Below, piece by piece: positions 1-64,000 of a stretch of DNA of 64,000 bases. This DNA is from Chryseobacterium sp. C-71 (GTDB lineage: Bacteria; Bacteroidota; Bacteroidia; Flavobacteriales; Weeksellaceae), in the NCBI RefSeq assembly GCF_020911865.1, contig NZ_CP087131.1, positions 496,001 to 560,000 on the forward strand, given 5' to 3'. The number at the start of each line of letters is the position of its first letter. The stretch's first letter is position 1. The notes below the pieces were generated by a model. The model searched no databases. It was not told where the DNA came from and saw only the letters and a list, made by a program, of their open reading frames with translations. Position numbers and translations under genes: made by a program.

Positions 1-382
1 CTGAGAACAAAGGCTCTTTCAATTCAGAAACCGTATTCCAGCCCATGTGAGGAACGAGATCAAGAGGTGGAAACCTTCTAACATCACAATCAAAAATTCC
101 CATTCCTATTGTGTTTCCTTCCTCATTATTTTTACACATCAACTGCATCCCGAGGCAAATTCCCAAAACAGGCTGCTTCAAACTTGGAATTAACTGATCT
201 AAGCCTTTTTCTCTTAAAACTTTCATCGTAGAAGAAGCTTCTCCAACGCCTGGAAAAATAACCTTATCAGCATTTTTTATCAGTTCAAAATCATCGGTAA
301 TGATTGAATTTGCGCCCAATCTTTCTATAGCATTCTGAACAGAATTCACGTTTCCGCCGTTGTATTTTATAATCGCTATCAT
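1..382 (-). CDS. hisH: Imidazole glycerol phosphate synthase glutaminase subunit HisH (partial, runs off left edge)
   Basis: The first 127 codons of the glutamine amidotransferase subunit that supplies ammonia to HisF in step five of histidine synthesis. The translation begins MIAIIKYNGGNVNSVQ and contains FPGVGEA and, near residue 78, the class-I nucleophile loop GICLGMQ, whose Cys attacks glutamine. The catalytic His/Glu pair would lie beyond the left edge, as the family is about 195 residues long. The ATG lies one base after the hisB stop, so it is translated as part of the his operon. The family call is secure. Whether the rest is intact cannot be seen. Confidence 0.95.
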   Translation of the reverse strand, partial: MIAIIKYNGGNVNSVQNAIERLGANSIITDDFELIKNADKVIFPGVGEASSTMKVLREKGLDQLIPSLKQPVLGICLGMQLMCKNNEEGNTIGMGIFDCDVRRFPPLDLVPHMGWNTVSELKEPLFS

Positions 383-383
383 T

Positions 384-1478
384 TTATAAACTCCCTTTTG
401 TTGATGGTAAATTATAGTTTTGATCAGTTTGATTAACTGCCATTTTTATCGCTTTTGCAAAAGCTTTAAAGATTGATTCAATCTTATGATGCTCGTTTTC
501 ACCCTCAGATTTAATATTTAAATTGCATTTTGCAGCATCTGTAAAGGATTTAAAAAAGTGATAAAACATTTCTGTCGGAACATCGCCAATTTTTTCTCTT
601 TTAAAATCAGCATCCCATACCAACCAAGGCCGCCCGCCAAAATCAATCGCCACTTGAGACAGACAATCGTCCATCGGAAGTAGAAAACCATATCTTTCAA
701 TTCCTTTCTTCTTACCTAAAGCTTGTAAAACTGCCTTTCCAAAAACAATTCCGGTATCTTCAATCGTGTGGTGTTCGTCAACCTGCAAATCTCCGTTTAC
801 TTTAATTTTTAAATTTAAATTCCCGTGTTTCGAAATTTGTTCGAGCATGTGATCAAAAAAATGTAAACCAGTTGAGATTTCAGAATTTCCGTTACCGTCA
901 AGATTAACTTCAACTTCAATCTCGGTTTCATTGGTCTTTCTATAGACTTTAGCTTTTCGTGGAATTTGCCTTAAATATTGATAGATTTCATTCCAGTTTC
1001 TCGTCGTCAATTCCGCATTTTCATTTTCAACTTCACTGATGAGGATGGCTTTTGAACCTAAATTTTTAGCTAACTGAATATCGGTCAGCCTGTCTCCAAT
1101 CACAAAGGAATTTTTCAAGTCGTAATTCCCGTAAACATATTTCCCCAACATTCCGATTTCAGGTTTTCTATTGGGCGAATTTTCATGCTCAAAACTTTTA
1201 TCAATCAGAATGTCGCCGAAAACAATTCCCTCATTTTCAAAAGTTAGCAGCATTTTCTCCTGCGGTTTTATAAAATCTTCAAACGGAAAACTATCTGTTC
1301 CCAAACCATCCTGATTGGTTACTATCACCAGTTCGTAGTCGAATTCCTTTGCTATTTTAGATAAATTTTGAAAAATTCCCGGATAAAATTCAAGCTTTTC
1401 CAAAGAATCAACCTGAAAATCTGTTGATGGCTCAATGATTAAAGTTCCGTCGCGATCGATGAATAATACTTTTTTCAT
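384..1478 (-). CDS. hisB: Bifunctional histidinol-phosphatase / imidazoleglycerol-phosphate dehydratase HisB
   Basis: Catalyses two histidine-pathway steps: dehydration of imidazole glycerol phosphate and dephosphorylation of histidinol phosphate. Residues 1-165 are a HAD phosphatase domain with FIDRDGTLI (nucleophile Asp8), VTNQDGLG and [14 protein letters not shown]. Residues about 178-364 are the dehydratase with the metal-binding [18 protein letters not shown] and HHKIE motifs. The length of 364 fits the fused form. One oddity is that the loop that in E. coli HisB binds zinc through cysteines reads [12 protein letters not shown] here, with no Cys. Spacing to hisC is one base. Confidence 0.96.
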
Positions 1479-1479
1479 T

Positions 1480-2508
1480 TTAAATATTTTTTAAAGTATT
1501 GATTAAAAGTTCATTTTCATTTCTATTTCCGACATTGATTCTGATGCAGTTGGGAATCTGAGGAAATCTTTTGCTGGTCAGAATTTCATTTTCAAGTAAT
1601 TTTTCATAAACTTTTTCTCCTTCTGTAAATTCAATCAGAAAAAAATTAGCATCCGTGGGATATACTTTCGTAACACATACTATGTTTTTAAGCTGATCTT
1701 TTAACCAATCTCTTTCTTTCAAAATTTCATTCAAATTATTTTGAAAATCTTCGACCTGATCCAATTTTTCTAAAACTAAATTCTGACTCAAAATATTGAC
1801 ATTGTAAGGCGATTTGACCGTGTAGATAAAATTAGTGATTTCTACCGATGAGTAAGCAATTCCCACTCTTGCTCCGGCCAAACCCCAAGCTTTTGAGAAT
1901 GTTTGCAAAACAATCAGATTGGGATATTCATTGATTAATTCAAGACTAGATTTTTGTTCTGAAAACTCAATATACGCTTCGTCCACAACCACAATTCCGT
2001 TAAAATTTCGGATGTAAAATTCAATGTCCTCGATTGAATTTCCTGTTGGATTGTTAGGTGAACATAGAAATAATATTTTAGGTTGATTTTCTTTTATTAT
2101 ATTTAAAAAATCTTCCTTTACAATTTCAAAATTTTCATTGAGATTGAGCTGCAAAACTTTATTTTCATTGATTGCTGCATAAAATCCATACATCGCAAAA
2201 GATGGATTCATAACCAAAACAGAATCTTTTTTTGGTTCGCAGAAAATCTTTATAATCAAATCGATCAATTCATCACTTCCGTTTCCGATGGCAATCTGAC
2301 TGGCTGAAATGTTTTTAAAAGCCGATATTTTTTCTCTTAGATTCTTGTGCGTAGAATCCGGATAGCGATTAAATTCACCAAACGGACTTTCGTTCGCATC
2401 CATCAATAAAGGATTTTCAAATGCATTATTATCTCTAAAACTGATGTAAGGTCTTAATTCTGAAATATTTTTTCTAACTAATTTTTGAATATCTATTGTT
2501 GTCATCAT
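1480..2508 (-). CDS. hisC: Histidinol-phosphate aminotransferase HisC
   Basis: A PLP-dependent class I/II aminotransferase that converts imidazole acetol phosphate to histidinol phosphate with glutamate as amino donor. Visible motifs are ANESPFG near the N-terminus, [10 protein letters not shown] (cofactor phosphate region), [17 protein letters not shown] (Asp that binds the PLP ring nitrogen) and [15 protein letters not shown], which carries the Schiff-base lysine near residue 205. At 342 residues it has the usual length. The start is two consecutive ATG codons, so the first residue is uncertain by one. One base separates it from hisD on the right and from hisB on the left, so translational coupling is likely. 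Confidence 0.96.
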
Positions 2509-2509
2509 C

Positions 2510-3784
2510 TTATTTTAATCTAATGGATACTGCATTTTTGTGGGCTAAAAGACCTTCTGCTTCCGCCATGAGTTCAATCGTTTTTCCTAAATTCTCTAAT
2601 CCTTTTTTCGAAAGATTTTGAAACGTAATTTTCTTCACGAAACTGTCTAATGAAACTCCGCTGTAATTTTTGGCAAAACCATTGGTGGGAAGTGTGTGAT
2701 TTGTTCCGCTGGCGTAATCTCCGGCACTTTCACACGAATAATTTCCAAGAAATACCGAACCTGCATTTTGAATTTGCTCAATATAATTTTCAAATTGATC
2801 AACCGCTAAAATCAAATGTTCTGGTGCATACAGATTGCTGAATTCTAATGCTTCATCCACAGAATCCAGCAAAATAAAATGGCTATTGTTTAAAGATTGC
2901 TGAGCAAATTCATTTCTGGGAAGTTCTTTGATTTGCTTTTTAACTTCATCAATCGTTTCATTTAAAACATTCAAATCTGTAGATATAAAAATCACCTGAC
3001 TGTCGCTTCCATGCTCAGCTTGTGACAATAAATCTGCAGCACAATACTCAGGAACAGTATTTTCATCAGCGATGACCAAAACTTCACTTGGCCCTGCAGG
3101 CATATCGATGGCCACCCCAAAATTCTGAGTGAAATCTTTTGCCGCAACGACAAACTGATTACCCGGACCGAAAATTTTATAGACATTCGGAATGGTTTCT
3201 GTACCAAACGTCATTGCTGCAACTGCTTGCGCTCCGCCTACTTTGAATATTTTTGAAATCCCGCAAAGCTGTGCTGCATACAAAATTGCAGGATTTATAT
3301 TTCCATTCTGATCTGGTGGTGTACACAAAATAATCTCTTTGCAACCCGCTAATTGTGCCGGAATTGCAAGCATTAAAACTGTAGAAAATAGAGGTGCCGT
3401 TCCACCAGGAATGTAGATTCCCACCTTTTCGATTGCACGGTTTTCTCTCCAGCAAATGACCCCTTTTGTAGTCTCAATTTTCTGAATTTCACTTTTCTGA
3501 GAAGCATGAAATTTTGTAATATTCTCTTTCGCTGTCTGAATGGCCAGTTTTAAATCTTCCGAAATTAAATTTTCCGCTTGATCAGTTTCGTTTGGAGTTA
3601 CTTGTAACTGATTAATTGTTGCAGAATCAAATTTTTCAGCATACTTAATTAACGCCTGATCACCATTTTTCTCAACTTCAGCGAAGATTTCTTTGATGAT
3701 TTCTGAAATTTCCTGCTTTTTAAAAATCGGTCTCTTTGTAAGTTCAAACCAGGTTTCTCTTTTTGGATTTTTGTAAATATTCAT
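2510..3784 (-). CDS. hisD: Histidinol dehydrogenase HisD
   Basis: A zinc-dependent enzyme that oxidises histidinol to histidine in two NAD-linked steps, the last reactions of the pathway. Recognisable segments are YIPGGTAPLFSTVLM, GGAQAVAAMTFGTE, IFGPGNQFVVAAK, DMPAGPSEVLVIAD, LLSQAEHGSDSQ (zinc and catalytic His/Gln/Glu region) and ASGTNHTLPTNG. At 424 residues it is full length. The start ATG is one base from the hisG stop, and its stop is one base from hisC. The five his genes are packed at one-base intervals, as in a single transcript. Confidence 0.97.
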   Translation of the reverse strand: MNIYKNPKRETWFELTKRPIFKKQEISEIIKEIFAEVEKNGDQALIKYAEKFDSATINQLQVTPNETDQAENLISEDLKLAIQTAKENITKFHASQKSEIQKIETTKGVICWRENRAIEKVGIYIPGGTAPLFSTVLMLAIPAQLAGCKEIILCTPPDQNGNINPAILYAAQLCGISKIFKVGGAQAVAAMTFGTETIPNVYKIFGPGNQFVVAAKDFTQNFGVAIDMPAGPSEVLVIADENTVPEYCAADLLSQAEHGSDSQVIFISTDLNVLNETIDEVKKQIKELPRNEFAQQSLNNSHFILLDSVDEALEFSNLYAPEHLILAVDQFENYIEQIQNAGSVFLGNYSCESAGDYASGTNHTLPTNGFAKNYSGVSLDSFVKKITFQNLSKKGLENLGKTIELMAEAEGLLAHKNAVSIRLK

Positions 3785-3785
3785 C

Positions 3786-4643
3786 TTAAATAACCATTTT
3801 ATCGATTGGAATGATTAAAATATCCTGCGCACCTTTCAGTTTTAATTCATCAATGACGTCCCAAAACCGTTCTTCATCAATAACTGAATGAATGCTGCTC
3901 CAACCCTCTTCAGCAAGCGGAATCACCGTCGGACTTTTTAAAACAGGAAGCACATCAGAGATTTCTGAAATCTTATTATTTGGGACATTCATTAAAATAT
4001 ATTTAGAATTTTTCGCCTTTAAAACCGCTTTAATTCTGAAAAGCAACTTATCTAAAATTTCTTCCTGAGAAGAATTCAGATTAATATTTTTTGCTAACAC
4101 GGCTTCTGACTTTAACAGCGTTACGGTTTCACGCAGTCCGTTTTTGAATAAAGTGCTTCCAGAGCTCACGATATCGCAGATTCCGTCTGCAAGTCCGATG
4201 TTCGGAGCAATTTCTACAGAACCTGAAATCACGTGAATATCTGCCTGAATACCGTTTTCGGTCAAATACTTTTTGAGGGTGTTGGGATAAGATGTAGCAA
4301 TCTTTTTTCCTTGAAAATATAGCGGTTGATCAGTATCTACATCTTTAGGAATCGCTAAAGAAACACGACATTTTGAGAAACCTAATTTCTGTACAATCTC
4401 ATTTTGCTTCTGTTTTTCTGCCAATAGATTTTCACCAACAATCGCAATGTCTACTACTCCATCTTCCAGATATTGCGGAATATCGGAGTTTCTGAGATAC
4501 ATAATTTCCAACGGAAAATTATCTACCAAAACCTTCAGCTGATCTTTACCGTTGTTTACAGAAATGCCACAATCTTTGAGAAGTTGAAGAGATTCTTCGT
4601 ACAACCGACCGTTTTTCTGAATAGCAATTTTTAATTTACTCAT
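3786..4643 (-). CDS. hisG: ATP phosphoribosyltransferase HisG (long form)
   Basis: The committed first step of histidine synthesis, joining ATP and PRPP. The N-terminal catalytic region starts KLKIAIQKNGRLYEES and includes VDIAIVGENLL. The PRPP-binding loop lies in DIVSSGSTLFKNGL near residue 170. Residues about 215-285 form the extra C-terminal ACT/PII-like domain (NVPNNKISEISDVLP, GAQDILIIPIDKM). The length of 285 therefore identifies the long homohexameric form, known to be inhibited by histidine and not to need HisZ. It is the first structural gene of the operon, downstream of the attenuator, so it is probably controlled both by feedback and by transcription attenuation. Confidence 0.96.
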   Translation of the reverse strand: MSKLKIAIQKNGRLYEESLQLLKDCGISVNNGKDQLKVLVDNFPLEIMYLRNSDIPQYLEDGVVDIAIVGENLLAEKQKQNEIVQKLGFSKCRVSLAIPKDVDTDQPLYFQGKKIATSYPNTLKKYLTENGIQADIHVISGSVEIAPNIGLADGICDIVSSGSTLFKNGLRETVTLLKSEAVLAKNINLNSSQEEILDKLLFRIKAVLKAKNSKYILMNVPNNKISEISDVLPVLKSPTVIPLAEEGWSSIHSVIDEERFWDVIDELKLKGAQDILIIPIDKMVI

Positions 4644-4712
4644 TACTTTTTTATAAGTTTTAGTCTGAGTAAATGAAGTTGATTTATAAAAATTTCACAG
4701 AAATGTGGAAAC

Positions 4713-4743
4713 AAAAAAAACCGTTCTTACTCAGACGGTTTTT
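4713..4743 (-). terminator. his operon attenuator (intrinsic terminator)
   Basis: On the minus strand, arms AAAAACCGT (4743-4735) and ACGGTTTTT (4724-4716) form a 9-bp stem with a 10-base loop, followed by an unbroken run of eight T. It lies between hisL and hisG, 69 bases before the hisG start. A competing pairing is visible: AGGCGG, directly after the hisL stop region (4789-4784), can pair with CCGUCU (4738-4733) in the 5' arm and would break the terminator. A ribosome that reaches the hisL stop would cover AGGCGG and let the terminator form. A ribosome stalled on the His codons would leave it free. Confidence 0.9.
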
Positions 4744-4788
4744 AATTTATTTTTATGAATTCAACACAAAATATCAATCACTTCCGCC

Positions 4789-4836
4789 TTAGCTGAGATG
4801 ATGATAATGATGAAGTGTTGAGAAATTCGGTTTCAT
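4789..4836 (-). CDS. hisL: Histidine leader peptide HisL
   Basis: A 15-codon ORF reading MKPNFSTLHHYHHLS then TAA. Four of its five residues 9-13 are histidine, the hallmark of a leader peptide that senses charged tRNA-His. It begins about 14 bases after the predicted transcription start and is followed by a terminator and then hisG. Two further overlapping pairings are possible in the leader RNA: UCAACAC (4821-4815) with GUGUUGA (4767-4761), and CACUUC (4817-4812) with GAAGUG (4784-4779). These could be the early hairpin. The peptide itself presumably has no function after synthesis. Confidence 0.92.
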   Translation of the reverse strand: MKPNFSTLHHYHHLS

Positions 4837-4856
4837 TTTCTTTGAATATTGTGGTA

Positions 4857-4886
4857 CAAATGTAGAACTTATTTTTAAACTGACAA
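4857..4886 (-). promoter_or_regulatory. Promoter of the his operon
   Basis: On the minus strand TTG (4886-4884) is followed by 19 bases and TACATTTG (4864-4857), matching the Bacteroidota housekeeping consensus TTG-N19-TAnnTTTG. It starts just after the stop of the glycosyltransferase gene and puts the transcription start near 4850, directly before hisL. Confidence 0.85.
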
Positions 4887-4891
4887 GAATT

Positions 4892-5992
4892 TTACGAAAT
4901 AATTTTTTGATAAAAACTCATCAGTTCATTGGCAATCGGCTCATCATTAAATTTTTGAACAAATTCAAAACCCTTATCAGCACGGCGTTTTCTTTCAGAT
5001 TCACTGTCCCAAAGAAACTGTATTTTTGATCTTAAATCTAAATAATTTTTAGGATCAATATAAACTGAATCATTACCTCCAGCTTCGGGAAGGCAACTTG
5101 TGTTGCTGGTAATCGTCACGGTTTTTGAAAATAAAGCTTCAATAACAGGAATTCCAAAACCTTCAAAAAAGCTCGGATAGACAAAAATATCGGCAAGCTT
5201 GTAGATAACAGCCAACTCATTCATCGAAACGCCCTCAAGAAAATGGACTTGATTTTCCATTTTGTTTTTACGGATAAAGTACTGAACTTTTTTGAAATAT
5301 TTTGTTTTTCTTCCGACAACAACCAATGGAATCTCAGTTTTATCGATTGCTTTCACAATGTTTAAGAGATTTTTACGCTCTTCAATTGTTCCAACATTTA
5401 AGATGAGTCTTTCTGGTAAACTGAATTTCTCTCTGGTTTTCTGAATGAAATCCTCTGATTGATTTTCTTTAAAAGCATGATGACAGCCCTGATAAATTAC
5501 CTCAATTTTATTTTCAGGAACTTTTAAGTAATAAATAATATCCTGCTTAGTCTGCTCGGAAATTGCAATGATTTTATCTGCAGATTCTACTGCTTTTTTA
5601 AACTTCCAAAAATGAATTTTCCGGTCAAAAAAAGAATAGTATTGTGGATAACGCATGAAAATTAAATCATGAATCGTCACTACTTTTTTGATCGGAGTTT
5701 TATCCCATTTTAAAGGTAATTCACCTGATAATCCGTGAAATACATCTGCATTTTGAGCCTGTGCATCTTTCCCCATTTTAAACTGACGGGAAAATTTTCC
5801 TTTTGAAGATTCAATGAAATGAACATTGTTTTGTTCTAAAATTTCTTTCCCTCTTTCAGACTTATTTTTATTGAGTAAGATATATTCATTTTCAGGAAAA
5901 TATTGAGACAAAATTCTGATTAAATCACGAGAATAGTTGCCTAAACCCGATGTATTGTGAAAAAAACGCTTTGCATCAAATGCTATCTTCAT
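4892..5992 (-). CDS. Glycosyltransferase family 4 protein (GT-B fold)
   Basis: A predicted cytoplasmic glycosyltransferase of 366 residues that moves a sugar from an activated donor to a glycan or lipid acceptor. The N-terminal half begins MKIAFDAKRFFHNTSGLGNY, with the glycine-rich acceptor loop (SGLGNYS). The C-terminal donor domain contains LNVGTIEERKN and the retaining-enzyme E-x7-E motif in FEGFGIPVIEALFS near residue 285. The sugar and acceptor cannot be told from sequence. It lies 60 bases from the GT2 gene on the same strand, which suggests a joint role in a surface polysaccharide or glycolipid. Confidence 0.88.
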   Translation of the reverse strand: MKIAFDAKRFFHNTSGLGNYSRDLIRILSQYFPENEYILLNKNKSERGKEILEQNNVHFIESSKGKFSRQFKMGKDAQAQNADVFHGLSGELPLKWDKTPIKKVVTIHDLIFMRYPQYYSFFDRKIHFWKFKKAVESADKIIAISEQTKQDIIYYLKVPENKIEVIYQGCHHAFKENQSEDFIQKTREKFSLPERLILNVGTIEERKNLLNIVKAIDKTEIPLVVVGRKTKYFKKVQYFIRKNKMENQVHFLEGVSMNELAVIYKLADIFVYPSFFEGFGIPVIEALFSKTVTITSNTSCLPEAGGNDSVYIDPKNYLDLRSKIQFLWDSESERKRRADKGFEFVQKFNDEPIANELMSFYQKIIS

Positions 5993-6051
5993 GACTGTAT
6001 TTTATATAAAATTCCGGATTTAAAGTCTTCTGGAAAGATTGTAATCCCTTT

Positions 6052-6981
6052 TTAAAAGTTTTTATTTTTTACAATGTAATTTGGCCTTGCTTTTACCTGT
6101 TTAAAAATTTTACCTAAATAAATTCCTATGATTCCTAAAATAATCAACTGCAAGCCGCCAAAAAAAACGATGGTCATAATCAATGATGCCCATCCTGAGA
6201 TTTCCGTTTGTGCAACGAAAGCATAAATAACGTAAGCGCCGTAACCAATTACCGAAAATGCTGAAAATAAAAATCCTAAATATGCTGCGATGTACAATGG
6301 CTTTACACTGAATGCCGTGATTCCTGTAAAAGCAAAAGTAATCATCTTTTTTAGGTTGTAACTGCTTTGCCCTGAAACCCGTTCAGAAGCTGTAAATTCT
6401 ATAGCGCTTTGTTTGAAGCCCATCCAGCTTGTCAGCCCACGCAGAAATAAATCATCTTCATTGAATTTTCTCATCACTTCAACTACATTGGCATCCATCA
6501 ATCTGAAGTCTGAACCGCCGCCTTTGGTAAGATTGACATCAGATAATCCTGACAGAATCTTGTAAAAAAAGTCTGAAGTTTTTCTTTTGAAGACAGAAAT
6601 TTCTTTAGGATATTTTCTAATTGTCAGAACAACATCATTGCCTTCTTCCCATTTTTTAATCATTTTCGGAATGAGTTCCGGTGGATGCTGAAGGTCACCA
6701 TCCATTGAAATTACTGCATTTCCTAACGCACTATCCATACCGGCTTTCACAGCAGGCTGATGTCCGAAATTTCTTGAAAATTCGATAAATTTTACTTCGT
6801 CAAATTTTTTAGATAAAATTTCTAATTGTTGCTGTGTGTTATCTCTGCTTCCGTCGTTTACAAAAATAATTTCAAAATCATAATGAGGTAATCCTGAAAA
6901 AACTTCTTTAATTTTTTGGTGAATTAGCGCAACATTTCCTTCTTCATTATAGGCGGGAATTACAATAGATATTTTTTTCAT
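6052..6981 (-). CDS. Membrane-anchored family 2 glycosyltransferase (DPM1/GtrB-like)
   Basis: A 309-residue inverting glycosyltransferase of the type that loads a sugar onto polyprenyl phosphate. The GT-A domain has VIPAYNEEGNV, FVNDGSRDNT and the DxD-containing SMDGDLQHPPELIPKM, the last typical of dolichol/undecaprenyl-phosphate transferases. Two hydrophobic segments follow at about 230-255 and 265-290, so the protein is held at the inner membrane. The next gene upstream is a GT87-like multi-pass protein, which in known systems uses polyprenyl-phosphate sugars, so the two may form a donor-synthase and transferase pair. That link is inference. Confidence 0.88.
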   Translation of the reverse strand: MKKISIVIPAYNEEGNVALIHQKIKEVFSGLPHYDFEIIFVNDGSRDNTQQQLEILSKKFDEVKFIEFSRNFGHQPAVKAGMDSALGNAVISMDGDLQHPPELIPKMIKKWEEGNDVVLTIRKYPKEISVFKRKTSDFFYKILSGLSDVNLTKGGGSDFRLMDANVVEVMRKFNEDDLFLRGLTSWMGFKQSAIEFTASERVSGQSSYNLKKMITFAFTGITAFSVKPLYIAAYLGFLFSAFSVIGYGAYVIYAFVAQTEISGWASLIMTIVFFGGLQLIILGIIGIYLGKIFKQVKARPNYIVKNKNF

Positions 6982-7016
6982 GTGTATATATTTATTGTTT
7001 TTTAATGGTCATATGG

Positions 7017-7059
7017 AATCGCCTAATCTTTTTAGGCTTGCAGATTTGTAATGGCGATT
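7017..7059 (-). other. Intergenic nested inverted repeats between GT87-like and GT2 genes
   Basis: AATCGCC (7017-7023) can pair with GGCGATT (7053-7059). Inside it, GCCTAA (7021-7026) can pair with TTAGGC (7032-7037). The two stems share the GCC and exclude one another. No T-run follows, so this is not a clear terminator. An mRNA processing or stability element is possible. Confidence 0.4.
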
Positions 7060-7069
7060 TCATAAGCTA

Positions 7070-8236
7070 TCATGTCAGGCTATAATCTTTTTCAAAATCT
7101 CTGGTCATTAATTCATAAATTATTCTAAACCAAACGACAATGCAAGGTACTGCTTTTAGAGAATACTTGATAATGTAATTTACTTTTACAGATTTTGGAA
7201 ACAAATCTGAAGGCGAAAAACACGTAAGAATAATTACAAAAATAAGCATTCCCAAAACCAAAGGTGATCTTTCTTTTTGAAGGAAAAACCAGATCATCAC
7301 TCCAGCAACTGCAATAATGTAAGTAGGAGATTCTGATCCTGAACTGAATAATACCAAAAACAGTAAAGTTGATGCCAATATCATCAGCTGAAAAGCATAA
7401 TTTTTATACTGCTTAATTCTAATATATGGTAAAGCAAATAATGGCAGACCAAACGCTAAAAATGAGAGATTGGAAATAGATGCATCACCTAAAATTCTTC
7501 TTACAAAACCCATCAGAGAAATGTCCTGATAGCTGTTTAAACTTTGATTTTGTCCGTTTTTTTCTGCGAGTGAGACTGACCAATCTTTATAACTTTGAAT
7601 AACAAATTCAGGACTTGAATAAATCATTGGGAATACAAAGAATAATAATCCGATAACAATTCCGGCAATGATAAATTTAGTTTTATTTTTAATGAAGAAA
7701 AACTGTGATAAACCTACAACTCCATAGATTTTTACAAAAACTCCAACCATGAGTGCGGTTGCAGATTTTACTTCTTTCTTTTCATAAATATAAGTTGCTG
7801 ACAACATCAGCAAGCCGACAAGAGCAATATTAAATTGTAAACTTAAGGCTGCTGTGATAAATTCCTGCAAACATAATAAGGCGAAAATAGCTTTTTTACC
7901 GTCCGAGAAAGGAAGTTTATGAATAGCATAAATAAAAATAAAGGTATTGGCAACATTCCAAAGAGAAATTCCGAGCCAATCTGGCATTAAAGCAAATGGA
8001 GCAATGAGTGCGCTAAAAAAAATTCCGTAATGATTAGAATCCTGAAAATGCTCCGGATATTGGAGATATAAATTTTTCTCAAGAATTGTATTGATGTACG
8101 TAAATTTAAAAATCAGATAATTATTGATGGAGTTTCCTCTTGAGTATTTCGAAATAGCGGTTACTATCGCTATAATAAGATAAACCCCAAATATATATCT
8201 GGGGTTTAAAATAAACTTTAAAAATTTTTCTTTCAA
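7070..8236 (-). CDS. GT87-like (DUF2029) polytopic membrane glycosyltransferase
   Basis: A 388-residue protein with about ten hydrophobic segments and the layout of GT87/DUF2029 proteins, which use polyprenyl-phosphate sugars at the outer face of the inner membrane. The first TM is NPRYIFGVYLIIAIV. It is followed by an extracytoplasmic loop containing QYPEHFQDSNHYGIFFSALIAP, whose acidic and His residues resemble the first-loop active site of this fold. It lies between the GT2 gene and dapD. A 9-bp perfect inverted repeat (8181-8208) sits inside its first codons. Family assignment rests on architecture and local motifs, so the exact activity is unknown. Confidence 0.7.
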   Translation of the reverse strand: MKEKFLKFILNPRYIFGVYLIIAIVTAISKYSRGNSINNYLIFKFTYINTILEKNLYLQYPEHFQDSNHYGIFFSALIAPFALMPDWLGISLWNVANTFIFIYAIHKLPFSDGKKAIFALLCLQEFITAALSLQFNIALVGLLMLSATYIYEKKEVKSATALMVGVFVKIYGVVGLSQFFFIKNKTKFIIAGIVIGLLFFVFPMIYSSPEFVIQSYKDWSVSLAEKNGQNQSLNSYQDISLMGFVRRILGDASISNLSFLAFGLPLFALPYIRIKQYKNYAFQLMILASTLLFLVLFSSGSESPTYIIAVAGVMIWFFLQKERSPLVLGMLIFVIILTCFSPSDLFPKSVKVNYIIKYSLKAVPCIVVWFRIIYELMTRDFEKDYSLT

Positions 8237-8263
8237 GATGATTAGTTTTAGGTTAATTACAAT

Positions 8264-9076
8264 TTAAACCGCAACGTTATTCTCTCTCAGAGCGTCATTC
8301 AGTGACGTCTTTTTATCTGTCGATTCTTTTCTCTGACCAATAATCAAAGCACAAGGAACCTGAAATTCTCCCGCTGGATATTGTTTGGTATAACTTCCCG
8401 GAATTACCACTGAACGCGCAGGAACTCTCCCTTTGATTTCAATCGGCTCTGAACCTGTAACGTCGATAATTTTAGTGGAAGCGGTCAATACAACATTCGC
8501 TCCTAGAACTGCTTCTTTTTCAACATGAACACCTTCTACAACGATACATCTTGAACCAATAAAACAATCGTCTTCAATGATTACTGGTGCAGCCTGAAGT
8601 GGCTCCAAAACTCCGCCAATACCAACACCACCACTCAAGTGTACGTTTTTACCAATCTGTGCACAACTTCCAACCGTCGCCCAAGTATCAACCATCGTTC
8701 CTGAGTCTACATAAGCTCCAATATTCACATAAGAAGGCATCAAAATAACACCTGAAGCAATGAAAGAACCTTCTCTTGCAACTGCATGAGGTACAACTCT
8801 AACTCCTTTTTCAGCATAATTTCTCTTCAAAGGCATTTTATCATGAAATTCAAAAGGACCTACTTCAATAGTTTCCATTTTCTGGATTGGGAAATACATT
8901 ACTACGGCTTTCTTTACCCATTCGTTTACCTGCCATCCGTTTTCTGTAGGTTCAGCAACACGAAGTTTTCCGGAATCTAAAAGAGAAATAACTTCTCTGA
9001 TAGCTACTTTGCTGTCTTCATTTTGTAATAAATCTCTATTATCCCAGATATTTTCAATAGTTTGTTGTAACGACAT
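8264..9076 (-). CDS. dapD: 2,3,4,5-tetrahydropyridine-2,6-dicarboxylate N-succinyltransferase DapD
   Basis: Transfers succinyl from succinyl-CoA to tetrahydrodipicolinate in the succinylase branch of lysine/meso-diaminopimelate synthesis, feeding peptidoglycan and lysine. The N-terminal helical domain (about 1-100) is followed by a left-handed beta-helix of hexapeptide repeats, seen in IASGVILMPSYVNIGAYVDS, VGSCAQIGKNVHLSGGVGIG and IEDDCFIGSRCIVVEGVHV. At 270 residues it is full length. A TATATTTG -7 box on the minus strand (9119-9112) lies 36 bases before the ATG, but no well-spaced TTG is seen. The gene stands apart from other dap genes. Confidence 0.95.
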   Translation of the reverse strand: MSLQQTIENIWDNRDLLQNEDSKVAIREVISLLDSGKLRVAEPTENGWQVNEWVKKAVVMYFPIQKMETIEVGPFEFHDKMPLKRNYAEKGVRVVPHAVAREGSFIASGVILMPSYVNIGAYVDSGTMVDTWATVGSCAQIGKNVHLSGGVGIGGVLEPLQAAPVIIEDDCFIGSRCIVVEGVHVEKEAVLGANVVLTASTKIIDVTGSEPIEIKGRVPARSVVIPGSYTKQYPAGEFQVPCALIIGQRKESTDKKTSLNDALRENNVAV

Positions 9077-9204
9077 GTTTTAAGTTTAAATCAGTTTAAT
9101 AAATATGTCGTCAAATATACAAAAAAGTTCAGCAAAAGCCTTTCAAACTTATGATTTTGAAAACGAATTATTTATAATTCCAGATGCATTAAATTCACTG
9201 CCAA

Positions 9205-9777
9205 TTACAAAACTCTTTGTGCATGAAGATAGGCTTTATTCCAGTATTTTTCGTTGAGAGACGAAATGATTACCCCTTTAGAAGTCGATGCGTGAATGAA
9301 TTTTACTTCTCCATCATTTTCAATAGTATGCACAATGCCTACATGAGAAACTTTACTTCCACCCGCTGTGGCAAAAAATAAAAGGTCGCCAGGTTTTGCT
9401 TCTTCCAAATCTATATTTTTTCCGGCATTTGCCTGATCAGCTGATCTTCTAGGAAGCTTCAATCCATTTTCGTCAAAGACTTTTGTGGTCAAGCCCGAAC
9501 AGTCAAAACCCGAAGATGTATTTCCACCAAATTTATAAGGCGTTCCTAAATATCTTTCAGCATCTTTTAAAATATTTTTCATTGAACTGGAAAGTTTACC
9601 GTCAAATTTTGAATCTAATTTTCTCAGGCTTTCTGATTTTGAAACCTTTGAGCTCGACGAGTTTTTTGATTTGGAGACAGCTTTCGAACTTCCACATGAA
9701 ATGATGATCGTTGCAGAAATTGACAGAAAAACAAACTGTCTTAAAACTTCCTTAAATCGTATTGATTTTAAATTCAT
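9205..9777 (-). CDS. NlpC/P60 (C40) peptidase lipoprotein
   Basis: A predicted exported lipoprotein that cleaves peptidoglycan stem peptides. The signal peptide ends in the lipobox ATIIISC, with the lipidated Cys near residue 28, followed by a Ser/Lys-rich linker to about residue 65. The C40 domain then shows YLGTPYKFGG, the nucleophile in FDCSGLTTKVF, the catalytic His in VSHVGIVHTI and the third polar residue in FIHASTSKGV. The length of 190 fits small Spr/MepS-type enzymes. A TATATTTG box (minus strand, 9821-9814) lies 37 bases upstream. The three 11-bp tandem repeats at 9839-9871 lie where its -33 element would be. Confidence 0.9.
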   Translation of the reverse strand: MNLKSIRFKEVLRQFVFLSISATIIISCGSSKAVSKSKNSSSSKVSKSESLRKLDSKFDGKLSSSMKNILKDAERYLGTPYKFGGNTSSGFDCSGLTTKVFDENGLKLPRRSADQANAGKNIDLEEAKPGDLLFFATAGGSKVSHVGIVHTIENDGEVKFIHASTSKGVIISSLNEKYWNKAYLHAQRVL

Positions 9778-9838
9778 ATCTAATTGATTTTTAGTCTACC
9801 TCATTAATTAAAACAAATATAAATATAAAAAATTTAAT

Positions 9839-9871
9839 TATACTATAACTATACTACAACTATACTATAAT
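9839..9871. repeat. Three tandem 11-bp repeats TATACTAYAAY in a divergent promoter region
   Basis: TATACTATAAC (9839-9849), TATACTACAAC (9850-9860) and TATACTATAAT (9861-9871) follow one another without gaps. The 11-base period is close to one DNA turn, so the same face is repeated. They lie between the -7 box of the NlpC gene (minus strand) and the -7 box of the plus-strand gene at 9933, a position suited to a shared operator. Confidence 0.75.
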
Positions 9872-9906
9872 TATATGTTAAAATTATAATAATTAAAAAT
9901 AATCAT

Positions 9907-9914
9907 TATATTTG
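9907..9914 (+). promoter_or_regulatory. -7 promoter box of the gene at 9933
   Basis: TATATTTG matches TAnnTTTG and would place the transcription start near 9920, about 13 bases before the ATG at 9933. It also rules out the in-frame TTG at 9912 as start. No good -33 TTG is seen. Confidence 0.5.
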
Positions 9915-9932
9915 AAGTTCAATATTGATAAC

Positions 9933-10583
9933 ATGGCAACGTATGAAAGCTTTTTAAAAATTAACGGAACGGTAGGAGATTTGGTTTTTTATAATCTGAA
10001 TGGTAAAAATGTCGTTCGGAAGAAAAGTGGCTTTAATAAAAATGCTTTTAAGAAAAGCGCATCGTACGAAAAAGTTCGTCAGAACAGTTCAGAATTTGGT
10101 CATTGCTCTAAGATCGGTAAAGCTTTCAGGCAATGTCTGGAGCCCTATATTAAAGAATGTGATGATGCCCTACTCTATCAGAAGTTTGCAAAGCTCATGA
10201 CTGAGATTAAAGACTTAGACAGTATTTCAGAAAAGGGGAAAAGAACTGTGAAAAACGGAATTGCTACAGATACAGGTATGCAGATGCTAAAAGACTTTCA
10301 ATTTGGAATCATTCCAAGTCTTGAAAATTTAATATCAATTTCTGCGGGATTATGGGATTACAGTTTAATTTTAGATAAAAGTATCAGCGTTGATGAAATC
10401 ATTGTGGAGACTTTGAAAATTGATTTTGATGAATACCAGTCGGAGCATTTTAAAGAAATTATTTCTGCAGAAAAACCGCTTAATGAATATGTTTTTCAAA
10501 AACATTTTTCCGGAAACGACGTACAGTTTCACTTTGTAGTTTTGAAAAAAGATGATGAAATTATTAAGATGGGATTTCTTTAA
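9933..10583 (+). CDS. Conserved-looking hypothetical protein
   Basis: A 216-residue soluble protein that I do not recognise by function. It begins MATYESFLKINGTVGDLVFY and has a basic stretch (GKNVVRKKSGFNKNAFKKSA) in the first 50 residues. There is no signal peptide or membrane segment. The N-terminal part resembles short flavobacterial proteins that start with a GTVGDLVFY-type motif, but this is recall only. An in-frame TTG 21 bases upstream lies inside the -7 box, so the ATG at 9933 is preferred. The gene ends before a bidirectional terminator and is monocistronic. Confidence 0.75.
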   Translation: MATYESFLKINGTVGDLVFYNLNGKNVVRKKSGFNKNAFKKSASYEKVRQNSSEFGHCSKIGKAFRQCLEPYIKECDDALLYQKFAKLMTEIKDLDSISEKGKRTVKNGIATDTGMQMLKDFQFGIIPSLENLISISAGLWDYSLILDKSISVDEIIVETLKIDFDEYQSEHFKEIISAEKPLNEYVFQKHFSGNDVQFHFVVLKKDDEIIKMGFL

Positions 10584-10618
10584 ATTGAATTTAAGTTTAT
10601 TCGAAAATAGAAAGTCGA

Positions 10619-10651
10619 TTTTTTCTCGTAGATTTGGCTAATTCAGCAGAT
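10619..10651. repeat. Dispersed intergenic repeat, TCTCGYAGATT family, copy 1
   Basis: The segment around TTTTTCTCGTAGATTT...GCAGAT is closely similar to 46908-46940 (TTTTTCTCGCAGATTT...GCAGAT). Both copies are non-coding and follow a plus-strand gene. Confidence 0.55.
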
Positions 10652-10684
10652 TTTTTATGCCTATAGATAACTTGGAAACACAAA

Positions 10685-10713
10685 AAAACCTGTAAACTTT
10701 GTTTACAGGTTTT
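10685..10713. terminator. Bidirectional intrinsic terminator
   Basis: A perfect 13-bp stem, AAAACCTGTAAAC (10685-10697) with GTTTACAGGTTTT (10701-10713), has a 3-base loop and A/T runs on both sides. It lies between the convergent genes ending at 10583 (plus) and 10733 (minus) and can serve both. Confidence 0.92.
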
Positions 10714-10732
10714 CAATAGTATAATTTAGAAA

Positions 10733-11104
10733 TTATTTATTTTTTTCTCCAATCCAAGCACCGCTTCTTGTTGGCGTTGGTACTGCGTTTGTCCAGTTTC
10801 CGCTTCCTTTTTTATCTGGGGTCAAAGTTCCTGAAAATTGTCCATCGGATGGCAAACCAAGTTCTGCTGTTAATTGCCCTGAAGCGTCCAAGTGACCTGA
10901 AATGTTATAGTTTTCGTTATTGACTTCAGAATGCATTGTTCCTTTAACATTTCCGTCGTCAGAAACCACAAAATTCCATACTCCTTTATCGCTTCCTGTG
11001 TACGTGCCAGACCAAGTTCCTATATAATCATAGATTGTTTCGTCATCAGCAGTACATCCTATTAGTAAAAAAGTAGTCACTAAAAGTAAAAAAAGTTTCT
11101 TCAT
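10733..11104 (-). CDS. Small predicted lipoprotein of unknown function
   Basis: A 123-residue protein with the signal peptide MKKLFLLLVTTFLLIGC, whose Cys17 lies in a good lipobox. The mature part is rich in Gly, Thr, Ser and Trp (IGTWSGTYTGSDKGVWNF, GSGNWTNAV, SGAWIG) and looks like a short beta-sandwich or lipocalin-like barrel in which each strand pair carries a GxW motif. No function is assigned. It is monocistronic, ends at a bidirectional terminator and lies just after tRNA-Ala on the same strand. Confidence 0.85.
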   Translation of the reverse strand: MKKLFLLLVTTFLLIGCTADDETIYDYIGTWSGTYTGSDKGVWNFVVSDDGNVKGTMHSEVNNENYNISGHLDASGQLTAELGLPSDGQFSGTLTPDKKGSGNWTNAVPTPTRSGAWIGEKNK

Positions 11105-11139
11105 AGCTTTTAATATGGTTTGATAAAGTTTTGTTTAAG

Positions 11140-11213
11140 TGGAGAATACGGGAGTCGAACCCGTTACCTCTACACTGCCAGTGTAGCGCTCTAGCCAAAT
11201 GAGCTAATTCCCC
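11140..11213 (-). tRNA. tRNA-Ala (anticodon GGC)
   Basis: A 74-base cloverleaf. Acceptor arm GGGGAAT pairs with ATTCTCC, including the G3:U70 pair that marks alanine tRNAs. The D arm is GCTC/GAGC, the anticodon stem CTACA/TGTAG encloses the loop CTGGCAG with anticodon GGC, and the T arm ACGGG/CCCGT encloses TTCGACT. The discriminator base is A and CCA is not encoded. It reads GCC and GCU codons. Confidence 0.97.
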
Positions 11214-11244
11214 GTCATCTTTGCGCTTTTCACACGAAGCGGTA

Positions 11245-11275
11245 CAAAAGTAAGTAATTAAACCATATTTGCAAA
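11245..11275 (-). promoter_or_regulatory. Promoter of tRNA-Ala
   Basis: On the minus strand TTTG (11275-11272), a 19-base spacer and TACTTTTG (11252-11245) give a full match to the Bacteroidota consensus. The tRNA 5' end lies about 32 bases downstream, leaving a short 5' leader for RNase P. Confidence 0.85.
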
Positions 11276-11369
11276 TAATTTGTTAAATTTTATTTAAGAA
11301 AATGCTTTGATCTAAAGACAATTTCGATTTTCTGAAAATTCTCTAAAGAAATGACAAAAATTAAAAGAG

Positions 11370-11849
11370 CTATTTGGTATTTTTCATTTGTATTGCTCTT
11401 TGCAAAAATGATTGCGTTGCCAATTTTTCTTCTGCTTCTTCTATTGCCCTCAGCAAATGATTGTTATTATCTGCTATTTCACCTAAAATCGTAGAAATTA
11501 ACTCCCAAACAGGCTGCATTTTTTCAATTAAATCTAAACCTTTTGGGGATAATTCAATCAGACGTTTACGCTCATCAGATTTGTGTTTTTTAGAAATGAT
11601 CATTTTTTGCTTTTCAAGTTCTTTTAACAAACTGATGGTGGAAGGATGACTGTACCCTATTTCATTAGCAATCTCTACAACACTCAATATTTTTTTGTGG
11701 TGTAATGTGAAAATAACAGGAAACCATTTCGGCTCAAAATCGATTCCGAATTCTCTGTAGATTAAAGCTCCGTCCTTGCGCAACTGTTCACTGAGTATTT
11801 GTAGTCTTGTCGATAAGGCCAAAATACCTGATTCGTTGATAACATTCAT
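11370..11849 (-). CDS. MarR-family transcriptional regulator
   Basis: A predicted winged-helix repressor of about 159 residues. Helix-turn-helix features are in VEIANEIGYSHPSTISLLKELEK, with the wing in ISKKHKSDERKRLIELSPKG and a dimerisation helix at the C-terminus. An upstream in-frame start would overlap the GNAT gene by 25 bases, so the ATG at 11849, two bases after the GNAT stop, is chosen. The two genes form an operon whose promoter contains alternating AACTAC/GTAGTT half-sites (12359-12376), the probable autoregulatory operator. The ligand and other targets are unknown. Confidence 0.88.
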   Translation of the reverse strand: MNVINESGILALSTRLQILSEQLRKDGALIYREFGIDFEPKWFPVIFTLHHKKILSVVEIANEIGYSHPSTISLLKELEKQKMIISKKHKSDERKRLIELSPKGLDLIEKMQPVWELISTILGEIADNNNHLLRAIEEAEEKLATQSFLQRAIQMKNTK

Positions 11850-11851
11850 AA

Positions 11852-12340
11852 CTAAGATTTTAAATCGAGGAAACAAAAAACGTTATCAGCATTCATTAAA
11901 GGAAATTTTGATGGCAGTTTTTCCTTTTCGATAATCGAGAAATGATTCTTTTCGTAGAAACGTAATGCTGCTTGTAATATAGATACCGTTCCTAAATAAA
12001 CTTCATCAATACCATGTTCACGACAGTACGTAATGAGTATTTCTAACAGTTTTTGCGCAATGCTGTATTCTTTTCCTCTGAAATCTTTTTTGACAAACAT
12101 CTTCCTGATTGCCGCCGCTTTTTCATCAAACTTCACCAAAGCTATCGTTCCTACAATTTCACCGTTGATAAATGCTCCCCAAAAATTTCCGCCAGTCGCA
12201 AAATAAAATTCATCGATACGAAGAAGATCCGGTTGATCATCAATAGTTATGGGAACATTAAATTCTTTCTGCTGAATATTCAAAATTAAATCAATGACTG
12301 CTTCTGAATATGGGTTGCCTATCGGCTTTATTTCTATCAT
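11852..12340 (-). CDS. GNAT-family N-acetyltransferase
   Basis: A predicted acetyl-CoA-dependent acetyltransferase of about 162 residues. The acetyl-CoA loop is in RKMFVKKDFRGKEYSIAQKL, preceded by FINGEIVGTIALVKFD and followed by VYLGTVSILQAALRFYEKNHF, the usual motif order. A TTG start at 12358 lies inside the -7 promoter box, so the ATG at 12340 (MIEIKPIG) is preferred. It is cotranscribed with a MarR regulator. MarR and GNAT domains are also found fused in other bacteria, so a small-molecule sensing or detoxification pair is plausible. The substrate is unknown. Confidence 0.87.
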   Translation of the reverse strand: MIEIKPIGNPYSEAVIDLILNIQQKEFNVPITIDDQPDLLRIDEFYFATGGNFWGAFINGEIVGTIALVKFDEKAAAIRKMFVKKDFRGKEYSIAQKLLEILITYCREHGIDEVYLGTVSILQAALRFYEKNHFSIIEKEKLPSKFPLMNADNVFCFLDLKS

Positions 12341-12355
12341 AAATTTATTTATGTA

Positions 12356-12386
12356 CAAAACTACGTAGTTAACTACATATTTACAA
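12356..12386 (-). promoter_or_regulatory. Promoter of the GNAT-MarR operon
   Basis: On the minus strand TTG (12386-12384), 20 bases and TAGTTTTG (12363-12356) fit the consensus. The spacer is filled by the palindromic operator, so a bound repressor would block sigma contact. Confidence 0.8.
12359..12376. promoter_or_regulatory. Putative MarR operator with three alternating half-sites
   Basis: The sequence reads AACTAC-GTAGTT-AACTAC. The first and second units form a perfect 12-bp palindrome (12359-12370), and the second and third form another (12365-12376). It overlaps the -7 box and spacer of the GNAT-MarR promoter. Confidence 0.65.
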
Positions 12387-12404
12387 GTGGAATCTAAAAA
12401 TAAT

Positions 12405-12438
12405 CAAAAAAAAACGTATGCTGAAAACAGCATACGTT
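12405..12438 (-). terminator. Terminator of the RND efflux operon
   Basis: On the minus strand AACGTATGCTG (12438-12428) pairs with CAGCATACGTT (12423-12413) around a 4-base loop. An A/T run (nine T on the minus strand, including stem bases) follows. It lies 45 bases after the outer-membrane factor stop. Confidence 0.92.
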
Positions 12439-12482
12439 CAATTTATTTTGATTTATTAGTCTAAAATGAAGGCTTAACCTTT

Positions 12483-13895
12483 TTATTTCCAACCACCGCC
12501 TAAAGCTCTGTATAAATCTACTGCCGCTTTCATTTTACTGTATTGTGCATTAGAAATATTCAATTCGGCATTTAAAGAGTTGACATTGGCATTTAAAACT
12601 TCAAGGTAATTTGCCATTCCGTAGTTGACCAACTCCTGAGAATAATCAACAGATTTTTTGTATGAATCTAATTCTTTCTGCTTTAAATCAATAAAAGAAT
12701 CCTGTACCGAAAAAACTCTGATAGCATCAGAAACTTCTTTTCCGGCTGTAAGAACAGTTTTTCTAAAATTTAAATACGCCGTTTCTTTATTTGCCAAACT
12801 AACTTCATAATTGGTTTTGATCTGTCTCTTATTCAAAATCGGCTGAGCCAAACCTCCGATCAAACTTGCAAATAGAGAATTCACACTAAACAAATGATCG
12901 ATGTCAACAGACTGCAATCCTCCACTTCCTGTCAGTTTTAATGTTGGATAAAACTGAGCTTTTGCAGAGTTTGTTAATTCAAAAGCATTCATCAAGCTAA
13001 ATTCTGCCTGCATTACATCGGGACGGTTTGCCAATAAATTGGCAGGATAACCTAATGCAAAGTTTGCTGGAAGAGTTTGGTTTTCTAAAGTTGATCTTTC
13101 AATTGCTTGTGAAGATTCACCCATTAAAAGACTCATCGTGTTTTCCAACTGCTGAATTTGAGTGTCGATATCGATTAATAATGACTGTGCATTATAAACC
13201 AAAGCCTGACTTTGCTGAACCGCAACTTCCGTTAAAGTTCCTGCTTCTTTTAAAGCTTTCGTAGTTTCAAGATTATTCTCACGAACTTTTATAGTTTCGT
13301 TAATAATCTTTTTTTGATTGTCTAAAGTCAATAATTGATAATAACTTGAAGCAATTGAAGAAACCAAATCACTTTTTACAGACTGGTGTGCGGCAACATT
13401 TCCTAAGTAAGTTGCTAATTGCGCTTTTTCCTGGGCTTTTAATTTTCCCCATAAGTCAGCTTCCCAAGCGATACTTCCGGTAATGTCAAACTGGTTGACA
13501 TACCTTCTCTCTCCGATGATCTGTCCAAATTGAGTGTTTAAAGATTGAGTCTGAAAAGTATAACCAGGCCCTACCGTTAAAGTCGGTTGATAGGCAGCTT
13601 TACTCTGTCTCAGATACGCTTCTGCAGAAGTAATGTTCTGCAGAGCGATTCTTATATCTAAATTGTTTTCTAAAGCTTTAGAAATATGCTTTTGAAGGAT
13701 AGGATCGGTAAATATTTCTTTCCAGGAAACATTTGCCGTGCTTGTGCTATCCTGCGGAAGCATATCTGTACGGAAGAGTTTTTCATCTACTACAGCTGCA
13801 GGTCTTTCATACTCCTTTCGTACATGGCAAGAAGTAATAACCAGAGCGGTGAGCACTGAAAAAGCAGTTCCTTTTATTATTGATAAATTTTTCAT
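12483..13895 (-). CDS. Outer-membrane factor lipoprotein of an RND efflux system (OprM/NodT family)
   Basis: A 470-residue TolC-fold channel that carries substrates from the RND pump across the outer membrane. The signal peptide ends in TALVITSC with lipidated Cys23. Two structural repeats of the family are visible: ALENNLDIRIALQNITSAEAYLRQ and, in the second half, YPANLLANRPDVMQAE followed by FYPTLKLTGSGGLQS. The C-terminal helix ends with ELNISNAQYSKMKAAVDLYRALGGGWK-type residues, as in OprM. It is the last gene of the adaptor-pump-channel operon, 21 bases after the pump stop, and is followed by a strong terminator. Confidence 0.94.
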   Translation of the reverse strand: MKNLSIIKGTAFSVLTALVITSCHVRKEYERPAAVVDEKLFRTDMLPQDSTSTANVSWKEIFTDPILQKHISKALENNLDIRIALQNITSAEAYLRQSKAAYQPTLTVGPGYTFQTQSLNTQFGQIIGERRYVNQFDITGSIAWEADLWGKLKAQEKAQLATYLGNVAAHQSVKSDLVSSIASSYYQLLTLDNQKKIINETIKVRENNLETTKALKEAGTLTEVAVQQSQALVYNAQSLLIDIDTQIQQLENTMSLLMGESSQAIERSTLENQTLPANFALGYPANLLANRPDVMQAEFSLMNAFELTNSAKAQFYPTLKLTGSGGLQSVDIDHLFSVNSLFASLIGGLAQPILNKRQIKTNYEVSLANKETAYLNFRKTVLTAGKEVSDAIRVFSVQDSFIDLKQKELDSYKKSVDYSQELVNYGMANYLEVLNANVNSLNAELNISNAQYSKMKAAVDLYRALGGGWK

Positions 13896-13916
13896 TATTT
13901 AAATCTTAAAGATTTC

Positions 13917-16900
13917 TTATTCAGCTAGATTGATGTCTTTTGGTTTGATCGGCTTGATTTTCTCCTGCAAAGTCTGGAAAACCACGTATAATACAGGAAT
14001 TACAAAAACTCCTAAGATCGTACCTATCAATAGTCCTATCGAAGCACCAGTTGCGATTGATCTGTTACCGACAGCACCAATTCCGCTTGCTAAAACCAAC
14101 GGTAGTAAACCGAAGATAAATGCCAATGATGTCATCAAAATCGGTCTCAATCTCGCTTTAGCTGCATTGATGGCAGATTCTACAATCGTTTCACCATGAT
14201 GTCTTCTCTGAACTGCAAATTCGATAATCAAAATTGCATTTTTCGCCAATAATCCGACCAACATGATTAATGCAATCTGGAAGTAAATATTGTTTTCAAG
14301 TCCCATTATTTTCTGTCCGAAATAAGCTCCCATCACCCCAAGAGGAAGTGAAATTACCACAACTAGGGGCAGAATGTAACTTTCGTACTGAGCAGAAAGA
14401 ATGAAGTATACAAACACCAAACTTAAAGCAAAGATCAGTAAAGTCTGAGATCCTGAACTTAATTCTTCTCGTGTAAGACCTGTAAATTCAACATCATAAT
14501 TCTGATCTAAAGTTTCGCTCGCAACTTGCTGAACTGCCGTAATCGCATCACCAGAACTGAAACCGGCTTTGTTGGCTCCCGTAATTTTTACTGAAGTAAA
14601 TAGGTTATAACGCCCTACTGATTGCGGACCATACGTTTTAGTTAATGTCACAAACTGTGAAATCGGTGACATTTCTCCTGAACTTGTCTTTACATAATAC
14701 TGGTTAAGATCTTCTGCACTTACTCTGTTTTCAGGAAGAGCCTGAATCATTACTCTGAACTGTTTTCCATATTTGGTAAAGTCAGCACCATAAATTCCAC
14801 CGATATATCCCTGCATCGTAGCCAAAATATCATTCACAGAAACTCCTTTTTGCTTAGCTAAAGGAACATTGATCTCCATCATGTATTGCGGATATTTTGT
14901 GTTGAATGAAGTCTGGGCAAATTCAATTTCCGGTCTCTTCATTAAGTTTCCGATAAATTCATTTGTTTTAGCATCCAAATCAGCAAAATCGCCTCCTGAT
15001 TTATCTAAAAGCACCATCTCAAAACCAGCACTGTTACCAAAACCGGGTACACTTGGAGGTTGGAAGAATACTACCTTCGCATCCGGCACTTTTCCTGCCA
15101 GACCAAATAATCTTTTCGAAATTTCTTCTGATGATAATCCATCACCTTTTCTATCGTCAAATGGTTTTAATTTAACGAAAGCAAGACCATTATTACTACC
15201 ATTTCCTGACAATAATCCTCTACCCGTAGAAATAGTGACATTCTGAATTCCAGGAATTTTAAGAGCGTCTTTCTGTAAAGTTTTCAAAACATTATAAGTT
15301 CTTTCCATAGATGCTCCCGGCGGAAGTTGTACATCTGTAAAGATAATTCCTCGGTCTTCTGTAGGTACGAAACCTTTTTTCATGCTTCCGTTTGCCCAAT
15401 AGATAATTCCACAAGTGCCCACGAGAATTAGTAAGGTCACCCATTTATGTTTAATTAAGAAATTAAATCCTCTTCCGTAACGATCTGTTGCAGTTTTAAA
15501 TCCAATATTAAATTTATAAAAGAACTTCTGAATGAAATTTTTATTTTTATAATCTTCGTGATGATCTTCGTGTGGTTTTAAGAATAATGAACATAAAACC
15601 GGACTCAATGTCAATGCGTTTACAGCTGAAATAATGATCGCAATAATCAAAGTGATCCCAAACTGCTGATAAAATACACCGGTTGGTCCTGTAATAAACG
15701 TTACCGGAATAAATACCGCCGCCATTACCAAAGTAATAGAGATGATCGCTCCTGTAATTTCATCCATCGCCTCAACGGTTGCTTTCTTAGCATTCGAAAT
15801 ACCGTTTTCCATCTTAGCGTGTACAGCTTCGACGACGACAATCGCATCATCTACCACAATACCGATCGCTAATACCAATGCGAAAAGCGTTAAAAGGTTT
15901 AATGAATATCCAAATAAATTCAGGAAGAAAAATGTTCCCACAATCGATACCGGAACCGCAATCGCCGGAATCAAGGTTGATCTGAAGTCCTGTAAGAAAA
16001 TGTAAACCACAATAAATACCAGGATAAACGCTTCAATCAAAGTATGAATTACTTTTTCGATAGATGCATCCAAGAATTCATTAGTATCAAAGTTGAAAGT
16101 ATATTTTACACCTTCAGGATATGAACTTTCATTTTCTTTAAGCTGTTTTTTGATATTTTCAATAATCTCCTGCGCATTTGATCCCGGAGTCTGGAAAACC
16201 CCCATACTGATGGAAGGATTATCGCCATTTTCACCAACACCTGAATAAGAAAGTCCACCTAATTCTACTTTAGCAACGTCTTTCAACATTAAATTTTGTC
16301 CGTCTGGAAGAGATTTAATGATAATATCATCATACTGCTCCTTTTCACTGAATTTTCCGACATATTTAATGATATATTCAAAAGAACTTCCACTGTTTTG
16401 ACCTAAAGATCCCGCAGCAGCTTCTCTACTTTGGTCATTAATGGCAGTTGTAACTTCAGTTGGTGTGATTCCATACGCTGCCAATTTAGCAGGATCTAGC
16501 CAAACTCTCATCGAGTAGTTTTTTCCACCAAATACGTTGGCTTCACCTACTCCATTGATTCTTTGAAGATTTGGAATAACGTTGATATTCAGAAAGTTCT
16601 GAAGATAAACGTCATCAATATTTTTATTCTCAGAATAGAAAGAAAGGTACATCAATGCACTCGTCTGCTGTTTCTGAGTTACCACACCCGCTCTTGTCAC
16701 TTCACTCGGAAGTAACGGGGATGCTCTTGCTACACGGTTTTGTACGTTTACAGCAGCAATATCTGCATCAACTCCTTGTTTAAAGAACACCTGAATCTGA
16801 GCCGAACCATCATTACCTGCTGTAGAAGTAATGTAGTCCATTCCTTCAACACCGTTGATCTGTTCCTCCAAAGGAACAACCACACTCTTCATTACGGTTT

Positions 16901-17063
16901 CAGCGTTGGCTCCGGTATAGTTTGCTCTCACACTCACCGTAGCCGGTGCAATGTCTGGATACTGTGTAACCGGAAGCGCTGTAAGTCCCAAAACCCCGAG
17001 AATTACGATCAGGATGGAGATTACAGTGGATAAAACCGGTCTGTTAATAAAGTTTTTTATCAT
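13917..17063 (-). CDS. RND multidrug efflux permease (HAE-1, AcrB/MexB-like)
   Basis: A 1048-residue inner-membrane pump driven by protons. The first TM is followed by periplasmic porter segments (ALPVTQYPDIAPATVSV, TSTAGNDGSAQI). TM4 contains the proton-relay pair in GIVVDDAIVVVEAV, and the TM10-11 region contains MLVGLLAKNAILIIEF with the relay Lys. The twelve-TM, two-large-loop layout and the length fit HAE-1 pumps of Gram-negative bacteria. The start overlaps the adaptor stop by one base. Substrates cannot be predicted, but drugs, bile-like amphiphiles or solvents are typical. Control probably comes from the GbsR-like regulator at the head of the operon. Confidence 0.97.
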   Translation of the reverse strand: MIKNFINRPVLSTVISILIVILGVLGLTALPVTQYPDIAPATVSVRANYTGANAETVMKSVVVPLEEQINGVEGMDYITSTAGNDGSAQIQVFFKQGVDADIAAVNVQNRVARASPLLPSEVTRAGVVTQKQQTSALMYLSFYSENKNIDDVYLQNFLNINVIPNLQRINGVGEANVFGGKNYSMRVWLDPAKLAAYGITPTEVTTAINDQSREAAAGSLGQNSGSSFEYIIKYVGKFSEKEQYDDIIIKSLPDGQNLMLKDVAKVELGGLSYSGVGENGDNPSISMGVFQTPGSNAQEIIENIKKQLKENESSYPEGVKYTFNFDTNEFLDASIEKVIHTLIEAFILVFIVVYIFLQDFRSTLIPAIAVPVSIVGTFFFLNLFGYSLNLLTLFALVLAIGIVVDDAIVVVEAVHAKMENGISNAKKATVEAMDEITGAIISITLVMAAVFIPVTFITGPTGVFYQQFGITLIIAIIISAVNALTLSPVLCSLFLKPHEDHHEDYKNKNFIQKFFYKFNIGFKTATDRYGRGFNFLIKHKWVTLLILVGTCGIIYWANGSMKKGFVPTEDRGIIFTDVQLPPGASMERTYNVLKTLQKDALKIPGIQNVTISTGRGLLSGNGSNNGLAFVKLKPFDDRKGDGLSSEEISKRLFGLAGKVPDAKVVFFQPPSVPGFGNSAGFEMVLLDKSGGDFADLDAKTNEFIGNLMKRPEIEFAQTSFNTKYPQYMMEINVPLAKQKGVSVNDILATMQGYIGGIYGADFTKYGKQFRVMIQALPENRVSAEDLNQYYVKTSSGEMSPISQFVTLTKTYGPQSVGRYNLFTSVKITGANKAGFSSGDAITAVQQVASETLDQNYDVEFTGLTREELSSGSQTLLIFALSLVFVYFILSAQYESYILPLVVVISLPLGVMGAYFGQKIMGLENNIYFQIALIMLVGLLAKNAILIIEFAVQRRHHGETIVESAINAAKARLRPILMTSLAFIFGLLPLVLASGIGAVGNRSIATGASIGLLIGTILGVFVIPVLYVVFQTLQEKIKPIKPKDINLAE

Positions 17064-18247
17064 TAGAATTTCGGTTTTACTGATTGAACAAGACTATCCA
17101 TGCTAACTTTTTTAGGTTTTACGGCAGTTCCTGGCTTAATGTTTCCAGTTCCTGCTGCAATAATGACTTCACCTTTTTTAAGTCCGGATTTTATTAAAGC
17201 TAAATTGTCTATTCTTTCGATTACTTCAACAACGGTATTTCTTGCGGTGTCTTTTTCAACTTTATAAACGTAAACAATGCCTTGCTGTTCGTAAGTTGCA
17301 CTTTCCGGAACCACCAAAACGTTATCAAATGTTTTAGGGAATCTTATCGTTCCGCTATTTCCGTTGCTTAAAAGTTTCTGTGCATTTTTGAATGCAACTC
17401 TGAACTGAATAGTTCCCGTTGTTGGATCAATAGAACCCGTAATCGCTTCAATTCTCCCCTTTTCAGGATAAATACTTCCGTTTGCTAATTGAAGTTCAAC
17501 CATCGGAAGATTTTTAATTTTTTCAGGAACACTTGCTCCGACAGATTTTTCAAGGAAGTCAAAATATTCTTTTTCATTCATTGAAAAATAAGCGAAAACT
17601 TCTGAAGTATCTGAAATCGTAGTTAGTGCTGTCTGGTCTGTTGGTCCAACTAAGCTTCCTACTTTTAATGGTAATTTACCGATCACCCCAGAAATAGGCG
17701 CACGGATAATTGAGTAATCAACGTTAGCAGCTGCTCCTTTGTAATTGGCATTGGCTTGTTGTCTCGCAGCGATTGCCTGCTGAACCTGAGCTTGTGCCTG
17801 AGAAAGATTTGCCTGAGCCGTCTGAAGCTGAATATTGCTGATAATATTTTTTTCAACCAAAGGTTTCAGCTTATTTACTTCAACCTGAGCTGCGTTTACT
17901 GCCGCTTGAGCCGCTGCGATATTCGATTGTGCGGCACCTACTCCTGCTTTCGCTGCTGCTGCAGTTTCGTTTAAAGTATTCGTTTCTAGACGGAATAAAG
18001 GTTGTCCTTTTGTAACATATTGACCTTCATCTACCAAAACCTGAGTGATGTACCCCGAAATTTTAGCTCTCACGTCATTGTTTACTCTACCTTCAATACT
18101 TGCAGGGAAGACATCATATCCCGTTATATTTTTATTTTCCGCCGAAATTACTGGATATGGTTTTGGACCATCCTGTTTCGGAGCTTCTTTTTTGCAGGCA
18201 GTCAAAGAAAATGCTGCTACAGAAAATAGTATAAGCTTGTTTGTCAT
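17063..18247 (-). CDS. RND efflux periplasmic adaptor lipoprotein (AcrA-like)
   Basis: A 394-residue membrane fusion protein that links the pump to the channel. The lipobox is AFSLTAC with Cys18. The lipoyl half-motif YITQVLVDEGQYVTKGQPLF precedes a long alpha-hairpin rich in Ala and Gln (about 95-175). The second lipoyl half is in YSIIRAPISGVIGKL, then beta-barrel and membrane-proximal domains follow. It lies between the regulator (two-base gap) and the pump (one-base overlap), so the stoichiometric parts of one tripartite system are encoded together. Confidence 0.96.
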   Translation of the reverse strand: MTNKLILFSVAAFSLTACKKEAPKQDGPKPYPVISAENKNITGYDVFPASIEGRVNNDVRAKISGYITQVLVDEGQYVTKGQPLFRLETNTLNETAAAAKAGVGAAQSNIAAAQAAVNAAQVEVNKLKPLVEKNIISNIQLQTAQANLSQAQAQVQQAIAARQQANANYKGAAANVDYSIIRAPISGVIGKLPLKVGSLVGPTDQTALTTISDTSEVFAYFSMNEKEYFDFLEKSVGASVPEKIKNLPMVELQLANGSIYPEKGRIEAITGSIDPTTGTIQFRVAFKNAQKLLSNGNSGTIRFPKTFDNVLVVPESATYEQQGIVYVYKVEKDTARNTVVEVIERIDNLALIKSGLKKGEVIIAAGTGNIKPGTAVKPKKVSMDSLVQSVKPKF

Positions 18248-18249
18248 TT

Positions 18250-18714
18250 TTATAGTTTATTAAGAGATTCCTGAATATTTATGATATTTTTATTTAAAAG
18301 AGATTTGTAGACTTCCATTTTATCTTCAAAATCTTTATCATCTACTTTCTTTAATTTTCTGAATTTCCGAAGGTCTTCTATCAAGTTGAGTTCGTCCTGC
18401 ATTTTTTGAACAATTTTTTCAAACCTCACTTTCTTGTATTCGCTGTTGGTGTAGAAATACCTTCTTCGCTCATCTATTTTATTTACATCAATAATCAATT
18501 GAGCATTGAGAAGTAATTTGATATTGGTGGAAACCGAACTTTTGCTTGCTGAAAAAACATCCACAAATTCATCAAAAGTAATTCCTACCTTTTCAAAATC
18601 GAAAATTAGATAGGAATAGATTTTAGAAGCCAATGGCGGAAGATTGAACATCGTGCTGCAAAACTTTACTGCATCCTGAAAGATCTTCTCGTCAATTTCT
18701 ATACTTTTATTCAT
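18250..18714 (-). CDS. GbsR/MarR-family transcriptional regulator of the efflux operon
   Basis: A predicted DNA-binding protein of about 154 residues. The winged HTH is in FDEFVDVFSASKSSVSTNIKLL, with the wing in VNKIDERRRYFYTNSEYKK, followed by a long dimerisation helix. Local wording (LPPLASKIYSYLIF, SASKSSVSTNIK) matches GbsR-like proteins. The ATG at 18714 is preferred over a TTG 57 bases upstream. It begins a four-gene efflux operon with gaps of 2, -1 and 21 bases, so it probably controls its own transcript. A small inverted repeat, ATTGT-2-ACAAT (18761-18772), lies 47 bases upstream. Confidence 0.88.
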   Translation of the reverse strand: MNKSIEIDEKIFQDAVKFCSTMFNLPPLASKIYSYLIFDFEKVGITFDEFVDVFSASKSSVSTNIKLLLNAQLIIDVNKIDERRRYFYTNSEYKKVRFEKIVQKMQDELNLIEDLRKFRKLKKVDDKDFEDKMEVYKSLLNKNIINIQESLNKL

Positions 18715-18760
18715 ATGTAGAAATTTATTTTTAATAACAGCTATATAATTGTTTAAGTAG

Positions 18761-18772
18761 ATTGTTGACAAT
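18761..18772. promoter_or_regulatory. Possible operator upstream of the efflux regulator
   Basis: A short inverted repeat, ATTGT-TG-ACAAT, lies in the upstream region of the GbsR-efflux operon, where a regulator could bind. No clear -7 box was identified beside it, so the assignment is tentative. Confidence 0.35.
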
Positions 18773-18905
18773 TACAATTCATAGCATATTAATTCTGAGC
18801 AAAAGTAAAACTTAGTTCGGAACTAAACGAACAAACTCAATAGAGTTTATGAATATATAGTTTCTTAAAGAATCAATTGAAACAGATTTAACCTTTTGAA
18901 TTTTT

Positions 18906-19424
18906 TTAAATCAATACTTTTTCGAATGCTTTTCTTACTCCACCAGCGAGGATTACTTCACCACAATAAGTATAGCCTTTTGACTCAAGAATTTTCAGCA
19001 TTGCAGCATTATCATAGTTCGTATCAACTTTGATGCTTTGAACATTTTGAGATTTTACATAATCTTCAATTTGATCGAATAGTTTTTTGGCAAGACCTTG
19101 CCCCGCAAACTTTTCCGAGACTGCAACTCTATGTATGACAACAAATTCACCATTGGTAAGCCAGGCTCCGTCTATAGTACTGTAGGCTGGTTCATCATTG
19201 AAAATCAAGGCAACATAGACCGCAATTTCATCATTGACTGTAAGTACAAAACCAAAATTTTTAGCAATATCACTTTCAACTGTTTGCTCATTGGGATAAC
19301 CGTTTTGCCATTGGGTACTGCCATCAATTCTTCTTCGTTCAATAGATTGTTGAATGATTTCCCAGATGATATCTTTGTCTGAAGTTTCAGCTTTCCTGAA
19401 TTCGAAGGTATTATTTTGAGTCAT
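18906..19424 (-). CDS. GNAT-family N-acetyltransferase
   Basis: A 172-residue acetyltransferase. The acetyl-CoA-binding motif is seen in VIHRVAVSEKFAGQGLAKKL (R/Q-x-x-G-x-A signature), followed by IKVDTNYDNAAMLKILESKG, in which the Asn-rich segment and the C-terminal YTYCGEV strand match motif B. The N-terminal helix contains IIQQSIERRRIDGSTQWQNG. The substrate is unknown. It stands alone between intergenic stretches, with the same orientation as the efflux operon but separated from it by 134 bases. Confidence 0.88.
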   Translation of the reverse strand: MTQNNTFEFRKAETSDKDIIWEIIQQSIERRRIDGSTQWQNGYPNEQTVESDIAKNFGFVLTVNDEIAVYVALIFNDEPAYSTIDGAWLTNGEFVVIHRVAVSEKFAGQGLAKKLFDQIEDYVKSQNVQSIKVDTNYDNAAMLKILESKGYTYCGEVILAGGVRKAFEKVLI

Positions 19425-19486
19425 TGAGTTTATTTTTTAATATTTAAAATTTTATTGAATGTCCGTTATTAATAATAGTATCTAAT

Positions 19487-19563
19487 TTTAACGCAAAGTT
19501 CGCCAAGATTTTTTAACTACTAACTGCTTTTTAAGTTACACAAAGCCGTTTCACTTATTAAAG
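19487..19563. repeat. Dispersed intergenic repeat, GCAAAGTTCGC family, copy A
   Basis: This segment aligns over about 75 bases with 23609-23683. It shares TTTTAA-GCAAAGTTCGC, AAGATTTTTT, ACTACTAACTGCTTTT and CGTTTCACTTA blocks. Copy A has lost the internal 9-bp hairpin that copy B keeps. It is non-coding in both places. It is the main content of the 317-base stretch 19425-19741, together with the terminator at 19668-19705. Confidence 0.75.
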
Positions 19564-19667
19564 CTTTCAAAGTTTTTCACCCATTACGAATTATGGACAA
19601 TCAGAAAAATTTTTATCTGTAATGATTTATTATTTGACAATCGATAATTTTATTTTTAAAATTTGGC

Positions 19668-19705
19668 AAAAAAAACCGAAAACTAATTTGAATTAATTTT
19701 CGGTT
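19668..19705 (-). terminator. Terminator after the DUF2007 gene
   Basis: On the minus strand AACCGAAAA (19705-19697) pairs with TTTTCGGTT (19682-19674) across a 14-base A/T-rich loop, and a T-run follows. It lies 36 bases after the DUF2007 stop. Confidence 0.85.
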
Positions 19706-19741
19706 CCGAAGTAGTAAAATTTAAAATTATGAAATTGATTT

Positions 19742-19972
19742 TTATTGATTCTGATTTTGTTGAAGATAAGCATCAATTACATCAAATGCTTTCTTCTCAT
19801 CCTGCAAATCTACCATTACCTTCAGCGATGTCGCAGTAGGAGTTGTAGTGAAAGTAAGATAATTATTTTCTACGGCATTGGTAATTTGCGCATCTTCTAA
19901 TTTAGACTTGATCAACTGAATTTCTGAAGGTTTATCGCTTTCAAAAACTGATACTCTCGTGTTACGTTCCAT
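19742..19972 (-). CDS. DUF2007-type small protein
   Basis: A 76-residue soluble protein. The fold pattern, an initial strand (RVSVFESDKPSEIQLIKSKL), a helix that lists two inputs (EDAQITNAVENN) and a C-terminal strand and helix (LKVMVDLQDEKKAFDVIDAYL), is that of the DUF2007 putative signal-transducing domain. The biochemical role is unknown. It lies 63 bases after lat on the same strand and has its own terminator, so cotranscription with the lysine genes is possible but not shown. Confidence 0.75.
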   Translation of the reverse strand: MERNTRVSVFESDKPSEIQLIKSKLEDAQITNAVENNYLTFTTTPTATSLKVMVDLQDEKKAFDVIDAYLQQNQNQ

Positions 19973-20035
19973 ATAATATACATTTTGAGTATCTAAATAT
20001 AGGACGTTTTTTTTACAATTCCAAATTTTGAAATT

Positions 20036-21361
20036 TTAAATTTTATTAATATTGCTATCAATTTTGTCTAAAGCAATCTGAATTTCTTCTTTTGTAACGT
20101 TCAAATGAGGTCTGAAACGGATAGATTGATCACCACAAGAAAGTATGATTAATCCGTCTTCAAACAAGATTTCTCTCAATTCATTTCTTTGTTCCTGTGT
20201 TGGCAAATCAATTGCACACATCAACCCTCTTCCTCTAGCGTTAGAAATTTTCTCAGGATATTTTTGAGCTAAATTTTGTAAGCCTTCTAATAAATATTCG
20301 CCCACAACTTTTGCATTTTCAACCAGATTTTCTTTTTCAATTACTTCCATTACTAATTGGAAACGCAGCATATCAATAAAGTTACCACCAAAAGTTGAAT
20401 TGATTCTTGAGCTTTCTCTAAAAACATTGTTTGGAACTTCGTCAAACTTTTCTCTGTTTGCCAAAACACCGCAAACCTGCGTTTTTTTACCAAAAGAAAT
20501 AATATCCGGTCTTACACTGAAATGTTCAAAAGACCACATTTTTCCGGTGATTCCGATTCCTGTTTGCACTTCGTCAAAGATTAATAAAACTTCGTGCTCG
20601 TCACACAGTTTTCTTAATTCAACAAAAAACTCATCTCTAAAATGATTGTCGCCACCTTCAGCCTGGATAGGTTCGATGATAATACACGCAACTTTGTCAG
20701 GATTTGATAAAATTGCTTCACCAATATTTAATAATGCTAATCTTTCATTATTGATGGTTTCTTCAAGATTTTCTTCTGTAATCGGGAAAGTCAGTTTCGG
20801 GTTCAAAATTCTTGGCCATTCAAACATCGGGAAATACTGATATTTTCTTGGGTCTGAAGTATTCGTTAAACTCAAAGTGTAACCGCTTCTTCCATGAAAT
20901 GCCTGTCTGAAGTGAATGCAGATTCCTGCTTCAATATCAAGACCTTTATCAAAATTCTTTCTTGTTTTCCAGTCGAAACATGCTTTCATCGCATTTTCAA
21001 CGCCCATTGTTCCGCCTTCAATGAAAAATGCATATTGAAGTTCTTCCGGCATGACAACTCTTTCAAAAGTCTCCAAAAAGTCTGCATATTCTTTAGAATA
21101 AACGTCTGCCAAAGTGGGTTTATTGATGGCCATTTTGCCTAACCATTCAGATTTTTCAACCAGATAAGGATGATTATATCCAATCGAAGCCGAGCCAAAC
21201 ATTGAAAACATATCCAGATAATTTTTACCTGTAAGTGAATCATGAATCCAAGATCCATGAGAGTTTTCTATGTCCATGACAAAATCAAAACCGTCTGCCA
21301 GAACGTGCTTTCCTACGATTTCTTTTACTTTATTTATTTTTGTTTCTACTGTATGTTCCAT
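20036..21361 (-). CDS. lat: L-lysine 6-transaminase (lysine epsilon-aminotransferase)
   Basis: A class III PLP aminotransferase of 441 residues. It moves the epsilon-amino group of lysine to 2-oxoglutarate and yields 2-aminoadipate semialdehyde (which cyclises to piperideine-6-carboxylate). The start HTVETKINKVKEIVGKHVLADG, the segments DMFSMFGSASIGYNHPYL and LLIFDEVQTGIGITGKMW, and the PLP lysine in SFGKKTQVCGVL are characteristic of Lat rather than of ornithine aminotransferase. The aldehyde dehydrogenase that would use the product lies 99 bases upstream on the same strand. Together they turn lysine into 2-aminoadipate. Confidence 0.92.
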   Translation of the reverse strand: MEHTVETKINKVKEIVGKHVLADGFDFVMDIENSHGSWIHDSLTGKNYLDMFSMFGSASIGYNHPYLVEKSEWLGKMAINKPTLADVYSKEYADFLETFERVVMPEELQYAFFIEGGTMGVENAMKACFDWKTRKNFDKGLDIEAGICIHFRQAFHGRSGYTLSLTNTSDPRKYQYFPMFEWPRILNPKLTFPITEENLEETINNERLALLNIGEAILSNPDKVACIIIEPIQAEGGDNHFRDEFFVELRKLCDEHEVLLIFDEVQTGIGITGKMWSFEHFSVRPDIISFGKKTQVCGVLANREKFDEVPNNVFRESSRINSTFGGNFIDMLRFQLVMEVIEKENLVENAKVVGEYLLEGLQNLAQKYPEKISNARGRGLMCAIDLPTQEQRNELREILFEDGLIILSCGDQSIRFRPHLNVTKEEIQIALDKIDSNINKI

Positions 21362-21387
21362 ATTGTTGTGATTGAATAATTAAAAAT

Positions 21388-21435
21388 ATTTAAAGATTTA
21401 AAAATTGTGAATGCTTGTTTTTTAAATCTTTAAAT
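21388..21435 (-). other. 17-bp perfect intercistronic hairpin between ALDH and lat
   Basis: ATTTAAAGATTTAAAAA (21388-21404) and its exact reverse complement (21419-21435) form a 17-bp stem with a 14-base loop. The stem is almost all A/T and has no proper T-run after it. It may act as a weak terminator or an mRNA-stability element between the two genes. Confidence 0.6.
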
Positions 21436-21460
21436 AACTTGAATATTTTAATAAAATATT

Positions 21461-23011
21461 TTATAAATCAAATTTGATTCCCTGTGCCAGTGGAAGATTT
21501 GCTGTGTAATTAATCGTGTTGGTTTGTCTTCTCATGTAATATTTCCAGACATCAGAACCAGATTCTCTACCGCCTCCTGTTTCTTTTTCACCACCAAAAG
21601 CTCCACCGATTTCAGCACCTGAAGTTCCGATATTTACGTTGGCAATTCCACAGTCTGAACCGGCCTGAGAAAGGAATAATTCAGCCTCTCTTAAATTCTG
21701 AGTCATTATTGCCGAAGATAAACCCTGAGGAACATCGTTCTGAATTGCGATTGCCTGTTCTAAAGTTTTGTATTTAATTAAATATAAAATCGGTGCAAAA
21801 GTTTCGTGCTGTACAATTTCAAAAGAATTTTCAACTTCAGCGATACATGGTTTTACGTAGCATCCTGATTCGTAATCTTTTCCTTTCAAAACTCCACCTT
21901 CCACAACAAATTTTCCGCCTTCCTGAATACAGTTTTCAATGGCTAGTTCGTATTGATTCACTGCGTGAACGTCGATAAGCGGTCCAACGTGCATGTTTTC
22001 ATCTAAAGGATTTCCAATTTTTAATTGTCCGTAAGCTTTTACCAAACGGTTTTTCACTTCATCATAAACATCTTCATGAATAATCAATCTTCTTGTTGAT
22101 GTACATCTTTGTCCTGCAGTTCCAACAGCTCCAAAAACAGCTCCGATGATTGACATATCCAGATCTGCATCTTTAGAAATGATGATGGCGTTGTTTCCAC
22201 CCAATTCTAAGATTGATTTTCCGAATCTTTCAGCCACTTTAGATGAAACCATTCTTCCTACTTTGGTTGAACCCGTGAATGAAATTAATGATACTCGTTT
22301 GTCATCAACTAATTTTTGCCCGATCTCGTGATCTGAAACCAAAACACTCGAAATACCTTCCGGAAGATTGTTTTCTTTTAAAACTTCCATCATGATATTC
22401 TGACAAGCAATTGCACAGAAAGGAGTTTTTTCTGATGGTTTCCAGATCGTAACGTTCCCGCAAATCCATGCTAAAGCAGTATTCCAAGCCCAAACGGCAA
22501 CAGGAAAGTTGAAAGCGGTAATTACTCCCACAATCCCAAGCGGATGATATTGTTCGTACATTCTGTGACCCGGTCTTTCGGAATGCATGGTGTACCCGTG
22601 AAGCTGTCTTGAAAGACCTACCGCAAAATCGCAGATGTCGATCATTTCCTGAACTTCACCAAGACCTTCCTGCAAAGATTTTCCCATTTCGTAAGAAACG
22701 AGTTTCCCCAAATCGTCTTTATATTCTCTTAATTTCTGACCCAATTGTCTTACAAACTCTCCTCTTTTAGGAGCTGGGATCATTCTGAATTCTTTGAAAG
22801 CTTGTTGTGCAGTTTCAATTACCTTGTCATAATCTTTCTCTGCTGAAGTTTTTATTTTTCCGATTAATCTTCCGTCTGACGGTGAATAACTTTCGATTGT
22901 TTTCCCGGAAGCAAAAAATTTACCTCCCATGGAAGTTCCTTTATTTTCATCTTTTATTCCGAGATTTTTTAAAGATTTTTCAATTCCGAAATCTTTGATT
23001 TTTTTTGACAT
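21461..23011 (-). CDS. Alpha-aminoadipic semialdehyde dehydrogenase (ALDH7 family)
   Basis: A 516-residue NAD(P)-dependent aldehyde dehydrogenase. The ALDH7/antiquitin character shows in the N-terminal NKGTSMGGKFFASGKTIESY, in VWAWNTALAWICGNVTIWKP (cofactor site), in SFTGSTKVGRMV, in LELGGNNAIIIS with the general-base Glu, and in GTAGQRCTSTRR with the catalytic Cys. It is expected to oxidise 2-aminoadipate semialdehyde to 2-aminoadipate. The neighbouring lat produces this substrate, which makes this function more likely than a generic one. Confidence 0.92.
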   Translation of the reverse strand: MSKKIKDFGIEKSLKNLGIKDENKGTSMGGKFFASGKTIESYSPSDGRLIGKIKTSAEKDYDKVIETAQQAFKEFRMIPAPKRGEFVRQLGQKLREYKDDLGKLVSYEMGKSLQEGLGEVQEMIDICDFAVGLSRQLHGYTMHSERPGHRMYEQYHPLGIVGVITAFNFPVAVWAWNTALAWICGNVTIWKPSEKTPFCAIACQNIMMEVLKENNLPEGISSVLVSDHEIGQKLVDDKRVSLISFTGSTKVGRMVSSKVAERFGKSILELGGNNAIIISKDADLDMSIIGAVFGAVGTAGQRCTSTRRLIIHEDVYDEVKNRLVKAYGQLKIGNPLDENMHVGPLIDVHAVNQYELAIENCIQEGGKFVVEGGVLKGKDYESGCYVKPCIAEVENSFEIVQHETFAPILYLIKYKTLEQAIAIQNDVPQGLSSAIMTQNLREAELFLSQAGSDCGIANVNIGTSGAEIGGAFGGEKETGGGRESGSDVWKYYMRRQTNTINYTANLPLAQGIKFDL

Positions 23012-23089
23012 AAATGTTACTTTTCGTTTTGCCTAAGATAAAAAGAATATTGGGAATGATGAAATTTTTGTGATTTAACATTATTTTTA

Positions 23090-23120
23090 TTTGGAATCAT
23101 TATAAACATATTTATCTTTG
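23090..23120 (+). promoter_or_regulatory. Promoter of the 64-residue membrane protein gene
   Basis: TTTG (23090-23093), a 19-base spacer and TATCTTTG (23113-23120) match the Bacteroidota consensus fully. The start ATG lies 25 bases after the -7 box. Confidence 0.85.
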
Positions 23121-23144
23121 TAACATAATTATACACTTTCAGAA

Positions 23145-23339
23145 ATGGAAACCAATAAATCTGTACAAGAACCTGATGAAGAGAAAAAATCCAGATGGAA
23201 GCAACTTATAAAGAAATTCGGGATTGGTGGTATCATTTTCTTTACAGTGAAAGGAATTATCACTTCTACGCTCATTTATTTTTTAGGTAAAAATTTCTGG
23301 ACGATCATCAGTGATTATTTTTCCGGAATTTTTCAATAA
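23145..23339 (+). CDS. Small single-pass membrane protein, unknown function
   Basis: A 64-residue protein. A charged N-terminal part (EPDEEKKSRWKQLIKKFG) is followed by one hydrophobic stretch at about 28-47 (GIIFFTVKGIITSTLIYFLG) and an amphipathic C-terminus. A full consensus promoter and a terminator flank it, which argues for a real monocistronic gene. The function is not recognised. Short proteins of this shape next to metabolic genes occur in related genomes, but this is recall only. Confidence 0.78.
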   Translation: METNKSVQEPDEEKKSRWKQLIKKFGIGGIIFFTVKGIITSTLIYFLGKNFWTIISDYFSGIFQ

Positions 23340-23340
23340 A

Positions 23341-23368
23341 AAAAGCAAAGAATATCTTCTCTGCTTTT
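23341..23368. terminator. Terminator between convergent small genes
   Basis: AAAAGCA-A-AGAA (23341-23352) pairs with TTCT-C-TGCTTTT (23357-23368), leaving a 4-base loop and one internal A/C mismatch. It lies directly after the stop at 23339 and 19 bases from the stop of the minus-strand gene, so it may serve both. Confidence 0.75.
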
Positions 23369-23387
23369 CATTTTAATTAAACTTATT

Positions 23388-23582
23388 CTATTCTTTTTTC
23401 TTCCTCCCGGAATTGACTAAACTTTGATTGAGCAAATATTCTATTTGTCCGTTTACACTTCTGAACTCATCATTTGCCCATTTTTCAAGTAACTTATAAG
23501 TAGACTCATCAATCCTGATGACAAAAGATTTTTTGCCTTTTGCCAGGGTTTCTGACGAGTTTTTTGGGTTCTGAGATTTCAT
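23388..23582 (-). CDS. Small ribbon-helix-helix (Arc-type) protein
   Basis: A 64-residue protein. After a polar N-terminus the core KSFVIRIDESTYKLLEKWAN has the strand-helix pattern of Arc/MetJ DNA-binding proteins, followed by the second helix SVNGQIEYLLNQSL. It probably binds DNA as a dimer. It lies 155 bases after the SPFH gene on the same strand, separated from it by dispersed repeat copy B. No toxin gene is adjacent, so a toxin-antitoxin role is not supported. Confidence 0.8.
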   Translation of the reverse strand: MKSQNPKNSSETLAKGKKSFVIRIDESTYKLLEKWANDEFRSVNGQIEYLLNQSLVNSGRKKKE

Positions 23583-23608
23583 TTTTTAGCAGGTTTAAAA
23601 ACTAATTA

Positions 23609-23683
23609 TTTTAAGGCAAAGTTCGCAAAGATTTTTTTACTACTAACTGCTTTTAAGTTCGCTAAGGCGTTTCACTTAGCGAA
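23609..23683. repeat. Dispersed intergenic repeat, GCAAAGTTCGC family, copy B
   Basis: This is the partner of 19487-19563. It retains a perfect 9-bp hairpin, TTCGCTAAG (23658-23666) with CTTAGCGAA (23675-23683), around an 8-base loop. It lies between the SPFH gene and the ribbon-helix-helix gene. Confidence 0.75.
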
Positions 23684-23737
23684 GAACACGGAGTTTTTTT
23701 AAATTAAATTAATTAAAATATCCTTTTTAACTCAACT

Positions 23738-24604
23738 TTAATTGTACAATGTTCCTGCATTTAAAATCGGTTGTGCTGCTTTTTCACCACAAAGAACGAC
23801 CATCAGATTGCTTACCATTGCTGCTTTTCTTTCGTCATCCAATTCAACAATATTTTCTTCTGAAAGTTTCTTTAATGCTAAATCTACCATTCCAACTGCA
23901 CCTTCTACGATTTTTGTTCTTGCTGCCACAATTGCTGTCGCTTGTTGTCTCTGAAGCATTGCTCCTGCAATCTCCGATGCATATGCCAAATGAGAAATTC
24001 TGGCTTCCTGAATGATAATTCCTGCTTTTGAAAGTCGGTCTGTCAATTCCTGTTCAAGAATTGAATTGATCTTTTCACCACCTTCTCTTAATGTGATCGG
24101 AGCATGATCGTCTTCCAGATTATCATAAGGAAAACTCATTGCCAAATGACGAACTGCTGCCTCGCTCTGCATTTTTACAAAATCTGAATATCTTTCAACA
24201 TCAAAAGCTGCTTTGTAAGTATCTCCTACTTTCCAAACCATTACAACAGCGATTTCGATTGGGTTCCCCATCTTGTCGTTGACTTTTAATGTTTGTCCCT
24301 GAAGGTTTTCAGAACGAAGAGACATTTTTTGTGATGAATACAAAGGGTTGATAAAAAATAATCCGTTGTCTTTTACCGAACCAACATATTTCCCAAAGAA
24401 ATTCAAAACTCTTGAATGGTTTGGCTGAATAATCATCAAGCCTTTCATAAAGAAACAGCTCAACAGAAAACATGCAATTGCCAAAATAACAAATGTGATA
24501 TTTTCGTCAACTCCGATAATAAAAAGGTAGCCTGAAGCTCCTAGTAATACTAAGCAAATAACGAGGGCAAGATAGCCAGACATAGGTTTTAAAACTTTTT
24601 CCAT
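23738..24604 (-). CDS. SPFH/Band 7 (prohibitin-like) membrane protein
   Basis: A 288-residue membrane scaffold protein. Two hydrophobic segments at about 12-32 and 36-54 are followed by the SPFH domain, which starts at GLMIIQPNHSRVLNFFGKYVGS and includes AVVMVWKVGDTYKAAFDVER. A coiled-coil-prone region follows (ITLREGGEKINSILEQEL, GAMLQRQQATAIVAARTKIV). Such proteins assemble into large rings and often protect or organise membrane proteases. The particular partner here is unknown. It lies upstream of a small ribbon-helix-helix gene, an arrangement I recall from other flavobacteria but cannot verify. Confidence 0.88.
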   Translation of the reverse strand: MEKVLKPMSGYLALVICLVLLGASGYLFIIGVDENITFVILAIACFLLSCFFMKGLMIIQPNHSRVLNFFGKYVGSVKDNGLFFINPLYSSQKMSLRSENLQGQTLKVNDKMGNPIEIAVVMVWKVGDTYKAAFDVERYSDFVKMQSEAAVRHLAMSFPYDNLEDDHAPITLREGGEKINSILEQELTDRLSKAGIIIQEARISHLAYASEIAGAMLQRQQATAIVAARTKIVEGAVGMVDLALKKLSEENIVELDDERKAAMVSNLMVVLCGEKAAQPILNAGTLYN

Positions 24605-24755
24605 GATTTTTTATTTTTAAATTGATATTAATTTGATATCATAAAGATATGTAGAAGTTTTGAATTATGAATTGTAAGTTTAAAATTTTTTCAAATGATA
24701 AAATTTTAATTTTCGGAATGTTCTTTTTTCCTAAGTCATGAAATTTGAAAATAAA

Positions 24756-24789
24756 AAAACTCCCGAAAAATTAATTTTTCGGGAGTTTT
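24756..24789 (-). terminator. Terminator of the cytochrome c synthase gene
   Basis: AAAACTCCCGAAAAA (24756-24770) pairs perfectly with TTTTTCGGGAGTTTT (24775-24789) around TTAA, with A/T runs outside. It lies 25 bases after the CcsA stop. Confidence 0.92.
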
Positions 24790-24813
24790 AAATATCATAT
24801 ATATATTAATGAT

Positions 24814-27800
24814 TTACTTTTTCTTTAAAGCAATAAATTTAAAGTAAGACACTAATGCTAAAGTAAACATGGCTGCTAGGCCTATATATACCCAAGCCGG
24901 AATTGGAACAGGATCACCTGCTGCATAAGAGTGAAGTCCACTCAAGTAATAATTTACTCCGAAATACGTCATAACCATTGAGCAGAAAGCAAACATTGTT
25001 GCTACGCTGAATGCCCATCTGCTTCTCAATCCCGGAACCAACCTCATATGTAAAACAAATGCATACACCATAATTGAAATAAATGCCCAAGTTTCTTTTG
25101 GATCCCAGCTCCAGTATCTTCCCCAAGATTCATTGGCCCAGATTCCACCTAAGAAGTTTCCTACTGTTAATGCAAAAAGTCCGATTGTTAAAGACATTTC
25201 AGATACAATTGCCAATTCTTTTAATGTAGAATCATTATGCAATTGGAACTGTTTTTTATCTGTAATAATATAGAATATCAGTGTAATTACGGCAATAATC
25301 ATCGACAATGCGAAGAAACCGTAGCTTGATACAATAATGGCAACATGCACAACTAACCAATAAGATTTAAGAACTGGTGCCAATGGTGTAATCTGCGGGT
25401 TAAGTGCTACTGCTCCATGAGCAAAGCCCATCATAATTACCGCAACCATAAATCCTGCTGCCGGAATTAATGCATTAGAATGGTTTTTAGTTGACAATTT
25501 CTTTTCAGAATCTTGTTGTTTCAATTTTGGATTTCCGAATCCGAAATAGAACATCATCCCTGCAGAAACTCCTATCCATGAAATGAAAATAATTGCTTCA
25601 TAGCCGTTACTCCAAGGAGCGTGGCCAGAAATATACCATCTTGCAATAAGTCCTAAAAAGTGAACAATGTAACCTACAAGTCCGATATAAATAATTCCTT
25701 TGATTATTTTGTTAAGAATTTTGGTGGGCTTAAATAATTCCACAAAACCTAAAACAAAAACTAATCCGCCAATGATGGTGTAGAAAATTAATAAGAAAAA
25801 GTTGATGTTTGCTTTATTGATAAAAACTTCTAAATCTACTTTTGATTTTGAAGGAACGACCGCTTTACCCCACTTCTGCTGATAGTCTGACAATTTTTTT
25901 AATTCAGCATCTGCTTTGCTCCAATCTCCTGTTTTCTGAGCCTGAAGCGCTTCTGCGAAATATGGTCCCATTACTTTCTGAGATTCCATATCCGGTTCCA
26001 TTTTTTGGTCAAGCCAAGAATGCCAAGTATGATTCGGGTCATTTTTCACAGGAACGATTCTCATGAATTGTCCGCTGAAAAACTCATTGAAAATCTGAAC
26101 TTTTTCGTTTAATTTAATAATCTCCTTGTCATACTCCGATTGTAATGCCGGTTTTTTACGGAATGCTGTGTTATATTCTTCATCTAAAATATAAGTTAGA
26201 TTTCCGTTAGCATCCGATGGAAATAAATTCATCAAAGTTGTATAACCATCTTCATTTGCCTTTACGCGTTTTAAAAGAGCTTTCCCTCCTTTCGCATCTA
26301 CTTTTATAAGAGGAACCATCGTCCAGCTTGGTGTATCTGTATTAATTGACAAAAACCATTGTTCAGCTGTCAAATATTTTCCTTCAGTTCCTTTAAATTT
26401 ATCTTTTTGGTAAAGTTTTCTTAAAATATCTAAAGCCTGTGTATTAATTGGAACAATTCTCCCCTCGTAATTCTGCACCAAAAGATAGCCAAACTTGTCT
26501 GCGTGCTCTTTACTAATTTTATTTTTCGAAATAATCTCATCCGGCGAAATTATTTTCATCTTCGTCAAAGGAGAAGCTAAAGAATTCTGTTGATTTCCTT
26601 GTGGCTGAGCTGCTTGAGGAGCTACTTCATGGGTATGGCCATCTCCTTCTTTGTGTACATGGGTGCCACTTCCGTCGTCTGTTCCATGCATTTCAATTTT
26701 CTGAGCGCTTAATGTTAAGCTCAAGAATAATAAAACAACTGTTGCTGCTCTTTTCTTATTAATGTCTTTCAGCATTTTATTAAGTTTCCAGAAATGTGTT
26801 CCTTTCCAGAAAAACATCACAAACATCCCTCCAAATAAGAATGTATAACCAATATAAGAGATTAAAGTTCCCCAGTAATCATGGTTTACAGAAAGCAAAG
26901 TTCCCATTCTATCCGGCGTATAGCTTGCCTGGAAAAAACGGTAACCTTTATAGTCAAGGATATTATTCATGTAAATTTTATAGGGTGTCTGTTTTCCTTC
27001 GTCAATTACTTTTACGTGACTTTCATATGCACTGGGAGATGAACTTCCAGGGTAAGTTTCCATCACGAAATCATCTAATTTTATTGCAAAAGGTGTGTTG
27101 TAGATCTTAGGACCAAAACCAACCATAATATTCAATCCATCCATGGTCACTTGTTTGTAAGCGTTTGGATTTCCTCTTTCCACAGAAAGTTCTACGATTT
27201 GTTTTGTTTTCGGACCTTGAAGTTCGATAGTCATTGCATCGGGAACGTTCTGGTCTTTCTTTTTATCTCCTTCAAATGCTATTAATTTTCCTTTTCTAAG
27301 AGGTTCAGGAAAAACTAATTTTAGTTCATTAATATTATACAAACTTCTTAAAACCAAAGGTTGAAACTGATCTTTTACAGTTGTCCCTGTAGCCTGAGTT
27401 GCCATTGTCATAAAGTTGGCATCAACAGGAGTTTTAATAAAAATCTGTCCGTTTTCTTTTTTAAATTCAACTGCACCATCAATAGCTCTGTTGAACGTTA
27501 CCAAAGTTCCGTTGATTGATTTTGTTTCTCCGGATTTGATGTAAATGTTCTGTCTTCCCGTTTCAGCTGTAGAAACTAAATGAAGATATTCTGCACCGTT
27601 TTGATCAGCAACTAAACTATCCTTTTTTCTTTGAACATAATCCAAAGTTTTCACTTTAATTTCCTGTCCGTGGAAATCATATGTTGCATTAAAGTCTTTG
27701 TGTAATGGTGACATTAGATAAGGAACATCCTGATAATTCAGTACATCGCCTTTATTTTCAATCTGAATTTTAAAGAAATGTTTGTCTGTTACAATTTCGT

Positions 27801-28137
27801 TTGAAGTTTCACCTTCTCTGATGGTCATTTGCCCTTCAAAACTGATGTATCTTGTAATGGCACCACCGATAAAAATCAAAATAAAAGAAAGGTGGAAAAC
27901 CAAAACCGGCCATTTTTCTCTTTTCCACAGACGATATCGTGCAATGTTTCCGATGAAATTCAAAATAAGAAGAACCATAATCAGTTCAAACCATTTAGCT
28001 TCATAAATTAAAGCTTTTGCAGCAGGTGTTCCGTAGTCGTTTTCTAGGAACGTCGCATAAGCCATCGAAAATGCGTAAACCAGCAATAGTACTGCCATTG
28101 TTCTGGTTGAAATAAGAATATCTTGGATCTTCTTCAT
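24814..28137 (-). CDS. Fused ResB/CcsA cytochrome c biogenesis protein (System II)
   Basis: An 1107-residue inner-membrane protein that exports haem and attaches it to apocytochrome c CxxCH motifs. The N-terminal ResB/Ccs1-like part has TMs near 15-35, 52-75 and 80-100, a long periplasmic region, and a further TM at about 430. A His-rich stretch (GTHVHKEGDGHTHEV) lies near residue 490. The C-terminal CcsA part contains the haem-handling tryptophan-rich motif WGRYWSWDPKETW near residue 1020, with conserved His in flanking TMs. Fusion of both parts is known in Bacteroidota and epsilonproteobacteria. The gene is monocistronic. Confidence 0.95.
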   Translation of the reverse strand: MKKIQDILISTRTMAVLLLVYAFSMAYATFLENDYGTPAAKALIYEAKWFELIMVLLILNFIGNIARYRLWKREKWPVLVFHLSFILIFIGGAITRYISFEGQMTIREGETSNEIVTDKHFFKIQIENKGDVLNYQDVPYLMSPLHKDFNATYDFHGQEIKVKTLDYVQRKKDSLVADQNGAEYLHLVSTAETGRQNIYIKSGETKSINGTLVTFNRAIDGAVEFKKENGQIFIKTPVDANFMTMATQATGTTVKDQFQPLVLRSLYNINELKLVFPEPLRKGKLIAFEGDKKKDQNVPDAMTIELQGPKTKQIVELSVERGNPNAYKQVTMDGLNIMVGFGPKIYNTPFAIKLDDFVMETYPGSSSPSAYESHVKVIDEGKQTPYKIYMNNILDYKGYRFFQASYTPDRMGTLLSVNHDYWGTLISYIGYTFLFGGMFVMFFWKGTHFWKLNKMLKDINKKRAATVVLLFLSLTLSAQKIEMHGTDDGSGTHVHKEGDGHTHEVAPQAAQPQGNQQNSLASPLTKMKIISPDEIISKNKISKEHADKFGYLLVQNYEGRIVPINTQALDILRKLYQKDKFKGTEGKYLTAEQWFLSINTDTPSWTMVPLIKVDAKGGKALLKRVKANEDGYTTLMNLFPSDANGNLTYILDEEYNTAFRKKPALQSEYDKEIIKLNEKVQIFNEFFSGQFMRIVPVKNDPNHTWHSWLDQKMEPDMESQKVMGPYFAEALQAQKTGDWSKADAELKKLSDYQQKWGKAVVPSKSKVDLEVFINKANINFFLLIFYTIIGGLVFVLGFVELFKPTKILNKIIKGIIYIGLVGYIVHFLGLIARWYISGHAPWSNGYEAIIFISWIGVSAGMMFYFGFGNPKLKQQDSEKKLSTKNHSNALIPAAGFMVAVIMMGFAHGAVALNPQITPLAPVLKSYWLVVHVAIIVSSYGFFALSMIIAVITLIFYIITDKKQFQLHNDSTLKELAIVSEMSLTIGLFALTVGNFLGGIWANESWGRYWSWDPKETWAFISIMVYAFVLHMRLVPGLRSRWAFSVATMFAFCSMVMTYFGVNYYLSGLHSYAAGDPVPIPAWVYIGLAAMFTLALVSYFKFIALKKK

Positions 28138-28373
28138 GATTTTTTTTACTAGACATGCAAAAATAAGGATGATAAAACGAAAGGCAGAGAAAAAAAGCTG
28201 TTTTTTGTCATTAGAACCCCATGAAACTGTTATTTTGAATCGTTCTTAATAGTTTTAAATTCTTTGCTGAAAATCTAAAATATCTGTGAATCAGTGCAGA
28301 AATAAGACTTTGTTTTGACGAAAAAAAACAGGCACAATATTAAAAAAACACTAAATTTGCCGAGATTGACATT

Positions 28374-30902
28374 ATGGAAAAGAAAACACAAAAACCGCAG
28401 ACCGATTCGCCTGAAAAAGGCAAAATTTTATCGAAGCCACGCATCTTTTTCGGATTAACGTTTATTGTTTTTTCGGGAGTTCTGGCGCTTTCTTTCATTT
28501 CATATTTAATGAATTGGAAATCAGATCAAAGCCAAGCCGGAACGATGCTCGACAAAAGCATACAATCTTCCAATATTTTTGGGAAATTGGGCGACTGGCT
28601 GGGCAATATTTTTATATTTGAAAGCATTGGTATTGCCTCATTTATTGTTGCATTCCTTTTTGTGGTTTTCGGGACAATGATTCTGAAGAAAAAAATCTTT
28701 AAGCCGTGGATGACTTTCGGACATTCATTGTTCTTTATCTGTTGGCTTCCCATCTTCTTCGGAGCGATTACAAAAGGTCAGGGAAATGCCGGAGTTTTAA
28801 GTGGTGTTTACGGTTACCAAATAATGGATTCTTTAAATGCAATCATCGGAAGTGTTGGTCTTTGGCTGGTTTTGGTGGTGAGTATTGCTTTATATTTTAT
28901 TCTTGAGTTTAATCTTCGTCCAAGTTCAATCAAATCAAAATTTAACGAAATCAATGAAAATACGATTGGCAGAGTAAAATCGATGATGCCAAATTCTAGT
29001 GAAAATTTTGAAGCAGATGAAGAGTTAGAAAGCGAAATTCAGGATTCTCCATCAAATGTTACTGTAACTGATGTTTGCGGCAATGTCAAAATGCAAGAAA
29101 CTGCAAAACCTGCGAAAGTTTCAAATGAAATTCAGCCTTCTGTGAATATAGAAACCATCGTAACGCCTAATCAGACTTCATTTGAGGAAATTAAAAGAGA
29201 TTCTTCATCAACATTAAGTTTAGATTTAAATACAAAACCTGTAATTCCTGTTGCTAGGCCTGAAGAAGCTTTTGATATGAAACCATCAACTCCTTCAACC
29301 GACGGAATTAAATTTAATGTAGAAGTTGCGCCGGCTGTTGAGATTTTGACTGATGCTGAAGTGCACTCAAACGATTTGGTAGAGAAACACGGTCTGTATG
29401 ATCACCGTTTGGATTTGCCTAAATTTCAGATGCCGACTTTAGATCTTCTGAAAGATTATGGAAATGAAGAAATATCGGTTAATAAGGAAGAATTAGAAGA
29501 AAACAAAAATAAAATTGTTGGATTATTAAAGAACTTCAACGTTGGAATTGCTGAAATTAAAGCGACAATCGGGCCAACAGTTACATTATACGAAATCGTA
29601 CCTGAAGCAGGAATCAGAGTTTCTGCGATTAAAAAGCTGCAGGATGATATTGCGTTGAATCTTTCTGCTTTAGGAATCAGAATTATTGCTCCAATGCCAG
29701 GAAAAGGTACCATCGGAATTGAAGTTCCGAGAAAAAATCCTACAATGGTTTCTATGCGTTCGGTAATTGCTTCGCAAAAATTCCAGAATACAGATATGGA
29801 TCTTCCTGTTGTGTTTGGAAAAACAATTTCCAATGAAGTTTTCATGGCCGATTTGTCAAAAATGCCTCACCTTTTGATGGCTGGTTCTACAGGTCAAGGT
29901 AAATCTGTTGGTATTAATGCAATCCTGACTTCCCTACTTTACAAGAAACACCCAAGTGAATTGAAATTCGTAATGGTGGATCCTAAAAAAGTAGAACTTT
30001 CTTTATATTCTAAAATTGAAAGACATTATTTGGCGAAACTTCCCGATTCTGATGATGCAATTATTACAGACACTCACAAAGTAATCAATACGTTGAATTC
30101 TCTTTGTGTAGAAATGGATCAGCGATATGATTTGCTTAAAAATGCTTTCTGTAAAAACTTAAAAGAATACAACAAGAAATTCAGCGAAAGAAAATTAAAT
30201 CCTGAAAACGGACATCGTTATTTACCTTACATTGTTTTGGTTGTCGATGAGTTTGCCGATTTGATTATGACTGCCGGAAAAGAGGTTGAGCTTCCTATCG
30301 CAAGATTAGCACAGCTGGCAAGAGCAGTAGGAATTCACTTGATTGTTGCTACTCAAAGACCTTCTGTAAACGTAATTACAGGGATGATTAAGGCGAATTT
30401 CCCTGCAAGAGCGGCGTTCAGAGTTATTTCAAGTGTCGACTCAAGAACGATTCTTGATTCTCCGGGTGCAGATCAGCTGATTGGAAAGGGTGACATGCTT
30501 TATTTTAACGGTAATGAAATTTTAAGACTTCAGTGTGCTTTTATTGATACTCCAGAAGTAGAAAAGCTGGCAGAATTTATTGGGGAACAAAAAGGGTATG
30601 CTTCAGCTTTCATGCTTCCGGAATATGTGAGTGAAGGAGCAGCAAACTCTGTAGGAGCATTTGATCCGAATGAAAAAGATCAGTTATTTGATGAAGCTGC
30701 AAGAATTATTGTTTCTACACAGCAAGGTTCTACTTCAATGCTCCAGAGACAGTTGAAATTAGGTTACAACAGAGCAGGGAGAATTATGGATCAGTTGGAA
30801 TCAAGTGGCATCGTTGGCGGATTTAATGGAGCTAAAGCGAGAGAAGTTCTAATCAGCGATCTGAATTCTTTGGAACAGTTTTTGGAAGACCTGCGAAATT
30901 AA
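28374..30902 (+). CDS. ftsK: DNA translocase FtsK
   Basis: An 842-residue hexameric motor that moves chromosome termini through the division septum and activates dif recombination. About four TM segments lie in residues 25-175, followed by a variable linker to about 365. The motor shows Walker A GSTGQGKSVGINAIL near residue 510 and Walker B YIVLVVDEFADLIM. The C-terminal winged-helix gamma domain (DEAARIIVSTQQGSTSMLQR, YNRAGRIMDQLE) reads polar DNA sequences. A TAAATTTG -7 box lies at 28352-28359, 14 bases before the ATG. A LolA-like gene follows after 67 bases. Confidence 0.96.
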   Translation: MEKKTQKPQTDSPEKGKILSKPRIFFGLTFIVFSGVLALSFISYLMNWKSDQSQAGTMLDKSIQSSNIFGKLGDWLGNIFIFESIGIASFIVAFLFVVFGTMILKKKIFKPWMTFGHSLFFICWLPIFFGAITKGQGNAGVLSGVYGYQIMDSLNAIIGSVGLWLVLVVSIALYFILEFNLRPSSIKSKFNEINENTIGRVKSMMPNSSENFEADEELESEIQDSPSNVTVTDVCGNVKMQETAKPAKVSNEIQPSVNIETIVTPNQTSFEEIKRDSSSTLSLDLNTKPVIPVARPEEAFDMKPSTPSTDGIKFNVEVAPAVEILTDAEVHSNDLVEKHGLYDHRLDLPKFQMPTLDLLKDYGNEEISVNKEELEENKNKIVGLLKNFNVGIAEIKATIGPTVTLYEIVPEAGIRVSAIKKLQDDIALNLSALGIRIIAPMPGKGTIGIEVPRKNPTMVSMRSVIASQKFQNTDMDLPVVFGKTISNEVFMADLSKMPHLLMAGSTGQGKSVGINAILTSLLYKKHPSELKFVMVDPKKVELSLYSKIERHYLAKLPDSDDAIITDTHKVINTLNSLCVEMDQRYDLLKNAFCKNLKEYNKKFSERKLNPENGHRYLPYIVLVVDEFADLIMTAGKEVELPIARLAQLARAVGIHLIVATQRPSVNVITGMIKANFPARAAFRVISSVDSRTILDSPGADQLIGKGDMLYFNGNEILRLQCAFIDTPEVEKLAEFIGEQKGYASAFMLPEYVSEGAANSVGAFDPNEKDQLFDEAARIIVSTQQGSTSMLQRQLKLGYNRAGRIMDQLESSGIVGGFNGAKAREVLISDLNSLEQFLEDLRN

Positions 30903-30969
30903 AAACAGATAGACATACTTTAACTTTTGTTAGTTGAAAGGGTCTAAGTAGTAGAAAATTTAGAAAAAA

Positions 30970-31617
30970 ATGAAAAAAATAATATCAAAAATAGTATTCG
31001 GAAGTTTTGTAGTAGGAAGTATGGCTTTTGCTCAGGCTCAGAAAATTGATGCTAAAGCAAAAAAAATATTAGATGATGTGACGGCAAATTACAAATCTAA
31101 AAAGAATTCTTATTTCAAATTTGCTTTTGGAAGCGGTGTAAACGGTGTTGTAAGTAAAAACGAACCCGGAATTTACTACTCAGCTGGTGATAAATACAAG
31201 TTGAAAATCATGGAGACCGAACAGATTTTCGATGGCAGCAAAATTTATAATATCAACACAGAAGATAAGGAAGTAACGGTAGCAAAGCCTAATGAAAGCT
31301 CAACGATGTTCTCACCTATCAATTATCTTACTTCTTACAGAAAAGATTACAACGTTACGTATAGCGGTAAAAAAACGGTGGATGGTGTAAGCGCAGATTT
31401 CATCACATTAACTCCGGTAAAAGCGAACGGATTAAAATCAATCTACATTTTTATTGATGGAACCAAAAAGCAAATGCTTAAACTCGAACAGCATGGAAAC
31501 AATAAAGATATTGCGGTAATTTCAATTAAAGAATACAAAGAAAACCAGCAATTAGACCCGAATATGTTTGTTTTTGATAAAAATAAATTCAAAAATTATC
31601 TTGTTACAGAATTATAA
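30970..31617 (+). CDS. LolA-like outer-membrane lipoprotein carrier
   Basis: A 215-residue periplasmic protein with signal peptide KIVFGSFVVGSMAFAQAQ (cleavage near residue 23). The mature part is a LolA-type half-barrel: IYYSAGDKYKLKIMETEQIF, DGSKIYNINTEDKEVTV and the C-terminal DPNMFVFDKNKFKNY. LolA proteins shuttle lipoproteins to the outer membrane. The Bacteroidota homologue downstream of ftsK is usually annotated this way. An intrinsic terminator follows 25 bases after the stop, ahead of the LptG-like gene. Confidence 0.88.
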   Translation: MKKIISKIVFGSFVVGSMAFAQAQKIDAKAKKILDDVTANYKSKKNSYFKFAFGSGVNGVVSKNEPGIYYSAGDKYKLKIMETEQIFDGSKIYNINTEDKEVTVAKPNESSTMFSPINYLTSYRKDYNVTYSGKKTVDGVSADFITLTPVKANGLKSIYIFIDGTKKQMLKLEQHGNNKDIAVISIKEYKENQQLDPNMFVFDKNKFKNYLVTEL

Positions 31618-31641
31618 TTCTAAATATATATTAAAATTTAA

Positions 31642-31669
31642 AGTCACAAAGGAAACTTTGTGGCTTTTT
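31642..31669 (+). terminator. Terminator after the LolA-like gene
   Basis: AGTCACAAAG (31642-31651), a GAAA tetraloop and CTTTGTGGCT (31656-31665) form a 10-bp stem with one G-U pair, followed by a T-run. Confidence 0.85.
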
Positions 31670-31684
31670 CATTAATTTTGGCGA

Positions 31685-33139
31685 ATGTTTAAAATATTAG
31701 ACCGATACATCATTAAAACCTTTTTTGGTCCGTTCTTTTTTATATTCAGTGTTTTGTTTTTCATTTTTATTGTAAACATTATCTGGATTCAGCTTGGGCA
31801 ATTCATGGGAAAAGGTCTTACCACGTTTCAGATCATGAAGCTTCTTTTTTATCTGGGAGTGAATGTGGTAAGCATGGTTTTACCTTTGACGATACTTCTG
31901 GCAAGTATCATGTCTTTTGGTGAATTTGGCGAGCGCTACGAATTAGCTGCCATGAAAGCTGCCGGAATTTCATTGACGAGAGTAATGATGCCGCTTTTAG
32001 GGGTTGTGACTTTATTGGCAATCTTACTCTATCTCTTCTCCAGTAATATAATTCCCGATTTTCAAAGGAAGGCTAGAAATATGCTTTTCAATATTGCACA
32101 GACCAAACCTGCATTGAATTTTACACCGGGTCAATTTATCGATCAAATTCCGGGATACATGGTGAAATTTGATAAAATTGAAGGTGAAGACGGGCGTGAT
32201 CTTGAAGGAATTTTCATTCATAAAAAAGCAAGTACATTCGAAAATCAGCAATCAATCGTTGCAGAAAAAGGAAAATTTGTAACACCTCCGAATAAAAATT
32301 ATCTGCAGTTGGTTTTATTTAACGGTTACGTTTTTGAAGACAGCTATGCCGGAAAAGCAGAAAATGTAAGATTAAAACAACCTGATCAGGCTATAAAATT
32401 TGATACGCTGGTTTCTCATTTTGATGTCAGTGAAATCATCAACAAAGCAATTGAACAAGAGAAAATTACTGAAGATTTCCGTTTTCAGTCGTTTGAAGAA
32501 TTATTTGGCACAATTACTAAAACCAAAAAAGACAATGCTAAATTGGTTAGCAATATCAGTACAGAAGTAATATCTCAAACAAGCTCTGTTGTGAGCTATA
32601 TGGATAAAAATAAGTCGAAAGCTCCTGTAAAATCTCAGTATAAATTTGATACCATCAAAAAAGATAAAAAGCTTGAGATGATTTATAATGCACACAGCAG
32701 ATTAGACAATCTTAAGACAACGCTGGATTCAAAAAATCAGGAACTTAATTCAAGTGTAAAATATTTTAATAAAGTGGTGATCTATCAGCAGAGAATGATT
32801 ACTTATTCATTTACGTGTATTATTTTCTTTATGATTGGGGCGAGTTTGGGATCAATCATCCGAAAAGGAGGAATGGGTGTTCCCGTAATTGTAGCGATTG
32901 TAATTTTTATTATATTTTATGTAATCAATGTTGGTTTTGAAAACGTAGCTTGGTCGGGAAAAATGAGTCCTTATTTGGCGGCCTGGCTTCCGAATATGAT
33001 CCTCTTTCCTTTTGGGGTTTTGATGACTTATAAAGCGTTGACAGATTCTCAATTATTTGATGCTGAAAAATACAAAGCTTTCTTAAAGCCTATTACGAAG
33101 CTTTTTGTAAAGGATAAAGAACATAAAAGATATCAGTAA
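31685..33139 (+). CDS. LptF/LptG family lipopolysaccharide export permease
   Basis: A 484-residue protein of the YjgP/YjgQ family. Three N-terminal TMs (about 13-35, 55-80 and 100-120) start with LDRYIIKTFFGPFFFIFSVL, and the segment GERYELAAMKAAGISLTRVM corresponds to the coupling helix that contacts LptB. A long periplasmic beta-jellyroll region (about 130-365) is enlarged by a charged insertion near 270-350. Three C-terminal TMs close the protein. It works with LptB to lift LPS from the inner membrane. Which of LptF or LptG it corresponds to is not resolved. Confidence 0.92.
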   Translation: MFKILDRYIIKTFFGPFFFIFSVLFFIFIVNIIWIQLGQFMGKGLTTFQIMKLLFYLGVNVVSMVLPLTILLASIMSFGEFGERYELAAMKAAGISLTRVMMPLLGVVTLLAILLYLFSSNIIPDFQRKARNMLFNIAQTKPALNFTPGQFIDQIPGYMVKFDKIEGEDGRDLEGIFIHKKASTFENQQSIVAEKGKFVTPPNKNYLQLVLFNGYVFEDSYAGKAENVRLKQPDQAIKFDTLVSHFDVSEIINKAIEQEKITEDFRFQSFEELFGTITKTKKDNAKLVSNISTEVISQTSSVVSYMDKNKSKAPVKSQYKFDTIKKDKKLEMIYNAHSRLDNLKTTLDSKNQELNSSVKYFNKVVIYQQRMITYSFTCIIFFMIGASLGSIIRKGGMGVPVIVAIVIFIIFYVINVGFENVAWSGKMSPYLAAWLPNMILFPFGVLMTYKALTDSQLFDAEKYKAFLKPITKLFVKDKEHKRYQ

Positions 33140-33145
33140 TATCAT

Positions 33146-33172
33146 ATCCGGAGCTTGTCTCCGGATTTTTTT
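33146..33172 (+). terminator. Terminator of the permease gene
   Basis: ATCCGGAG (33146-33153) pairs with CTCCGGAT (33159-33166) around a 5-base loop, followed by six T. It starts seven bases after the stop. Confidence 0.92.
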
Positions 33173-33300
33173 GGTTAAACTGAATAATTATTTAAATTAA
33201 TTACTTTGATTTTAAATTAAATTTCAATCAAAATATTTTAAAATATTAAATTGTCAAAAAAAAATCTCATATTTATCAACTAATTTAAATGAAATTAATA

Positions 33301-34095
33301 ATGAAAAAAGTTTTACTGTTTGGCTTGTTCAGTTTGATGACTTCAAGCGTGTATGCACAAGAAGAAAACACAGATTACGAACTGAAAGCCGATGAAAAGT
33401 ATGGCTACGTTGTCGATAAAAACGGAAAGAAAATTGAAGGAATCGTAAGACTGGCGGGAAGCGATATGAGTCCGTGGGTCAATCAGAAGAAAGTGAAATT
33501 CATTGCTACAGCTGATATCGACAAATCTAAGAAAAAGCAAAAGTTCAAAACAATGGATTCTGATGATTTGAAAGAATACGTTGCTTACGACGACAGCAAT
33601 AACGAAAGACATTTTGAAGTGGTAAAATATACCAATACCAAAGAAGGTTTCAACACAGCAACAGGCGGATTAAGCGGAAACATCAAAGCGTTTAATAATC
33701 TTACCAAAAGTAATCAGTTTGCAGAAGTCGTGACAGACGGTAAAATAAAGGTTTATAAATTATACGGATACCCTACCACTTTCTCAGCCGGACAAAGTCA
33801 AATTGACAAAGCTGACCAGGAAACTGAAAGAATGAGAAAAAACCCTTCTTTTATTTATTCTAAAAAAGGTAGCAAGTTGAAAGAATTAGATCTTAAAGAA
33901 TCAAAAATCATCACCGCAGATTGCAGCTATGTAAAAGGAAAAATTGCAAGCGGCTCTTATGCTTCTCTGAAAAATGATGAGAAAAAAAGATCAGGTTTAG
34001 GAAGATTGATCAAAAGTCAGATTGATGATGTGATGTCTAATGTTCCTCAGATCGTAGATGAAGTAATTTTAGATTATAACGAAAACTGTAAATAG
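33301..34095 (+). CDS. Secreted hypothetical protein
   Basis: A 264-residue exported protein. The ATG at 33301 gives a clean signal peptide, MKKVLLFGLFSLMTSSVYAQ. An in-frame ATG four codons upstream is an alternative start. The mature protein is Lys-rich and mostly polar (YGYVVDKNGKKIEGIVRLAG, KVYKLYGYPTTFSAG), without a lipobox or beta-barrel ending. I do not recognise a function. The pattern of a short strand containing KKIEGIVR recurs in flavobacterial exported proteins that follow a similar plan. It is flanked by terminators on both sides, so it is monocistronic. Confidence 0.82.
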   Translation: MKKVLLFGLFSLMTSSVYAQEENTDYELKADEKYGYVVDKNGKKIEGIVRLAGSDMSPWVNQKKVKFIATADIDKSKKKQKFKTMDSDDLKEYVAYDDSNNERHFEVVKYTNTKEGFNTATGGLSGNIKAFNNLTKSNQFAEVVTDGKIKVYKLYGYPTTFSAGQSQIDKADQETERMRKNPSFIYSKKGSKLKELDLKESKIITADCSYVKGKIASGSYASLKNDEKKRSGLGRLIKSQIDDVMSNVPQIVDEVILDYNENCK

Positions 34096-34116
34096 TTTTT
34101 TTCAAATAGAAATTGA

Positions 34117-34140
34117 GCAACTGCTTTTGCGGTTGCTTTT
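34117..34140 (+). terminator. Terminator after the secreted hypothetical protein
   Basis: GCAACTGC (34117-34124), loop TTTT and GCGGTTGC (34129-34136) pair over 8 bp with one G-U, followed by T-rich sequence. Confidence 0.85.
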
Positions 34141-34263
34141 TATTTTAAATCAAGTTGGTAACGAACAGTATTTTTTCACAGTTAAAATCATATTTTTTAT
34201 TACCTTTAATTAAATTATTTAAGAATGTTCATTTTTAAATACAACGCTAAAATCATCAGTCAT

Positions 34264-34316
34264 TTTGTCATTCTGGAGGAATCAAAACATAGCTTAGATT
34301 CCTCCGGAATGACAAA
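34264..34316. repeat. Palindromic dispersed repeat, GTCATTCT family, intact copy
   Basis: Arms of 20 bp (34264-34283 and 34297-34316; core GTCATTC-GGAGGAATC) pair with one mismatch around a 13-base loop. A degraded copy lies at 46986-47042. No coding potential or terminator T-run was seen. It is the main content of the 281-base gap 34096-34376, besides the terminator at 34117. Confidence 0.8.
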
Positions 34317-34376
34317 CAAACCGTTAAAAACTAAGTCATTACTAATTACGTTCATTAATCATTTAATTCTTTTCAA

Positions 34377-34715
34377 ATGAAAAAATTATTATTCATCTTA
34401 TTAGTCAGTACGAGCGTTTTCACCTTTGCTCAGCAAAATGATAAAGAAGCTTACATCAAAAAAGAAAGTATTGGTGGAAAGCTTGATTTTACTAAAAGAA
34501 TTGAAGAGAAATACCGCAACGAAACGTCAATCTCATTTGGTAAAGAACACTTCAGTAAAAAGGATTATGCAATTCTACTTTGGGCTGCCAACGTGAGAAC
34601 AGCTGGAATTGAATCTTTTGACCAAGCCGCGAAAATTTGGGAAGAGGTGAATAAAAGAAACTTATCTGCAGTTGAAAAGAAAGCTTTGAAAACAGGTTTT
34701 GAATCTGAATTTTAG
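34377..34715 (+). CDS. Small secreted hypothetical protein
   Basis: A 112-residue protein with signal peptide KKLLFILLVSTSVFTFAQ (cleavage near residue 19). The mature 93 residues are charged and predicted mostly helical (FSKKDYAILLWAANVRTAG, FDQAAKIWEEVNKRNL), with no cysteines. The function is not recognised. It is followed after 62 bases by a lipoprotein gene on the same strand, with which it may be cotranscribed up to the shared terminator at 35432. Confidence 0.78.
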   Translation: MKKLLFILLVSTSVFTFAQQNDKEAYIKKESIGGKLDFTKRIEEKYRNETSISFGKEHFSKKDYAILLWAANVRTAGIESFDQAAKIWEEVNKRNLSAVEKKALKTGFESEF

Positions 34716-34777
34716 AGATAATATTTATAACTGCACATTTTTTGTTTGAGAAATCATCGAATCTTAAAATCATTACA

Positions 34778-35425
34778 ATGAAAAAAGCACTTCTGATTTC
34801 CGGCTTACTTCTGATTTTTTCGTGCAAAAAAGAAAATGAATTAAAAACTGTTGAAAATTCTAATTCTTCAGACAGTTTAAACTTAAAATCAAATGTCGAT
34901 TCTTTAAATTTAAAAAATGATTTAAGCTCAGTTGATGGAATAAAAAAAGAATATAATCTGATAAATTCAAAACTCCTTGCAAAGAAGTTAGATTCTGTTG
35001 GTTTTAAATATGAGTGCGAAGAAAGATCAGGAAATGTCGTTTATTATTCCGAAAACGGAATTTTAAAAGTCATTAAACAATTCACTGCAGACAGCCATTT
35101 TTCTTCTACAGAAAATTATTTCGTTAATGATAATCAACCGTTTTTTGTATTTAAAGATGAGACCGTTTGGAGTTTTGACGGCGGTACACCCGAAAAACCA
35201 GAAACGAAAGATGACGTCACTCAGCAAAGAATGTATTTTTCAGACAATAAAATCATTCAGTGTTTAGAAAAAAAGTTTACCATAAAATCCAGCGCTGCAA
35301 CAAAACCGAATCCTGAAAATATTCCCAATACAGAAAGTAAAAATTGTTCTGCAAAAGAAGTTCAGGAAACTTTCGCATTACTTCTTAAAAATAAAGATAA
35401 AAAAGGCAGCATAAAATGTCTGTAA
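34778..35425 (+). CDS. Predicted lipoprotein of unknown function
   Basis: A 215-residue protein. The ATG at 34778 gives the lipoprotein signal MKKALLISGLLLIFSC with Cys16. An upstream TTG in frame would add an unlikely N-terminus. A repetitive Ser/Asn/Leu linker follows (SDSLNLKSNVDSLNLKN, which contains a tandem DSLNLK unit). The rest is polar, with a YYSENGILKVIKQF segment and a Cys pair near the C-terminus. The function is unknown. It is surface- or periplasm-facing if the lipobox is used. Confidence 0.8.
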   Translation: MKKALLISGLLLIFSCKKENELKTVENSNSSDSLNLKSNVDSLNLKNDLSSVDGIKKEYNLINSKLLAKKLDSVGFKYECEERSGNVVYYSENGILKVIKQFTADSHFSSTENYFVNDNQPFFVFKDETVWSFDGGTPEKPETKDDVTQQRMYFSDNKIIQCLEKKFTIKSSAATKPNPENIPNTESKNCSAKEVQETFALLLKNKDKKGSIKCL

Positions 35426-35431
35426 AACAAA

Positions 35432-35466
35432 AAAACGTGGCCTCGAAATATTCAAAGCCACGTTTT
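35432..35466. terminator. Bidirectional terminator between lipoprotein and frr genes
   Basis: AAAACGTGGC (35432-35441) pairs perfectly with GCCACGTTTT (35457-35466), with a 15-base loop and A/T runs on both sides. It separates the convergent genes that end at 35425 and 35486. Confidence 0.88.
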
Positions 35467-35485
35467 GTATAATTAAAACCGAAAG

Positions 35486-36040
35486 TTATACTTTCATAAT
35501 TTCAGCTTCTTTTGTCTTAAGATGGTCGTCACAAAGCTTTACATGTTTGTCTGTAAGTACCTGAATTTCTTCTTCAGTACTTTTTACAGCATCTTCAGAA
35601 ATACCTTCCAGCTTTTTTAGTTCTTTGATACCGTTTTGTCTTGCGTTTCTTACAACGATTTTAGTATCTTCAGTTTCAGCTTTAGCTTGTTTAGCCAGTT
35701 CTCTTCTTCTCTCTTCTGTTAAAGGCGGAACATTAAGAATGATATTTTCACCATTATTAGATGGAGCAAAGCCTAGATTTGAATTGATAATTGCTTTTTC
35801 TATCGCTCCGATCGCAGTTCTATCCCAGGGTTGAATTGAGATGGTCATCGCATCGGGAATAGAAACGTTCGCAACCTGATTAAGAGGAGTCGGGGCACCA
35901 TAATATTCTACCATCACATCCTGAACCATATTCGTAGATGCACGTCCCGCTCTGATTCTTTGAAATGCATGATCCAAGTGCTTGATAGCCGCTTCCATAT
36001 CATGTTTTACAGATTCTACGATAAGATCTAATTCTTCCAT
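35486..36040 (-). CDS. frr: Ribosome recycling factor
   Basis: A 184-residue two-domain protein that splits post-termination ribosomes together with EF-G. The three-helix bundle begins ELDLIVESVKHDMEAAIKHL and includes RIRAGRASTNMVQDVMVEYY, and the small beta domain has YYGAPTPLNQVANVSIPD. The C-terminal bundle contains PPLTEERRRELAKQAK. The ATG at 36040 matches the family start, while a longer reading adds 11 unrelated residues. It lies 114 bases after pyrH, an arrangement found in many bacteria. Confidence 0.97.
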   Translation of the reverse strand: MEELDLIVESVKHDMEAAIKHLDHAFQRIRAGRASTNMVQDVMVEYYGAPTPLNQVANVSIPDAMTISIQPWDRTAIGAIEKAIINSNLGFAPSNNGENIILNVPPLTEERRRELAKQAKAETEDTKIVVRNARQNGIKELKKLEGISEDAVKSTEEEIQVLTDKHVKLCDDHLKTKEAEIMKV

Positions 36041-36154
36041 TATATAATAAAAATTTGATAAGTTACACATCAATAAATATGAGCAATAAGTAATGGTAAT
36101 AATTAATTTTGACTAAATAATCCTTTTTACTTTTGCCTATTATTTTTTTAATTC

Positions 36155-36862
36155 TTAAATATTAACTAAAGTTCCTACATTTTCTCCTTCTACAATCTTT
36201 ACCAAATTACCATCTTTATTCATATCAAATACAATGATGGGCAATTTATTTTCGTGGCTTAAAGTGAATGCAGTCATATCCATCACTTTAAGATTTTTCT
36301 CGAATACTTCGTCGAAAGATAATGAGTTGTATTTTACAGCATTTTCGTTTGTCTCAGGATCGCTGTCGTAGATTCCGTCTACTCTTGTTCCTTTTAAGAT
36401 AACGTCTGCGCCAATTTCAATAGCTCTTAAAGTCGCTGCAGTATCAGTTGTGAAATAAGGGTTTCCTGTTCCCGCTCCGAAGATTACTACTCTACCCTTT
36501 TCAAGATGTCTTACCGCTCTTCTTTTGATGAAAGGCTCAGCTACTTTGTCCATTTCGATGGCAGATTGCAATCTTGTTTTGATTCCTGCGTCTTCCAAAG
36601 CGCCTTGCAACGCCATCCCGTTGATTACTGTTGCAAGCATTCCCATATAATCGCCCTGTACTCTGTCCATTCCAGCTGCAGCTCCTGCAACACCTCGGAA
36701 AATATTTCCTCCTCCAATTACGATAGCAGTTTCGCAGCCTAAGTCAACTACCTTTTTTATTTCCTGAGCATACTCCATCAGTCTTTCGGGATCGATACCG
36801 TACTGTCTGTTCCCCATCAATGCTTCACCACTCAGTTTTAGAAGGATTCTTTTATATTTCAT
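36155..36862 (-). CDS. pyrH: Uridylate kinase PyrH
   Basis: A 235-residue UMP kinase of the amino-acid kinase fold. It starts [16 protein letters not shown] (ATP-binding Lys and Gly), with [14 protein letters not shown], a [10 protein letters not shown] region that contacts the allosteric site, and [17 protein letters not shown], the acceptor/base loop. It makes UDP for nucleic acid and sugar-nucleotide synthesis. It heads the pyrH-frr pair and is divergent from porQ. A TATATTTG -7 box on the minus strand (36922-36915) lies 53 bases upstream. Confidence 0.97.
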
Positions 36863-36914
36863 CTTTAAATTTATAATAGTTTTTGAGAATTAATTTCGTT
36901 AAAAATTAACTTTG

Positions 36915-36922
36915 CAAATATA
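36915..36922 (-). promoter_or_regulatory. -7 promoter box of pyrH-frr
   Basis: On the minus strand the box reads TATATTTG, a match to TAnnTTTG. No good -33 TTG was found at the usual distance. Confidence 0.45.
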
Positions 36923-36980
36923 ATCAATATAAATATTGAAAAAAGAAAAATATTTAATACTAAATAATGAAGTAAATATT

Positions 36981-37009
36981 TTGATAAGTTCGAAAAAGGA
37001 TTATTTTTG
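36981..37009 (+). promoter_or_regulatory. Promoter of porQ
   Basis: TTG (36981-36983), an 18-base spacer and TATTTTTG (37002-37009) fit the consensus. It places the transcription start about ten bases before the TTG start codon at 37028. Confidence 0.75.
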
Positions 37010-37027
37010 CATTAATTAATTACTGAT

Positions 37028-38020
37028 TTGAAGAAAGTTCTAATTTTTTCACTATTTCTTTCGGGAATTGTTTCATTTGCTCAAACTGGAACAAATGTAT
37101 ATCCGTTTCTGAATATTCCGGTTTCCGCAAGACAGGCTGCTTTAGGCGGCGACGCAATTACAACGAGAGATCACGATGTCTCTTTTGCCATTGCCAACCC
37201 TGCTTTGCTGAATAAAGAATCTGATAAACAACTATCTGTAAATGCCACGGCATATCTCGCAGACTCAAAATACGGAACCATTGCTTACGCCAGAGATCTA
37301 GATAACGGTCACATGGTAACGGTAAATGCTCGTTATATGAGCTACGGAAATATCCCAAGAACGGATGACAGCGGTTTTGAAATGGGAGAATTCTCAGCTT
37401 CAGATGTTGCTGTGGGTGGTGGATATGCATACCAATTTGAAGAAGACTGGACGATTGGTGGCGGATTAAACTTTATTACTTCAAAAATCGATACCTACAC
37501 TTCTTCTGCATTGGCAGGAACTTTAGGAGTTACCTATCATCCAAAACGAACTAAAGAAGTTGTTTCTGTAGTTATAAGAAACTTCGGTTATCAGTTTAAA
37601 TCTTTCAACGGCGAAAGAGAAAACCTTCCTTTCAGAATAGATTTAGGATATACTAAAATATTAAAAGCATTTCCTTTAGCAATTACCATTACCGCTCACG
37701 ATTTACAACAATTTGATATTTCTTCAGATTTGAATGTAAACGGCCAAGAAGTAAATGCGGGACGCAAAATTGCCGATCACTTCTCTTTAGGCGCGGAGCT
37801 TTTCCCAGAAAAAAGTTTTAATTTCAGATTGGGATACAACGTAAGAAGAGGAAATGAATTGGCAGTTGCCGATCAAAGAAATTTCTCAGGGCTTTCTGCC
37901 GGTTTCGGACTCAAAGTTTCAAGATTCCGTATCGATTATGCACATGTGAGATATCACAATTCTTCTAATGTTAATCAAATCGGAATTTCTGTAGATCTTA
38001 GCGGTCATCAAGGAGAATAA
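37028..38020 (+). CDS. porQ: Type IX secretion system protein PorQ
   Basis: A 330-residue outer-membrane beta-barrel protein linked to the type IX secretion system, which exports proteins with C-terminal sorting domains. The signal peptide KKVLIFSLFLSGIVSFAQ is followed by GTNVYPFLNIPVSARQAALG, typical of PorQ, and by repeated amphipathic strands ending in FRIDYAHVRYHN and an ISVDLSG terminus. The start is TTG at 37028. No in-frame ATG exists before residue 97, and the signal peptide begins at this codon. cmk follows 81 bases downstream, a pairing found in other Bacteroidota. The core T9SS genes are not in the window. Confidence 0.88.
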   Translation: MKKVLIFSLFLSGIVSFAQTGTNVYPFLNIPVSARQAALGGDAITTRDHDVSFAIANPALLNKESDKQLSVNATAYLADSKYGTIAYARDLDNGHMVTVNARYMSYGNIPRTDDSGFEMGEFSASDVAVGGGYAYQFEEDWTIGGGLNFITSKIDTYTSSALAGTLGVTYHPKRTKEVVSVVIRNFGYQFKSFNGERENLPFRIDLGYTKILKAFPLAITITAHDLQQFDISSDLNVNGQEVNAGRKIADHFSLGAELFPEKSFNFRLGYNVRRGNELAVADQRNFSGLSAGFGLKVSRFRIDYAHVRYHNSSNVNQIGISVDLSGHQGE

Positions 38021-38101
38021 TTTTAAATTTATAACTTAAATTTTTCAAGAATACAATGTAGATTTTCTTGCATTTTCAGATTTTTTTTTGAAATTTGTAG
38101 T

Positions 38102-38773
38102 ATGAAAAAACCAGTGATAGCGATTGACGGATTCTCATCTACAGGGAAAAGTTCTATTTCAAAAATTATTGCCGAAAAATTAGGAATTGTACATCTCGAC
38201 ACTGGCGCTTTATATCGTGGGATTACCTGGTTTGCATTGCAAAACTGTCTGAATGAAGACGAAACCATCAATCTTAACCAGCTTTTCGATTCTTTTTCAT
38301 TAATTGAACTTGAATTTAAAAATGATAAAGGCGAGTTGGTTCTCTTTCTAAATCATATCAATATTTCAAAAGAAATTCGTTCAAACGAAGTCTCAGATAA
38401 TGTAAGCCTTATTGCCAAGCAAAAAGAAGTTAGAGATTTTCTTTTACAGTCTCAGCGCAATTTGGCAGAAAAAGGCGGAATTATAATGGATGGCAGAGAT
38501 ATTGGCACAGTGGTACTGCCAAACGCCGATTTTAAATTTTTCCTGACTGCCAGTATTGAAGAAAGGACCAAAAGAAGACATCAGGAATTACTGAGTTTAG
38601 GCATTGAAGCCGATGAACAGCAAGTACGAGAAAATCTTATTGCAAGAGATAAAATCGACAGTGAGCGAGAAATTGCACCTCTAAAGCAGGCAGATGATGC
38701 AATTGTCATAGATAACACGATGCTTACTAAGAAGGAGACAATAGAAAGTATACTGACACATTTAAAAAATTAA
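38102..38773 (+). CDS. cmk: Cytidylate kinase
   Basis: A 223-residue (d)CMP kinase. The P-loop is in IDGFSSTGKSSISK (residues 7-20), followed by LDTGALYRGITWFA (CMP-binding), GGIIMDGRDIGTVVLPNADF and the lid region TKRRHQELLSLG with LIARDKIDSERE. It phosphorylates CMP and dCMP for nucleotide recycling. It follows porQ without a visible terminator between them, so cotranscription is possible. Confidence 0.96.
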   Translation: MKKPVIAIDGFSSTGKSSISKIIAEKLGIVHLDTGALYRGITWFALQNCLNEDETINLNQLFDSFSLIELEFKNDKGELVLFLNHINISKEIRSNEVSDNVSLIAKQKEVRDFLLQSQRNLAEKGGIIMDGRDIGTVVLPNADFKFFLTASIEERTKRRHQELLSLGIEADEQQVRENLIARDKIDSEREIAPLKQADDAIVIDNTMLTKKETIESILTHLKN

Positions 38774-38862
38774 CAATTTTTATAGGTCAAATTTATCATT
38801 TGGTATATTAATTGTAACCTTTAAAGTATAAATATTTATTAACATAATTAAAAAAACAAGGA

Positions 38863-39213
38863 ATGTCTAGAAAAGAAAACAATACAGCAGGTATTTTAGC
38901 AGGATTATTGGCAGGTGCTGCGGCAGGTGTAATCTTAGGAATGTTATATGCTCCGGAAGAAGGTAAAGAAACCAGAAAAAAAATTAAAAACAAAGCCAAC
39001 GACCTAAAGGAAGAAGCTAAAAATAAATACGGAGAAGTTTCTGAAAAAGTAAAAGATCAGTATGGAAACATCTCTTCTACTTTCAAAGAAACAGCAAGCA
39101 GCGTAGCGCATACTGTAAAAGATGGTTACGACAAATATAAAGATCAGATTGTTTCTAAAACTACTGATATTGTAAAAGACGTTGAAACAGGTTTGAATGA
39201 TCTAAAAGGATAA
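38863..39213 (+). CDS. YtxH-domain protein
   Basis: A 116-residue protein. A glycine/alanine-rich hydrophobic segment (AGILAGLLAGAAAGVILGML, about 9-28) is followed by YAPEEGKETRKKIKNKANDL, the signature of YtxH/general-stress proteins, and by a long charged helical tail of repeated Lys/Glu/Thr segments (about 40-110). It is probably anchored in the inner membrane with a helical cytoplasmic tail. It has its own terminator, but two further small genes of envelope type follow. Stress-related function is inferred from the family. Confidence 0.85.
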   Translation: MSRKENNTAGILAGLLAGAAAGVILGMLYAPEEGKETRKKIKNKANDLKEEAKNKYGEVSEKVKDQYGNISSTFKETASSVAHTVKDGYDKYKDQIVSKTTDIVKDVETGLNDLKG

Positions 39214-39230
39214 TTCATCTTAATTTAAAT

Positions 39231-39269
39231 AAAAAAAGGAACTTTGACCAAATTAAAGTTCCTTTTTTT
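39231..39269 (+). terminator. Terminator after the YtxH gene
   Basis: AAAAAAAGGAACTTT (39231-39245) pairs perfectly with AAAGTTCCTTTTTTT (39255-39269) over 15 bp, with a 9-base loop. The last seven bases serve as the T-run. Confidence 0.9.
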
Positions 39270-39289
39270 GTAACTTTTAAAAAAAAATA

Positions 39290-39598
39290 ATGATTGAAAC
39301 TGTAAAAGAATATGCATCAAAGCGAATAGATTTGCTAAAAATTCAGGCGACAGAAAAGTCGTCAATTTCGGCAGGAGTAATTGCTTACTTAGTTATTTTA
39401 TTAGTTGCTTTTGCTTTTTTTATTATCCTTTTTAATTTTGGATTGGCATTTTTTATCGGTAAAGCGTTGAACAATACTTCATATGGATTCTTAATTGTTG
39501 CTGCATTTTATTTGCTTATCACAATTTTAGTTGTTACCTTTAAAAAGCGCATCGTAAACGTTGTAGCCGATAAAGTAATAGAATTTTTAAATCACTAA
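39290..39598 (+). CDS. Holin-like (Phage_holin_3_6-type) membrane protein
   Basis: A 102-residue protein with two hydrophobic hairpin segments (about 29-56 and 64-88: AGVIAYLVILLVAFAFFIIL and FLIVAAFYLLITILVVTF) between a charged N-terminus and a short basic tail. The pattern matches the holin-like family common in non-phage bacterial genomes, often beside YtxH or DUF883-type proteins. There are no other phage genes here, so it is best read as an envelope-stress membrane protein. The start is two bases before the next gene in a tight pair. Confidence 0.75.
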   Translation: MIETVKEYASKRIDLLKIQATEKSSISAGVIAYLVILLVAFAFFIILFNFGLAFFIGKALNNTSYGFLIVAAFYLLITILVVTFKKRIVNVVADKVIEFLNH

Positions 39599-39600
39599 TT

Positions 39601-40098
39601 ATGAGCAGAAATTATAGTAGCTTAGAAGAACTTAGAAGAAAGAAAAAGCTTTTAAAAAGTGAAGTTGAGGATTTAGAAGGATTGCTGACTTTCAAAAATA
39701 CCAAAGAAAGCTTAAGCGCATTCACCAATGGTTTAACTGATCAATATCTAAAAGAAAAGATAGATGAAGATGGTGAAGAAACAACAGTTCTCAGAAAAGA
39801 TGTGATCGCAAAACAGCTGACCTCAGAAGTAAAAGATTTATTCTTAAACAGAAATACCGCAATGGGAATTGCCGGAAGTGCATTCAAAGGTGATGCAATG
39901 GACACTGTTGTCAAACTTGCTGTTACTGCTTTAGTAGCCAATTACGCCAAGAAAAATATGAGAAGCTCAAACTGGAAAAAGAAAGTTTTGGGCGCAGCAT
40001 TAATTTATGTTGCACCAATGGCTTTGAAATTTCTTAGAACAAAACTAGAGGCTTATCAAAAAACAAAAAGTGTATCCAGTATGGAGCAACTTATCTGA
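39601..40098 (+). CDS. Hypothetical protein of the YtxH/holin-like cluster
   Basis: A 165-residue protein that I do not recognise. The N-terminal third is a charged helix (SLEELRRKKKLLKSEVEDLE), and the middle has a hydrophobic segment, GDAMDTVVKLAVTALVANYA. A second segment, VLGAALIYVAPMALKFL, follows near residue 140. It begins two bases after the holin-like gene, which indicates translational coupling. An envelope function beside its partners is inferred from position only. Confidence 0.78.
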   Translation: MSRNYSSLEELRRKKKLLKSEVEDLEGLLTFKNTKESLSAFTNGLTDQYLKEKIDEDGEETTVLRKDVIAKQLTSEVKDLFLNRNTAMGIAGSAFKGDAMDTVVKLAVTALVANYAKKNMRSSNWKKKVLGAALIYVAPMALKFLRTKLEAYQKTKSVSSMEQLI

Positions 40099-40109
40099 AT
40101 TTGTAGAGT

Positions 40110-40182
40110 TTTAGAGTTGGAGAATCTTAGGACTAATACCAGACACTCTAACTCTAAAAATCTATCACTCTCCAACTCTAAA
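40110..40182. repeat. 14-bp inverted repeat at the ends of convergent genes
   Basis: TTTAGAGTTGGAGA (40110-40123) and its exact reverse complement (40169-40182) flank a 45-base spacer that holds a third related ACTCTAACTCTAAA unit. It begins 12 bases after the plus-strand stop and runs into the last codons of the minus-strand methyltransferase, so it may serve as a bidirectional terminator. Confidence 0.55.
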
Positions 40183-40896
40183 GAGTTGCCCTAAAATAAT
40201 TCCTGCCGCCATAGATACATTCAAACTTTCTGTCGACTGAGATTTTCCAAATCTTGGAATTGATATTTTTTTGTGAAGTAATTTTTCGGTTTCTTCACGC
40301 ATTCCCTTTCCTTCGTTTCCTAAAATTAAATTTATTTTCTCAGGTTTTTCAAAAGTGTAGATGTTTTCTCCATCCATATCTGTTCCTATGTTTATATTTT
40401 TAGTTTCAGATAAATAGTCAACTAGATTGCAATAAACGATATTCACTCTTGTAAAAGATCCCATACTTGCCTGAATGACTTTTGGATTGTAAAAATCTAC
40501 TGTGTCTTCACTACAAATGATCTGCTCGATTCCGAACCAATCTGCCAAACGAATAATTGTACCCAAATTTCCCGGATCCTGAATTCCGTCTAAAATCAAC
40601 TGGATATTTTGATCATTTAATTTAGAGTCTTCATTCAATTCACAAACTGCAACAGAATCTTTCGGATTTTGCAGAAAACTAATCTTTTTCAGTTCATTTT
40701 CAGTGATTTGATGCACAAGAGTTTCCTTAAAATTTAAATTTTGAGGATTTGTAGAAAATATTTCTTTAATTTTAAAGTTAGAATTGGGAAGTTCGGAAAT
40801 GATTTTATTCCCTTCAACCAAAAACAAATTGTATTTTTGCCTGAACTTCTTTTTATCTAAAGACTGTAAAACTTTTATTGTATGAGCTGTAAGCAT
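40165..40896 (-). CDS. TrmH/SpoU-family RNA 2'-O-methyltransferase
   Basis: A 243-residue SPOUT enzyme that uses S-adenosylmethionine to methylate rRNA or tRNA ribose. The N-terminal substrate domain begins LTAHTIKVLQSLDKKKFRQK. The knot shows LILDGIQDPGNLGTIIRLAD (motif 1 with Asn and Arg), LILGNEGKGM (motif 2) and IPRFGKSQSTESLNVSMAAG (motif 3). The ATG at 40896 is chosen over a TTG at 40914. Even so, its first 15 bases overlap the start of the divergent tamL gene. The RNA target is unknown. Confidence 0.93.
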   Translation of the reverse strand: MLTAHTIKVLQSLDKKKFRQKYNLFLVEGNKIISELPNSNFKIKEIFSTNPQNLNFKETLVHQITENELKKISFLQNPKDSVAVCELNEDSKLNDQNIQLILDGIQDPGNLGTIIRLADWFGIEQIICSEDTVDFYNPKVIQASMGSFTRVNIVYCNLVDYLSETKNINIGTDMDGENIYTFEKPEKINLILGNEGKGMREETEKLLHKKISIPRFGKSQSTESLNVSMAAGIILGQLFRVGE

Positions 40897-43479
40897 TTTA
40901 AGAATTCTCCTCAAAAATATTATAAAATTCTATCATTTGCAACTGTTGTTGGTGTCCTTTATGCTTGTAGTACCACAAAAAAAGTACCTGAAGGTGAATT
41001 TTTACTGACAAAAAACAACTTTCAATTTGAAGATAAGAAAGAGTTTTTTGATGAAGAACTGAAAGATTACGTTCAGCAAAAACCGAATAAGAAAGAATTG
41101 CTTTTCATGCCGCTTGGGCTTTTGTTGCACAATGCTGCAAATCCTAAGTACGATACATTATTCAGTGAATATTTGACCTACCCTAGTGAAATGAGAGATC
41201 AAAAGCTAAGGGATTCACTATTCGTGAAATACAATATGCCTGAAAGCGTTGGAAAAAGTTTATTGTGGGATAGGATTTTACACAATTTCGGAACACCACC
41301 GGTAATTCTTGATCAGACAAGAACAGACAAAAGTGCAGAGTCTATTAAAAAAAGAATGACCTACCGGGGTTATTGGGATTCTGAGGTTAAATTTAAACAT
41401 GAATTGGATTCAACTTCTAAAAAAGCAGCGGTAACTTATTTTTTAACGCATAACAGCCCAACCAATATTAAAGAATATTACTATAATATTCCTGATGCTG
41501 GCGTTAAAAGTCTTTATCAGCAAAACATCAACGAAACTCTTGTAAAATCACGAAAGGTACTTGATCAAACTGTCTTGGAAAAAGAAGTGACCAGAATTAA
41601 TGACCTGATGAGAAGAAGCGGTTATTATAAATTTAATAATGCAAACGATGAAGTTTATTTCGTTGCCGACTCATTAAAAGATAGAAAAAATGTTCCTTTA
41701 ACACTTGAAATTCATAAAGATTCTGCAGATTCTCCATATAAACGTTCTACATTTGGAAATATAGATGTTGCCATCGTCGATGAGCCGAGTGATTTTGGTA
41801 GAAAAACGGTGAAAGACAGTCTGCGAAGAATCAGATTTCATAAAATGAATGATAATTACAAAACCAATTCTATTTGGAGAGCAATTATCGTTGATAACAA
41901 ATCAGTTTATGATCAAAATCAACTTGATTTAACCAAAAGAAATCTTTTGGCTATGAATAATTTCAGCATTCTGAAAGCTAAAGATTCTTTAAGACAAGGC
42001 GGCGCAATAAAGCCGAATGACAGCATCATCGATGTTCTATATTTACTAAAACCGCTTCCAAAGTATGAACTTAAATTAGGGACAGATTTAAATTATTCTC
42101 AATTTTTGAATTGGGGATTATCTCCTTCAGTTGATCTTACTACGAGAAATGTGTTTGGAGGTGCAGAAAACCTTTCTACAAGTCTTTCTGGTACTTTCGG
42201 ACGTGTTGTAAATCCTAGGGATCTTGACAACAGAATTTGGGCTTACGAACTTTCGGCACAGGCTTCATTGAGTTTTCCACGTTTGTTATTGCCTTTTAAT
42301 TATTATAAACTCATTCCTAAAAGATACACTCCAACATCATCAATTGTTTTGGGAGCTTCTGTGCAGAATAATATTGGTTTGGGAAGAGTTAACTTTAATA
42401 CAGGCTTAAATTATTTTGCTAACGTTAATGATCAGTCATCACACAGATTGACTTTATTTAATACACTTTTCAGTTTAACAAAAAATAAAGACAGCTATTA
42501 TGATTTCTTCGTTAATGATGATGCGGTGAGAAGAGTCGTTTTTGATGATTATTTTACGTTTAATCCTCAATTAAAACAGCAATTTGAATCAGGAGCATTA
42601 ACAAGAGATCAGGTTTCGGAACAAATCATTACAGATGATAATTATATATCTACACTAGATCAAAAAAAGGCTGATGATGTGGTGGCATTCTTGGGAACGC
42701 TTGTCAATAAAGACAGACAGACTCAGGATGTGATTATCTCATCTTTTATTTATAATTTTATCTATAACGAAATCGGTAAAAAAGACTATCCAAACGCATT
42801 CTATTTTAATGGGAAAATGGAAGTTGCAGGTAATATTCCGAGTATATTCAATCAAAAAAGAGAAGATGATGGCGGAGTTTTAAGAAGTCCGGAACGTACA
42901 ATTTTCGGAATTCCTTATGCTCAGTTTGTGAAGTTTGATTTTGACGTAAGAAAGTATTTTAAATTTAACGGAAACCAAACTTTGGTTCTTCGCCAGTTTA
43001 TCGGATTAGGAATTCCTTATGGAAACTCTTCTTCAATGCCTTTTGTACGATCTTATTTTAATGGTGGTGCTAATGATATTCGTGCCTGGGTCGCTTTTGG
43101 CGGATTAGGTCCCGGAGGTTCTCAGGTTGACGAAAGGGTGAGAACTTATTTAATGGGTAATGTGAAATTGACAACCAATTTAGAATATAGAATTCCATTT
43201 AATGATATGTATGAAGGCGCCATTTTCACAGATATCGGAAACGTTTGGAATACGGAAAACAACGGTTTTGATGATCAGTTTAAATTCAATAGATTCATCA
43301 GAGAAATGGGTGTCGGCAGCGGAGTTGGTTTAAGGGTAAATGTAGCGTACATTACTTTAAGATTAGATTTGGCCTATAAAATTTATGACCCAAACAAACC
43401 TGATGGCGAAAGGTGGAGATTCAATAATTTCCAACCTTTAAAACCTACACTGAATATTGCATTCGGATATCCTTTCTAG
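40882..43479 (+). CDS. tamL: BamA/TamA-family outer-membrane lipoprotein (TamL-like)
   Basis: An 865-residue Omp85 protein. The signal peptide ends in ATVVGVLYAC with Cys29, so unlike TamA it is a lipoprotein, as in Bacteroidota TamL. POTRA-like repeats occupy about 60-400. The 16-strand barrel begins near GTDLNYSQFLNWGLSPSVDL and ends with RLDLAYKIYDP and a terminal Phe (LNIAFGYPF). The segment RSYFNGGANDIRAW holds the lid-loop motif of the family. It helps place outer-membrane or surface proteins. No tamB lies next to it in this window. Its start codon lies inside the divergent methyltransferase gene. Confidence 0.88.
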   Translation: MSCKHFKNSPQKYYKILSFATVVGVLYACSTTKKVPEGEFLLTKNNFQFEDKKEFFDEELKDYVQQKPNKKELLFMPLGLLLHNAANPKYDTLFSEYLTYPSEMRDQKLRDSLFVKYNMPESVGKSLLWDRILHNFGTPPVILDQTRTDKSAESIKKRMTYRGYWDSEVKFKHELDSTSKKAAVTYFLTHNSPTNIKEYYYNIPDAGVKSLYQQNINETLVKSRKVLDQTVLEKEVTRINDLMRRSGYYKFNNANDEVYFVADSLKDRKNVPLTLEIHKDSADSPYKRSTFGNIDVAIVDEPSDFGRKTVKDSLRRIRFHKMNDNYKTNSIWRAIIVDNKSVYDQNQLDLTKRNLLAMNNFSILKAKDSLRQGGAIKPNDSIIDVLYLLKPLPKYELKLGTDLNYSQFLNWGLSPSVDLTTRNVFGGAENLSTSLSGTFGRVVNPRDLDNRIWAYELSAQASLSFPRLLLPFNYYKLIPKRYTPTSSIVLGASVQNNIGLGRVNFNTGLNYFANVNDQSSHRLTLFNTLFSLTKNKDSYYDFFVNDDAVRRVVFDDYFTFNPQLKQQFESGALTRDQVSEQIITDDNYISTLDQKKADDVVAFLGTLVNKDRQTQDVIISSFIYNFIYNEIGKKDYPNAFYFNGKMEVAGNIPSIFNQKREDDGGVLRSPERTIFGIPYAQFVKFDFDVRKYFKFNGNQTLVLRQFIGLGIPYGNSSSMPFVRSYFNGGANDIRAWVAFGGLGPGGSQVDERVRTYLMGNVKLTTNLEYRIPFNDMYEGAIFTDIGNVWNTENNGFDDQFKFNRFIREMGVGSGVGLRVNVAYITLRLDLAYKIYDPNKPDGERWRFNNFQPLKPTLNIAFGYPF

Positions 43480-44093
43480 TCCGCAGAAATTCCCAATACA
43501 AAATAAACTACAGCAATCACTCTGGCAAGTATCTCTCTGGATTGGTTTCTGTAGAAACTTTCGGGTTTGTTGACATCTTGCGCATCAAATCCTAGCGCAT
43601 TCATGTTATTATTTCTTGCAAAAAATAATGCCCGAAGATTATGAAAACCTTGTGAAACGATAATAACGTTTTTCTTTCCGTAAACATCTTTGCAGCGTAA
43701 GATACTTTTATAAGTATTAAAACCTTCAGGATCTTCAATAATGATATCTTCCGGAACACCTTCCTGGTAAATCAAATAATTTTTCATTGCAGCCGGCTCA
43801 TTGTAACCTTTGCTTTTTTCCCCACTCACAATGATTTTTTTTATTTTTCCGTGATGATAAAGCAATGCAGCAGCATCCATTCTTTTAGTAAAATAAGGAT
43901 TAGAAAGCCCCGAACGCATTCTGGGAGAAGTTCCTAAAACCAAAGCGATTTCTCGTGGCGGAATTTTTGAAATCTTATTGTAAGTTCTGCCGTTGGTAAT
44001 CCCAAAAACCCAGACATTACAAAGACATATCAAGAGAAAAACCAATTCTATTGATAAAAAAATAAATTTAAATATGTTTCGGATGATTCTCAA
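43476..44093 (-). CDS. SanA/YdcF-like (DUF218, ElyC family) membrane protein
   Basis: A 205-residue protein anchored by one N-terminal TM (FIFLSIELVFLLICLCNVWV, about 10-30). The DUF218 domain then shows REIALVLGTSPRMRSG, AAALLYHHGKIKKIIVSGEK and NVIIVSQGFHNLRALFFARN. Relatives (SanA, ElyC) affect envelope barrier function and vancomycin sensitivity. The catalytic activity is not settled. Its stop overlaps the tamL stop by 4 bases in convergent orientation, and its start overlaps the upstream reductase stop by 4 bases, so it is translationally coupled to the reductase. Confidence 0.87.
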   Translation of the reverse strand: MRIIRNIFKFIFLSIELVFLLICLCNVWVFGITNGRTYNKISKIPPREIALVLGTSPRMRSGLSNPYFTKRMDAAALLYHHGKIKKIIVSGEKSKGYNEPAAMKNYLIYQEGVPEDIIIEDPEGFNTYKSILRCKDVYGKKNVIIVSQGFHNLRALFFARNNNMNALGFDAQDVNKPESFYRNQSREILARVIAVVYFVLGISAD

Positions 44094-45214
44094 CTAAAGT
44101 CAAAGTTAAGCTTTATTTTCTTAGTTTTTGCAATCGACATGCAAGCTAAAATTTTACCCTGAGCCTCTTCTTTTTCGGTAAGATATTCGTTTTCTAAAAG
44201 CTCAACTTCTCCTTCTTCCAAAGTACATTCACAGCTTCCGCAAATTCCCGATTTACAGGAATAAGGAACATTGAATTTTTGAATTAAAAGTTGTTGCAGA
44301 ATTTTTTCTTTATTATTTGGAAGTTCAGTCTGATAATTTTTCCCAAACATTTTAAAATCAACCTGTACATTTTCAATCAATGGAAAGTCTTTTTCCACAG
44401 GATAAATATCATCATTAAACTCTTCAAATAATTCAAAATGAATATTCTTCTTCGGAATTCCATGATGATAACACGCATTTGCAAGAGTTTTTATCATCTC
44501 CCCTTTTCCGCAAATCAAAACTTCATCTACGGCATCCCAAATCGTAGATTCTTCATCAGTATCATCCAAATGAAGGATTTGATTGATGATTAAATTTAGT
44601 TTCTTGGCGTCTAACCTTCCATAGAAAAACTGGTCTGCTGTTTTTTCCTGAGAATAAAAGTAAAAAATCTGAAGCCTTTCACCATATTGATGAGCAAGAT
44701 TATCTAAAAGATCACGATAAATAAGTTCTTCAGAACTTTTATTTCCAAGAAACAAAAAAAGTCTTGTTCTCGGTTCGTTATGAAGGATATTTTTAAAATG
44801 GCTCAGAATAGGAGTAATCCCTATTCCTGCAGCAAAACCAATAATAGTACGAAATTCACTAGGTTTCGAAACAATGGTAAATCTACCGTTAGGCTCACTT
44901 ACAAGTAATTCATCACCAGCCTGATAGTTATCATAAAGTTCTGCAGTTGCTCCGTTCTGAGAATTAATTTTAATTCCTAATGTTATTTTTTCCTCATACG
45001 GCGCCGAAGTCATCGAATAATCATTGATAACTTCTTTTCCATCAGCATTGAATTTAATACTGACAAACTGCCCCGCCTCAAACTTAAAATTCTCTTTAAG
45101 ATTCTCCGGAATTTCAAGCTCCAACGAAAAAGTATTTTTGGTCAGGTCTTCCTTTTTAGCTATTTTTAGGCCGTGAAACTGCGTCAGTTTTCCTTTATAG
45201 ATTTGTTGTTCCAT
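44090..45214 (-). CDS. Flavodoxin/ferredoxin reductase-like protein with 2Fe-2S domain (PaaE-like layout)
   Basis: A 374-residue electron-transfer protein. Residues 1-105 form the FAD domain (FEAGQFVSIKF, INDYSMTSAPYEE). Residues 110-265 are the NAD(P) domain with GFAAGIGITPILS and FLFLGNKSSEEL. Residues about 285-374 are a plant-type ferredoxin domain with the cluster ligands C-x4-C-x2-C in YSCKSGICGSC and a distal Cys in ILACMS. This order is that of phenylacetyl-CoA epoxidase reductase and related enzymes. No oxygenase genes lie nearby, so the electron acceptor is unknown. Confidence 0.9.
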   Translation of the reverse strand: MEQQIYKGKLTQFHGLKIAKKEDLTKNTFSLELEIPENLKENFKFEAGQFVSIKFNADGKEVINDYSMTSAPYEEKITLGIKINSQNGATAELYDNYQAGDELLVSEPNGRFTIVSKPSEFRTIIGFAAGIGITPILSHFKNILHNEPRTRLFLFLGNKSSEELIYRDLLDNLAHQYGERLQIFYFYSQEKTADQFFYGRLDAKKLNLIINQILHLDDTDEESTIWDAVDEVLICGKGEMIKTLANACYHHGIPKKNIHFELFEEFNDDIYPVEKDFPLIENVQVDFKMFGKNYQTELPNNKEKILQQLLIQKFNVPYSCKSGICGSCECTLEEGEVELLENEYLTEKEEAQGKILACMSIAKTKKIKLNFDFS

Positions 45215-45334
45215 ACTTCATTTCAAAAATAAATAAAAAATAATTATGAAACGGTCTGTGACGTAATTTTCTTACCAATAAAACCAGTGAGAAATACCCA
45301 TCGTATATTTCATGATAACAACAGAACTTTACTT

Positions 45335-45895
45335 ATGAAAAAGATACTTTTATCGACACTTTTAGCTGTCACCCTTTTTAGCTGTAAAAAAGAAGCTGAA
45401 AAAACGGAGGAAAATACTGCGGCGAACGATTCTATTTCAAATATAGTTCCAGAACCTCTTCCTGCAGCACCTTCTTTAAAAGCCTTGAATCCGCAGCAAA
45501 CTACTGATTTTTTACAAACTAAAAATGACACTTTATATGTAAACAATTTCTTTGCAACTTGGTGCGGGCCATGCGTGAGAGAAATTCCACATTTTAAAGA
45601 TAAAATTACAGAATTGAAAGGTCAACCGGTGAAAATTACATTTATCAGTCTGGATACCAAAGAAGTCTGGAATACTGAAGTTCCTACTTTCGTAGATAAA
45701 CAAGGCATTAGAAACAATACCATTCTTTTAGACGGCAGTCAGCTTGATGAAACTTTTTTTAAGAACAATTTTAAAGAATGGAAAGGCGATGCAATACCAT
45801 TTACATATATGAGAAAAGGCGATAAAACGGATGAATATTTAGGAATGATGACTTCAGAATTGCTAAATTCAAAAATTGATTCTTTTATTAAATAA
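45335..45895 (+). CDS. Thioredoxin-like lipoprotein (TlpA/ResA type)
   Basis: A 186-residue periplasmic redox protein. The ATG at 45335 gives the lipobox TLLAVTLFSC with Cys17. A longer reading from 45287 is not convincing. After a linker of charged and Pro residues, the thioredoxin fold contains FATWCGPCVREIPH with the active CxxC, PVKITFISLDTKE, and the cis-Pro region in GDAIPFTYMRKG. It probably reduces or transfers disulfides in the periplasm. It lies 21 bases upstream of an ABC permease gene, perhaps by chance or in an operon. Confidence 0.9.
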   Translation: MKKILLSTLLAVTLFSCKKEAEKTEENTAANDSISNIVPEPLPAAPSLKALNPQQTTDFLQTKNDTLYVNNFFATWCGPCVREIPHFKDKITELKGQPVKITFISLDTKEVWNTEVPTFVDKQGIRNNTILLDGSQLDETFFKNNFKEWKGDAIPFTYMRKGDKTDEYLGMMTSELLNSKIDSFIK

Positions 45896-45916
45896 TTTTT
45901 CGAGAAACTATATTTA

Positions 45917-46888
45917 ATGTCGAAAAAATTCAGAATCCTGTGTTTAGTTTTATGTATCGCAATTGTATTGGCTGCGGTCATTAATCTGAACACAGGATTT
46001 TTAAATTTAAATCTTCATGATTTTCTTCATAATTCTGAAAACGGACAAATCGCTGAAATAAGAATCAATCGTGTTTTGGTCATGCTTTTGGCAGGAATTT
46101 CAATTCCGACATCAGGTTTTTTGATGCAGGAATACTTTCAAAATCCACTTGCAGGGCCCGATATTTTAGGAATTACATCGGTTGCAAGTTTATCCGTCGC
46201 ATTTTACATTTTCTTTTCGCACAGCATTTTACTGCCTGAATTTTTACAGAACAGCTTTTTAAGTCTATCCGCAATTGTTGGAAGTTTGCTTTTGATGCTC
46301 GTTCTGCTGTCAATGTCGAATAAATTTCAGGACAAATCATATTTGATTATTTTCGGATTCTTGGTTTCGGCGTTTGCAGGAGCAATCGTTTCTCTTTTGC
46401 AGTTTTATGCTGAAAATCAAAGTCTGAAAAACTATGTTTTGTGGTCTTTTGGAGCGAATAATATGGTTTCTAGAAATCAGATTATCGTACTGTCGATTTT
46501 AGTCGGGATTGGATTATTTTTTTGTTTTAAAACCATCAAACCTTTAATAGGAAATTCTTTAGGAAGCTCATATGCACAAAGTTTAGGAGTTAATTTAAAT
46601 CATTTAAAAATATTGATCATTGTAACTTCTTCACTCTTATCTGCTTCTATCACAGCTTTTTTAGGGCCTATTTTATTCATCGGAATCATTGTACCCCATT
46701 TCTGCAGATTGATTTATAACCCGTCAAAACTTTGGCAACAATGGATTTTGAATATGTTTTTGGGAATGCTCATCATGCTTTTATTTTCAATTACTGCTGA
46801 AAAAACTCAGATTCCTTTAAATGTTATCAGTTCTCTGTTTGGAATTCCTGTGATTTTGTTGATGCTTTTAAAACAGAATAAGGTATAA
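45917..46888 (+). CDS. FecCD-family iron/cobalamin-type ABC transporter permease
   Basis: A 323-residue permease with nine to ten TM segments. Family signatures are VLVMLLAGISIPTSGFLMQEYFQNPLAGPDILG near residues 50-80 and GPILFIGIIVPHFCRLI near 250, where the L-loop meets the ATPase. Such permeases import ferric siderophores, haem or cobalamin together with a binding protein, which is not encoded in the window. The cognate ATPase gene starts 460 bases later, after a small orphan gene and two dispersed repeats. Confidence 0.9.
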   Translation: MSKKFRILCLVLCIAIVLAAVINLNTGFLNLNLHDFLHNSENGQIAEIRINRVLVMLLAGISIPTSGFLMQEYFQNPLAGPDILGITSVASLSVAFYIFFSHSILLPEFLQNSFLSLSAIVGSLLLMLVLLSMSNKFQDKSYLIIFGFLVSAFAGAIVSLLQFYAENQSLKNYVLWSFGANNMVSRNQIIVLSILVGIGLFFCFKTIKPLIGNSLGSSYAQSLGVNLNHLKILIIVTSSLLSASITAFLGPILFIGIIVPHFCRLIYNPSKLWQQWILNMFLGMLIMLLFSITAEKTQIPLNVISSLFGIPVILLMLLKQNKV

Positions 46889-46907
46889 AAGTGAATTGTT
46901 AATTTTA

Positions 46908-46940
46908 ATTTTTCTCGCAGATTTTACTGATTGAGCAGAT
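46908..46940. repeat. Dispersed intergenic repeat, TCTCGYAGATT family, copy 2
   Basis: Closely similar to 10619-10651. It sits directly downstream of the permease gene, 45 bases before a second, unrelated repeat (46986-47042). Confidence 0.55.
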
Positions 46941-46985
46941 GATTGAAAATAATTTCATAATTAAATTTTAAAATAAAACATCAAC

Positions 46986-47042
46986 TTTGTCATTCTAGAG
47001 GAATCTAAGCTAACTTTGTAGAGATACTTTTATTATGACAAA
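46986..47042. repeat. Dispersed repeat, GTCATTCT family, degraded copy
   Basis: The left arm (46986-47005) is nearly identical to the arm at 34264-34283, with one A for G in the core. The right arm (47023-47042) keeps only ATGACAAA and scattered matches, so the palindrome has decayed. Confidence 0.7.
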
Positions 47043-47056
47043 ATATATTTGAAAAA

Positions 47057-47344
47057 ATGAATTTTAGAATAGCACAAAAACAATTAATTGTCGCAAACAT
47101 AACTTTGTTTGTGATAAGTATTGCAATTTTGGAATATTCAAAACTTTTTAGAATGAGTATAGATAGGCATTGGATTTATTCATACGGACATATTTGGTGG
47201 TTTATGGTTGGAATTCCTTCTGCCTTGTGGGGTTCTCTATTTTTAGGAATTTATAGTTTAATTAAAGTCAAAAAAGATAAATTTTTATATTTTATTTTCA
47301 GTGTCATTCCTCTTATTTTATTTATCTTTTTTATTTCTATTTAA
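47057..47344 (+). CDS. Small polytopic membrane protein, unknown function
   Basis: A 95-residue protein with three hydrophobic stretches (VANITLFVISIAILEY, WWFMVGIPSALWGSLFLGIY and FLYFIFSVIPLILFIFFISI) joined by short loops. It has no recognised family. It sits between the permease and ATPase genes of an ABC importer, and its stop is three bases before the ATPase ATG, so the two are translationally coupled. It may be an accessory membrane subunit or an unrelated insertion. The repeat pair just upstream favours a later insertion. Confidence 0.72.
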   Translation: MNFRIAQKQLIVANITLFVISIAILEYSKLFRMSIDRHWIYSYGHIWWFMVGIPSALWGSLFLGIYSLIKVKKDKFLYFIFSVIPLILFIFFISI

Positions 47345-47347
47345 AAA

Positions 47348-48271
47348 ATGCACCTACAAATCAATCAAGCCAACATAGGCTACGACAAAACTTTAATTTC
47401 AAATGCCAATGCAGATTTGAATTTGGGAGAAGTATGTCTCTTGATTGGTAACAATGGTGTCGGGAAAACAACTTTAATTAAATCAATTCTTCATCAAAAC
47501 TCTTTACTAGAAGGGGAAATTTTAATTAATAATAAAAATGTAAAAGAACTTTCGGTAAAAGAAATTGCAGAAAATATTGCAGTTGTGTTTTCTAAATCGG
47601 TCATTCCGCAAAATCATACGGTTGAAGATCTTATTTCGCTCGGAAAATATATTTACTATCCTTTCTATTTTGAATTGAAACAAGAAGACAGAGAGGAAGT
47701 TAAGGAGATTATTCACGAATTAGATTTAACTCAATATAAAAATACGCTTCTCAGAAACCTTTCAGACGGAAACCTTCAAAAAGCATTTATAGGAAGAGCT
47801 TTGACACAAAATTCTCCAATAATTATTCTTGATGAACCAACTACTCATCTTGATGAAAAGAATAAATTAATTATTCTTAAAACGCTTCGTAAATTAGCCA
47901 AAATGCAGAATAAACTCATTCTATTTTCCTCTCACGACTGGAGACTGGCAAAGGAATTTGCTGATAAAATGTGGTATATTAAAGACAATCATTTATATTC
48001 CGGAATTGTAGAAGATGTTTTGTTACAGCATGACGAGCTCACGAGTGCGTCACTGTTTCAGATAAACGAAAATTTTGTAGCGCCTTCCATAAAATCTCCA
48101 CAGATTCAAAAAGAAATGTTGTATTCTTTGCTTCAAAAAAACTTCCAAAAAGATTTGTCATTGTTCAATTTTAACTATTATGAATCAATTTGGGAGATTT
48201 CATTTGCTAATAAACAGTACCAATGTGAATCTTTCGAAGATATAGTTAAATTAATCTCAAAGCTTCATTAA
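47348..48271 (+). CDS. FecE-like ABC transporter ATP-binding protein
   Basis: A 307-residue ATPase. Walker A is GNNGVGKTTLIKS (about 34-46), the signature region reads LLRNLSDGNLQKAFIGRAL (here LSDGN in place of the usual LSGGQ), Walker B is SPIIILDEPTTHLD, and the switch His is in LILFSSHDWRLAKE. The first 250 residues match iron/cobalamin importers. About 55 additional C-terminal residues (after NENFVAP) have no clear match. It is the probable partner of the permease at 45917. The altered signature sequence is worth noting but still keeps the central Ser. Confidence 0.88.
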   Translation: MHLQINQANIGYDKTLISNANADLNLGEVCLLIGNNGVGKTTLIKSILHQNSLLEGEILINNKNVKELSVKEIAENIAVVFSKSVIPQNHTVEDLISLGKYIYYPFYFELKQEDREEVKEIIHELDLTQYKNTLLRNLSDGNLQKAFIGRALTQNSPIIILDEPTTHLDEKNKLIILKTLRKLAKMQNKLILFSSHDWRLAKEFADKMWYIKDNHLYSGIVEDVLLQHDELTSASLFQINENFVAPSIKSPQIQKEMLYSLLQKNFQKDLSLFNFNYYESIWEISFANKQYQCESFEDIVKLISKLH

Positions 48272-48297
48272 ATCAGTATTTTAATTATTCATATCAC

Positions 48298-48317
48298 ATA
48301 CTATGCATGCATAGTAT
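48298..48317. promoter_or_regulatory. MarR operator, distal copy (perfect 20-bp palindrome)
   Basis: ATACTATGCA-TGCATAGTAT is a perfect palindrome 83 bases upstream of a near-identical site. Both lie in the region before the MarR-fad operon. Confidence 0.8.
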
Positions 48318-48380
48318 TATGCTAATCATACATTTTAATCAATTGACAATCAGTCTGTTAATTAATTTTAACATTTGAAA

Positions 48381-48400
48381 ATACTATGCATGCATAATAT
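48381..48400. promoter_or_regulatory. MarR operator, proximal copy
   Basis: ATACTATGCA-TGCATAATAT differs from the distal copy at one base. It ends four bases before the -7 box at 48405, so it covers the -33 region and a bound dimer would block the promoter. Confidence 0.82.
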
Positions 48401-48404
48401 TTGC

Positions 48405-48412
48405 TACATTTG
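48405..48412 (+). promoter_or_regulatory. -7 promoter box of the marR-fad operon
   Basis: TACATTTG matches TAnnTTTG and lies 23 bases before the first ATG. No TTG at the usual -33 distance is seen, as that position is taken by the palindrome. Confidence 0.65.
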
Positions 48413-48435
48413 ATAAAACCGATTAGCAAAAAAAT

Positions 48436-48888
48436 ATGATGGATAATAATAAAGAAAAAACAGAAAATGTTGACCTCATTCTAAAACAGACTTGGTTAGC
48501 GGTTTCGAAAATGTACACCGAGCTTGCACAAGAACACGATTCTACTGCAGTTCAGGCTCTTACCTTATTGAAAATTGATCCGAAAGAAGGTACAAGAAGC
48601 ACCAATTTGGGACCCAAAATGGCAATTGAACCTACTTCTCTCACAAGAATCATCAAACTCCTTGAGGATAACGGATATATATATAAAGAAAAAACCACTA
48701 CCGACAAGCGTGAAGTGATCATTAAGCTTACTGATAAAGGTTTAAGCTCAAGAAATATGTCTAAGGAAGTTGTTGTGAATTTCAACAAAAAAGTGATGGA
48801 AAAAATTGCTCCCGAAAAGTTGGAAACCTTCAAGGAAGTCATGACAGAAATTATGAAAATAGCTTCCGATTTAAACAACAGAAAATAA
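48436..48888 (+). CDS. MarR-family regulator of the beta-oxidation operon
   Basis: A 150-residue winged-helix protein. The HTH segment is STNLGPKMAIEPTSLTRIIKLLEDNG, the wing is KEKTTTDKREVIIKLTDKG, and N- and C-terminal helices form the dimer interface. Two adjacent ATG codons start it. It begins a cluster with fadN-, fadA- and fadE-like genes and lies just behind two 20-bp palindromes, so it probably represses itself and the fatty-acid genes. By analogy the signal would be an acyl-CoA, but this is inference. Confidence 0.92.
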   Translation: MMDNNKEKTENVDLILKQTWLAVSKMYTELAQEHDSTAVQALTLLKIDPKEGTRSTNLGPKMAIEPTSLTRIIKLLEDNGYIYKEKTTTDKREVIIKLTDKGLSSRNMSKEVVVNFNKKVMEKIAPEKLETFKEVMTEIMKIASDLNNRK

Positions 48889-48962
48889 ATTTCTCTCTTT
48901 TTGAATTATAAAATAAACTAGAAAGATTAAAACTAAGCGATAATAACTAAAATAAAATATTA

Positions 48963-51356
48963 ATGAAAAGACGAATCAAACACGTAACGGTTTTAGGTTC
49001 AGGAATCATGGGAAGCGGTATTGCTGCGCATTTTGCCAATATTGGCGTGCAGGTTTCATTGCTCGATATTGTTCCATTTGAATTGAATGAAGCCGAGCAG
49101 AAAAAAGGTTTGACCAAAGATGACAAGGCAGTTCGTAACAGAATTGCTTCCGAAAACTTTGAAAAACTTAAAAAAGCCAGCCCTGCACTACTCTATTCTC
49201 CGAAATTTGCGGAGCGTATTAAAGTAGGAAACTTTGATGATGATTTAAAGAGAATAAAAGATACCGACTGGATTATAGAAGTTGTCGTTGAAAAACTGGA
49301 CATCAAAAAATCGGTTTACGAGAAAATCGAACAGTTCAGAAAACCTGGAACTTTGGTTTCTTCCAACACTTCCGGAATTCCAATTAATATGTTGGTTGAA
49401 GGAAGAAGTGATGATTTCAAAAAATATTTTGCTGGAACGCACTTTTTTAATCCTGTAAGATATCTTCCACTCTTAGAAGTTATTCCAACAACTGATACTG
49501 ATCCGGAAATTGCAGATTTCTACATGTCTTACGGAGCTAAATTTTTAGGCAAAACCACCGTTTTAGCAAAAGATACTCCGGCATTTATCGCCAACAGAAT
49601 CGGAGTTTTCTCGATGATGGATTTGCTTCATAATGTTCAGAAATTAGGTTTCAATGTTTCTGATGTTGATAAATTAACAGGTCCGATTATCGGTCGTCCG
49701 AAGTCTGCAACGTTCCGAACTGCCGATGTTGTCGGTCTTGATACTTTGGTAATGGTTGCAAACGGTGTTCGTAACAGCGGGGCTGAAGCAAATGATTTCA
49801 ACAATGTTTTTGCTCTTCCTGATTATATTCAGAAAATGGTAGATAACAAGTGGTTGGGTTCAAAAACCGAGCAAGGTTTCTACAAGAAAGTGAAAAGTGC
49901 TGACGGAAAATCTGAAATTCACGGTTTAAATCTTGACACTTTAGAATACGAACTTCAAGGTAAATCTTCCTTCCCTACTTTAGAATTAACTAAAAATATT
50001 GACAAGCCAATTGACCGTTTTAAAGTCTTAATTGGCGGAAAAGATAAAGCCGGAGAATTATACAGAAAATCTTTAGGCGCATTATTCGCTTACGTTTCTC
50101 ATAAAGTTCCTGAAATCTCTGATGAAGTTTACAAAATTGATGATGCCATGAGAGCAGGTTTTGGTTGGGAAAACGGACCTTTCGAAATTTGGGACGCAGT
50201 TGGAGTTCAAAAAGGAATTGAATTGGCTACAGAAGCTGGTTATGAAGTTTCAGATTGGGTTAAGAATGTAGAATCTTTCTATAAAGTTAACGAGGACGGA
50301 CAAAGTATTTTCTTCGATAAAAACTCAGGAAACTACAACAATATTCCGGGTCAGGAATCATTTATTATTTTAGATAATATCAGAAAAAACAAAACACTTT
50401 GGAGCAATTCAGGTTCATCGATTGAAGATTTGGGCGATGGAATTATCAATTTTGAAATCCGTTCTAAAATGAATTCTTTGGGTGGTGAAGTTTTAGATGG
50501 ATTAAACAGAGCCATCGATTTAGCCGAAAAAGAATATGATGGTTTAGTTATCGGAAATCAGGGAACCAATTTCTCTGTTGGAGCCAATTTAGCGATGATT
50601 TTAATGATGGCGATTGAGCAGGATTGGGATGATTTGAATATGGCCATTGCTTATTTCCAGAAATCGATGATGAGGGTTCGTTATTCTTCAATTCCAGTTG
50701 TAGTGGCTCCTCACGGAATGACTTTGGGCGGCGGTTGCGAAATGACTATGCACGCAGATCGAGTTGTCGCAGCAGCAGAAACTTATATTGGATTGGTAGA
50801 AACTGGAGTTGGAGTTATTCCCGGCGGCGGTGGAACGAAAGAGTTTGCTTTGAGAACTTCAAGAGAGTTCCATAGTGATGATGTAAAAAACAACAGACTT
50901 CGTGAAGCCTTCATGAACATTGCAATGGGGAAAGTTGCCACTTCTGCCTATGAAGCTTACGATATGGGAATTCTTGAAAAAGGAAAAGATGTAGTCGTAG
51001 TTGATAAAAAACGTCAGATTATGACGGCAAAGATGATGGCAAAGAGTTTAGCTGAACATGGTTACACTCAACCGATCGAACAAACAGTAAAAGTTCTTGG
51101 TAAAGATGCTCTTGGAATGTTCTATGTTGGAACTGACCAAATGTTAACAGGAAAATATATTTCAGAACACGATAAATTGATTGCTGATAAATTGGCGAAC
51201 GTTCTGGTAGGTGGAAATCTTTCTGAACCAACTGTGGTTACCGAACAATATTTACTAAATCTTGAAAGAGAAACGTTCTTACAACTTTGTGGTGAAAGAA
51301 AAACTTTAGAGAGAATTCAGTTTATGTTACAGAAAGGAAAACCGTTGAGAAATTAA
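48963..51356 (+). CDS. fadN: 3-hydroxyacyl-CoA dehydrogenase / enoyl-CoA hydratase (FadN-like)
   Basis: A 797-residue beta-oxidation enzyme. The N-terminal dehydrogenase carries the NAD-binding GSGIMGSGIAAHFANIG (about 11-27), the catalytic region AGTHFFNPVRYLPLLE and a C-terminal dimer domain. The crotonase domain lies at about 500-790, with FSVGANLAMILMMA and GMTLGGGCEMTMHADR forming the oxyanion hole. This order is the reverse of E. coli FadB and equal to that of Bacillus FadN (about 790 residues). In B. subtilis the order fadN-fadA-fadE is known, and the same order appears here if the RAYT gene is ignored. Confidence 0.93.
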   Translation: MKRRIKHVTVLGSGIMGSGIAAHFANIGVQVSLLDIVPFELNEAEQKKGLTKDDKAVRNRIASENFEKLKKASPALLYSPKFAERIKVGNFDDDLKRIKDTDWIIEVVVEKLDIKKSVYEKIEQFRKPGTLVSSNTSGIPINMLVEGRSDDFKKYFAGTHFFNPVRYLPLLEVIPTTDTDPEIADFYMSYGAKFLGKTTVLAKDTPAFIANRIGVFSMMDLLHNVQKLGFNVSDVDKLTGPIIGRPKSATFRTADVVGLDTLVMVANGVRNSGAEANDFNNVFALPDYIQKMVDNKWLGSKTEQGFYKKVKSADGKSEIHGLNLDTLEYELQGKSSFPTLELTKNIDKPIDRFKVLIGGKDKAGELYRKSLGALFAYVSHKVPEISDEVYKIDDAMRAGFGWENGPFEIWDAVGVQKGIELATEAGYEVSDWVKNVESFYKVNEDGQSIFFDKNSGNYNNIPGQESFIILDNIRKNKTLWSNSGSSIEDLGDGIINFEIRSKMNSLGGEVLDGLNRAIDLAEKEYDGLVIGNQGTNFSVGANLAMILMMAIEQDWDDLNMAIAYFQKSMMRVRYSSIPVVVAPHGMTLGGGCEMTMHADRVVAAAETYIGLVETGVGVIPGGGGTKEFALRTSREFHSDDVKNNRLREAFMNIAMGKVATSAYEAYDMGILEKGKDVVVVDKKRQIMTAKMMAKSLAEHGYTQPIEQTVKVLGKDALGMFYVGTDQMLTGKYISEHDKLIADKLANVLVGGNLSEPTVVTEQYLLNLERETFLQLCGERKTLERIQFMLQKGKPLRN

Positions 51357-51360
51357 GGAA

Positions 51361-51390
51361 AGCTCTGTACCGTAGGAGCGACCTGTTAAT
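51361..51390. repeat. REP element 1 (upstream of RAYT)
   Basis: The core CGTAGGAGCGACCTGTTAAT spans 51371-51390 and is preceded by AGCTCTGTAC. It is in the same orientation as REP 2 and lies five bases after the fadN stop. Confidence 0.85.
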
Positions 51391-51415
51391 AGAATGTAGA
51401 ACCAATTTTTAATTT

Positions 51416-51440
51416 AGCTCCGTAGGAGCGGTCTGTTAAT
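51416..51440. repeat. REP element 2 (directly before the RAYT start)
   Basis: AGCTCCGTAGGAGCGGTCTGTTAAT-type copy, with a small CTCC-GTA-GGAG hairpin. It ends one base before the RAYT ATG at 51442. Confidence 0.85.
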
Positions 51441-51441
51441 T

Positions 51442-51903
51442 ATGGCAAACACCTACACCCAAATTTATATTCAAATTGTTTTCGCTGTTAAAGGAAGACA
51501 AAACCTGATTTCAAAAGAAAACAGAGAAGAATTACATAAATTTATTACGGGAATTGTTTCAAACCGAGGTCAAAAATTATTTGCTGTTTTTGCAATGCCT
51601 GACCATGTTCACATCCTTGTAAGTATGAGGCCAACGATTACGATTTCAGATTTGGTTAGAGATATTAAAGCAGGTTCTTCAAAATTTATTAATGATAATA
51701 AGTGGATGAACGAAAAATTTAATTGGCAGGAAGGATATGGAGCATTTTCTTATTCTAAAAGCAGTGTAGATTCGATTGTGAAATACATTTTGAATCAAGA
51801 AGAACATCATAAAACCAAAACATTTAAAAACGAATATTTGGATTTTTTGGAAAGATTTGAAATAGATTATGATCCGAAATATTTGTTTGAATGGATTGAA
51901 TGA
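51442..51903 (+). CDS. REP-associated tyrosine transposase (RAYT, Y1/IS200-like)
   Basis: A 153-residue single-strand DNA transposase-like protein. The HUH metal motif is in FAMPDHVHILVSM (residues 51-63), and the catalytic Tyr lies in SIVKYILNQEEHHK near residue 116. The start TQIYIQIVFAVKGRQNL is typical of the Transposase_17/Y1 family. It is flanked by two direct REP copies upstream and two inverted copies downstream, and there is no second IS605 gene, which is the context of domesticated RAYTs rather than of a simple IS200. It separates fadN from fadA on the same strand. Confidence 0.92.
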   Translation: MANTYTQIYIQIVFAVKGRQNLISKENREELHKFITGIVSNRGQKLFAVFAMPDHVHILVSMRPTITISDLVRDIKAGSSKFINDNKWMNEKFNWQEGYGAFSYSKSSVDSIVKYILNQEEHHKTKTFKNEYLDFLERFEIDYDPKYLFEWIE

Positions 51904-51904
51904 C

Positions 51905-51929
51905 ATTAACAGGTCGCTCCTACGGAGCT
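51905..51929. repeat. REP element 3 (inverted, downstream of RAYT)
   Basis: ATTAACAGGTCGCTCCTACG followed by GAGCT is the reverse complement of REP 1/2. It starts one base after the RAYT stop. Confidence 0.85.
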
Positions 51930-51952
51930 CTGCAACACACAAACAAATGGCT

Positions 51953-51975
51953 ATTAACAGTTTTCCTCTACGAGG
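51953..51975. repeat. REP element 4 (inverted, degenerate)
   Basis: ATTAACAG-TTTTCCTCTACGAGG keeps the foot and the hairpin pattern of REP 3, with several substitutions. Confidence 0.65.
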
Positions 51976-52011
51976 CAAAAATTTTTAAACTAATTTTTAA
52001 TTAATAAACAA

Positions 52012-53193
52012 ATGTCAAAACAAGCATACATTATAAAAGGTTTTAGAACCGCCGTTGGAAAAGCGCCAAAAGGCTCACTCCGCTTCACGCGTCCCGACGT
52101 AATGGCAGCAACAGTAATCGAAAAACTGATGGCAGCCGTTCCACAACTAGACAAAGACAGAGTTGACGATTTAATCGTAGGAAACGCAATGCCGGAAGCT
52201 GAACAAGGCTTAAATGTGGCACGTTTAATTTCTTTGATGGGATTAAATACCGACAAAGTTCCGGGAGTTACTGTGAATAGATATTGCGCATCAGGAAGTG
52301 AAGCGATTGCAATTGCTTCAGCAAAAATTCAAGCAGGAATGGCAGATTGTATCATTGCAGGTGGTACAGAATCAATGTCTTACATTCCGATGGGTGGTTA
52401 CAAACCTGTTCCAGAAACGGAAATTGCAAAAACAAACCCTGACTATTATTGGGGAATGGGTTATACTGCGGAAGAAGTTGCCAAACAATTTAACATTTCT
52501 CGTGAAGAACAAGATCAATTTGCTTTTGAATCTCATCAGAAAGCTTTGAGAGCAAATCAGGAAAGTAAATTTGCGAATCAAATCATACCAATTCCTGTAG
52601 AATATAATTTCTTGGATGAAAATCAGAAAATGCAGACTAAAAAGTTTGATTTTTCTGTAGATGAAGGTCCAAGATTAGACACTTCTTTGGAAGGTTTAGC
52701 TAAATTAAAACCCGTTTTTGCAAACGGAGGAAGTGTGACAGCTGGGAATTCTTCTCAAATGAGTGACGGAGCGGCTTTCGTAATCGTAATGTCTGAAGAA
52801 ATGGTCAAAGAATTAGGTTTGGAACCTGAAGCAAGATTGGTTGCGTACGCTGCGGCCGGACTTGAGCCAAGAATCATGGGAATGGGACCAATTTATGCCA
52901 TTCCAAAAGCACTAAAGCAAGCTGGTCTAGAATTAAAAGATATTGAATTGATTGAATTAAATGAAGCATTTGCTTCTCAATCAGTTGCAATTAAAAAAGA
53001 ATTAGGCTTAAATCCTGATATTTTAAATGTCAATGGTGGTGCCATCGCTCTTGGTCATCCTCTTGGGTGTACGGGAACGAAATTAACCGTTCAGCTTCTT
53101 GACGAAATGAGAAAACGCGGAAATAAATACGGAATGGTTTCAATGTGTGTGGGAACAGGACAAGGAGCAGCTTCAATTTTCGAACTTTTATAA
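52012..53193 (+). CDS. fadA: Acetyl-CoA C-acyltransferase (3-ketoacyl-CoA thiolase, FadA-like)
   Basis: A 393-residue thiolase that cleaves 3-ketoacyl-CoA to acetyl-CoA and a shortened acyl-CoA. The acyl-accepting Cys is in VNRYCASGSEAIAIASAK near residue 90. The family motifs NVNGGAIALGHPLGCTGTK (His) and SMCVGTGQGAASIFE (second Cys) are near the C-terminus. The length equals that of other FadA enzymes. It is separated from fadN by the RAYT/REP insertion and lies 17 bases before the acyl-CoA dehydrogenase gene. Confidence 0.95.
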   Translation: MSKQAYIIKGFRTAVGKAPKGSLRFTRPDVMAATVIEKLMAAVPQLDKDRVDDLIVGNAMPEAEQGLNVARLISLMGLNTDKVPGVTVNRYCASGSEAIAIASAKIQAGMADCIIAGGTESMSYIPMGGYKPVPETEIAKTNPDYYWGMGYTAEEVAKQFNISREEQDQFAFESHQKALRANQESKFANQIIPIPVEYNFLDENQKMQTKKFDFSVDEGPRLDTSLEGLAKLKPVFANGGSVTAGNSSQMSDGAAFVIVMSEEMVKELGLEPEARLVAYAAAGLEPRIMGMGPIYAIPKALKQAGLELKDIELIELNEAFASQSVAIKKELGLNPDILNVNGGAIALGHPLGCTGTKLTVQLLDEMRKRGNKYGMVSMCVGTGQGAASIFELL

Positions 53194-53210
53194 TCTAAAA
53201 AAATAAAAAA

Positions 53211-55001
53211 ATGAGTGATACACTTGATAAAACACTAAAAGGCGGCGAATTCCTTATCAAAGAAATTCCTGCAAACGAAATCTTCACTTTAGAAGAACTT
53301 TCAGAAGAACAAAAAATGCTTCGTGATTCTGCGAAAGAATTTATCGACAGAGAAGTAATTCCGCATCATGATCGTTTTGAGAAAAAAGATTATGCACTCA
53401 CTGAAGAAACCATGCGCAAATTAGGCGAAATGGGACTTCTGGGAATCACCGTGCCTGAAGAATACGGCGGTCTTGGAATGGGATTCGTAAGTACAATGTT
53501 GGCTTGCGATTACGTTTCAGGAGGAAACGGTTCATTAGCAACAGCTTACGGAGCACACACTGGAATTGGAACATTACCCACTCTTCTTTACGGAAGTGAA
53601 GAATTGAAAAAGAAATATCTTCCGGATCTGGCGACAGGTACAAAATTCGGAGCTTATTGCTTGACTGAGCCGGATGCTGGTTCAGACGCAAATTCAGGGA
53701 AAACAAGAGCAAAATTGTCAGAGGATGGAAAGCATTATATCATCAACGGACAAAAAATGTGGATTTCAAACGCAGGGTTTGCAGATACTTTCACATTGTT
53801 TGCAAAAATTGATGATGACAAAAACATTACAGGTTTTGTGATCAACCGTTCAGAATTGGAAGATCCAAACAGCTTAACTTTTGGTGAAGAAGAGCATAAA
53901 TTAGGGATCCGTTCGTCTTCTACTCGTCAGGTTTTCTTCAATGACATGAAAATTCCTGTTGAAAATATGCTGGGTGAAAGAAACAATGGTTTTAAAATCG
54001 CCTTGAATGCATTGAATGTTGGTAGAATTAAATTAGCTGCTGCAAACCTTGACGGACAAAGAAGAATCTTAAACCATTCGATTCAATATTCAAATGAAAG
54101 AAAACAATTTGGGGTTTCTATTTCAACTTTCGGTGCCATCAGAAAGAAATTGGCAGAAATGGCAACCGGAGTTTTCGTGAGTGAAGCTGGTTCTTACCGC
54201 TTGGCAAAAAATGTTGAAGACAAGATTGAAGAATTGGTTTCTGGAGGAATGAATCATCAACAAGCTGAATTGAAAGGTGTGGAAGAGTTCGCAGTAGAAG
54301 CTTCTATTCTTAAAGTTTTCGTTTCAGATCTTACTCAGGTTACTGCCGATGAAGGAATTCAGATTTATGGTGGAATGGGATTCTCAGAAGATACTCCAAT
54401 GGAAGCTGCATGGAGAGATGCAAGAATTGGAAGAATCTATGAGGGAACCAACGAAATCAATCGTCTTTTGGCTGTAGGAATGCTGATCAAAAAAGCAATG
54501 AAAGGTGAATTGGATTTACTTTCTCCGGCAATGGCAATTTCTAAAGAATTGATGGGAATTCCATCATTTGAAGTTCCTGATTATTCTGAATTGATGAGCG
54601 AGGAAAAAGCAATTTTGGCAAATCTTAAAAAAGTATTTTTAATGGTTTCAGGAGCTGCACTTCAAAAATATATGATGGATATTGAGAAACAACAACATTT
54701 ATTATTAAATGCTTCCGAAATTCTTAACCAGATCTACATGGCAGAATCTGCAGTTTTAAGAGCTGAAAAACATTTCTCTGCTGATTCTGTAGAAGTTGCA
54801 ATGGCTCAGTTGAATCTTTATAAAGCAATCGAAAAAATAGTCTCAGCTGCCAAAGAAGGAATCGTTTCTTTCGCAGAAGGCGACGAACAAAGAATGATGC
54901 TTTCAGGATTAAGAAGATTTACAAAATATACCAACCATCCGAATGTTGTAGGACTAACTGAAAAAGTGGCTGCACATTTTATTGCAAAAGGGCATTATTA
55001 A
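53211..55001 (+). CDS. fadE: Acyl-CoA dehydrogenase (FadE-like, long form)
   Basis: A 596-residue FAD enzyme that introduces the first double bond into acyl-CoA. Motifs are CLTEPDAGSDANSGKTRA (FAD/substrate loop), KMWISNAGFADTFTLFA, and ERKQFGVSISTFGAIR. The catalytic base Glu is in ARIGRIYEGTNEINRLL near residue 425. About 170 residues follow the classic fold, giving the long form of Bacillus FadE (about 594 residues) and mitochondrial VLCAD. It ends the operon, with a small hairpin and then a strong terminator behind it. Confidence 0.95.
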   Translation: MSDTLDKTLKGGEFLIKEIPANEIFTLEELSEEQKMLRDSAKEFIDREVIPHHDRFEKKDYALTEETMRKLGEMGLLGITVPEEYGGLGMGFVSTMLACDYVSGGNGSLATAYGAHTGIGTLPTLLYGSEELKKKYLPDLATGTKFGAYCLTEPDAGSDANSGKTRAKLSEDGKHYIINGQKMWISNAGFADTFTLFAKIDDDKNITGFVINRSELEDPNSLTFGEEEHKLGIRSSSTRQVFFNDMKIPVENMLGERNNGFKIALNALNVGRIKLAAANLDGQRRILNHSIQYSNERKQFGVSISTFGAIRKKLAEMATGVFVSEAGSYRLAKNVEDKIEELVSGGMNHQQAELKGVEEFAVEASILKVFVSDLTQVTADEGIQIYGGMGFSEDTPMEAAWRDARIGRIYEGTNEINRLLAVGMLIKKAMKGELDLLSPAMAISKELMGIPSFEVPDYSELMSEEKAILANLKKVFLMVSGAALQKYMMDIEKQQHLLLNASEILNQIYMAESAVLRAEKHFSADSVEVAMAQLNLYKAIEKIVSAAKEGIVSFAEGDEQRMMLSGLRRFTKYTNHPNVVGLTEKVAAHFIAKGHY

Positions 55002-55017
55002 GCTTAGTTTAAAAGAT

Positions 55018-55045
55018 AAAGCGCTCCAGATTTCTGAAACGCTTT
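55018..55045 (+). terminator. First hairpin after fadE
   Basis: AAAGCG (55018-55023) pairs with CGCTTT (55040-55045), with a further CAGA/TCTG pairing inside and a short T-run. It is weaker than the next one. Confidence 0.6.
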
Positions 55046-55060
55046 TATAAATATTTGAAT

Positions 55061-55092
55061 AAAAAATCCCGAAAATATTTTCGGGATTTTTT
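55061..55092. terminator. Strong bidirectional terminator between fadE and DUF805 genes
   Basis: AAAAAATCCCGAAAA (55061-55075) pairs perfectly with TTTTCGGGATTTTTT (55078-55092) over 15 bp around a 2-base gap. It lies between convergent genes. Confidence 0.92.
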
Positions 55093-55098
55093 GTAGAA

Positions 55099-55503
55099 TT
55101 AAATATTTTTCTGACCAATTTCGTTGATCTCGTTGAAGTTTTCTTTTGGGTTTACACCGTATTGATTAGTTCCCGGAGTTCCTTCTGTACAGTAAAGTAT
55201 TAATAACCAAATCGCTCCCACCAATGGAATAAATGCAATTAATACGAACCAGCCGCTTTTATCCACATCATGCAATCTTCTTACAGTAACTGCCAACCCA
55301 GGAATAAAAACTGCCAAAGCATAAATCATATAAATAAATCCATAAGGGATTTCTGGGGAAAATTTTAAACCTAAAATATTATCCAAAATTGCTGCGGCGA
55401 ATAAAAAAATAATATTAAATAAGAGATACATCCAATATTCTGTTCTCCTTGCTCTTCCGCTAAAATCAGCGTACTGTTTTAATACTTTTAAATACCATTT
55501 CAT
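55099..55503 (-). CDS. DUF805 membrane protein
   Basis: A 134-residue protein with about four TM segments. Family landmarks are FSGRARRTEYWMYLLFNII near the N-terminus, VTVRRLHDVDKSGWFVLIAF and a C-terminal EGTPGTNQYGVNPK, the last typical of DUF805. The function of the family is not established, though it has been linked to inner-membrane or envelope stress. It is monocistronic and followed by the terminator at 55061-55092. Confidence 0.92.
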   Translation of the reverse strand: MKWYLKVLKQYADFSGRARRTEYWMYLLFNIIFLFAAAILDNILGLKFSPEIPYGFIYMIYALAVFIPGLAVTVRRLHDVDKSGWFVLIAFIPLVGAIWLLILYCTEGTPGTNQYGVNPKENFNEINEIGQKNI

Positions 55504-55595
55504 CGTTTATTATTTTTAATTGTTAAATTCAAAAATAGAATATATTTTTTGATTAGTCTAATTAATTTTAGTTTTTATTCTCCTTGGTTTGATAT

Positions 55596-55729
55596 TTAAT
55601 CAAATGAAACAGCATCTGTTTTCAAAAAAGCTAAAACTTGAGGAGCAAATCTATCAGCGTATCTGCCATCGAAAATTTTCAGAAGAGCATCTTCTTCATT
55701 GAAGAAATTAATGTGAAAATGTTTTTCAT
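55596..55729 (-). pseudogene. Small ORF with a one-base frameshift after the start codon
   Basis: Read on the minus strand, an ATG at 55729 is followed by five A. In that frame a stop comes after 16 codons. In the next frame an open reading of 43 codons runs to a TAA at 55596, with protein-like composition (HFHINFFNEEDALLKI, DGRYADRFAPQVL). It has no start codon of its own. One extra A in the run would give one continuous 44-residue protein beginning MKKHFH. It is either a recent pseudogene, a homopolymer sequencing error, or a slippage-controlled gene. The product is not recognised. Confidence 0.5.
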
Positions 55730-55759
55730 GTTAAATTAAAAAATGAACTTAAATCCTCT

Positions 55760-57373
55760 TTAATGTTCATTTCCGGTTACTTTCAAATCATTCAGATCAA
55801 TCTGCAATTCGGCTTTTCTGATTTCTGAATCTTCAAATTCTTTGTGTTTTCTCATTTTAAATAACTCCTTTCTCTGAAGTGCATAAATTTCTAAAAGCAA
55901 GTGATGGTACTGCTCTACTTCATCTTTTTTTGTATCACGGCATTCTACAGAATCAAAACTTTTTTGATTGTTTGAAATCTCGTTTTCGAGGCTATTTTTA
56001 TAATATTCAATCAGATCATTCTGGAAAATTTCTGTCTGATAATTTTCATTGATGTAATTTAAACCTAATTCATCCAAGCGAATCTGAATTTTTTTTCTCT
56101 GCTGATCTTCAGGAATTTTACTATCAATTTCGTCAATATTAATCCATTTAATAATTAATGGAAGCGTTAATCCCTGGAAAACCAAGGTAATAAAAATGAC
56201 CACAAACGTGATGAAAATAATCATGTGTCTTTCCGGAAATAAAGTTCCTTTATCATCTAGATAGATCGGAATTGATAAAGCAGTAGCCAAAGAAACCACA
56301 CCTCGCATTCCTGCGTAGCTCGTAATTAATGGGCCTTTCCAGCCGGGGCTTGGCTCATTTTTCCTGATACTTTTAAACAAAAACCTTGGAATATGAGCAG
56401 CAGGATAAACCCACAAAAATCGTAAGGCAATTACAATCAAACTTATAATGATTCCATATTTTAAACCTTTGAAAACCAAATGACTTCCTAATCCCTGTAC
56501 AATTTCGGGAAGTTCTAATCCGATGAGAATGAACACTAAAGCATTCATCACAAAAATCATCGTCGTCCAAACTCCAAGCATATTTAATCTTGTACTTCCT
56601 GTTTTGAAAAGCTCGTGCGAACGCCAAGAAATAAATAATCCTCCGGAAACAACCGCCATCACTCCAGAAAAATGAAACTGTTCTGCTGCTAAAAAAAGAA
56701 TGTAAGGAGTCATGACTGTCAATGCTGCATCAATAGCAGGATTGGTTGGTAAAAAACGATGAATTGCATACATTACATTTCCACCAATTATTCCTACCAC
56801 AACGCCCATTCCTGCAACAAGAAAGAACTGTCCGGTTGCCTGTTGCATAGAAAATGTTCCTGTAAGAACCGCAGCTAAAGCAAAACGAAAGACAATCAAC
56901 GAAGCTGCATCATTCACTAAACTTTCACCTTCCAAAATAGTCAATAATCTTTTCGGGATTTTTAAGCCTTTCATTACGGTTGCAGCTGCCACTGCATCAG
57001 GAGGAGAAACAATTCCACCTAATAAAAATCCTAAAGCCAGAGTAAATCCTGGAATCATGGATGATGAAATATACGCTACAACCAACGAAGTGAAAAATAC
57101 AAGCCCGAAAGCCAAAAGTGTGATTGGTCTTTTCCATTTCCAAAAATCTGTCCAGGAGGTATACCAAGCGGCTTCATACAAAAGTGGTGGCAGAAAAAGA
57201 AGGAAAATAATATCCGGATCAAGCTTCAAAACAGGAATTCCCGGAATAAAGCTAATCGCCAAACCTGCAATCACTAAAAATACAGGATAAGCAACTTTTA
57301 ATTTTTTCGCCAGTAAAACAAGCATCATCACGGCAAAAAGAAGGAAAAGAATAAGGAGTAAATTGTGGTGCAT
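55760..57373 (-). CDS. Na+/H+ antiporter (CPA1 family)
   Basis: A 537-residue transporter that exchanges cytoplasmic Na+ for protons. Twelve or so TM segments fill residues 1-420. The ion-site signatures are FLLGGIVSPPDAVAAATVM near residue 120 and EGESLVNDAASLIVFRFAL near residue 150, where the ND pair binds the cation. A charged cytoplasmic tail of about 110 residues ends the protein. The SPPDAVAA version of the first motif is typical of bacterial NhaP-like or TIGR00831 antiporters. It is monocistronic in this window. Confidence 0.92.
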   Translation of the reverse strand: MHHNLLLILFLLFAVMMLVLLAKKLKVAYPVFLVIAGLAISFIPGIPVLKLDPDIIFLLFLPPLLYEAAWYTSWTDFWKWKRPITLLAFGLVFFTSLVVAYISSSMIPGFTLALGFLLGGIVSPPDAVAAATVMKGLKIPKRLLTILEGESLVNDAASLIVFRFALAAVLTGTFSMQQATGQFFLVAGMGVVVGIIGGNVMYAIHRFLPTNPAIDAALTVMTPYILFLAAEQFHFSGVMAVVSGGLFISWRSHELFKTGSTRLNMLGVWTTMIFVMNALVFILIGLELPEIVQGLGSHLVFKGLKYGIIISLIVIALRFLWVYPAAHIPRFLFKSIRKNEPSPGWKGPLITSYAGMRGVVSLATALSIPIYLDDKGTLFPERHMIIFITFVVIFITLVFQGLTLPLIIKWINIDEIDSKIPEDQQRKKIQIRLDELGLNYINENYQTEIFQNDLIEYYKNSLENEISNNQKSFDSVECRDTKKDEVEQYHHLLLEIYALQRKELFKMRKHKEFEDSEIRKAELQIDLNDLKVTGNEH

Positions 57374-57587
57374 ATATTTTCAAAATTTGATTAATCAAAA
57401 GCATATTCAGATGAATTTATGATTTTACCACTTCATTTAGAATATATAAGCAGGTAGTACAATTTCATCATTTATTTGCAAAACTATAAATTCTTTTTTT
57501 AAAGCAATAAAATTCTATTTAGATTTTTTTTGATATTCACATCTTTATATTGAAATATTTTTATAATTTTAAATCAAACAAATTTTT

Positions 57588-57887
57588 ATGAAAATTATTT
57601 TCGGTTCACTTATCTTCCTGTCAGGTTTATTATCGGCTCAAACCTCGCTGATTGAGCCATTAAAAAGAGACAGTTTGGATCTTCACAATTTCAATTCGCC
57701 AATTATTCCTGAAACTGAACCGACTTCTATAGACAGCAGCTTGGTGAAATTGTATAAAATGCCGGTTGCTAAACCAGACAATCCTAAAATTTATTCAAGT
57801 TTGAAAGCAACGGTAAAGAGTAATACCCAATTTAAGATCTTTAATCCATTAGATTCTTTAAAAGCTAAAAAACTGGCAGCAAAGTAA
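57588..57887 (+). CDS. Small secreted hypothetical protein
   Basis: A 99-residue protein with signal peptide IFGSLIFLSGLLSAQ (cleavage near residue 19). The mature part is short, polar and Pro/Ser/Lys-rich (LHNFNSPIIPETEPTSIDSS, VAKPDNPKIYSSLKATVKSN), without cysteines, and looks disordered. No function is recognised. A bare AT-rich stretch of 214 bases lies upstream without a clear consensus promoter. Confidence 0.72.
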   Translation: MKIIFGSLIFLSGLLSAQTSLIEPLKRDSLDLHNFNSPIIPETEPTSIDSSLVKLYKMPVAKPDNPKIYSSLKATVKSNTQFKIFNPLDSLKAKKLAAK

Positions 57888-57988
57888 TTTTCAAAATCAT
57901 TTGATTGTTGATAACATATTCTAAAATTATTTAGAAATATATAGAATTTGTAATGGCTGTTTTATATTTTTGTACTCTATTTTACAAG

Positions 57989-58435
57989 ATGACAAAAGAA
58001 GAACTGCTACATAAAGCCATAAAAATTGCCGATAAAGCACATAAAGGACAGAAAGACAAATACCACGCTCCATACATTGCCCACGTAATGCGTGTCATGG
58101 AATATGGAAAGACAATGGATGAGAAAATTGTAGGAGTTTTGCATGACGTTGTAGAAGATAACCCTGAAGATTTCAGCCTTGCTTATTTAAGAAACGAAGG
58201 TTTCCCAGAATATATTCTTTATGCAATCAGCTGTCTTACGAAATATGATGATGATGAAATCTATGATGACTTTGTAAAAAGAACTGAAAGATCTCCTCTT
58301 GCCGTTGCAGTGAAGTTAAATGATCTTCGTGATAATATGGATTTGCGTAGAGTAAACCGCGAATTGACCTCAAAAGACATTCACAGATTCAACAAATATC
58401 TAAAAGCTTACCGCTATCTTTCTGAAAAATATTAA
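57989..58435 (+). CDS. HD-domain phosphohydrolase (RelA/SpoT HD-like)
   Basis: A 148-residue protein consisting of an HD metal-dependent hydrolase domain. Metal ligands are seen in YIAHVMRVME (His) and GVLHDVVEDNPED (HDxxED), and a C-terminal Asp lies in AVKLNDLRDNMDLR. The sequence resembles the (p)ppGpp-hydrolase HD domain found alone in small alarmone hydrolases (MESH1-like), so a nucleotide 3'-pyrophosphatase is a reasonable guess, though unproven. A TATTTTTG -7 box at 57965-57972 lies after the alternative start at 57953, so the ATG at 57989 is chosen. Its stop overlaps the convergent gene by 4 bases. Confidence 0.85.
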   Translation: MTKEELLHKAIKIADKAHKGQKDKYHAPYIAHVMRVMEYGKTMDEKIVGVLHDVVEDNPEDFSLAYLRNEGFPEYILYAISCLTKYDDDEIYDDFVKRTERSPLAVAVKLNDLRDNMDLRRVNRELTSKDIHRFNKYLKAYRYLSEKY

Positions 58436-59151
58436 TCTGCTCCTGGGAAATGATATGTTTTTGTTTCCTCGCTTTTTGTTCCGTCGATGTTGATGTTTAG
58501 GGCTAAATAAACGAAGTGAACGTTTTTATTTCCTTTTGCATCAAATTCTCTCTGCCAAAGATAGCCGCTTACAATACCGAAAGTTTCATCAGCTTGATAT
58601 CCAAAACCGCCATATAGTCTGTTTCTGGCAAATGTTGGTTTCATAGGAGTTACAAAGAAAACTTCATCATATACGTTTGCAAATACAGTTCCTGGCTCTA
58701 TCTTTTTAGCATTTAAAGGAACTGAAATATTCAAACGGTAACGGTAACGCATTCTCTCAGAGTTCTTATCGGTTTTTGGCTCATAAAACCAAGATTTTTC
58801 TGCTCTGAAACGGTTTTCAAATTTCACAATTCCCTTTTTGAAATCAATAATATCCTGTAGCCAAACCCTGAATTCTTCTTTATCGATTGCATGATCTTTA
58901 TACGTTGCATATCTCCCTAAACCAACAAATGGTTTGTGACTTTTAGTAAGGTTGTACCCTAAACCACCTTTAATTTCGTAATAATCGGGATAGGTATATT
59001 CTTCTATACCTCTCATTTGACCTTCAGCATATAAGAAAAATTTTGGATGAAACTTATAGGTCACGGTCAACGCATTGAAAGAGGAAATATGTTCCTGAGC
59101 GTTTAAAAAGCTCATCATCAAAACAAAACCAAGACTTGTAAGAAGTTTCAT
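58432..59151 (-). CDS. DUF2490 outer-membrane-type protein
   Basis: A 239-residue protein with signal peptide KLLTSLGFVLMMSFLNAQ (cleavage near residue 19). The mature part alternates amphipathic strands (KFHPKFFLYAEGQMRGIEEY, MRYRYRLNISVPL), consistent with a small beta-barrel. The DUF2490 pattern, with an initial EHISSFNALTVTYKF and internal FRAEKSWFYEPKTDKN, fits. It lies 51 bases downstream of the TonB-dependent receptor gene, so the two are probably cotranscribed. A passive outer-membrane role is inferred. Confidence 0.8.
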   Translation of the reverse strand: MKLLTSLGFVLMMSFLNAQEHISSFNALTVTYKFHPKFFLYAEGQMRGIEEYTYPDYYEIKGGLGYNLTKSHKPFVGLGRYATYKDHAIDKEEFRVWLQDIIDFKKGIVKFENRFRAEKSWFYEPKTDKNSERMRYRYRLNISVPLNAKKIEPGTVFANVYDEVFFVTPMKPTFARNRLYGGFGYQADETFGIVSGYLWQREFDAKGNKNVHFVYLALNINIDGTKSEETKTYHFPGAD

Positions 59152-59202
59152 CCAAAAAATTTTTGCAAAAGTAAACGATTTAACAATGCCGTAATGTTAA
59201 GT

Positions 59203-61014
59203 TTACTTAATATTAATATTGTACATGAAACCAAGGTGAAACCATCTTTGAGGCATCGGCACGCCAAAAGTTTCTGTATATTTTGAATCAGTCACATTAT
59301 TTACCAAAACGTAAACAGAAAAATCATTTTTATTAAAGCTTAATTTTTCATCCAAAAGGTTATAACTTCCCAAATTTACACGGTCGTTATATCTGTAAAC
59401 CAATTCGTTCGTAAAGTATTTCAAGAATTTGGTCTGCAATTTTGCGACAACTTGATGTTTCAGATTATCAAGAACATATCTCGAATATCCGTCATTGAAT
59501 TCTTTAAATTTATTATCTAAATAAGTGTAACCCAGAGTATATTTCATCCAATCGAAAATCTGATGACTCAATTCAGCTTCAATACCTTTAATTTCTGTAT
59601 CACCGACATTCTTTGCATACCAAATAGGATCTTGTAAAGAGTTTTTAACCCAATCGATAGCATCCGATGAGCCTCTGTAGAAACCACTTACTTTTCCTAA
59701 AATAGTTTTGTTCTGATATTGATACCCAACTTCTGCATAAACTGCACTTTCAGGTAGCAAGTTTTCATTTCCCTGTTCTGTTTTGCTGGTATAATAAAGG
59801 TCGGTAAAAGTTGGCACTCGGTGTACTTTTGAGATATTTCCGTATATTTTGTTGTTCTCGTAAAAAGAATATCCGACATCTAATCCAGGATAAAAGAAGT
59901 TGCCTTCGTTAGAATAATTTGCCCACGAAATTCCCGGTGTAATGTTCAGTTTTTTATCTAATAAAGAAAAATGATGTTCAAAGAAAACCTGAGAAACAAA
60001 TCGTTCTCTGTGGCCTAAATTGTTACTTGCCAAAAACTCTTTTCTCAATTCAACACCCAATCCGGTCGTTCCCAAATTTGAAGTATAGCTTGAATTCACT
60101 TCCCCACCTACATTGTTTCCGATGTGCATATTTCTGTAAATCTCAGGCTTTTCTCTGTTGAAAAGGTACATATCCTGACCTCTTCTCCAATACACATTCG
60201 AGTTTAATTTAAACTTACCAAAGCTTTGCTGATGAGACAAACTCACGATAGAAGCCTGAAGTTCTTCATATTGTTCTGTGGCATTTGGCGAAGAATAAAA
60301 ACCATTTGCCCCGAATTTTTTCTCTGAAATACCCGCTTGTAATCTGATACTTCCGTCTTTTATTTTTAATTGATTCTGATAGAAAACATTTTTCATTTCA
60401 AAATCTGTATTGTGTCTATACCCTTGTGAAGAATTTGAGTTTGCCTGCAATAAGTTTGAAAATTTTTCATTTCCAAAATTGGCATTTAAACCAAGACCAT
60501 ACGTTTCATAATCACCACCTTCTGCTCTTATTTTTACTCGTTTTCCGGGATTGGCTTTTGTAATAATATTAATGGCTCCTGCATAAGCATTTTGCCCAAA
60601 ACGTCTTGCTGCAGGACCTTTAATGATTTCAATTCTCTCAACATCTTCCAAATCTACAGGAACATTCAGAGAATTGTGACCGGTCTGAGAATCATTCATT
60701 CTGATCCCGTTGAGTAGTAAAAGAACCTGCTCAAACGAACTACCACGAAAACCTATATCACTTTGCACACCATTGGCTCCTCTCCTTCTGATATCCATTC
60801 CCGGAATTTGCTGAAGGATTTCGTCGATGCTGGTTGCCGGGGAATTTAAAATATCTGCTTTCGTAATAACAGAAATATTTTGATTGGCATTTTTATATGG
60901 AGTTGAAATGAATTTTCCCTGAATTTCTATAGAATCGATTTCGGTTGTTTTTTCCTGAGCGTCTACACTGTATATTCCGGCCAGAAAAAAAGCTGCGAGT
61001 AGTTTTTTGTTCAT
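59203..61014 (-). CDS. TonB-dependent outer-membrane receptor
   Basis: A 603-residue receptor for an unknown ligand. The signal peptide KKLLAAFFLAGIYSVDAQ is followed by a plug domain (about 35-155: NISVITKADILNSPATSIDE, IRRRGANGVQSDIGFRGSS, VERIEIIKGPAARRFGQNAY) and a 22-strand barrel ending in WFHLGFMYNINIK. It lacks the N-terminal carboxypeptidase-like repeat of SusC proteins and is short, in the size range of BtuB- and siderophore-type receptors. The upstream leader carries a terminator hairpin and a mini-ORF, so the gene may be regulated by attenuation. A DUF2490 gene follows. Confidence 0.94.
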   Translation of the reverse strand: MNKKLLAAFFLAGIYSVDAQEKTTEIDSIEIQGKFISTPYKNANQNISVITKADILNSPATSIDEILQQIPGMDIRRRGANGVQSDIGFRGSSFEQVLLLLNGIRMNDSQTGHNSLNVPVDLEDVERIEIIKGPAARRFGQNAYAGAINIITKANPGKRVKIRAEGGDYETYGLGLNANFGNEKFSNLLQANSNSSQGYRHNTDFEMKNVFYQNQLKIKDGSIRLQAGISEKKFGANGFYSSPNATEQYEELQASIVSLSHQQSFGKFKLNSNVYWRRGQDMYLFNREKPEIYRNMHIGNNVGGEVNSSYTSNLGTTGLGVELRKEFLASNNLGHRERFVSQVFFEHHFSLLDKKLNITPGISWANYSNEGNFFYPGLDVGYSFYENNKIYGNISKVHRVPTFTDLYYTSKTEQGNENLLPESAVYAEVGYQYQNKTILGKVSGFYRGSSDAIDWVKNSLQDPIWYAKNVGDTEIKGIEAELSHQIFDWMKYTLGYTYLDNKFKEFNDGYSRYVLDNLKHQVVAKLQTKFLKYFTNELVYRYNDRVNLGSYNLLDEKLSFNKNDFSVYVLVNNVTDSKYTETFGVPMPQRWFHLGFMYNINIK

Positions 61015-61047
61015 CTTACTTTTAGTTTGTTTTTGAAGTTTCCAAAA

Positions 61048-61110
61048 TTAGGAGACTTTATCTAAGTAGCAAATGATAGATGTCATGAAAAAAGATGCAG
61101 CAATGTGCAT
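61048..61110 (-). CDS. Possible 20-codon leader ORF upstream of the TonB receptor
   Basis: An ATG at 61110 opens 20 codons (MHIAASFFMTSIICYLDKVS) ending in TAA at 61048, 33 bases before the receptor start. Its start codon lies in the stem of the hairpin 61091-61114. Without a database comparison the ORF could be chance, but position and overlap with the terminator are like a leader peptide. No run of one amino acid is present. Confidence 0.35.
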   Translation of the reverse strand: MHIAASFFMTSIICYLDKVS

Positions 61111-61114
61111 CTTT
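61091..61114 (-). terminator. Leader terminator upstream of the TonB receptor gene
   Basis: On the minus strand AAAGATGCA (61114-61106), six-base loop, TGCATCTTT (61099-61091) and a further T-run form an intrinsic terminator. It lies 77 bases before the receptor ATG and not after any gene on this strand, so it is positioned to attenuate a leader transcript. The 386-base gap 61015-61400 otherwise holds only the uvrA -7 box and AT-rich sequence. No riboswitch class was recognised. Confidence 0.7.
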
Positions 61115-61375
61115 AAAGGGGAATTTTAAAACGTAAATTATCTTTTTCTCATTAAATGTGTATACAAATGTCTGAAAAATTCTCTCATTTTTAACACTGA
61201 TTTAATAGAACAATTTTACAATAAAAAAATATATCAAACAATAGTAAAGTGTTATTAATTCTAAAAATATCATATTTTGAAGATATCATTTTATAAAGTA
61301 TTTTAAAAAACAAAAATTCATTAAATATCCTTATTTCACAGTTGATTTATTTTAATTAAATCCGTCAAAATTTCG

Positions 61376-61383
61376 TATTTTTG
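61376..61383 (+). promoter_or_regulatory. -7 promoter box of uvrA
   Basis: TATTTTTG matches TAnnTTTG and lies 17 bases before the ATG. No -33 TTG at usual distance was found. No SOS-like operator was recognised. Confidence 0.5.
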
Positions 61384-61400
61384 TTGGTCTTAATTTTACT

Positions 61401-64000
61401 ATGGCTCCAATTACAGAAATAGATATAAAAAAACAGGTTTTCGTTAAGAATGCACATCTTAACAACCTGAAACACATCGATGTATTAATCCCGAAAAATA
61501 AATTAATCGTCATTACAGGAGTTTCCGGAAGTGGAAAATCTTCTTTGGCATTTGATACGATTTATGCTGAGGGACAAAGACGTTATGTTGAAAGTTTGAG
61601 TTCTTATGCACGTCAGTTTTTAGGTAAACTTGAAAAACCTAAAGTTGACGACATTAAAGGTTTGGCACCATCGATAGCCATCCAGCAGAAAGTAATTTCT
61701 TCAAATCCACGTTCTACGGTAGGAACTTCCACAGAAATTTACGATTACATGAAGCTTCTTTTTGCAAGAATCGGGAGAACTTTTTCTCCGGTTTCCGGCG
61801 ATGAAGTAAAAAAAGATTCAGTTTCTGATGTGATTGATTACATTAAATCAGCAAAAAGCGACACCGCATTTCTCTTAACCGCTCCTTTGGAATATGATCT
61901 AGAAAATTTTACTGAAAATTTAAATATTTTAAAGCTTGCAGGTTTCACAAGATTGGAAGTTAACGGAAATGTTGCCGGAATTGAAGATCTGGAAAGTTTC
62001 GGATTTGCGCCTGAAAAAGGAATGGTGATCAATTTGGTCATCGACCGTTTTTCTTATGAAGATGATGAAAGTTTTCTTCAGCGTTTGGCAGATTCCATCC
62101 AAATGGCTTTTTACGAAGGTCGAGGATATTGTTCATTAAAAAATATTGAAACAGCGGAAAGTAAAGAGTTCTCTAATAAATTTGAGCTTGACGGGTTGGA
62201 ATTTCTTGAACCAAATGTTCATTTTTTCAGTTTTAATAATCCTTACGGTGCTTGTCCGACCTGTGAAGGTTATGGAAAAGTAATTGGGATTGATGAAGAT
62301 TTAGTCATTCCAAATAAAGCTTTATCTGTTTTTGAAGATGCAATTGCATCATGGAAAGGTGAAACAATGAGCGAATGGAAAAAAGATTTCATTAAAAAAG
62401 CAAAAGACTTCCCTATTCATAAGCCTTATCATCAATTAACCAAAGAGCAGAAAAATTATCTTTGGAAAGGTGATGGAAGTAAGACCTTCCCTTCTTTGAA
62501 TAATTTCTTCGCAATGCTTGAGGAGAATTTATATAAAATCCAGTACCGTGTGATGCTGTCTCGTTATCGTGGAAAAACACTTTGCCCGACTTGTGAAGGT
62601 TTACGTTTGCGTGAAGAAACGACTTGGGTGAAAATTGACGGTCACAATATTCAGTCGATGATTGAGCTTCCTTTGGATGAGTTGTCTCCGATGATCAACA
62701 GCTTAAAATTATCTCAACACGATAAGGATATTGCTAAAAGATTATTATACGAAATCACTACCCGACTTGAGTTTCTACTGAAAGTTGGTTTAGGATATTT
62801 ATCGATTAACAGAACATCCAACACGCTTTCCGGTGGAGAAAGTCAGAGAATTAACCTTGCCACAAGTTTGGGAAGTTCTTTGGTAGGTTCTATTTATATT
62901 CTGGATGAACCATCGATAGGATTACACTCTCGTGATACCGAAAATTTGATTGGAGTTTTAAAAAATCTTCGAGATTTAGGAAATACCGTAATCGTTGTAG
63001 AACATGACGAAGATGTGATGAGAGCAGCAGATTACATCATCGATATTGGTCCGGAAGCGGGTTATTTAGGTGGTGAATTGGTGTTCGCCGGAGATTATAA
63101 AGAATTGAAAGATGCAGATACGCTGACTTCAAAATATCTTACAGGAAGATTAGAGATCAAAGTTCCGGAGAAACGTAGAAAAGCAAAAGAATTTATTCAT
63201 ATCAAAGGAGCTAGAACGAACAATCTGAAAAACATTGATGTTGATGTACCTTTAGAAAGTCTGGTTGTGATTTCGGGAGTTTCCGGAAGTGGAAAATCTA
63301 CTTTGATGAAGGAAATTCTTACTAATGACATTCAGATTCAGCTGGGAATGGGCGGAAAAAAAGGTGATTATGATTCTGTGGAATTCCCAAAAAAACTGGT
63401 GAAGCATATTGAATTAATCGATCAAAATCCTATCGGAAAATCATCGCGCTCAAATCCTGTGACGTATCTGAAAGCGTATGACGACATCAGAGATTTATAT
63501 TCTAAGCAGAAAGTTTCGAAAATGATGGGTTACAAACCGAAACATTTTTCTTTCAACGTTGATGGCGGAAGATGTGACGAATGTAAAGGTGAAGGCGTAA
63601 TCAATGTTTCGATGCAGTTTATGGCTGATATCGAGCTGGAATGTGAAGTTTGTAAAGGAACACGTTTCAAAAATGAAATTCTCGAAGTAAGATTTGACGA
63701 AAAAAATATTTCGGATATTCTTCACATGACGGTTGATGAAGCGCTGACATTTTTTAAAGATAATAAAGAAGATAAAATCGTTACAAAACTGACTCCGCTT
63801 CAGGAAGTTGGTTTGGGATATCTGCAGTTGGGACAAAGCTCGTCTACCCTCTCCGGAGGTGAAGCGCAACGTGTGAAACTGGCTTCATTCCTTGTCAAAG
63901 GTGTGACAACAGATAAGACTTTGTTTATTTTTGATGAGCCTTCGACGGGATTGCATTTTCATGATATTCAGAAGTTATTGAAGTCTCTGCAGGCTTTAAT
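61401..64000 (+). CDS. uvrA: UvrABC excinuclease subunit A (partial, runs off right edge)
   Basis: The first 866 codons of the damage-sensing ATPase of nucleotide excision repair, normally about 940 residues. The first Walker A is [12 protein letters not shown] (residues 41-52). Zinc-binding CPTCEGYG follows near residue 285, and the signature [16 protein letters not shown] with [13 protein letters not shown] closes the first ATPase. The second Walker A is [13 protein letters not shown], followed by the zinc finger CDECKGEG...[23 protein letters not shown] and [10 protein letters not shown]. The final codons are outside the window. Confidence 0.97.

Follow-up and report, generated by a model that had tools for sequence, protein, structure and literature searches.

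A very probable ribosome-mediated histidine attenuator in Chryseobacterium and a fifth RNA element that probably adds a translational gate at hisG

How is the histidine operon of a Chryseobacterium regulated, and where does its regulatory leader end? We analysed a window of 64,000 nucleotides, that is, the whole stretch of DNA at C1:496001-560000, from a 4.22 Mb genome of this genus (order Flavobacteriales, class Bacteroidia). At one end of the window hisG, hisD, hisC and hisB form a nearly gapless run on the minus strand (Table 1), and an earlier note on this DNA had described a complete histidine attenuator in front of hisG. An attenuator as such is expected at this place, and the added value of the present analysis is a fifth RNA element, here called region 5, for which two alternative helices, D with the terminator hairpin and S with the hisG start, are described below. 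We put the probability of the whole explanation, an attenuator extended by a fifth RNA element into a two-layer gate, at roughly 0.6.

Table 1. Leader and operon features, with positions counted from the first nucleotide of the window.
Feature	Position	Strand	Basis
hisB, bifunctional	384..1478	-	NF003937, 531.2 bits
hisC	1480..2508	-	TIGR01141, 307.7 bits
hisD	2510..3784	-	TIGR00069, 532 bits
hisG, ATP phosphoribosyltransferase	3786..4643	-	TIGR00070, 179.6 bits
TGAGTAAAT, hisG start (UG of AUG and next codons), putative helix S partner	4634..4642	-	Covariation; AUG predicted paired
Region 5, TTTACTCAGAC, predicted to pair with region 3/loop (D) or hisG start (S)	4663..4673	-	Comparison of upstream regions
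Intrinsic terminator hairpin and T tract	4713..4742	-	Fold; covariation
Region 3, terminator 5' arm and loop, CCGTCTGAGTAA	4727..4738	-	Covariation
P1 3' arm, GTGTTGAA	4760..4767	-	Covariation
GATTGATA, complementary to His codons, extends P1 without ribosome	4772..4779	-	Minimum free energy structure
Region 2, antiterminator arm CTCAGCTAAGGCGG, overlaps stop codon; core AGGCGG at 4784-4789	4784..4797	-	Pairing conservation, folding
Leader ORF, 15 codons, MKPNFSTLHHYHHLS and stop	4789..4836	-	Sequence; His-rich leader in 73/73 genus genomes
His-His-Tyr-His-His control codons	4798..4812	-	At least 3 His in 6 codons in 150/152 loci
P1 protector helix 5' arm, leader codons just upstream of His	4815..4824	-	Covariation
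-7 box TACATTTG	4857..4864	-	Matches Bacteroidota TAnnTTTG
CTTGTCAG, holds TTG 19 bases upstream of -7 box	4880..4887	-	Position from sequence

Relatives were sorted into genus, family, order and class by kinship labels, and HisG matches were obtained in 142 of 148 genus genomes, 73 of 120 family genomes, 78 of 148 order genomes and 47 of 99 class genomes, these sets overlapping. Upstream regions were compared for 73 distinct genus genomes (72 of the 142 with a HisG match and one from the family search) and, beyond the genus, for 39 loci from other genera of the family, 27 from other families and 13 from other orders. A set of 80 named loci, the best 80 by nearness of HisG, overlaps with these; 78 are labelled Chryseobacterium and the other two "Weeksellaceae bacterium", the closest among them being C. 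piscicola at 97%. Six of the 148 genus genomes (G021, G064, G072, G073, G079 and G134) gave no HisG match, and in G063, G065, G093 and G127 the gene is broken or split, or carries sequencing errors.

Transcription of the leader appears to start from a promoter of the Bacteroidota kind, in which a TTG held by CTTGTCAG stands at what is presumably a -33-type element. The -7 box matches TAnnTTTG, the consensus named in PMC9723704, and such a box lies no more than 50 bases upstream of the leader ATG in all 73 genus loci. A scan for sigma-70 promoters yielded nothing above chance (3 found, 1.9 expected), as is to be expected if the promoter is of another type. The earlier note was right that a promoter is present here, but the consensus it follows is that of Bacteroidota and not the enterobacterial one. 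The short distance from transcription start to leader ATG, which had been called notable, turns out to be ordinary: measured from the end of the box rather than from a transcription start, it is 20 bases here and 16-21 across the genus, against a median 5' UTR of 24 bp in Flavobacterium psychrophilum (PMC9723704).

The leader ORF, with four histidines around a tyrosine as the earlier note had described it, lies on the minus strand and is conserved in all 73 genus genomes. At least four His within six codons occurred in 1 of 774 ORFs of the window (ATG start, 8-30 codons, both strands, nested starts counted) and in 1 of 5656 ORFs in ten shuffles of the window (one strand). When at least three His within six codons are required, 150 of the 152 loci compared across the class have such a leader in front of hisG (73/73 in the genus, 38/39 in other genera of the family, 26/27 in other families and 13/13 in other orders), compared with 13/1460, 7/780, 4/540 and 2/260 shuffles for the same four groups (about 1%), which suggests that the entire class, as sampled here, has long had a His leader peptide. 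The two loci that miss it are L221 and L204; the latter, in a 0.6-Mb genome of family f16, retains hisG, and an upstream hairpin and T run persist there. Among the named loci the leader was found in all 79 with enough upstream sequence and the terminator pattern in all 80. The C-terminal residues of the leader are alike in many other genera (..HTCTQAS and similar, for example in L077, L085, L087, L092, L095, L183, L198, L233 and L237), apparently because the antiterminator arm overlaps those codons. The loci from other orders (L205-L217) have His-rich leaders, and many of them a T-tailed terminator of different sequence (often AAGGCTT..AAGCCTTTTTT) and no region 5.

A T-tailed terminator and a pairing that competes with it, both pointed out in the earlier note, are present on the minus strand. 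In the competing pairing, which includes one G-U pair, AGGCGG (4784-4789) can join CCGTCT (4733-4738, the first half of region 3). The stretch from leader to T tract folds with a z score of -2.67, and none of 200 shuffles folds as well. A simple terminator scan made no call on the minus strand, where both the sequence and the folds show the hairpin; its single call (0.1 expected) placed the inverted repeat on the plus strand. The hairpin at 4713-4743, A-rich on its 5' side and T-rich on its 3' side, is thus terminator-like on that strand as well and may end transcripts from both directions.

Comparison of the upstream regions bears out three helices. Within the genus the protector helix P1, which pairs leader codons with the linker, is paired in 95.1% of alignment cells (at most 53.6% in slid controls), with 23 two-sided cells at two pairs. 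The pairing of regions 2 and 3 (2:3), AGRCGG:CCGUCU, holds in 100% of genus cells and hardly varies, so that its conservation there is no evidence by itself; across genera it is paired in 97.4% of cells, with 11 two-sided cells, all at one pair. The terminator (3:4) was assessed in a cross-genus set of 65 loci, to which the genus contributed 24 of its 73 loci and the remaining groups 41 of 47 after removal of six near-identical ones, and is paired in 94.9% of cells with 19 two-sided cells. As 2:3 and 3:4 share region 3 they are mutually exclusive, and both are kept across genera with two-sided changes. The loss of His codons or terminator in close relatives that the earlier note had named as a refutation was thus not observed, and the conservation across Chryseobacterium that the earlier note had looked for is seen in both the codons and the pairing. 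Because of this conservation and covariation, ribosome-mediated attenuation, the reading of the earlier note, is very likely, and in our judgement transcription of the his operon is almost certainly attenuated here by way of a leader ribosome that responds specifically to histidine.

The ribosome states of the attenuator were modelled by folding 120 loci (D score of at least 20, leader no longer than 26 codons) as far as region 3 extends. When a mask stands for a ribosome on the second His codon, the mean 2:3 probability in the genus is 1.00, and it exceeds 0.5 in 73 of 73 loci; it falls to 0.19 without a ribosome and to 0.01 with a ribosome at the stop codon, the last value because the mask itself covers region 2. 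The corresponding stalled, empty and stop values are 0.99, 0.20 and 0.05 in a further 35 loci and 0.92, 0.13 and 0.02 in another 12. The modelled order is that of the textbook, off by default, off with histidine and on with a stalled ribosome. In this first layer, P1 would hide region 2 when no ribosome is present and the terminator would form; with plentiful histidyl-tRNA a ribosome at the stop codon would cover region 2, with the same result; and with scarce histidyl-tRNA a stall on HHYHH would let region 2 pair with region 3, so that RNA polymerase would read through. We infer this switch logic, for which the comparative evidence is strong.

The attenuator is not complete at its terminator, as the earlier note had it, since the conserved structure runs on to the hisG start codon and takes in region 5, which was omitted there. 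Region 5 is located between the terminator and hisG and is complementary to the terminator 5' arm and loop, GTCTGAGTAAG, with which it would form helix D. An ungapped duplex score of at least 20 was reached in 124 of 153 loci with a called terminator, compared with 3.0% of mononucleotide shuffles; three of these loci, L072, L075 and L076, are second copies of G002, G128 and G117 and are excluded from later counts. On this basis region 5 is present in 121 of the 139 loci of the order, and in 13 of the 27 outside the family, one of which (L201) passes the threshold at chance level; none of the 13 loci from other orders of the class has it. L178 is counted as lacking region 5, yet the element is visible by eye and was missed by the terminator finder because the contig is short. 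The strict region 5 pattern occurs in 79 of the 80 named loci, the remaining one being a one-base variant. Region 5 was not seen in six loci (L187, L188, L189, L194, L197 and L199) of family f3, presumably Flavobacteriaceae, and is therefore not essential.

In a MAFFT alignment of the 73 genus loci helix D is paired in 99.0% of cells, with slid controls reaching at most 44.0%. Its 8-pair core is paired in 94.7% of cells across the 65 loci of many genera (controls at most 39.3%), with two-sided changes at five of the eight pairs, 31 two-sided cells and a covariation score that none of 500 shuffles reached. In four loci (L086, L190, L231 and L237) D extends into the terminator 3' arm instead of the 5' arm, so that the constant theme appears to be the entry of region 5 into the hairpin through its loop. 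We hold it very probable, from this comparison, that helix D is real. The existence of region 5 as an element added to an attenuator of known kind is well supported by covariation across many genera; we infer its function and its direction of action from folding.

The terminator loop, GAGTAAA, is similar to ATGAGTAAA, with which hisG begins, and the GAGTAA of region 3 recurs there; the start is thus a second possible partner of region 5. In the window the resulting helix S joins ATTTACTCA to TGAGTAAAT, with the pairing TTTACTCA:TGAGTAAA. Across the 65 loci S is paired in 90.5% of cells (slid controls at most 40.5%) with 18 two-sided cells, and none of 500 shuffles reached its covariation score; the number of pairs with two-sided changes, four, is not unusual, 110 of 500 shuffles reaching it. 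Within the genus 97.0% of cells are paired, but this is hardly above shuffles. Loop, region 5 and start have changed together in several lineages, as GAGTTT, GAACTC and ATGAGTTC in L078-L081, as GAGTACA, TGTACTC and ATGAGTAC in L193, as GAGTATA, TATACTC and ATGAGTAT in L190, and as GAACA, TGTTC and ATGAACA in L223, L229 and L232. Region 5 and loop often go along with a differing beginning of hisG, the starts ATGAGTTCA, ATGAGTACT, ATGAGTATT and ATGAACAAA each coming with their own matched set. Swapping region 5 between 17 start classes lowers the complementarity from 15.2 for the own element to 12.0 for permuted ones, and none of 20000 permutations, in which kinship is ignored, matched the real assignment.

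Since ATTTACTCA...TGAGTAAAT is an inverted repeat in DNA as well, the repeats could be read as an operator for a regulator protein. We regard this as very improbable, as region 5 and the hisG ATG lie anywhere between 2 and 30 bases apart (median 16, 121 loci), and the compensatory changes, the G-U pairs and the switch of terminator arm point to RNA.

Helix S is less strictly kept than D. Genus loci in which hisG begins with ATGAGTATA or ATGAGTACA keep region 5 with only about six S pairs (for example L014, L015, L024, L027, L028 and L040), in L220, L231 and L236 D is present with S nearly absent, and the own region 5 ranks first in only five of the 17 start classes. Furthermore, hisG starts are biased to MSK, so that shared codon usage accounts for some of the S signal. 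A simpler account would accordingly keep a classical attenuator and helix D, region 5 serving to open or lock the terminator hairpin in the read-through mRNA, be it for mRNA stability, for ribosome passage or to define the fold of the 5' UTR, with the match to the hisG start a by-product of common MSK. The greater constancy of D (94.7% against 90.5% of cells), its excursions into the 3' arm in the four loci named above, where hairpin invasion through the loop is what stays constant, and the weak S signal of the genus all suit this account; it does not lead one to expect the altered regions 5 that fit hisG starts other than ATGAGTAAA, nor the outcome of the swap test, nor that the AUG is less accessible than in controls. 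On balance we find it unlikely, if still worth serious consideration.

The accessibility of the start codon was predicted by folding. Where region 5 is present, the mean probability that the hisG AUG is free is 0.01 (73 loci) and 0.04 (48 loci), compared with 0.26 in 31 loci without region 5 and 0.24 in the control ORFs, namely the 46 ATG ORFs of the window with at least 150 codons; the AUG is less than 0.1 free in 72/73 and 45/48 loci with region 5, in 11/31 without it and in 22/46 of the control ORFs. Dual control calls for an alternative structure that pairs the start region of the first gene, and such a structure is supported here, S being paired in 90.5% of cells and the AUG predicted closed. 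The comparative data support the view that the D and S pairings both exist and are under selection, and we think it likely that helix S is functional. As a local hairpin of mostly 6-12 pairs that ends just past the start codon and could form once transcribed, S might also serve as a pause hairpin, keeping RNA polymerase a short way into hisG until a ribosome has arrived, with D cancelling the pause; a start codon within the stem would, however, be blocked to the very ribosome that is awaited, and we judge such a role improbable.

Region 5 is probably a translational second gate, in which it would act as an anti-start element on the hisG start codon region (S) while the terminator 5' arm and loop, as a copy of the start sequence, would compete for it (D). 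In a leaky transcript the terminator hairpin would be intact, region 5 would stay on the hisG start and translation would be off. In an antiterminated transcript region 3 would be outside the terminator, region 5 would capture it and the hisG start would be free. The leader would in this way ask the same question twice, first of RNA polymerase and then of the ribosome, and such proofreading would rely on the order of synthesis, because region 3 is within reach of region 5 while the hisG start has yet to be transcribed.

Folding of the read-through RNA with all structures allowed and a ribosome at the stop codon placed S above 0.5 in 69/73, 31/35 and 12/12 loci. The antiterminated state was modelled as a stalled ribosome with the terminator disallowed; the window then splits between D (0.47) and S (0.52), D exceeds 0.5 in 26/73 genus loci and in 28/35 and 9/12 loci elsewhere, and the AUG is predicted free (above 0.5) in only 3/73, 9/35 and 3/12 loci. 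Energies were compared for 116 loci with a D score of at least 22. The mean ensemble energy of terminator plus S lies below that of D in 71/71 genus loci and 40/45 others, by 6.3 kcal/mol in the genus, 4.8 in the others and 3.0 in the window, and D differs from antiterminator plus S by medians of +0.9 kcal/mol in the genus and -1.6 kcal/mol in the others. D beats antiterminator plus S in 24/71 genus loci and 37/45 elsewhere, so that the latter combination is more often the stronger within the genus; L190 and L196 are predicted to form D and S at the same time. The competition looks poised, but the folding does not tell which way the gate works. The direction proposed above, off in leaky and on in antiterminated transcripts, is tentative, and we would give it slightly less than even odds. 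It is possible, though somewhat more doubtful, that the arrangement amounts to protein-free proofreading, widespread in Flavobacteriales, in which a decoy copy of the start within the terminator ensures that only truly antiterminated transcripts, and not leaked ones, are translated. If so, the anti-start strand would remember how RNA polymerase passed the terminator.

The complementarity between the terminator loop and region 5 raises one further reading, that the exposed loop of a terminated leader RNA pairs in trans with region 5 of the read-through mRNA. Each mRNA has its own copy in cis, which should win, and away from hisG the genome has TTTACTCAGAC as an exact copy just once (C1:3782364), inside a 348-codon ORF; we consider action in trans quite improbable, even more so than pausing. 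A wider trans or regulon role for region 5 was rejected, the exact 11-base search of the genome giving two copies, at hisG and in that ORF, and six for the reversed control.

Among the other amino acid operons of the genome, a trpE-like gene (L238, C1 near 4174600), which is the best match in the genome and lies below the family cut-off, is preceded by an ordinary-looking trp attenuator with a TACATTTG box, a leader MINSVNKNWWWHSNSSSGLMLLSCC holding three Trp codons and a T-tailed hairpin, and no region 5 was seen by eye in this leader. A search for ilvD gave no match in the genome, and inspection by eye of the upstream region of an aspartokinase gene gave no leader.

Histidine attenuators have been described for Proteobacteria and some Firmicutes in a 2022 survey, the main text of which contains no word beginning "Bacteroid" (PMC9413887). 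The enterobacterial his attenuator likewise has a His-rich leader upstream of hisG and alternative antiterminator and terminator structures (PMC9413887). The present locus differs from it in the Bacteroidota-type promoter, in the antiterminator arm that overlaps the leader stop codon, and in having, past the terminator, a fifth element whose sequence is the complement of the hisG start. We know of no element like region 5 in the enterobacterial his leader. A comparative survey of attenuators by Lopatovskaya et al. (2010), cited in PMC4833913, may cover Bacteroidetes. The Rfam His_leader model (RF00514) scores 25.3 bits here, below its gathering threshold of 49, although with the highest bit score and lowest E-value among the 21 hits listed; at gathering score a scan of the whole window gave nothing at the his leader, and the sole match was a tRNA gene at 11140-11213 on the minus strand.

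In Firmicutes, candidate his attenuators also combine His leader peptides with a terminator and an antiterminator, and there are attenuators that sequester the ribosome-binding site rather than end transcription (PMC9413887). Whereas Firmicutes are described there as using either termination or sequestration, here a terminator and a start-codon hairpin would share one competing strand. Closer relatives have given related hints. For F. psychrophilum there are strong clues for leader-peptide attenuation upstream of amino acid operons, together with a structured element upstream of hisG that is conserved in other Flavobacteriaceae and has no Rfam match; the account in PMC9723704, of which Table S7 and SI D9 may hold more, makes no mention of histidine codons, region 5 or start-codon pairing. 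The Bacteroides thetaiotaomicron transcriptome contains short ORFs reminiscent of leader peptides, in a paper whose main text does not contain the word "histidine" (PMC7366714). A literature search over openly readable main texts returned no account of region 5. The present analysis would turn the "structured 5' element upstream of hisG" of flavobacteria (PMC9723704) into a model whose strands are named and whose pairings can be tested by mismatches.

If region 5 gates translation, a terminator leak would be kept from becoming enzyme by base pairing alone. A combination of transcription attenuation with translational repression of read-through transcripts is known from the trp leader of Bacillus subtilis, which is controlled by TRAP. 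There a tryptophan-binding protein decides, whereas in the his leader described here, if our reading is right, the decision would fall to base pairing and the leader ribosome only.
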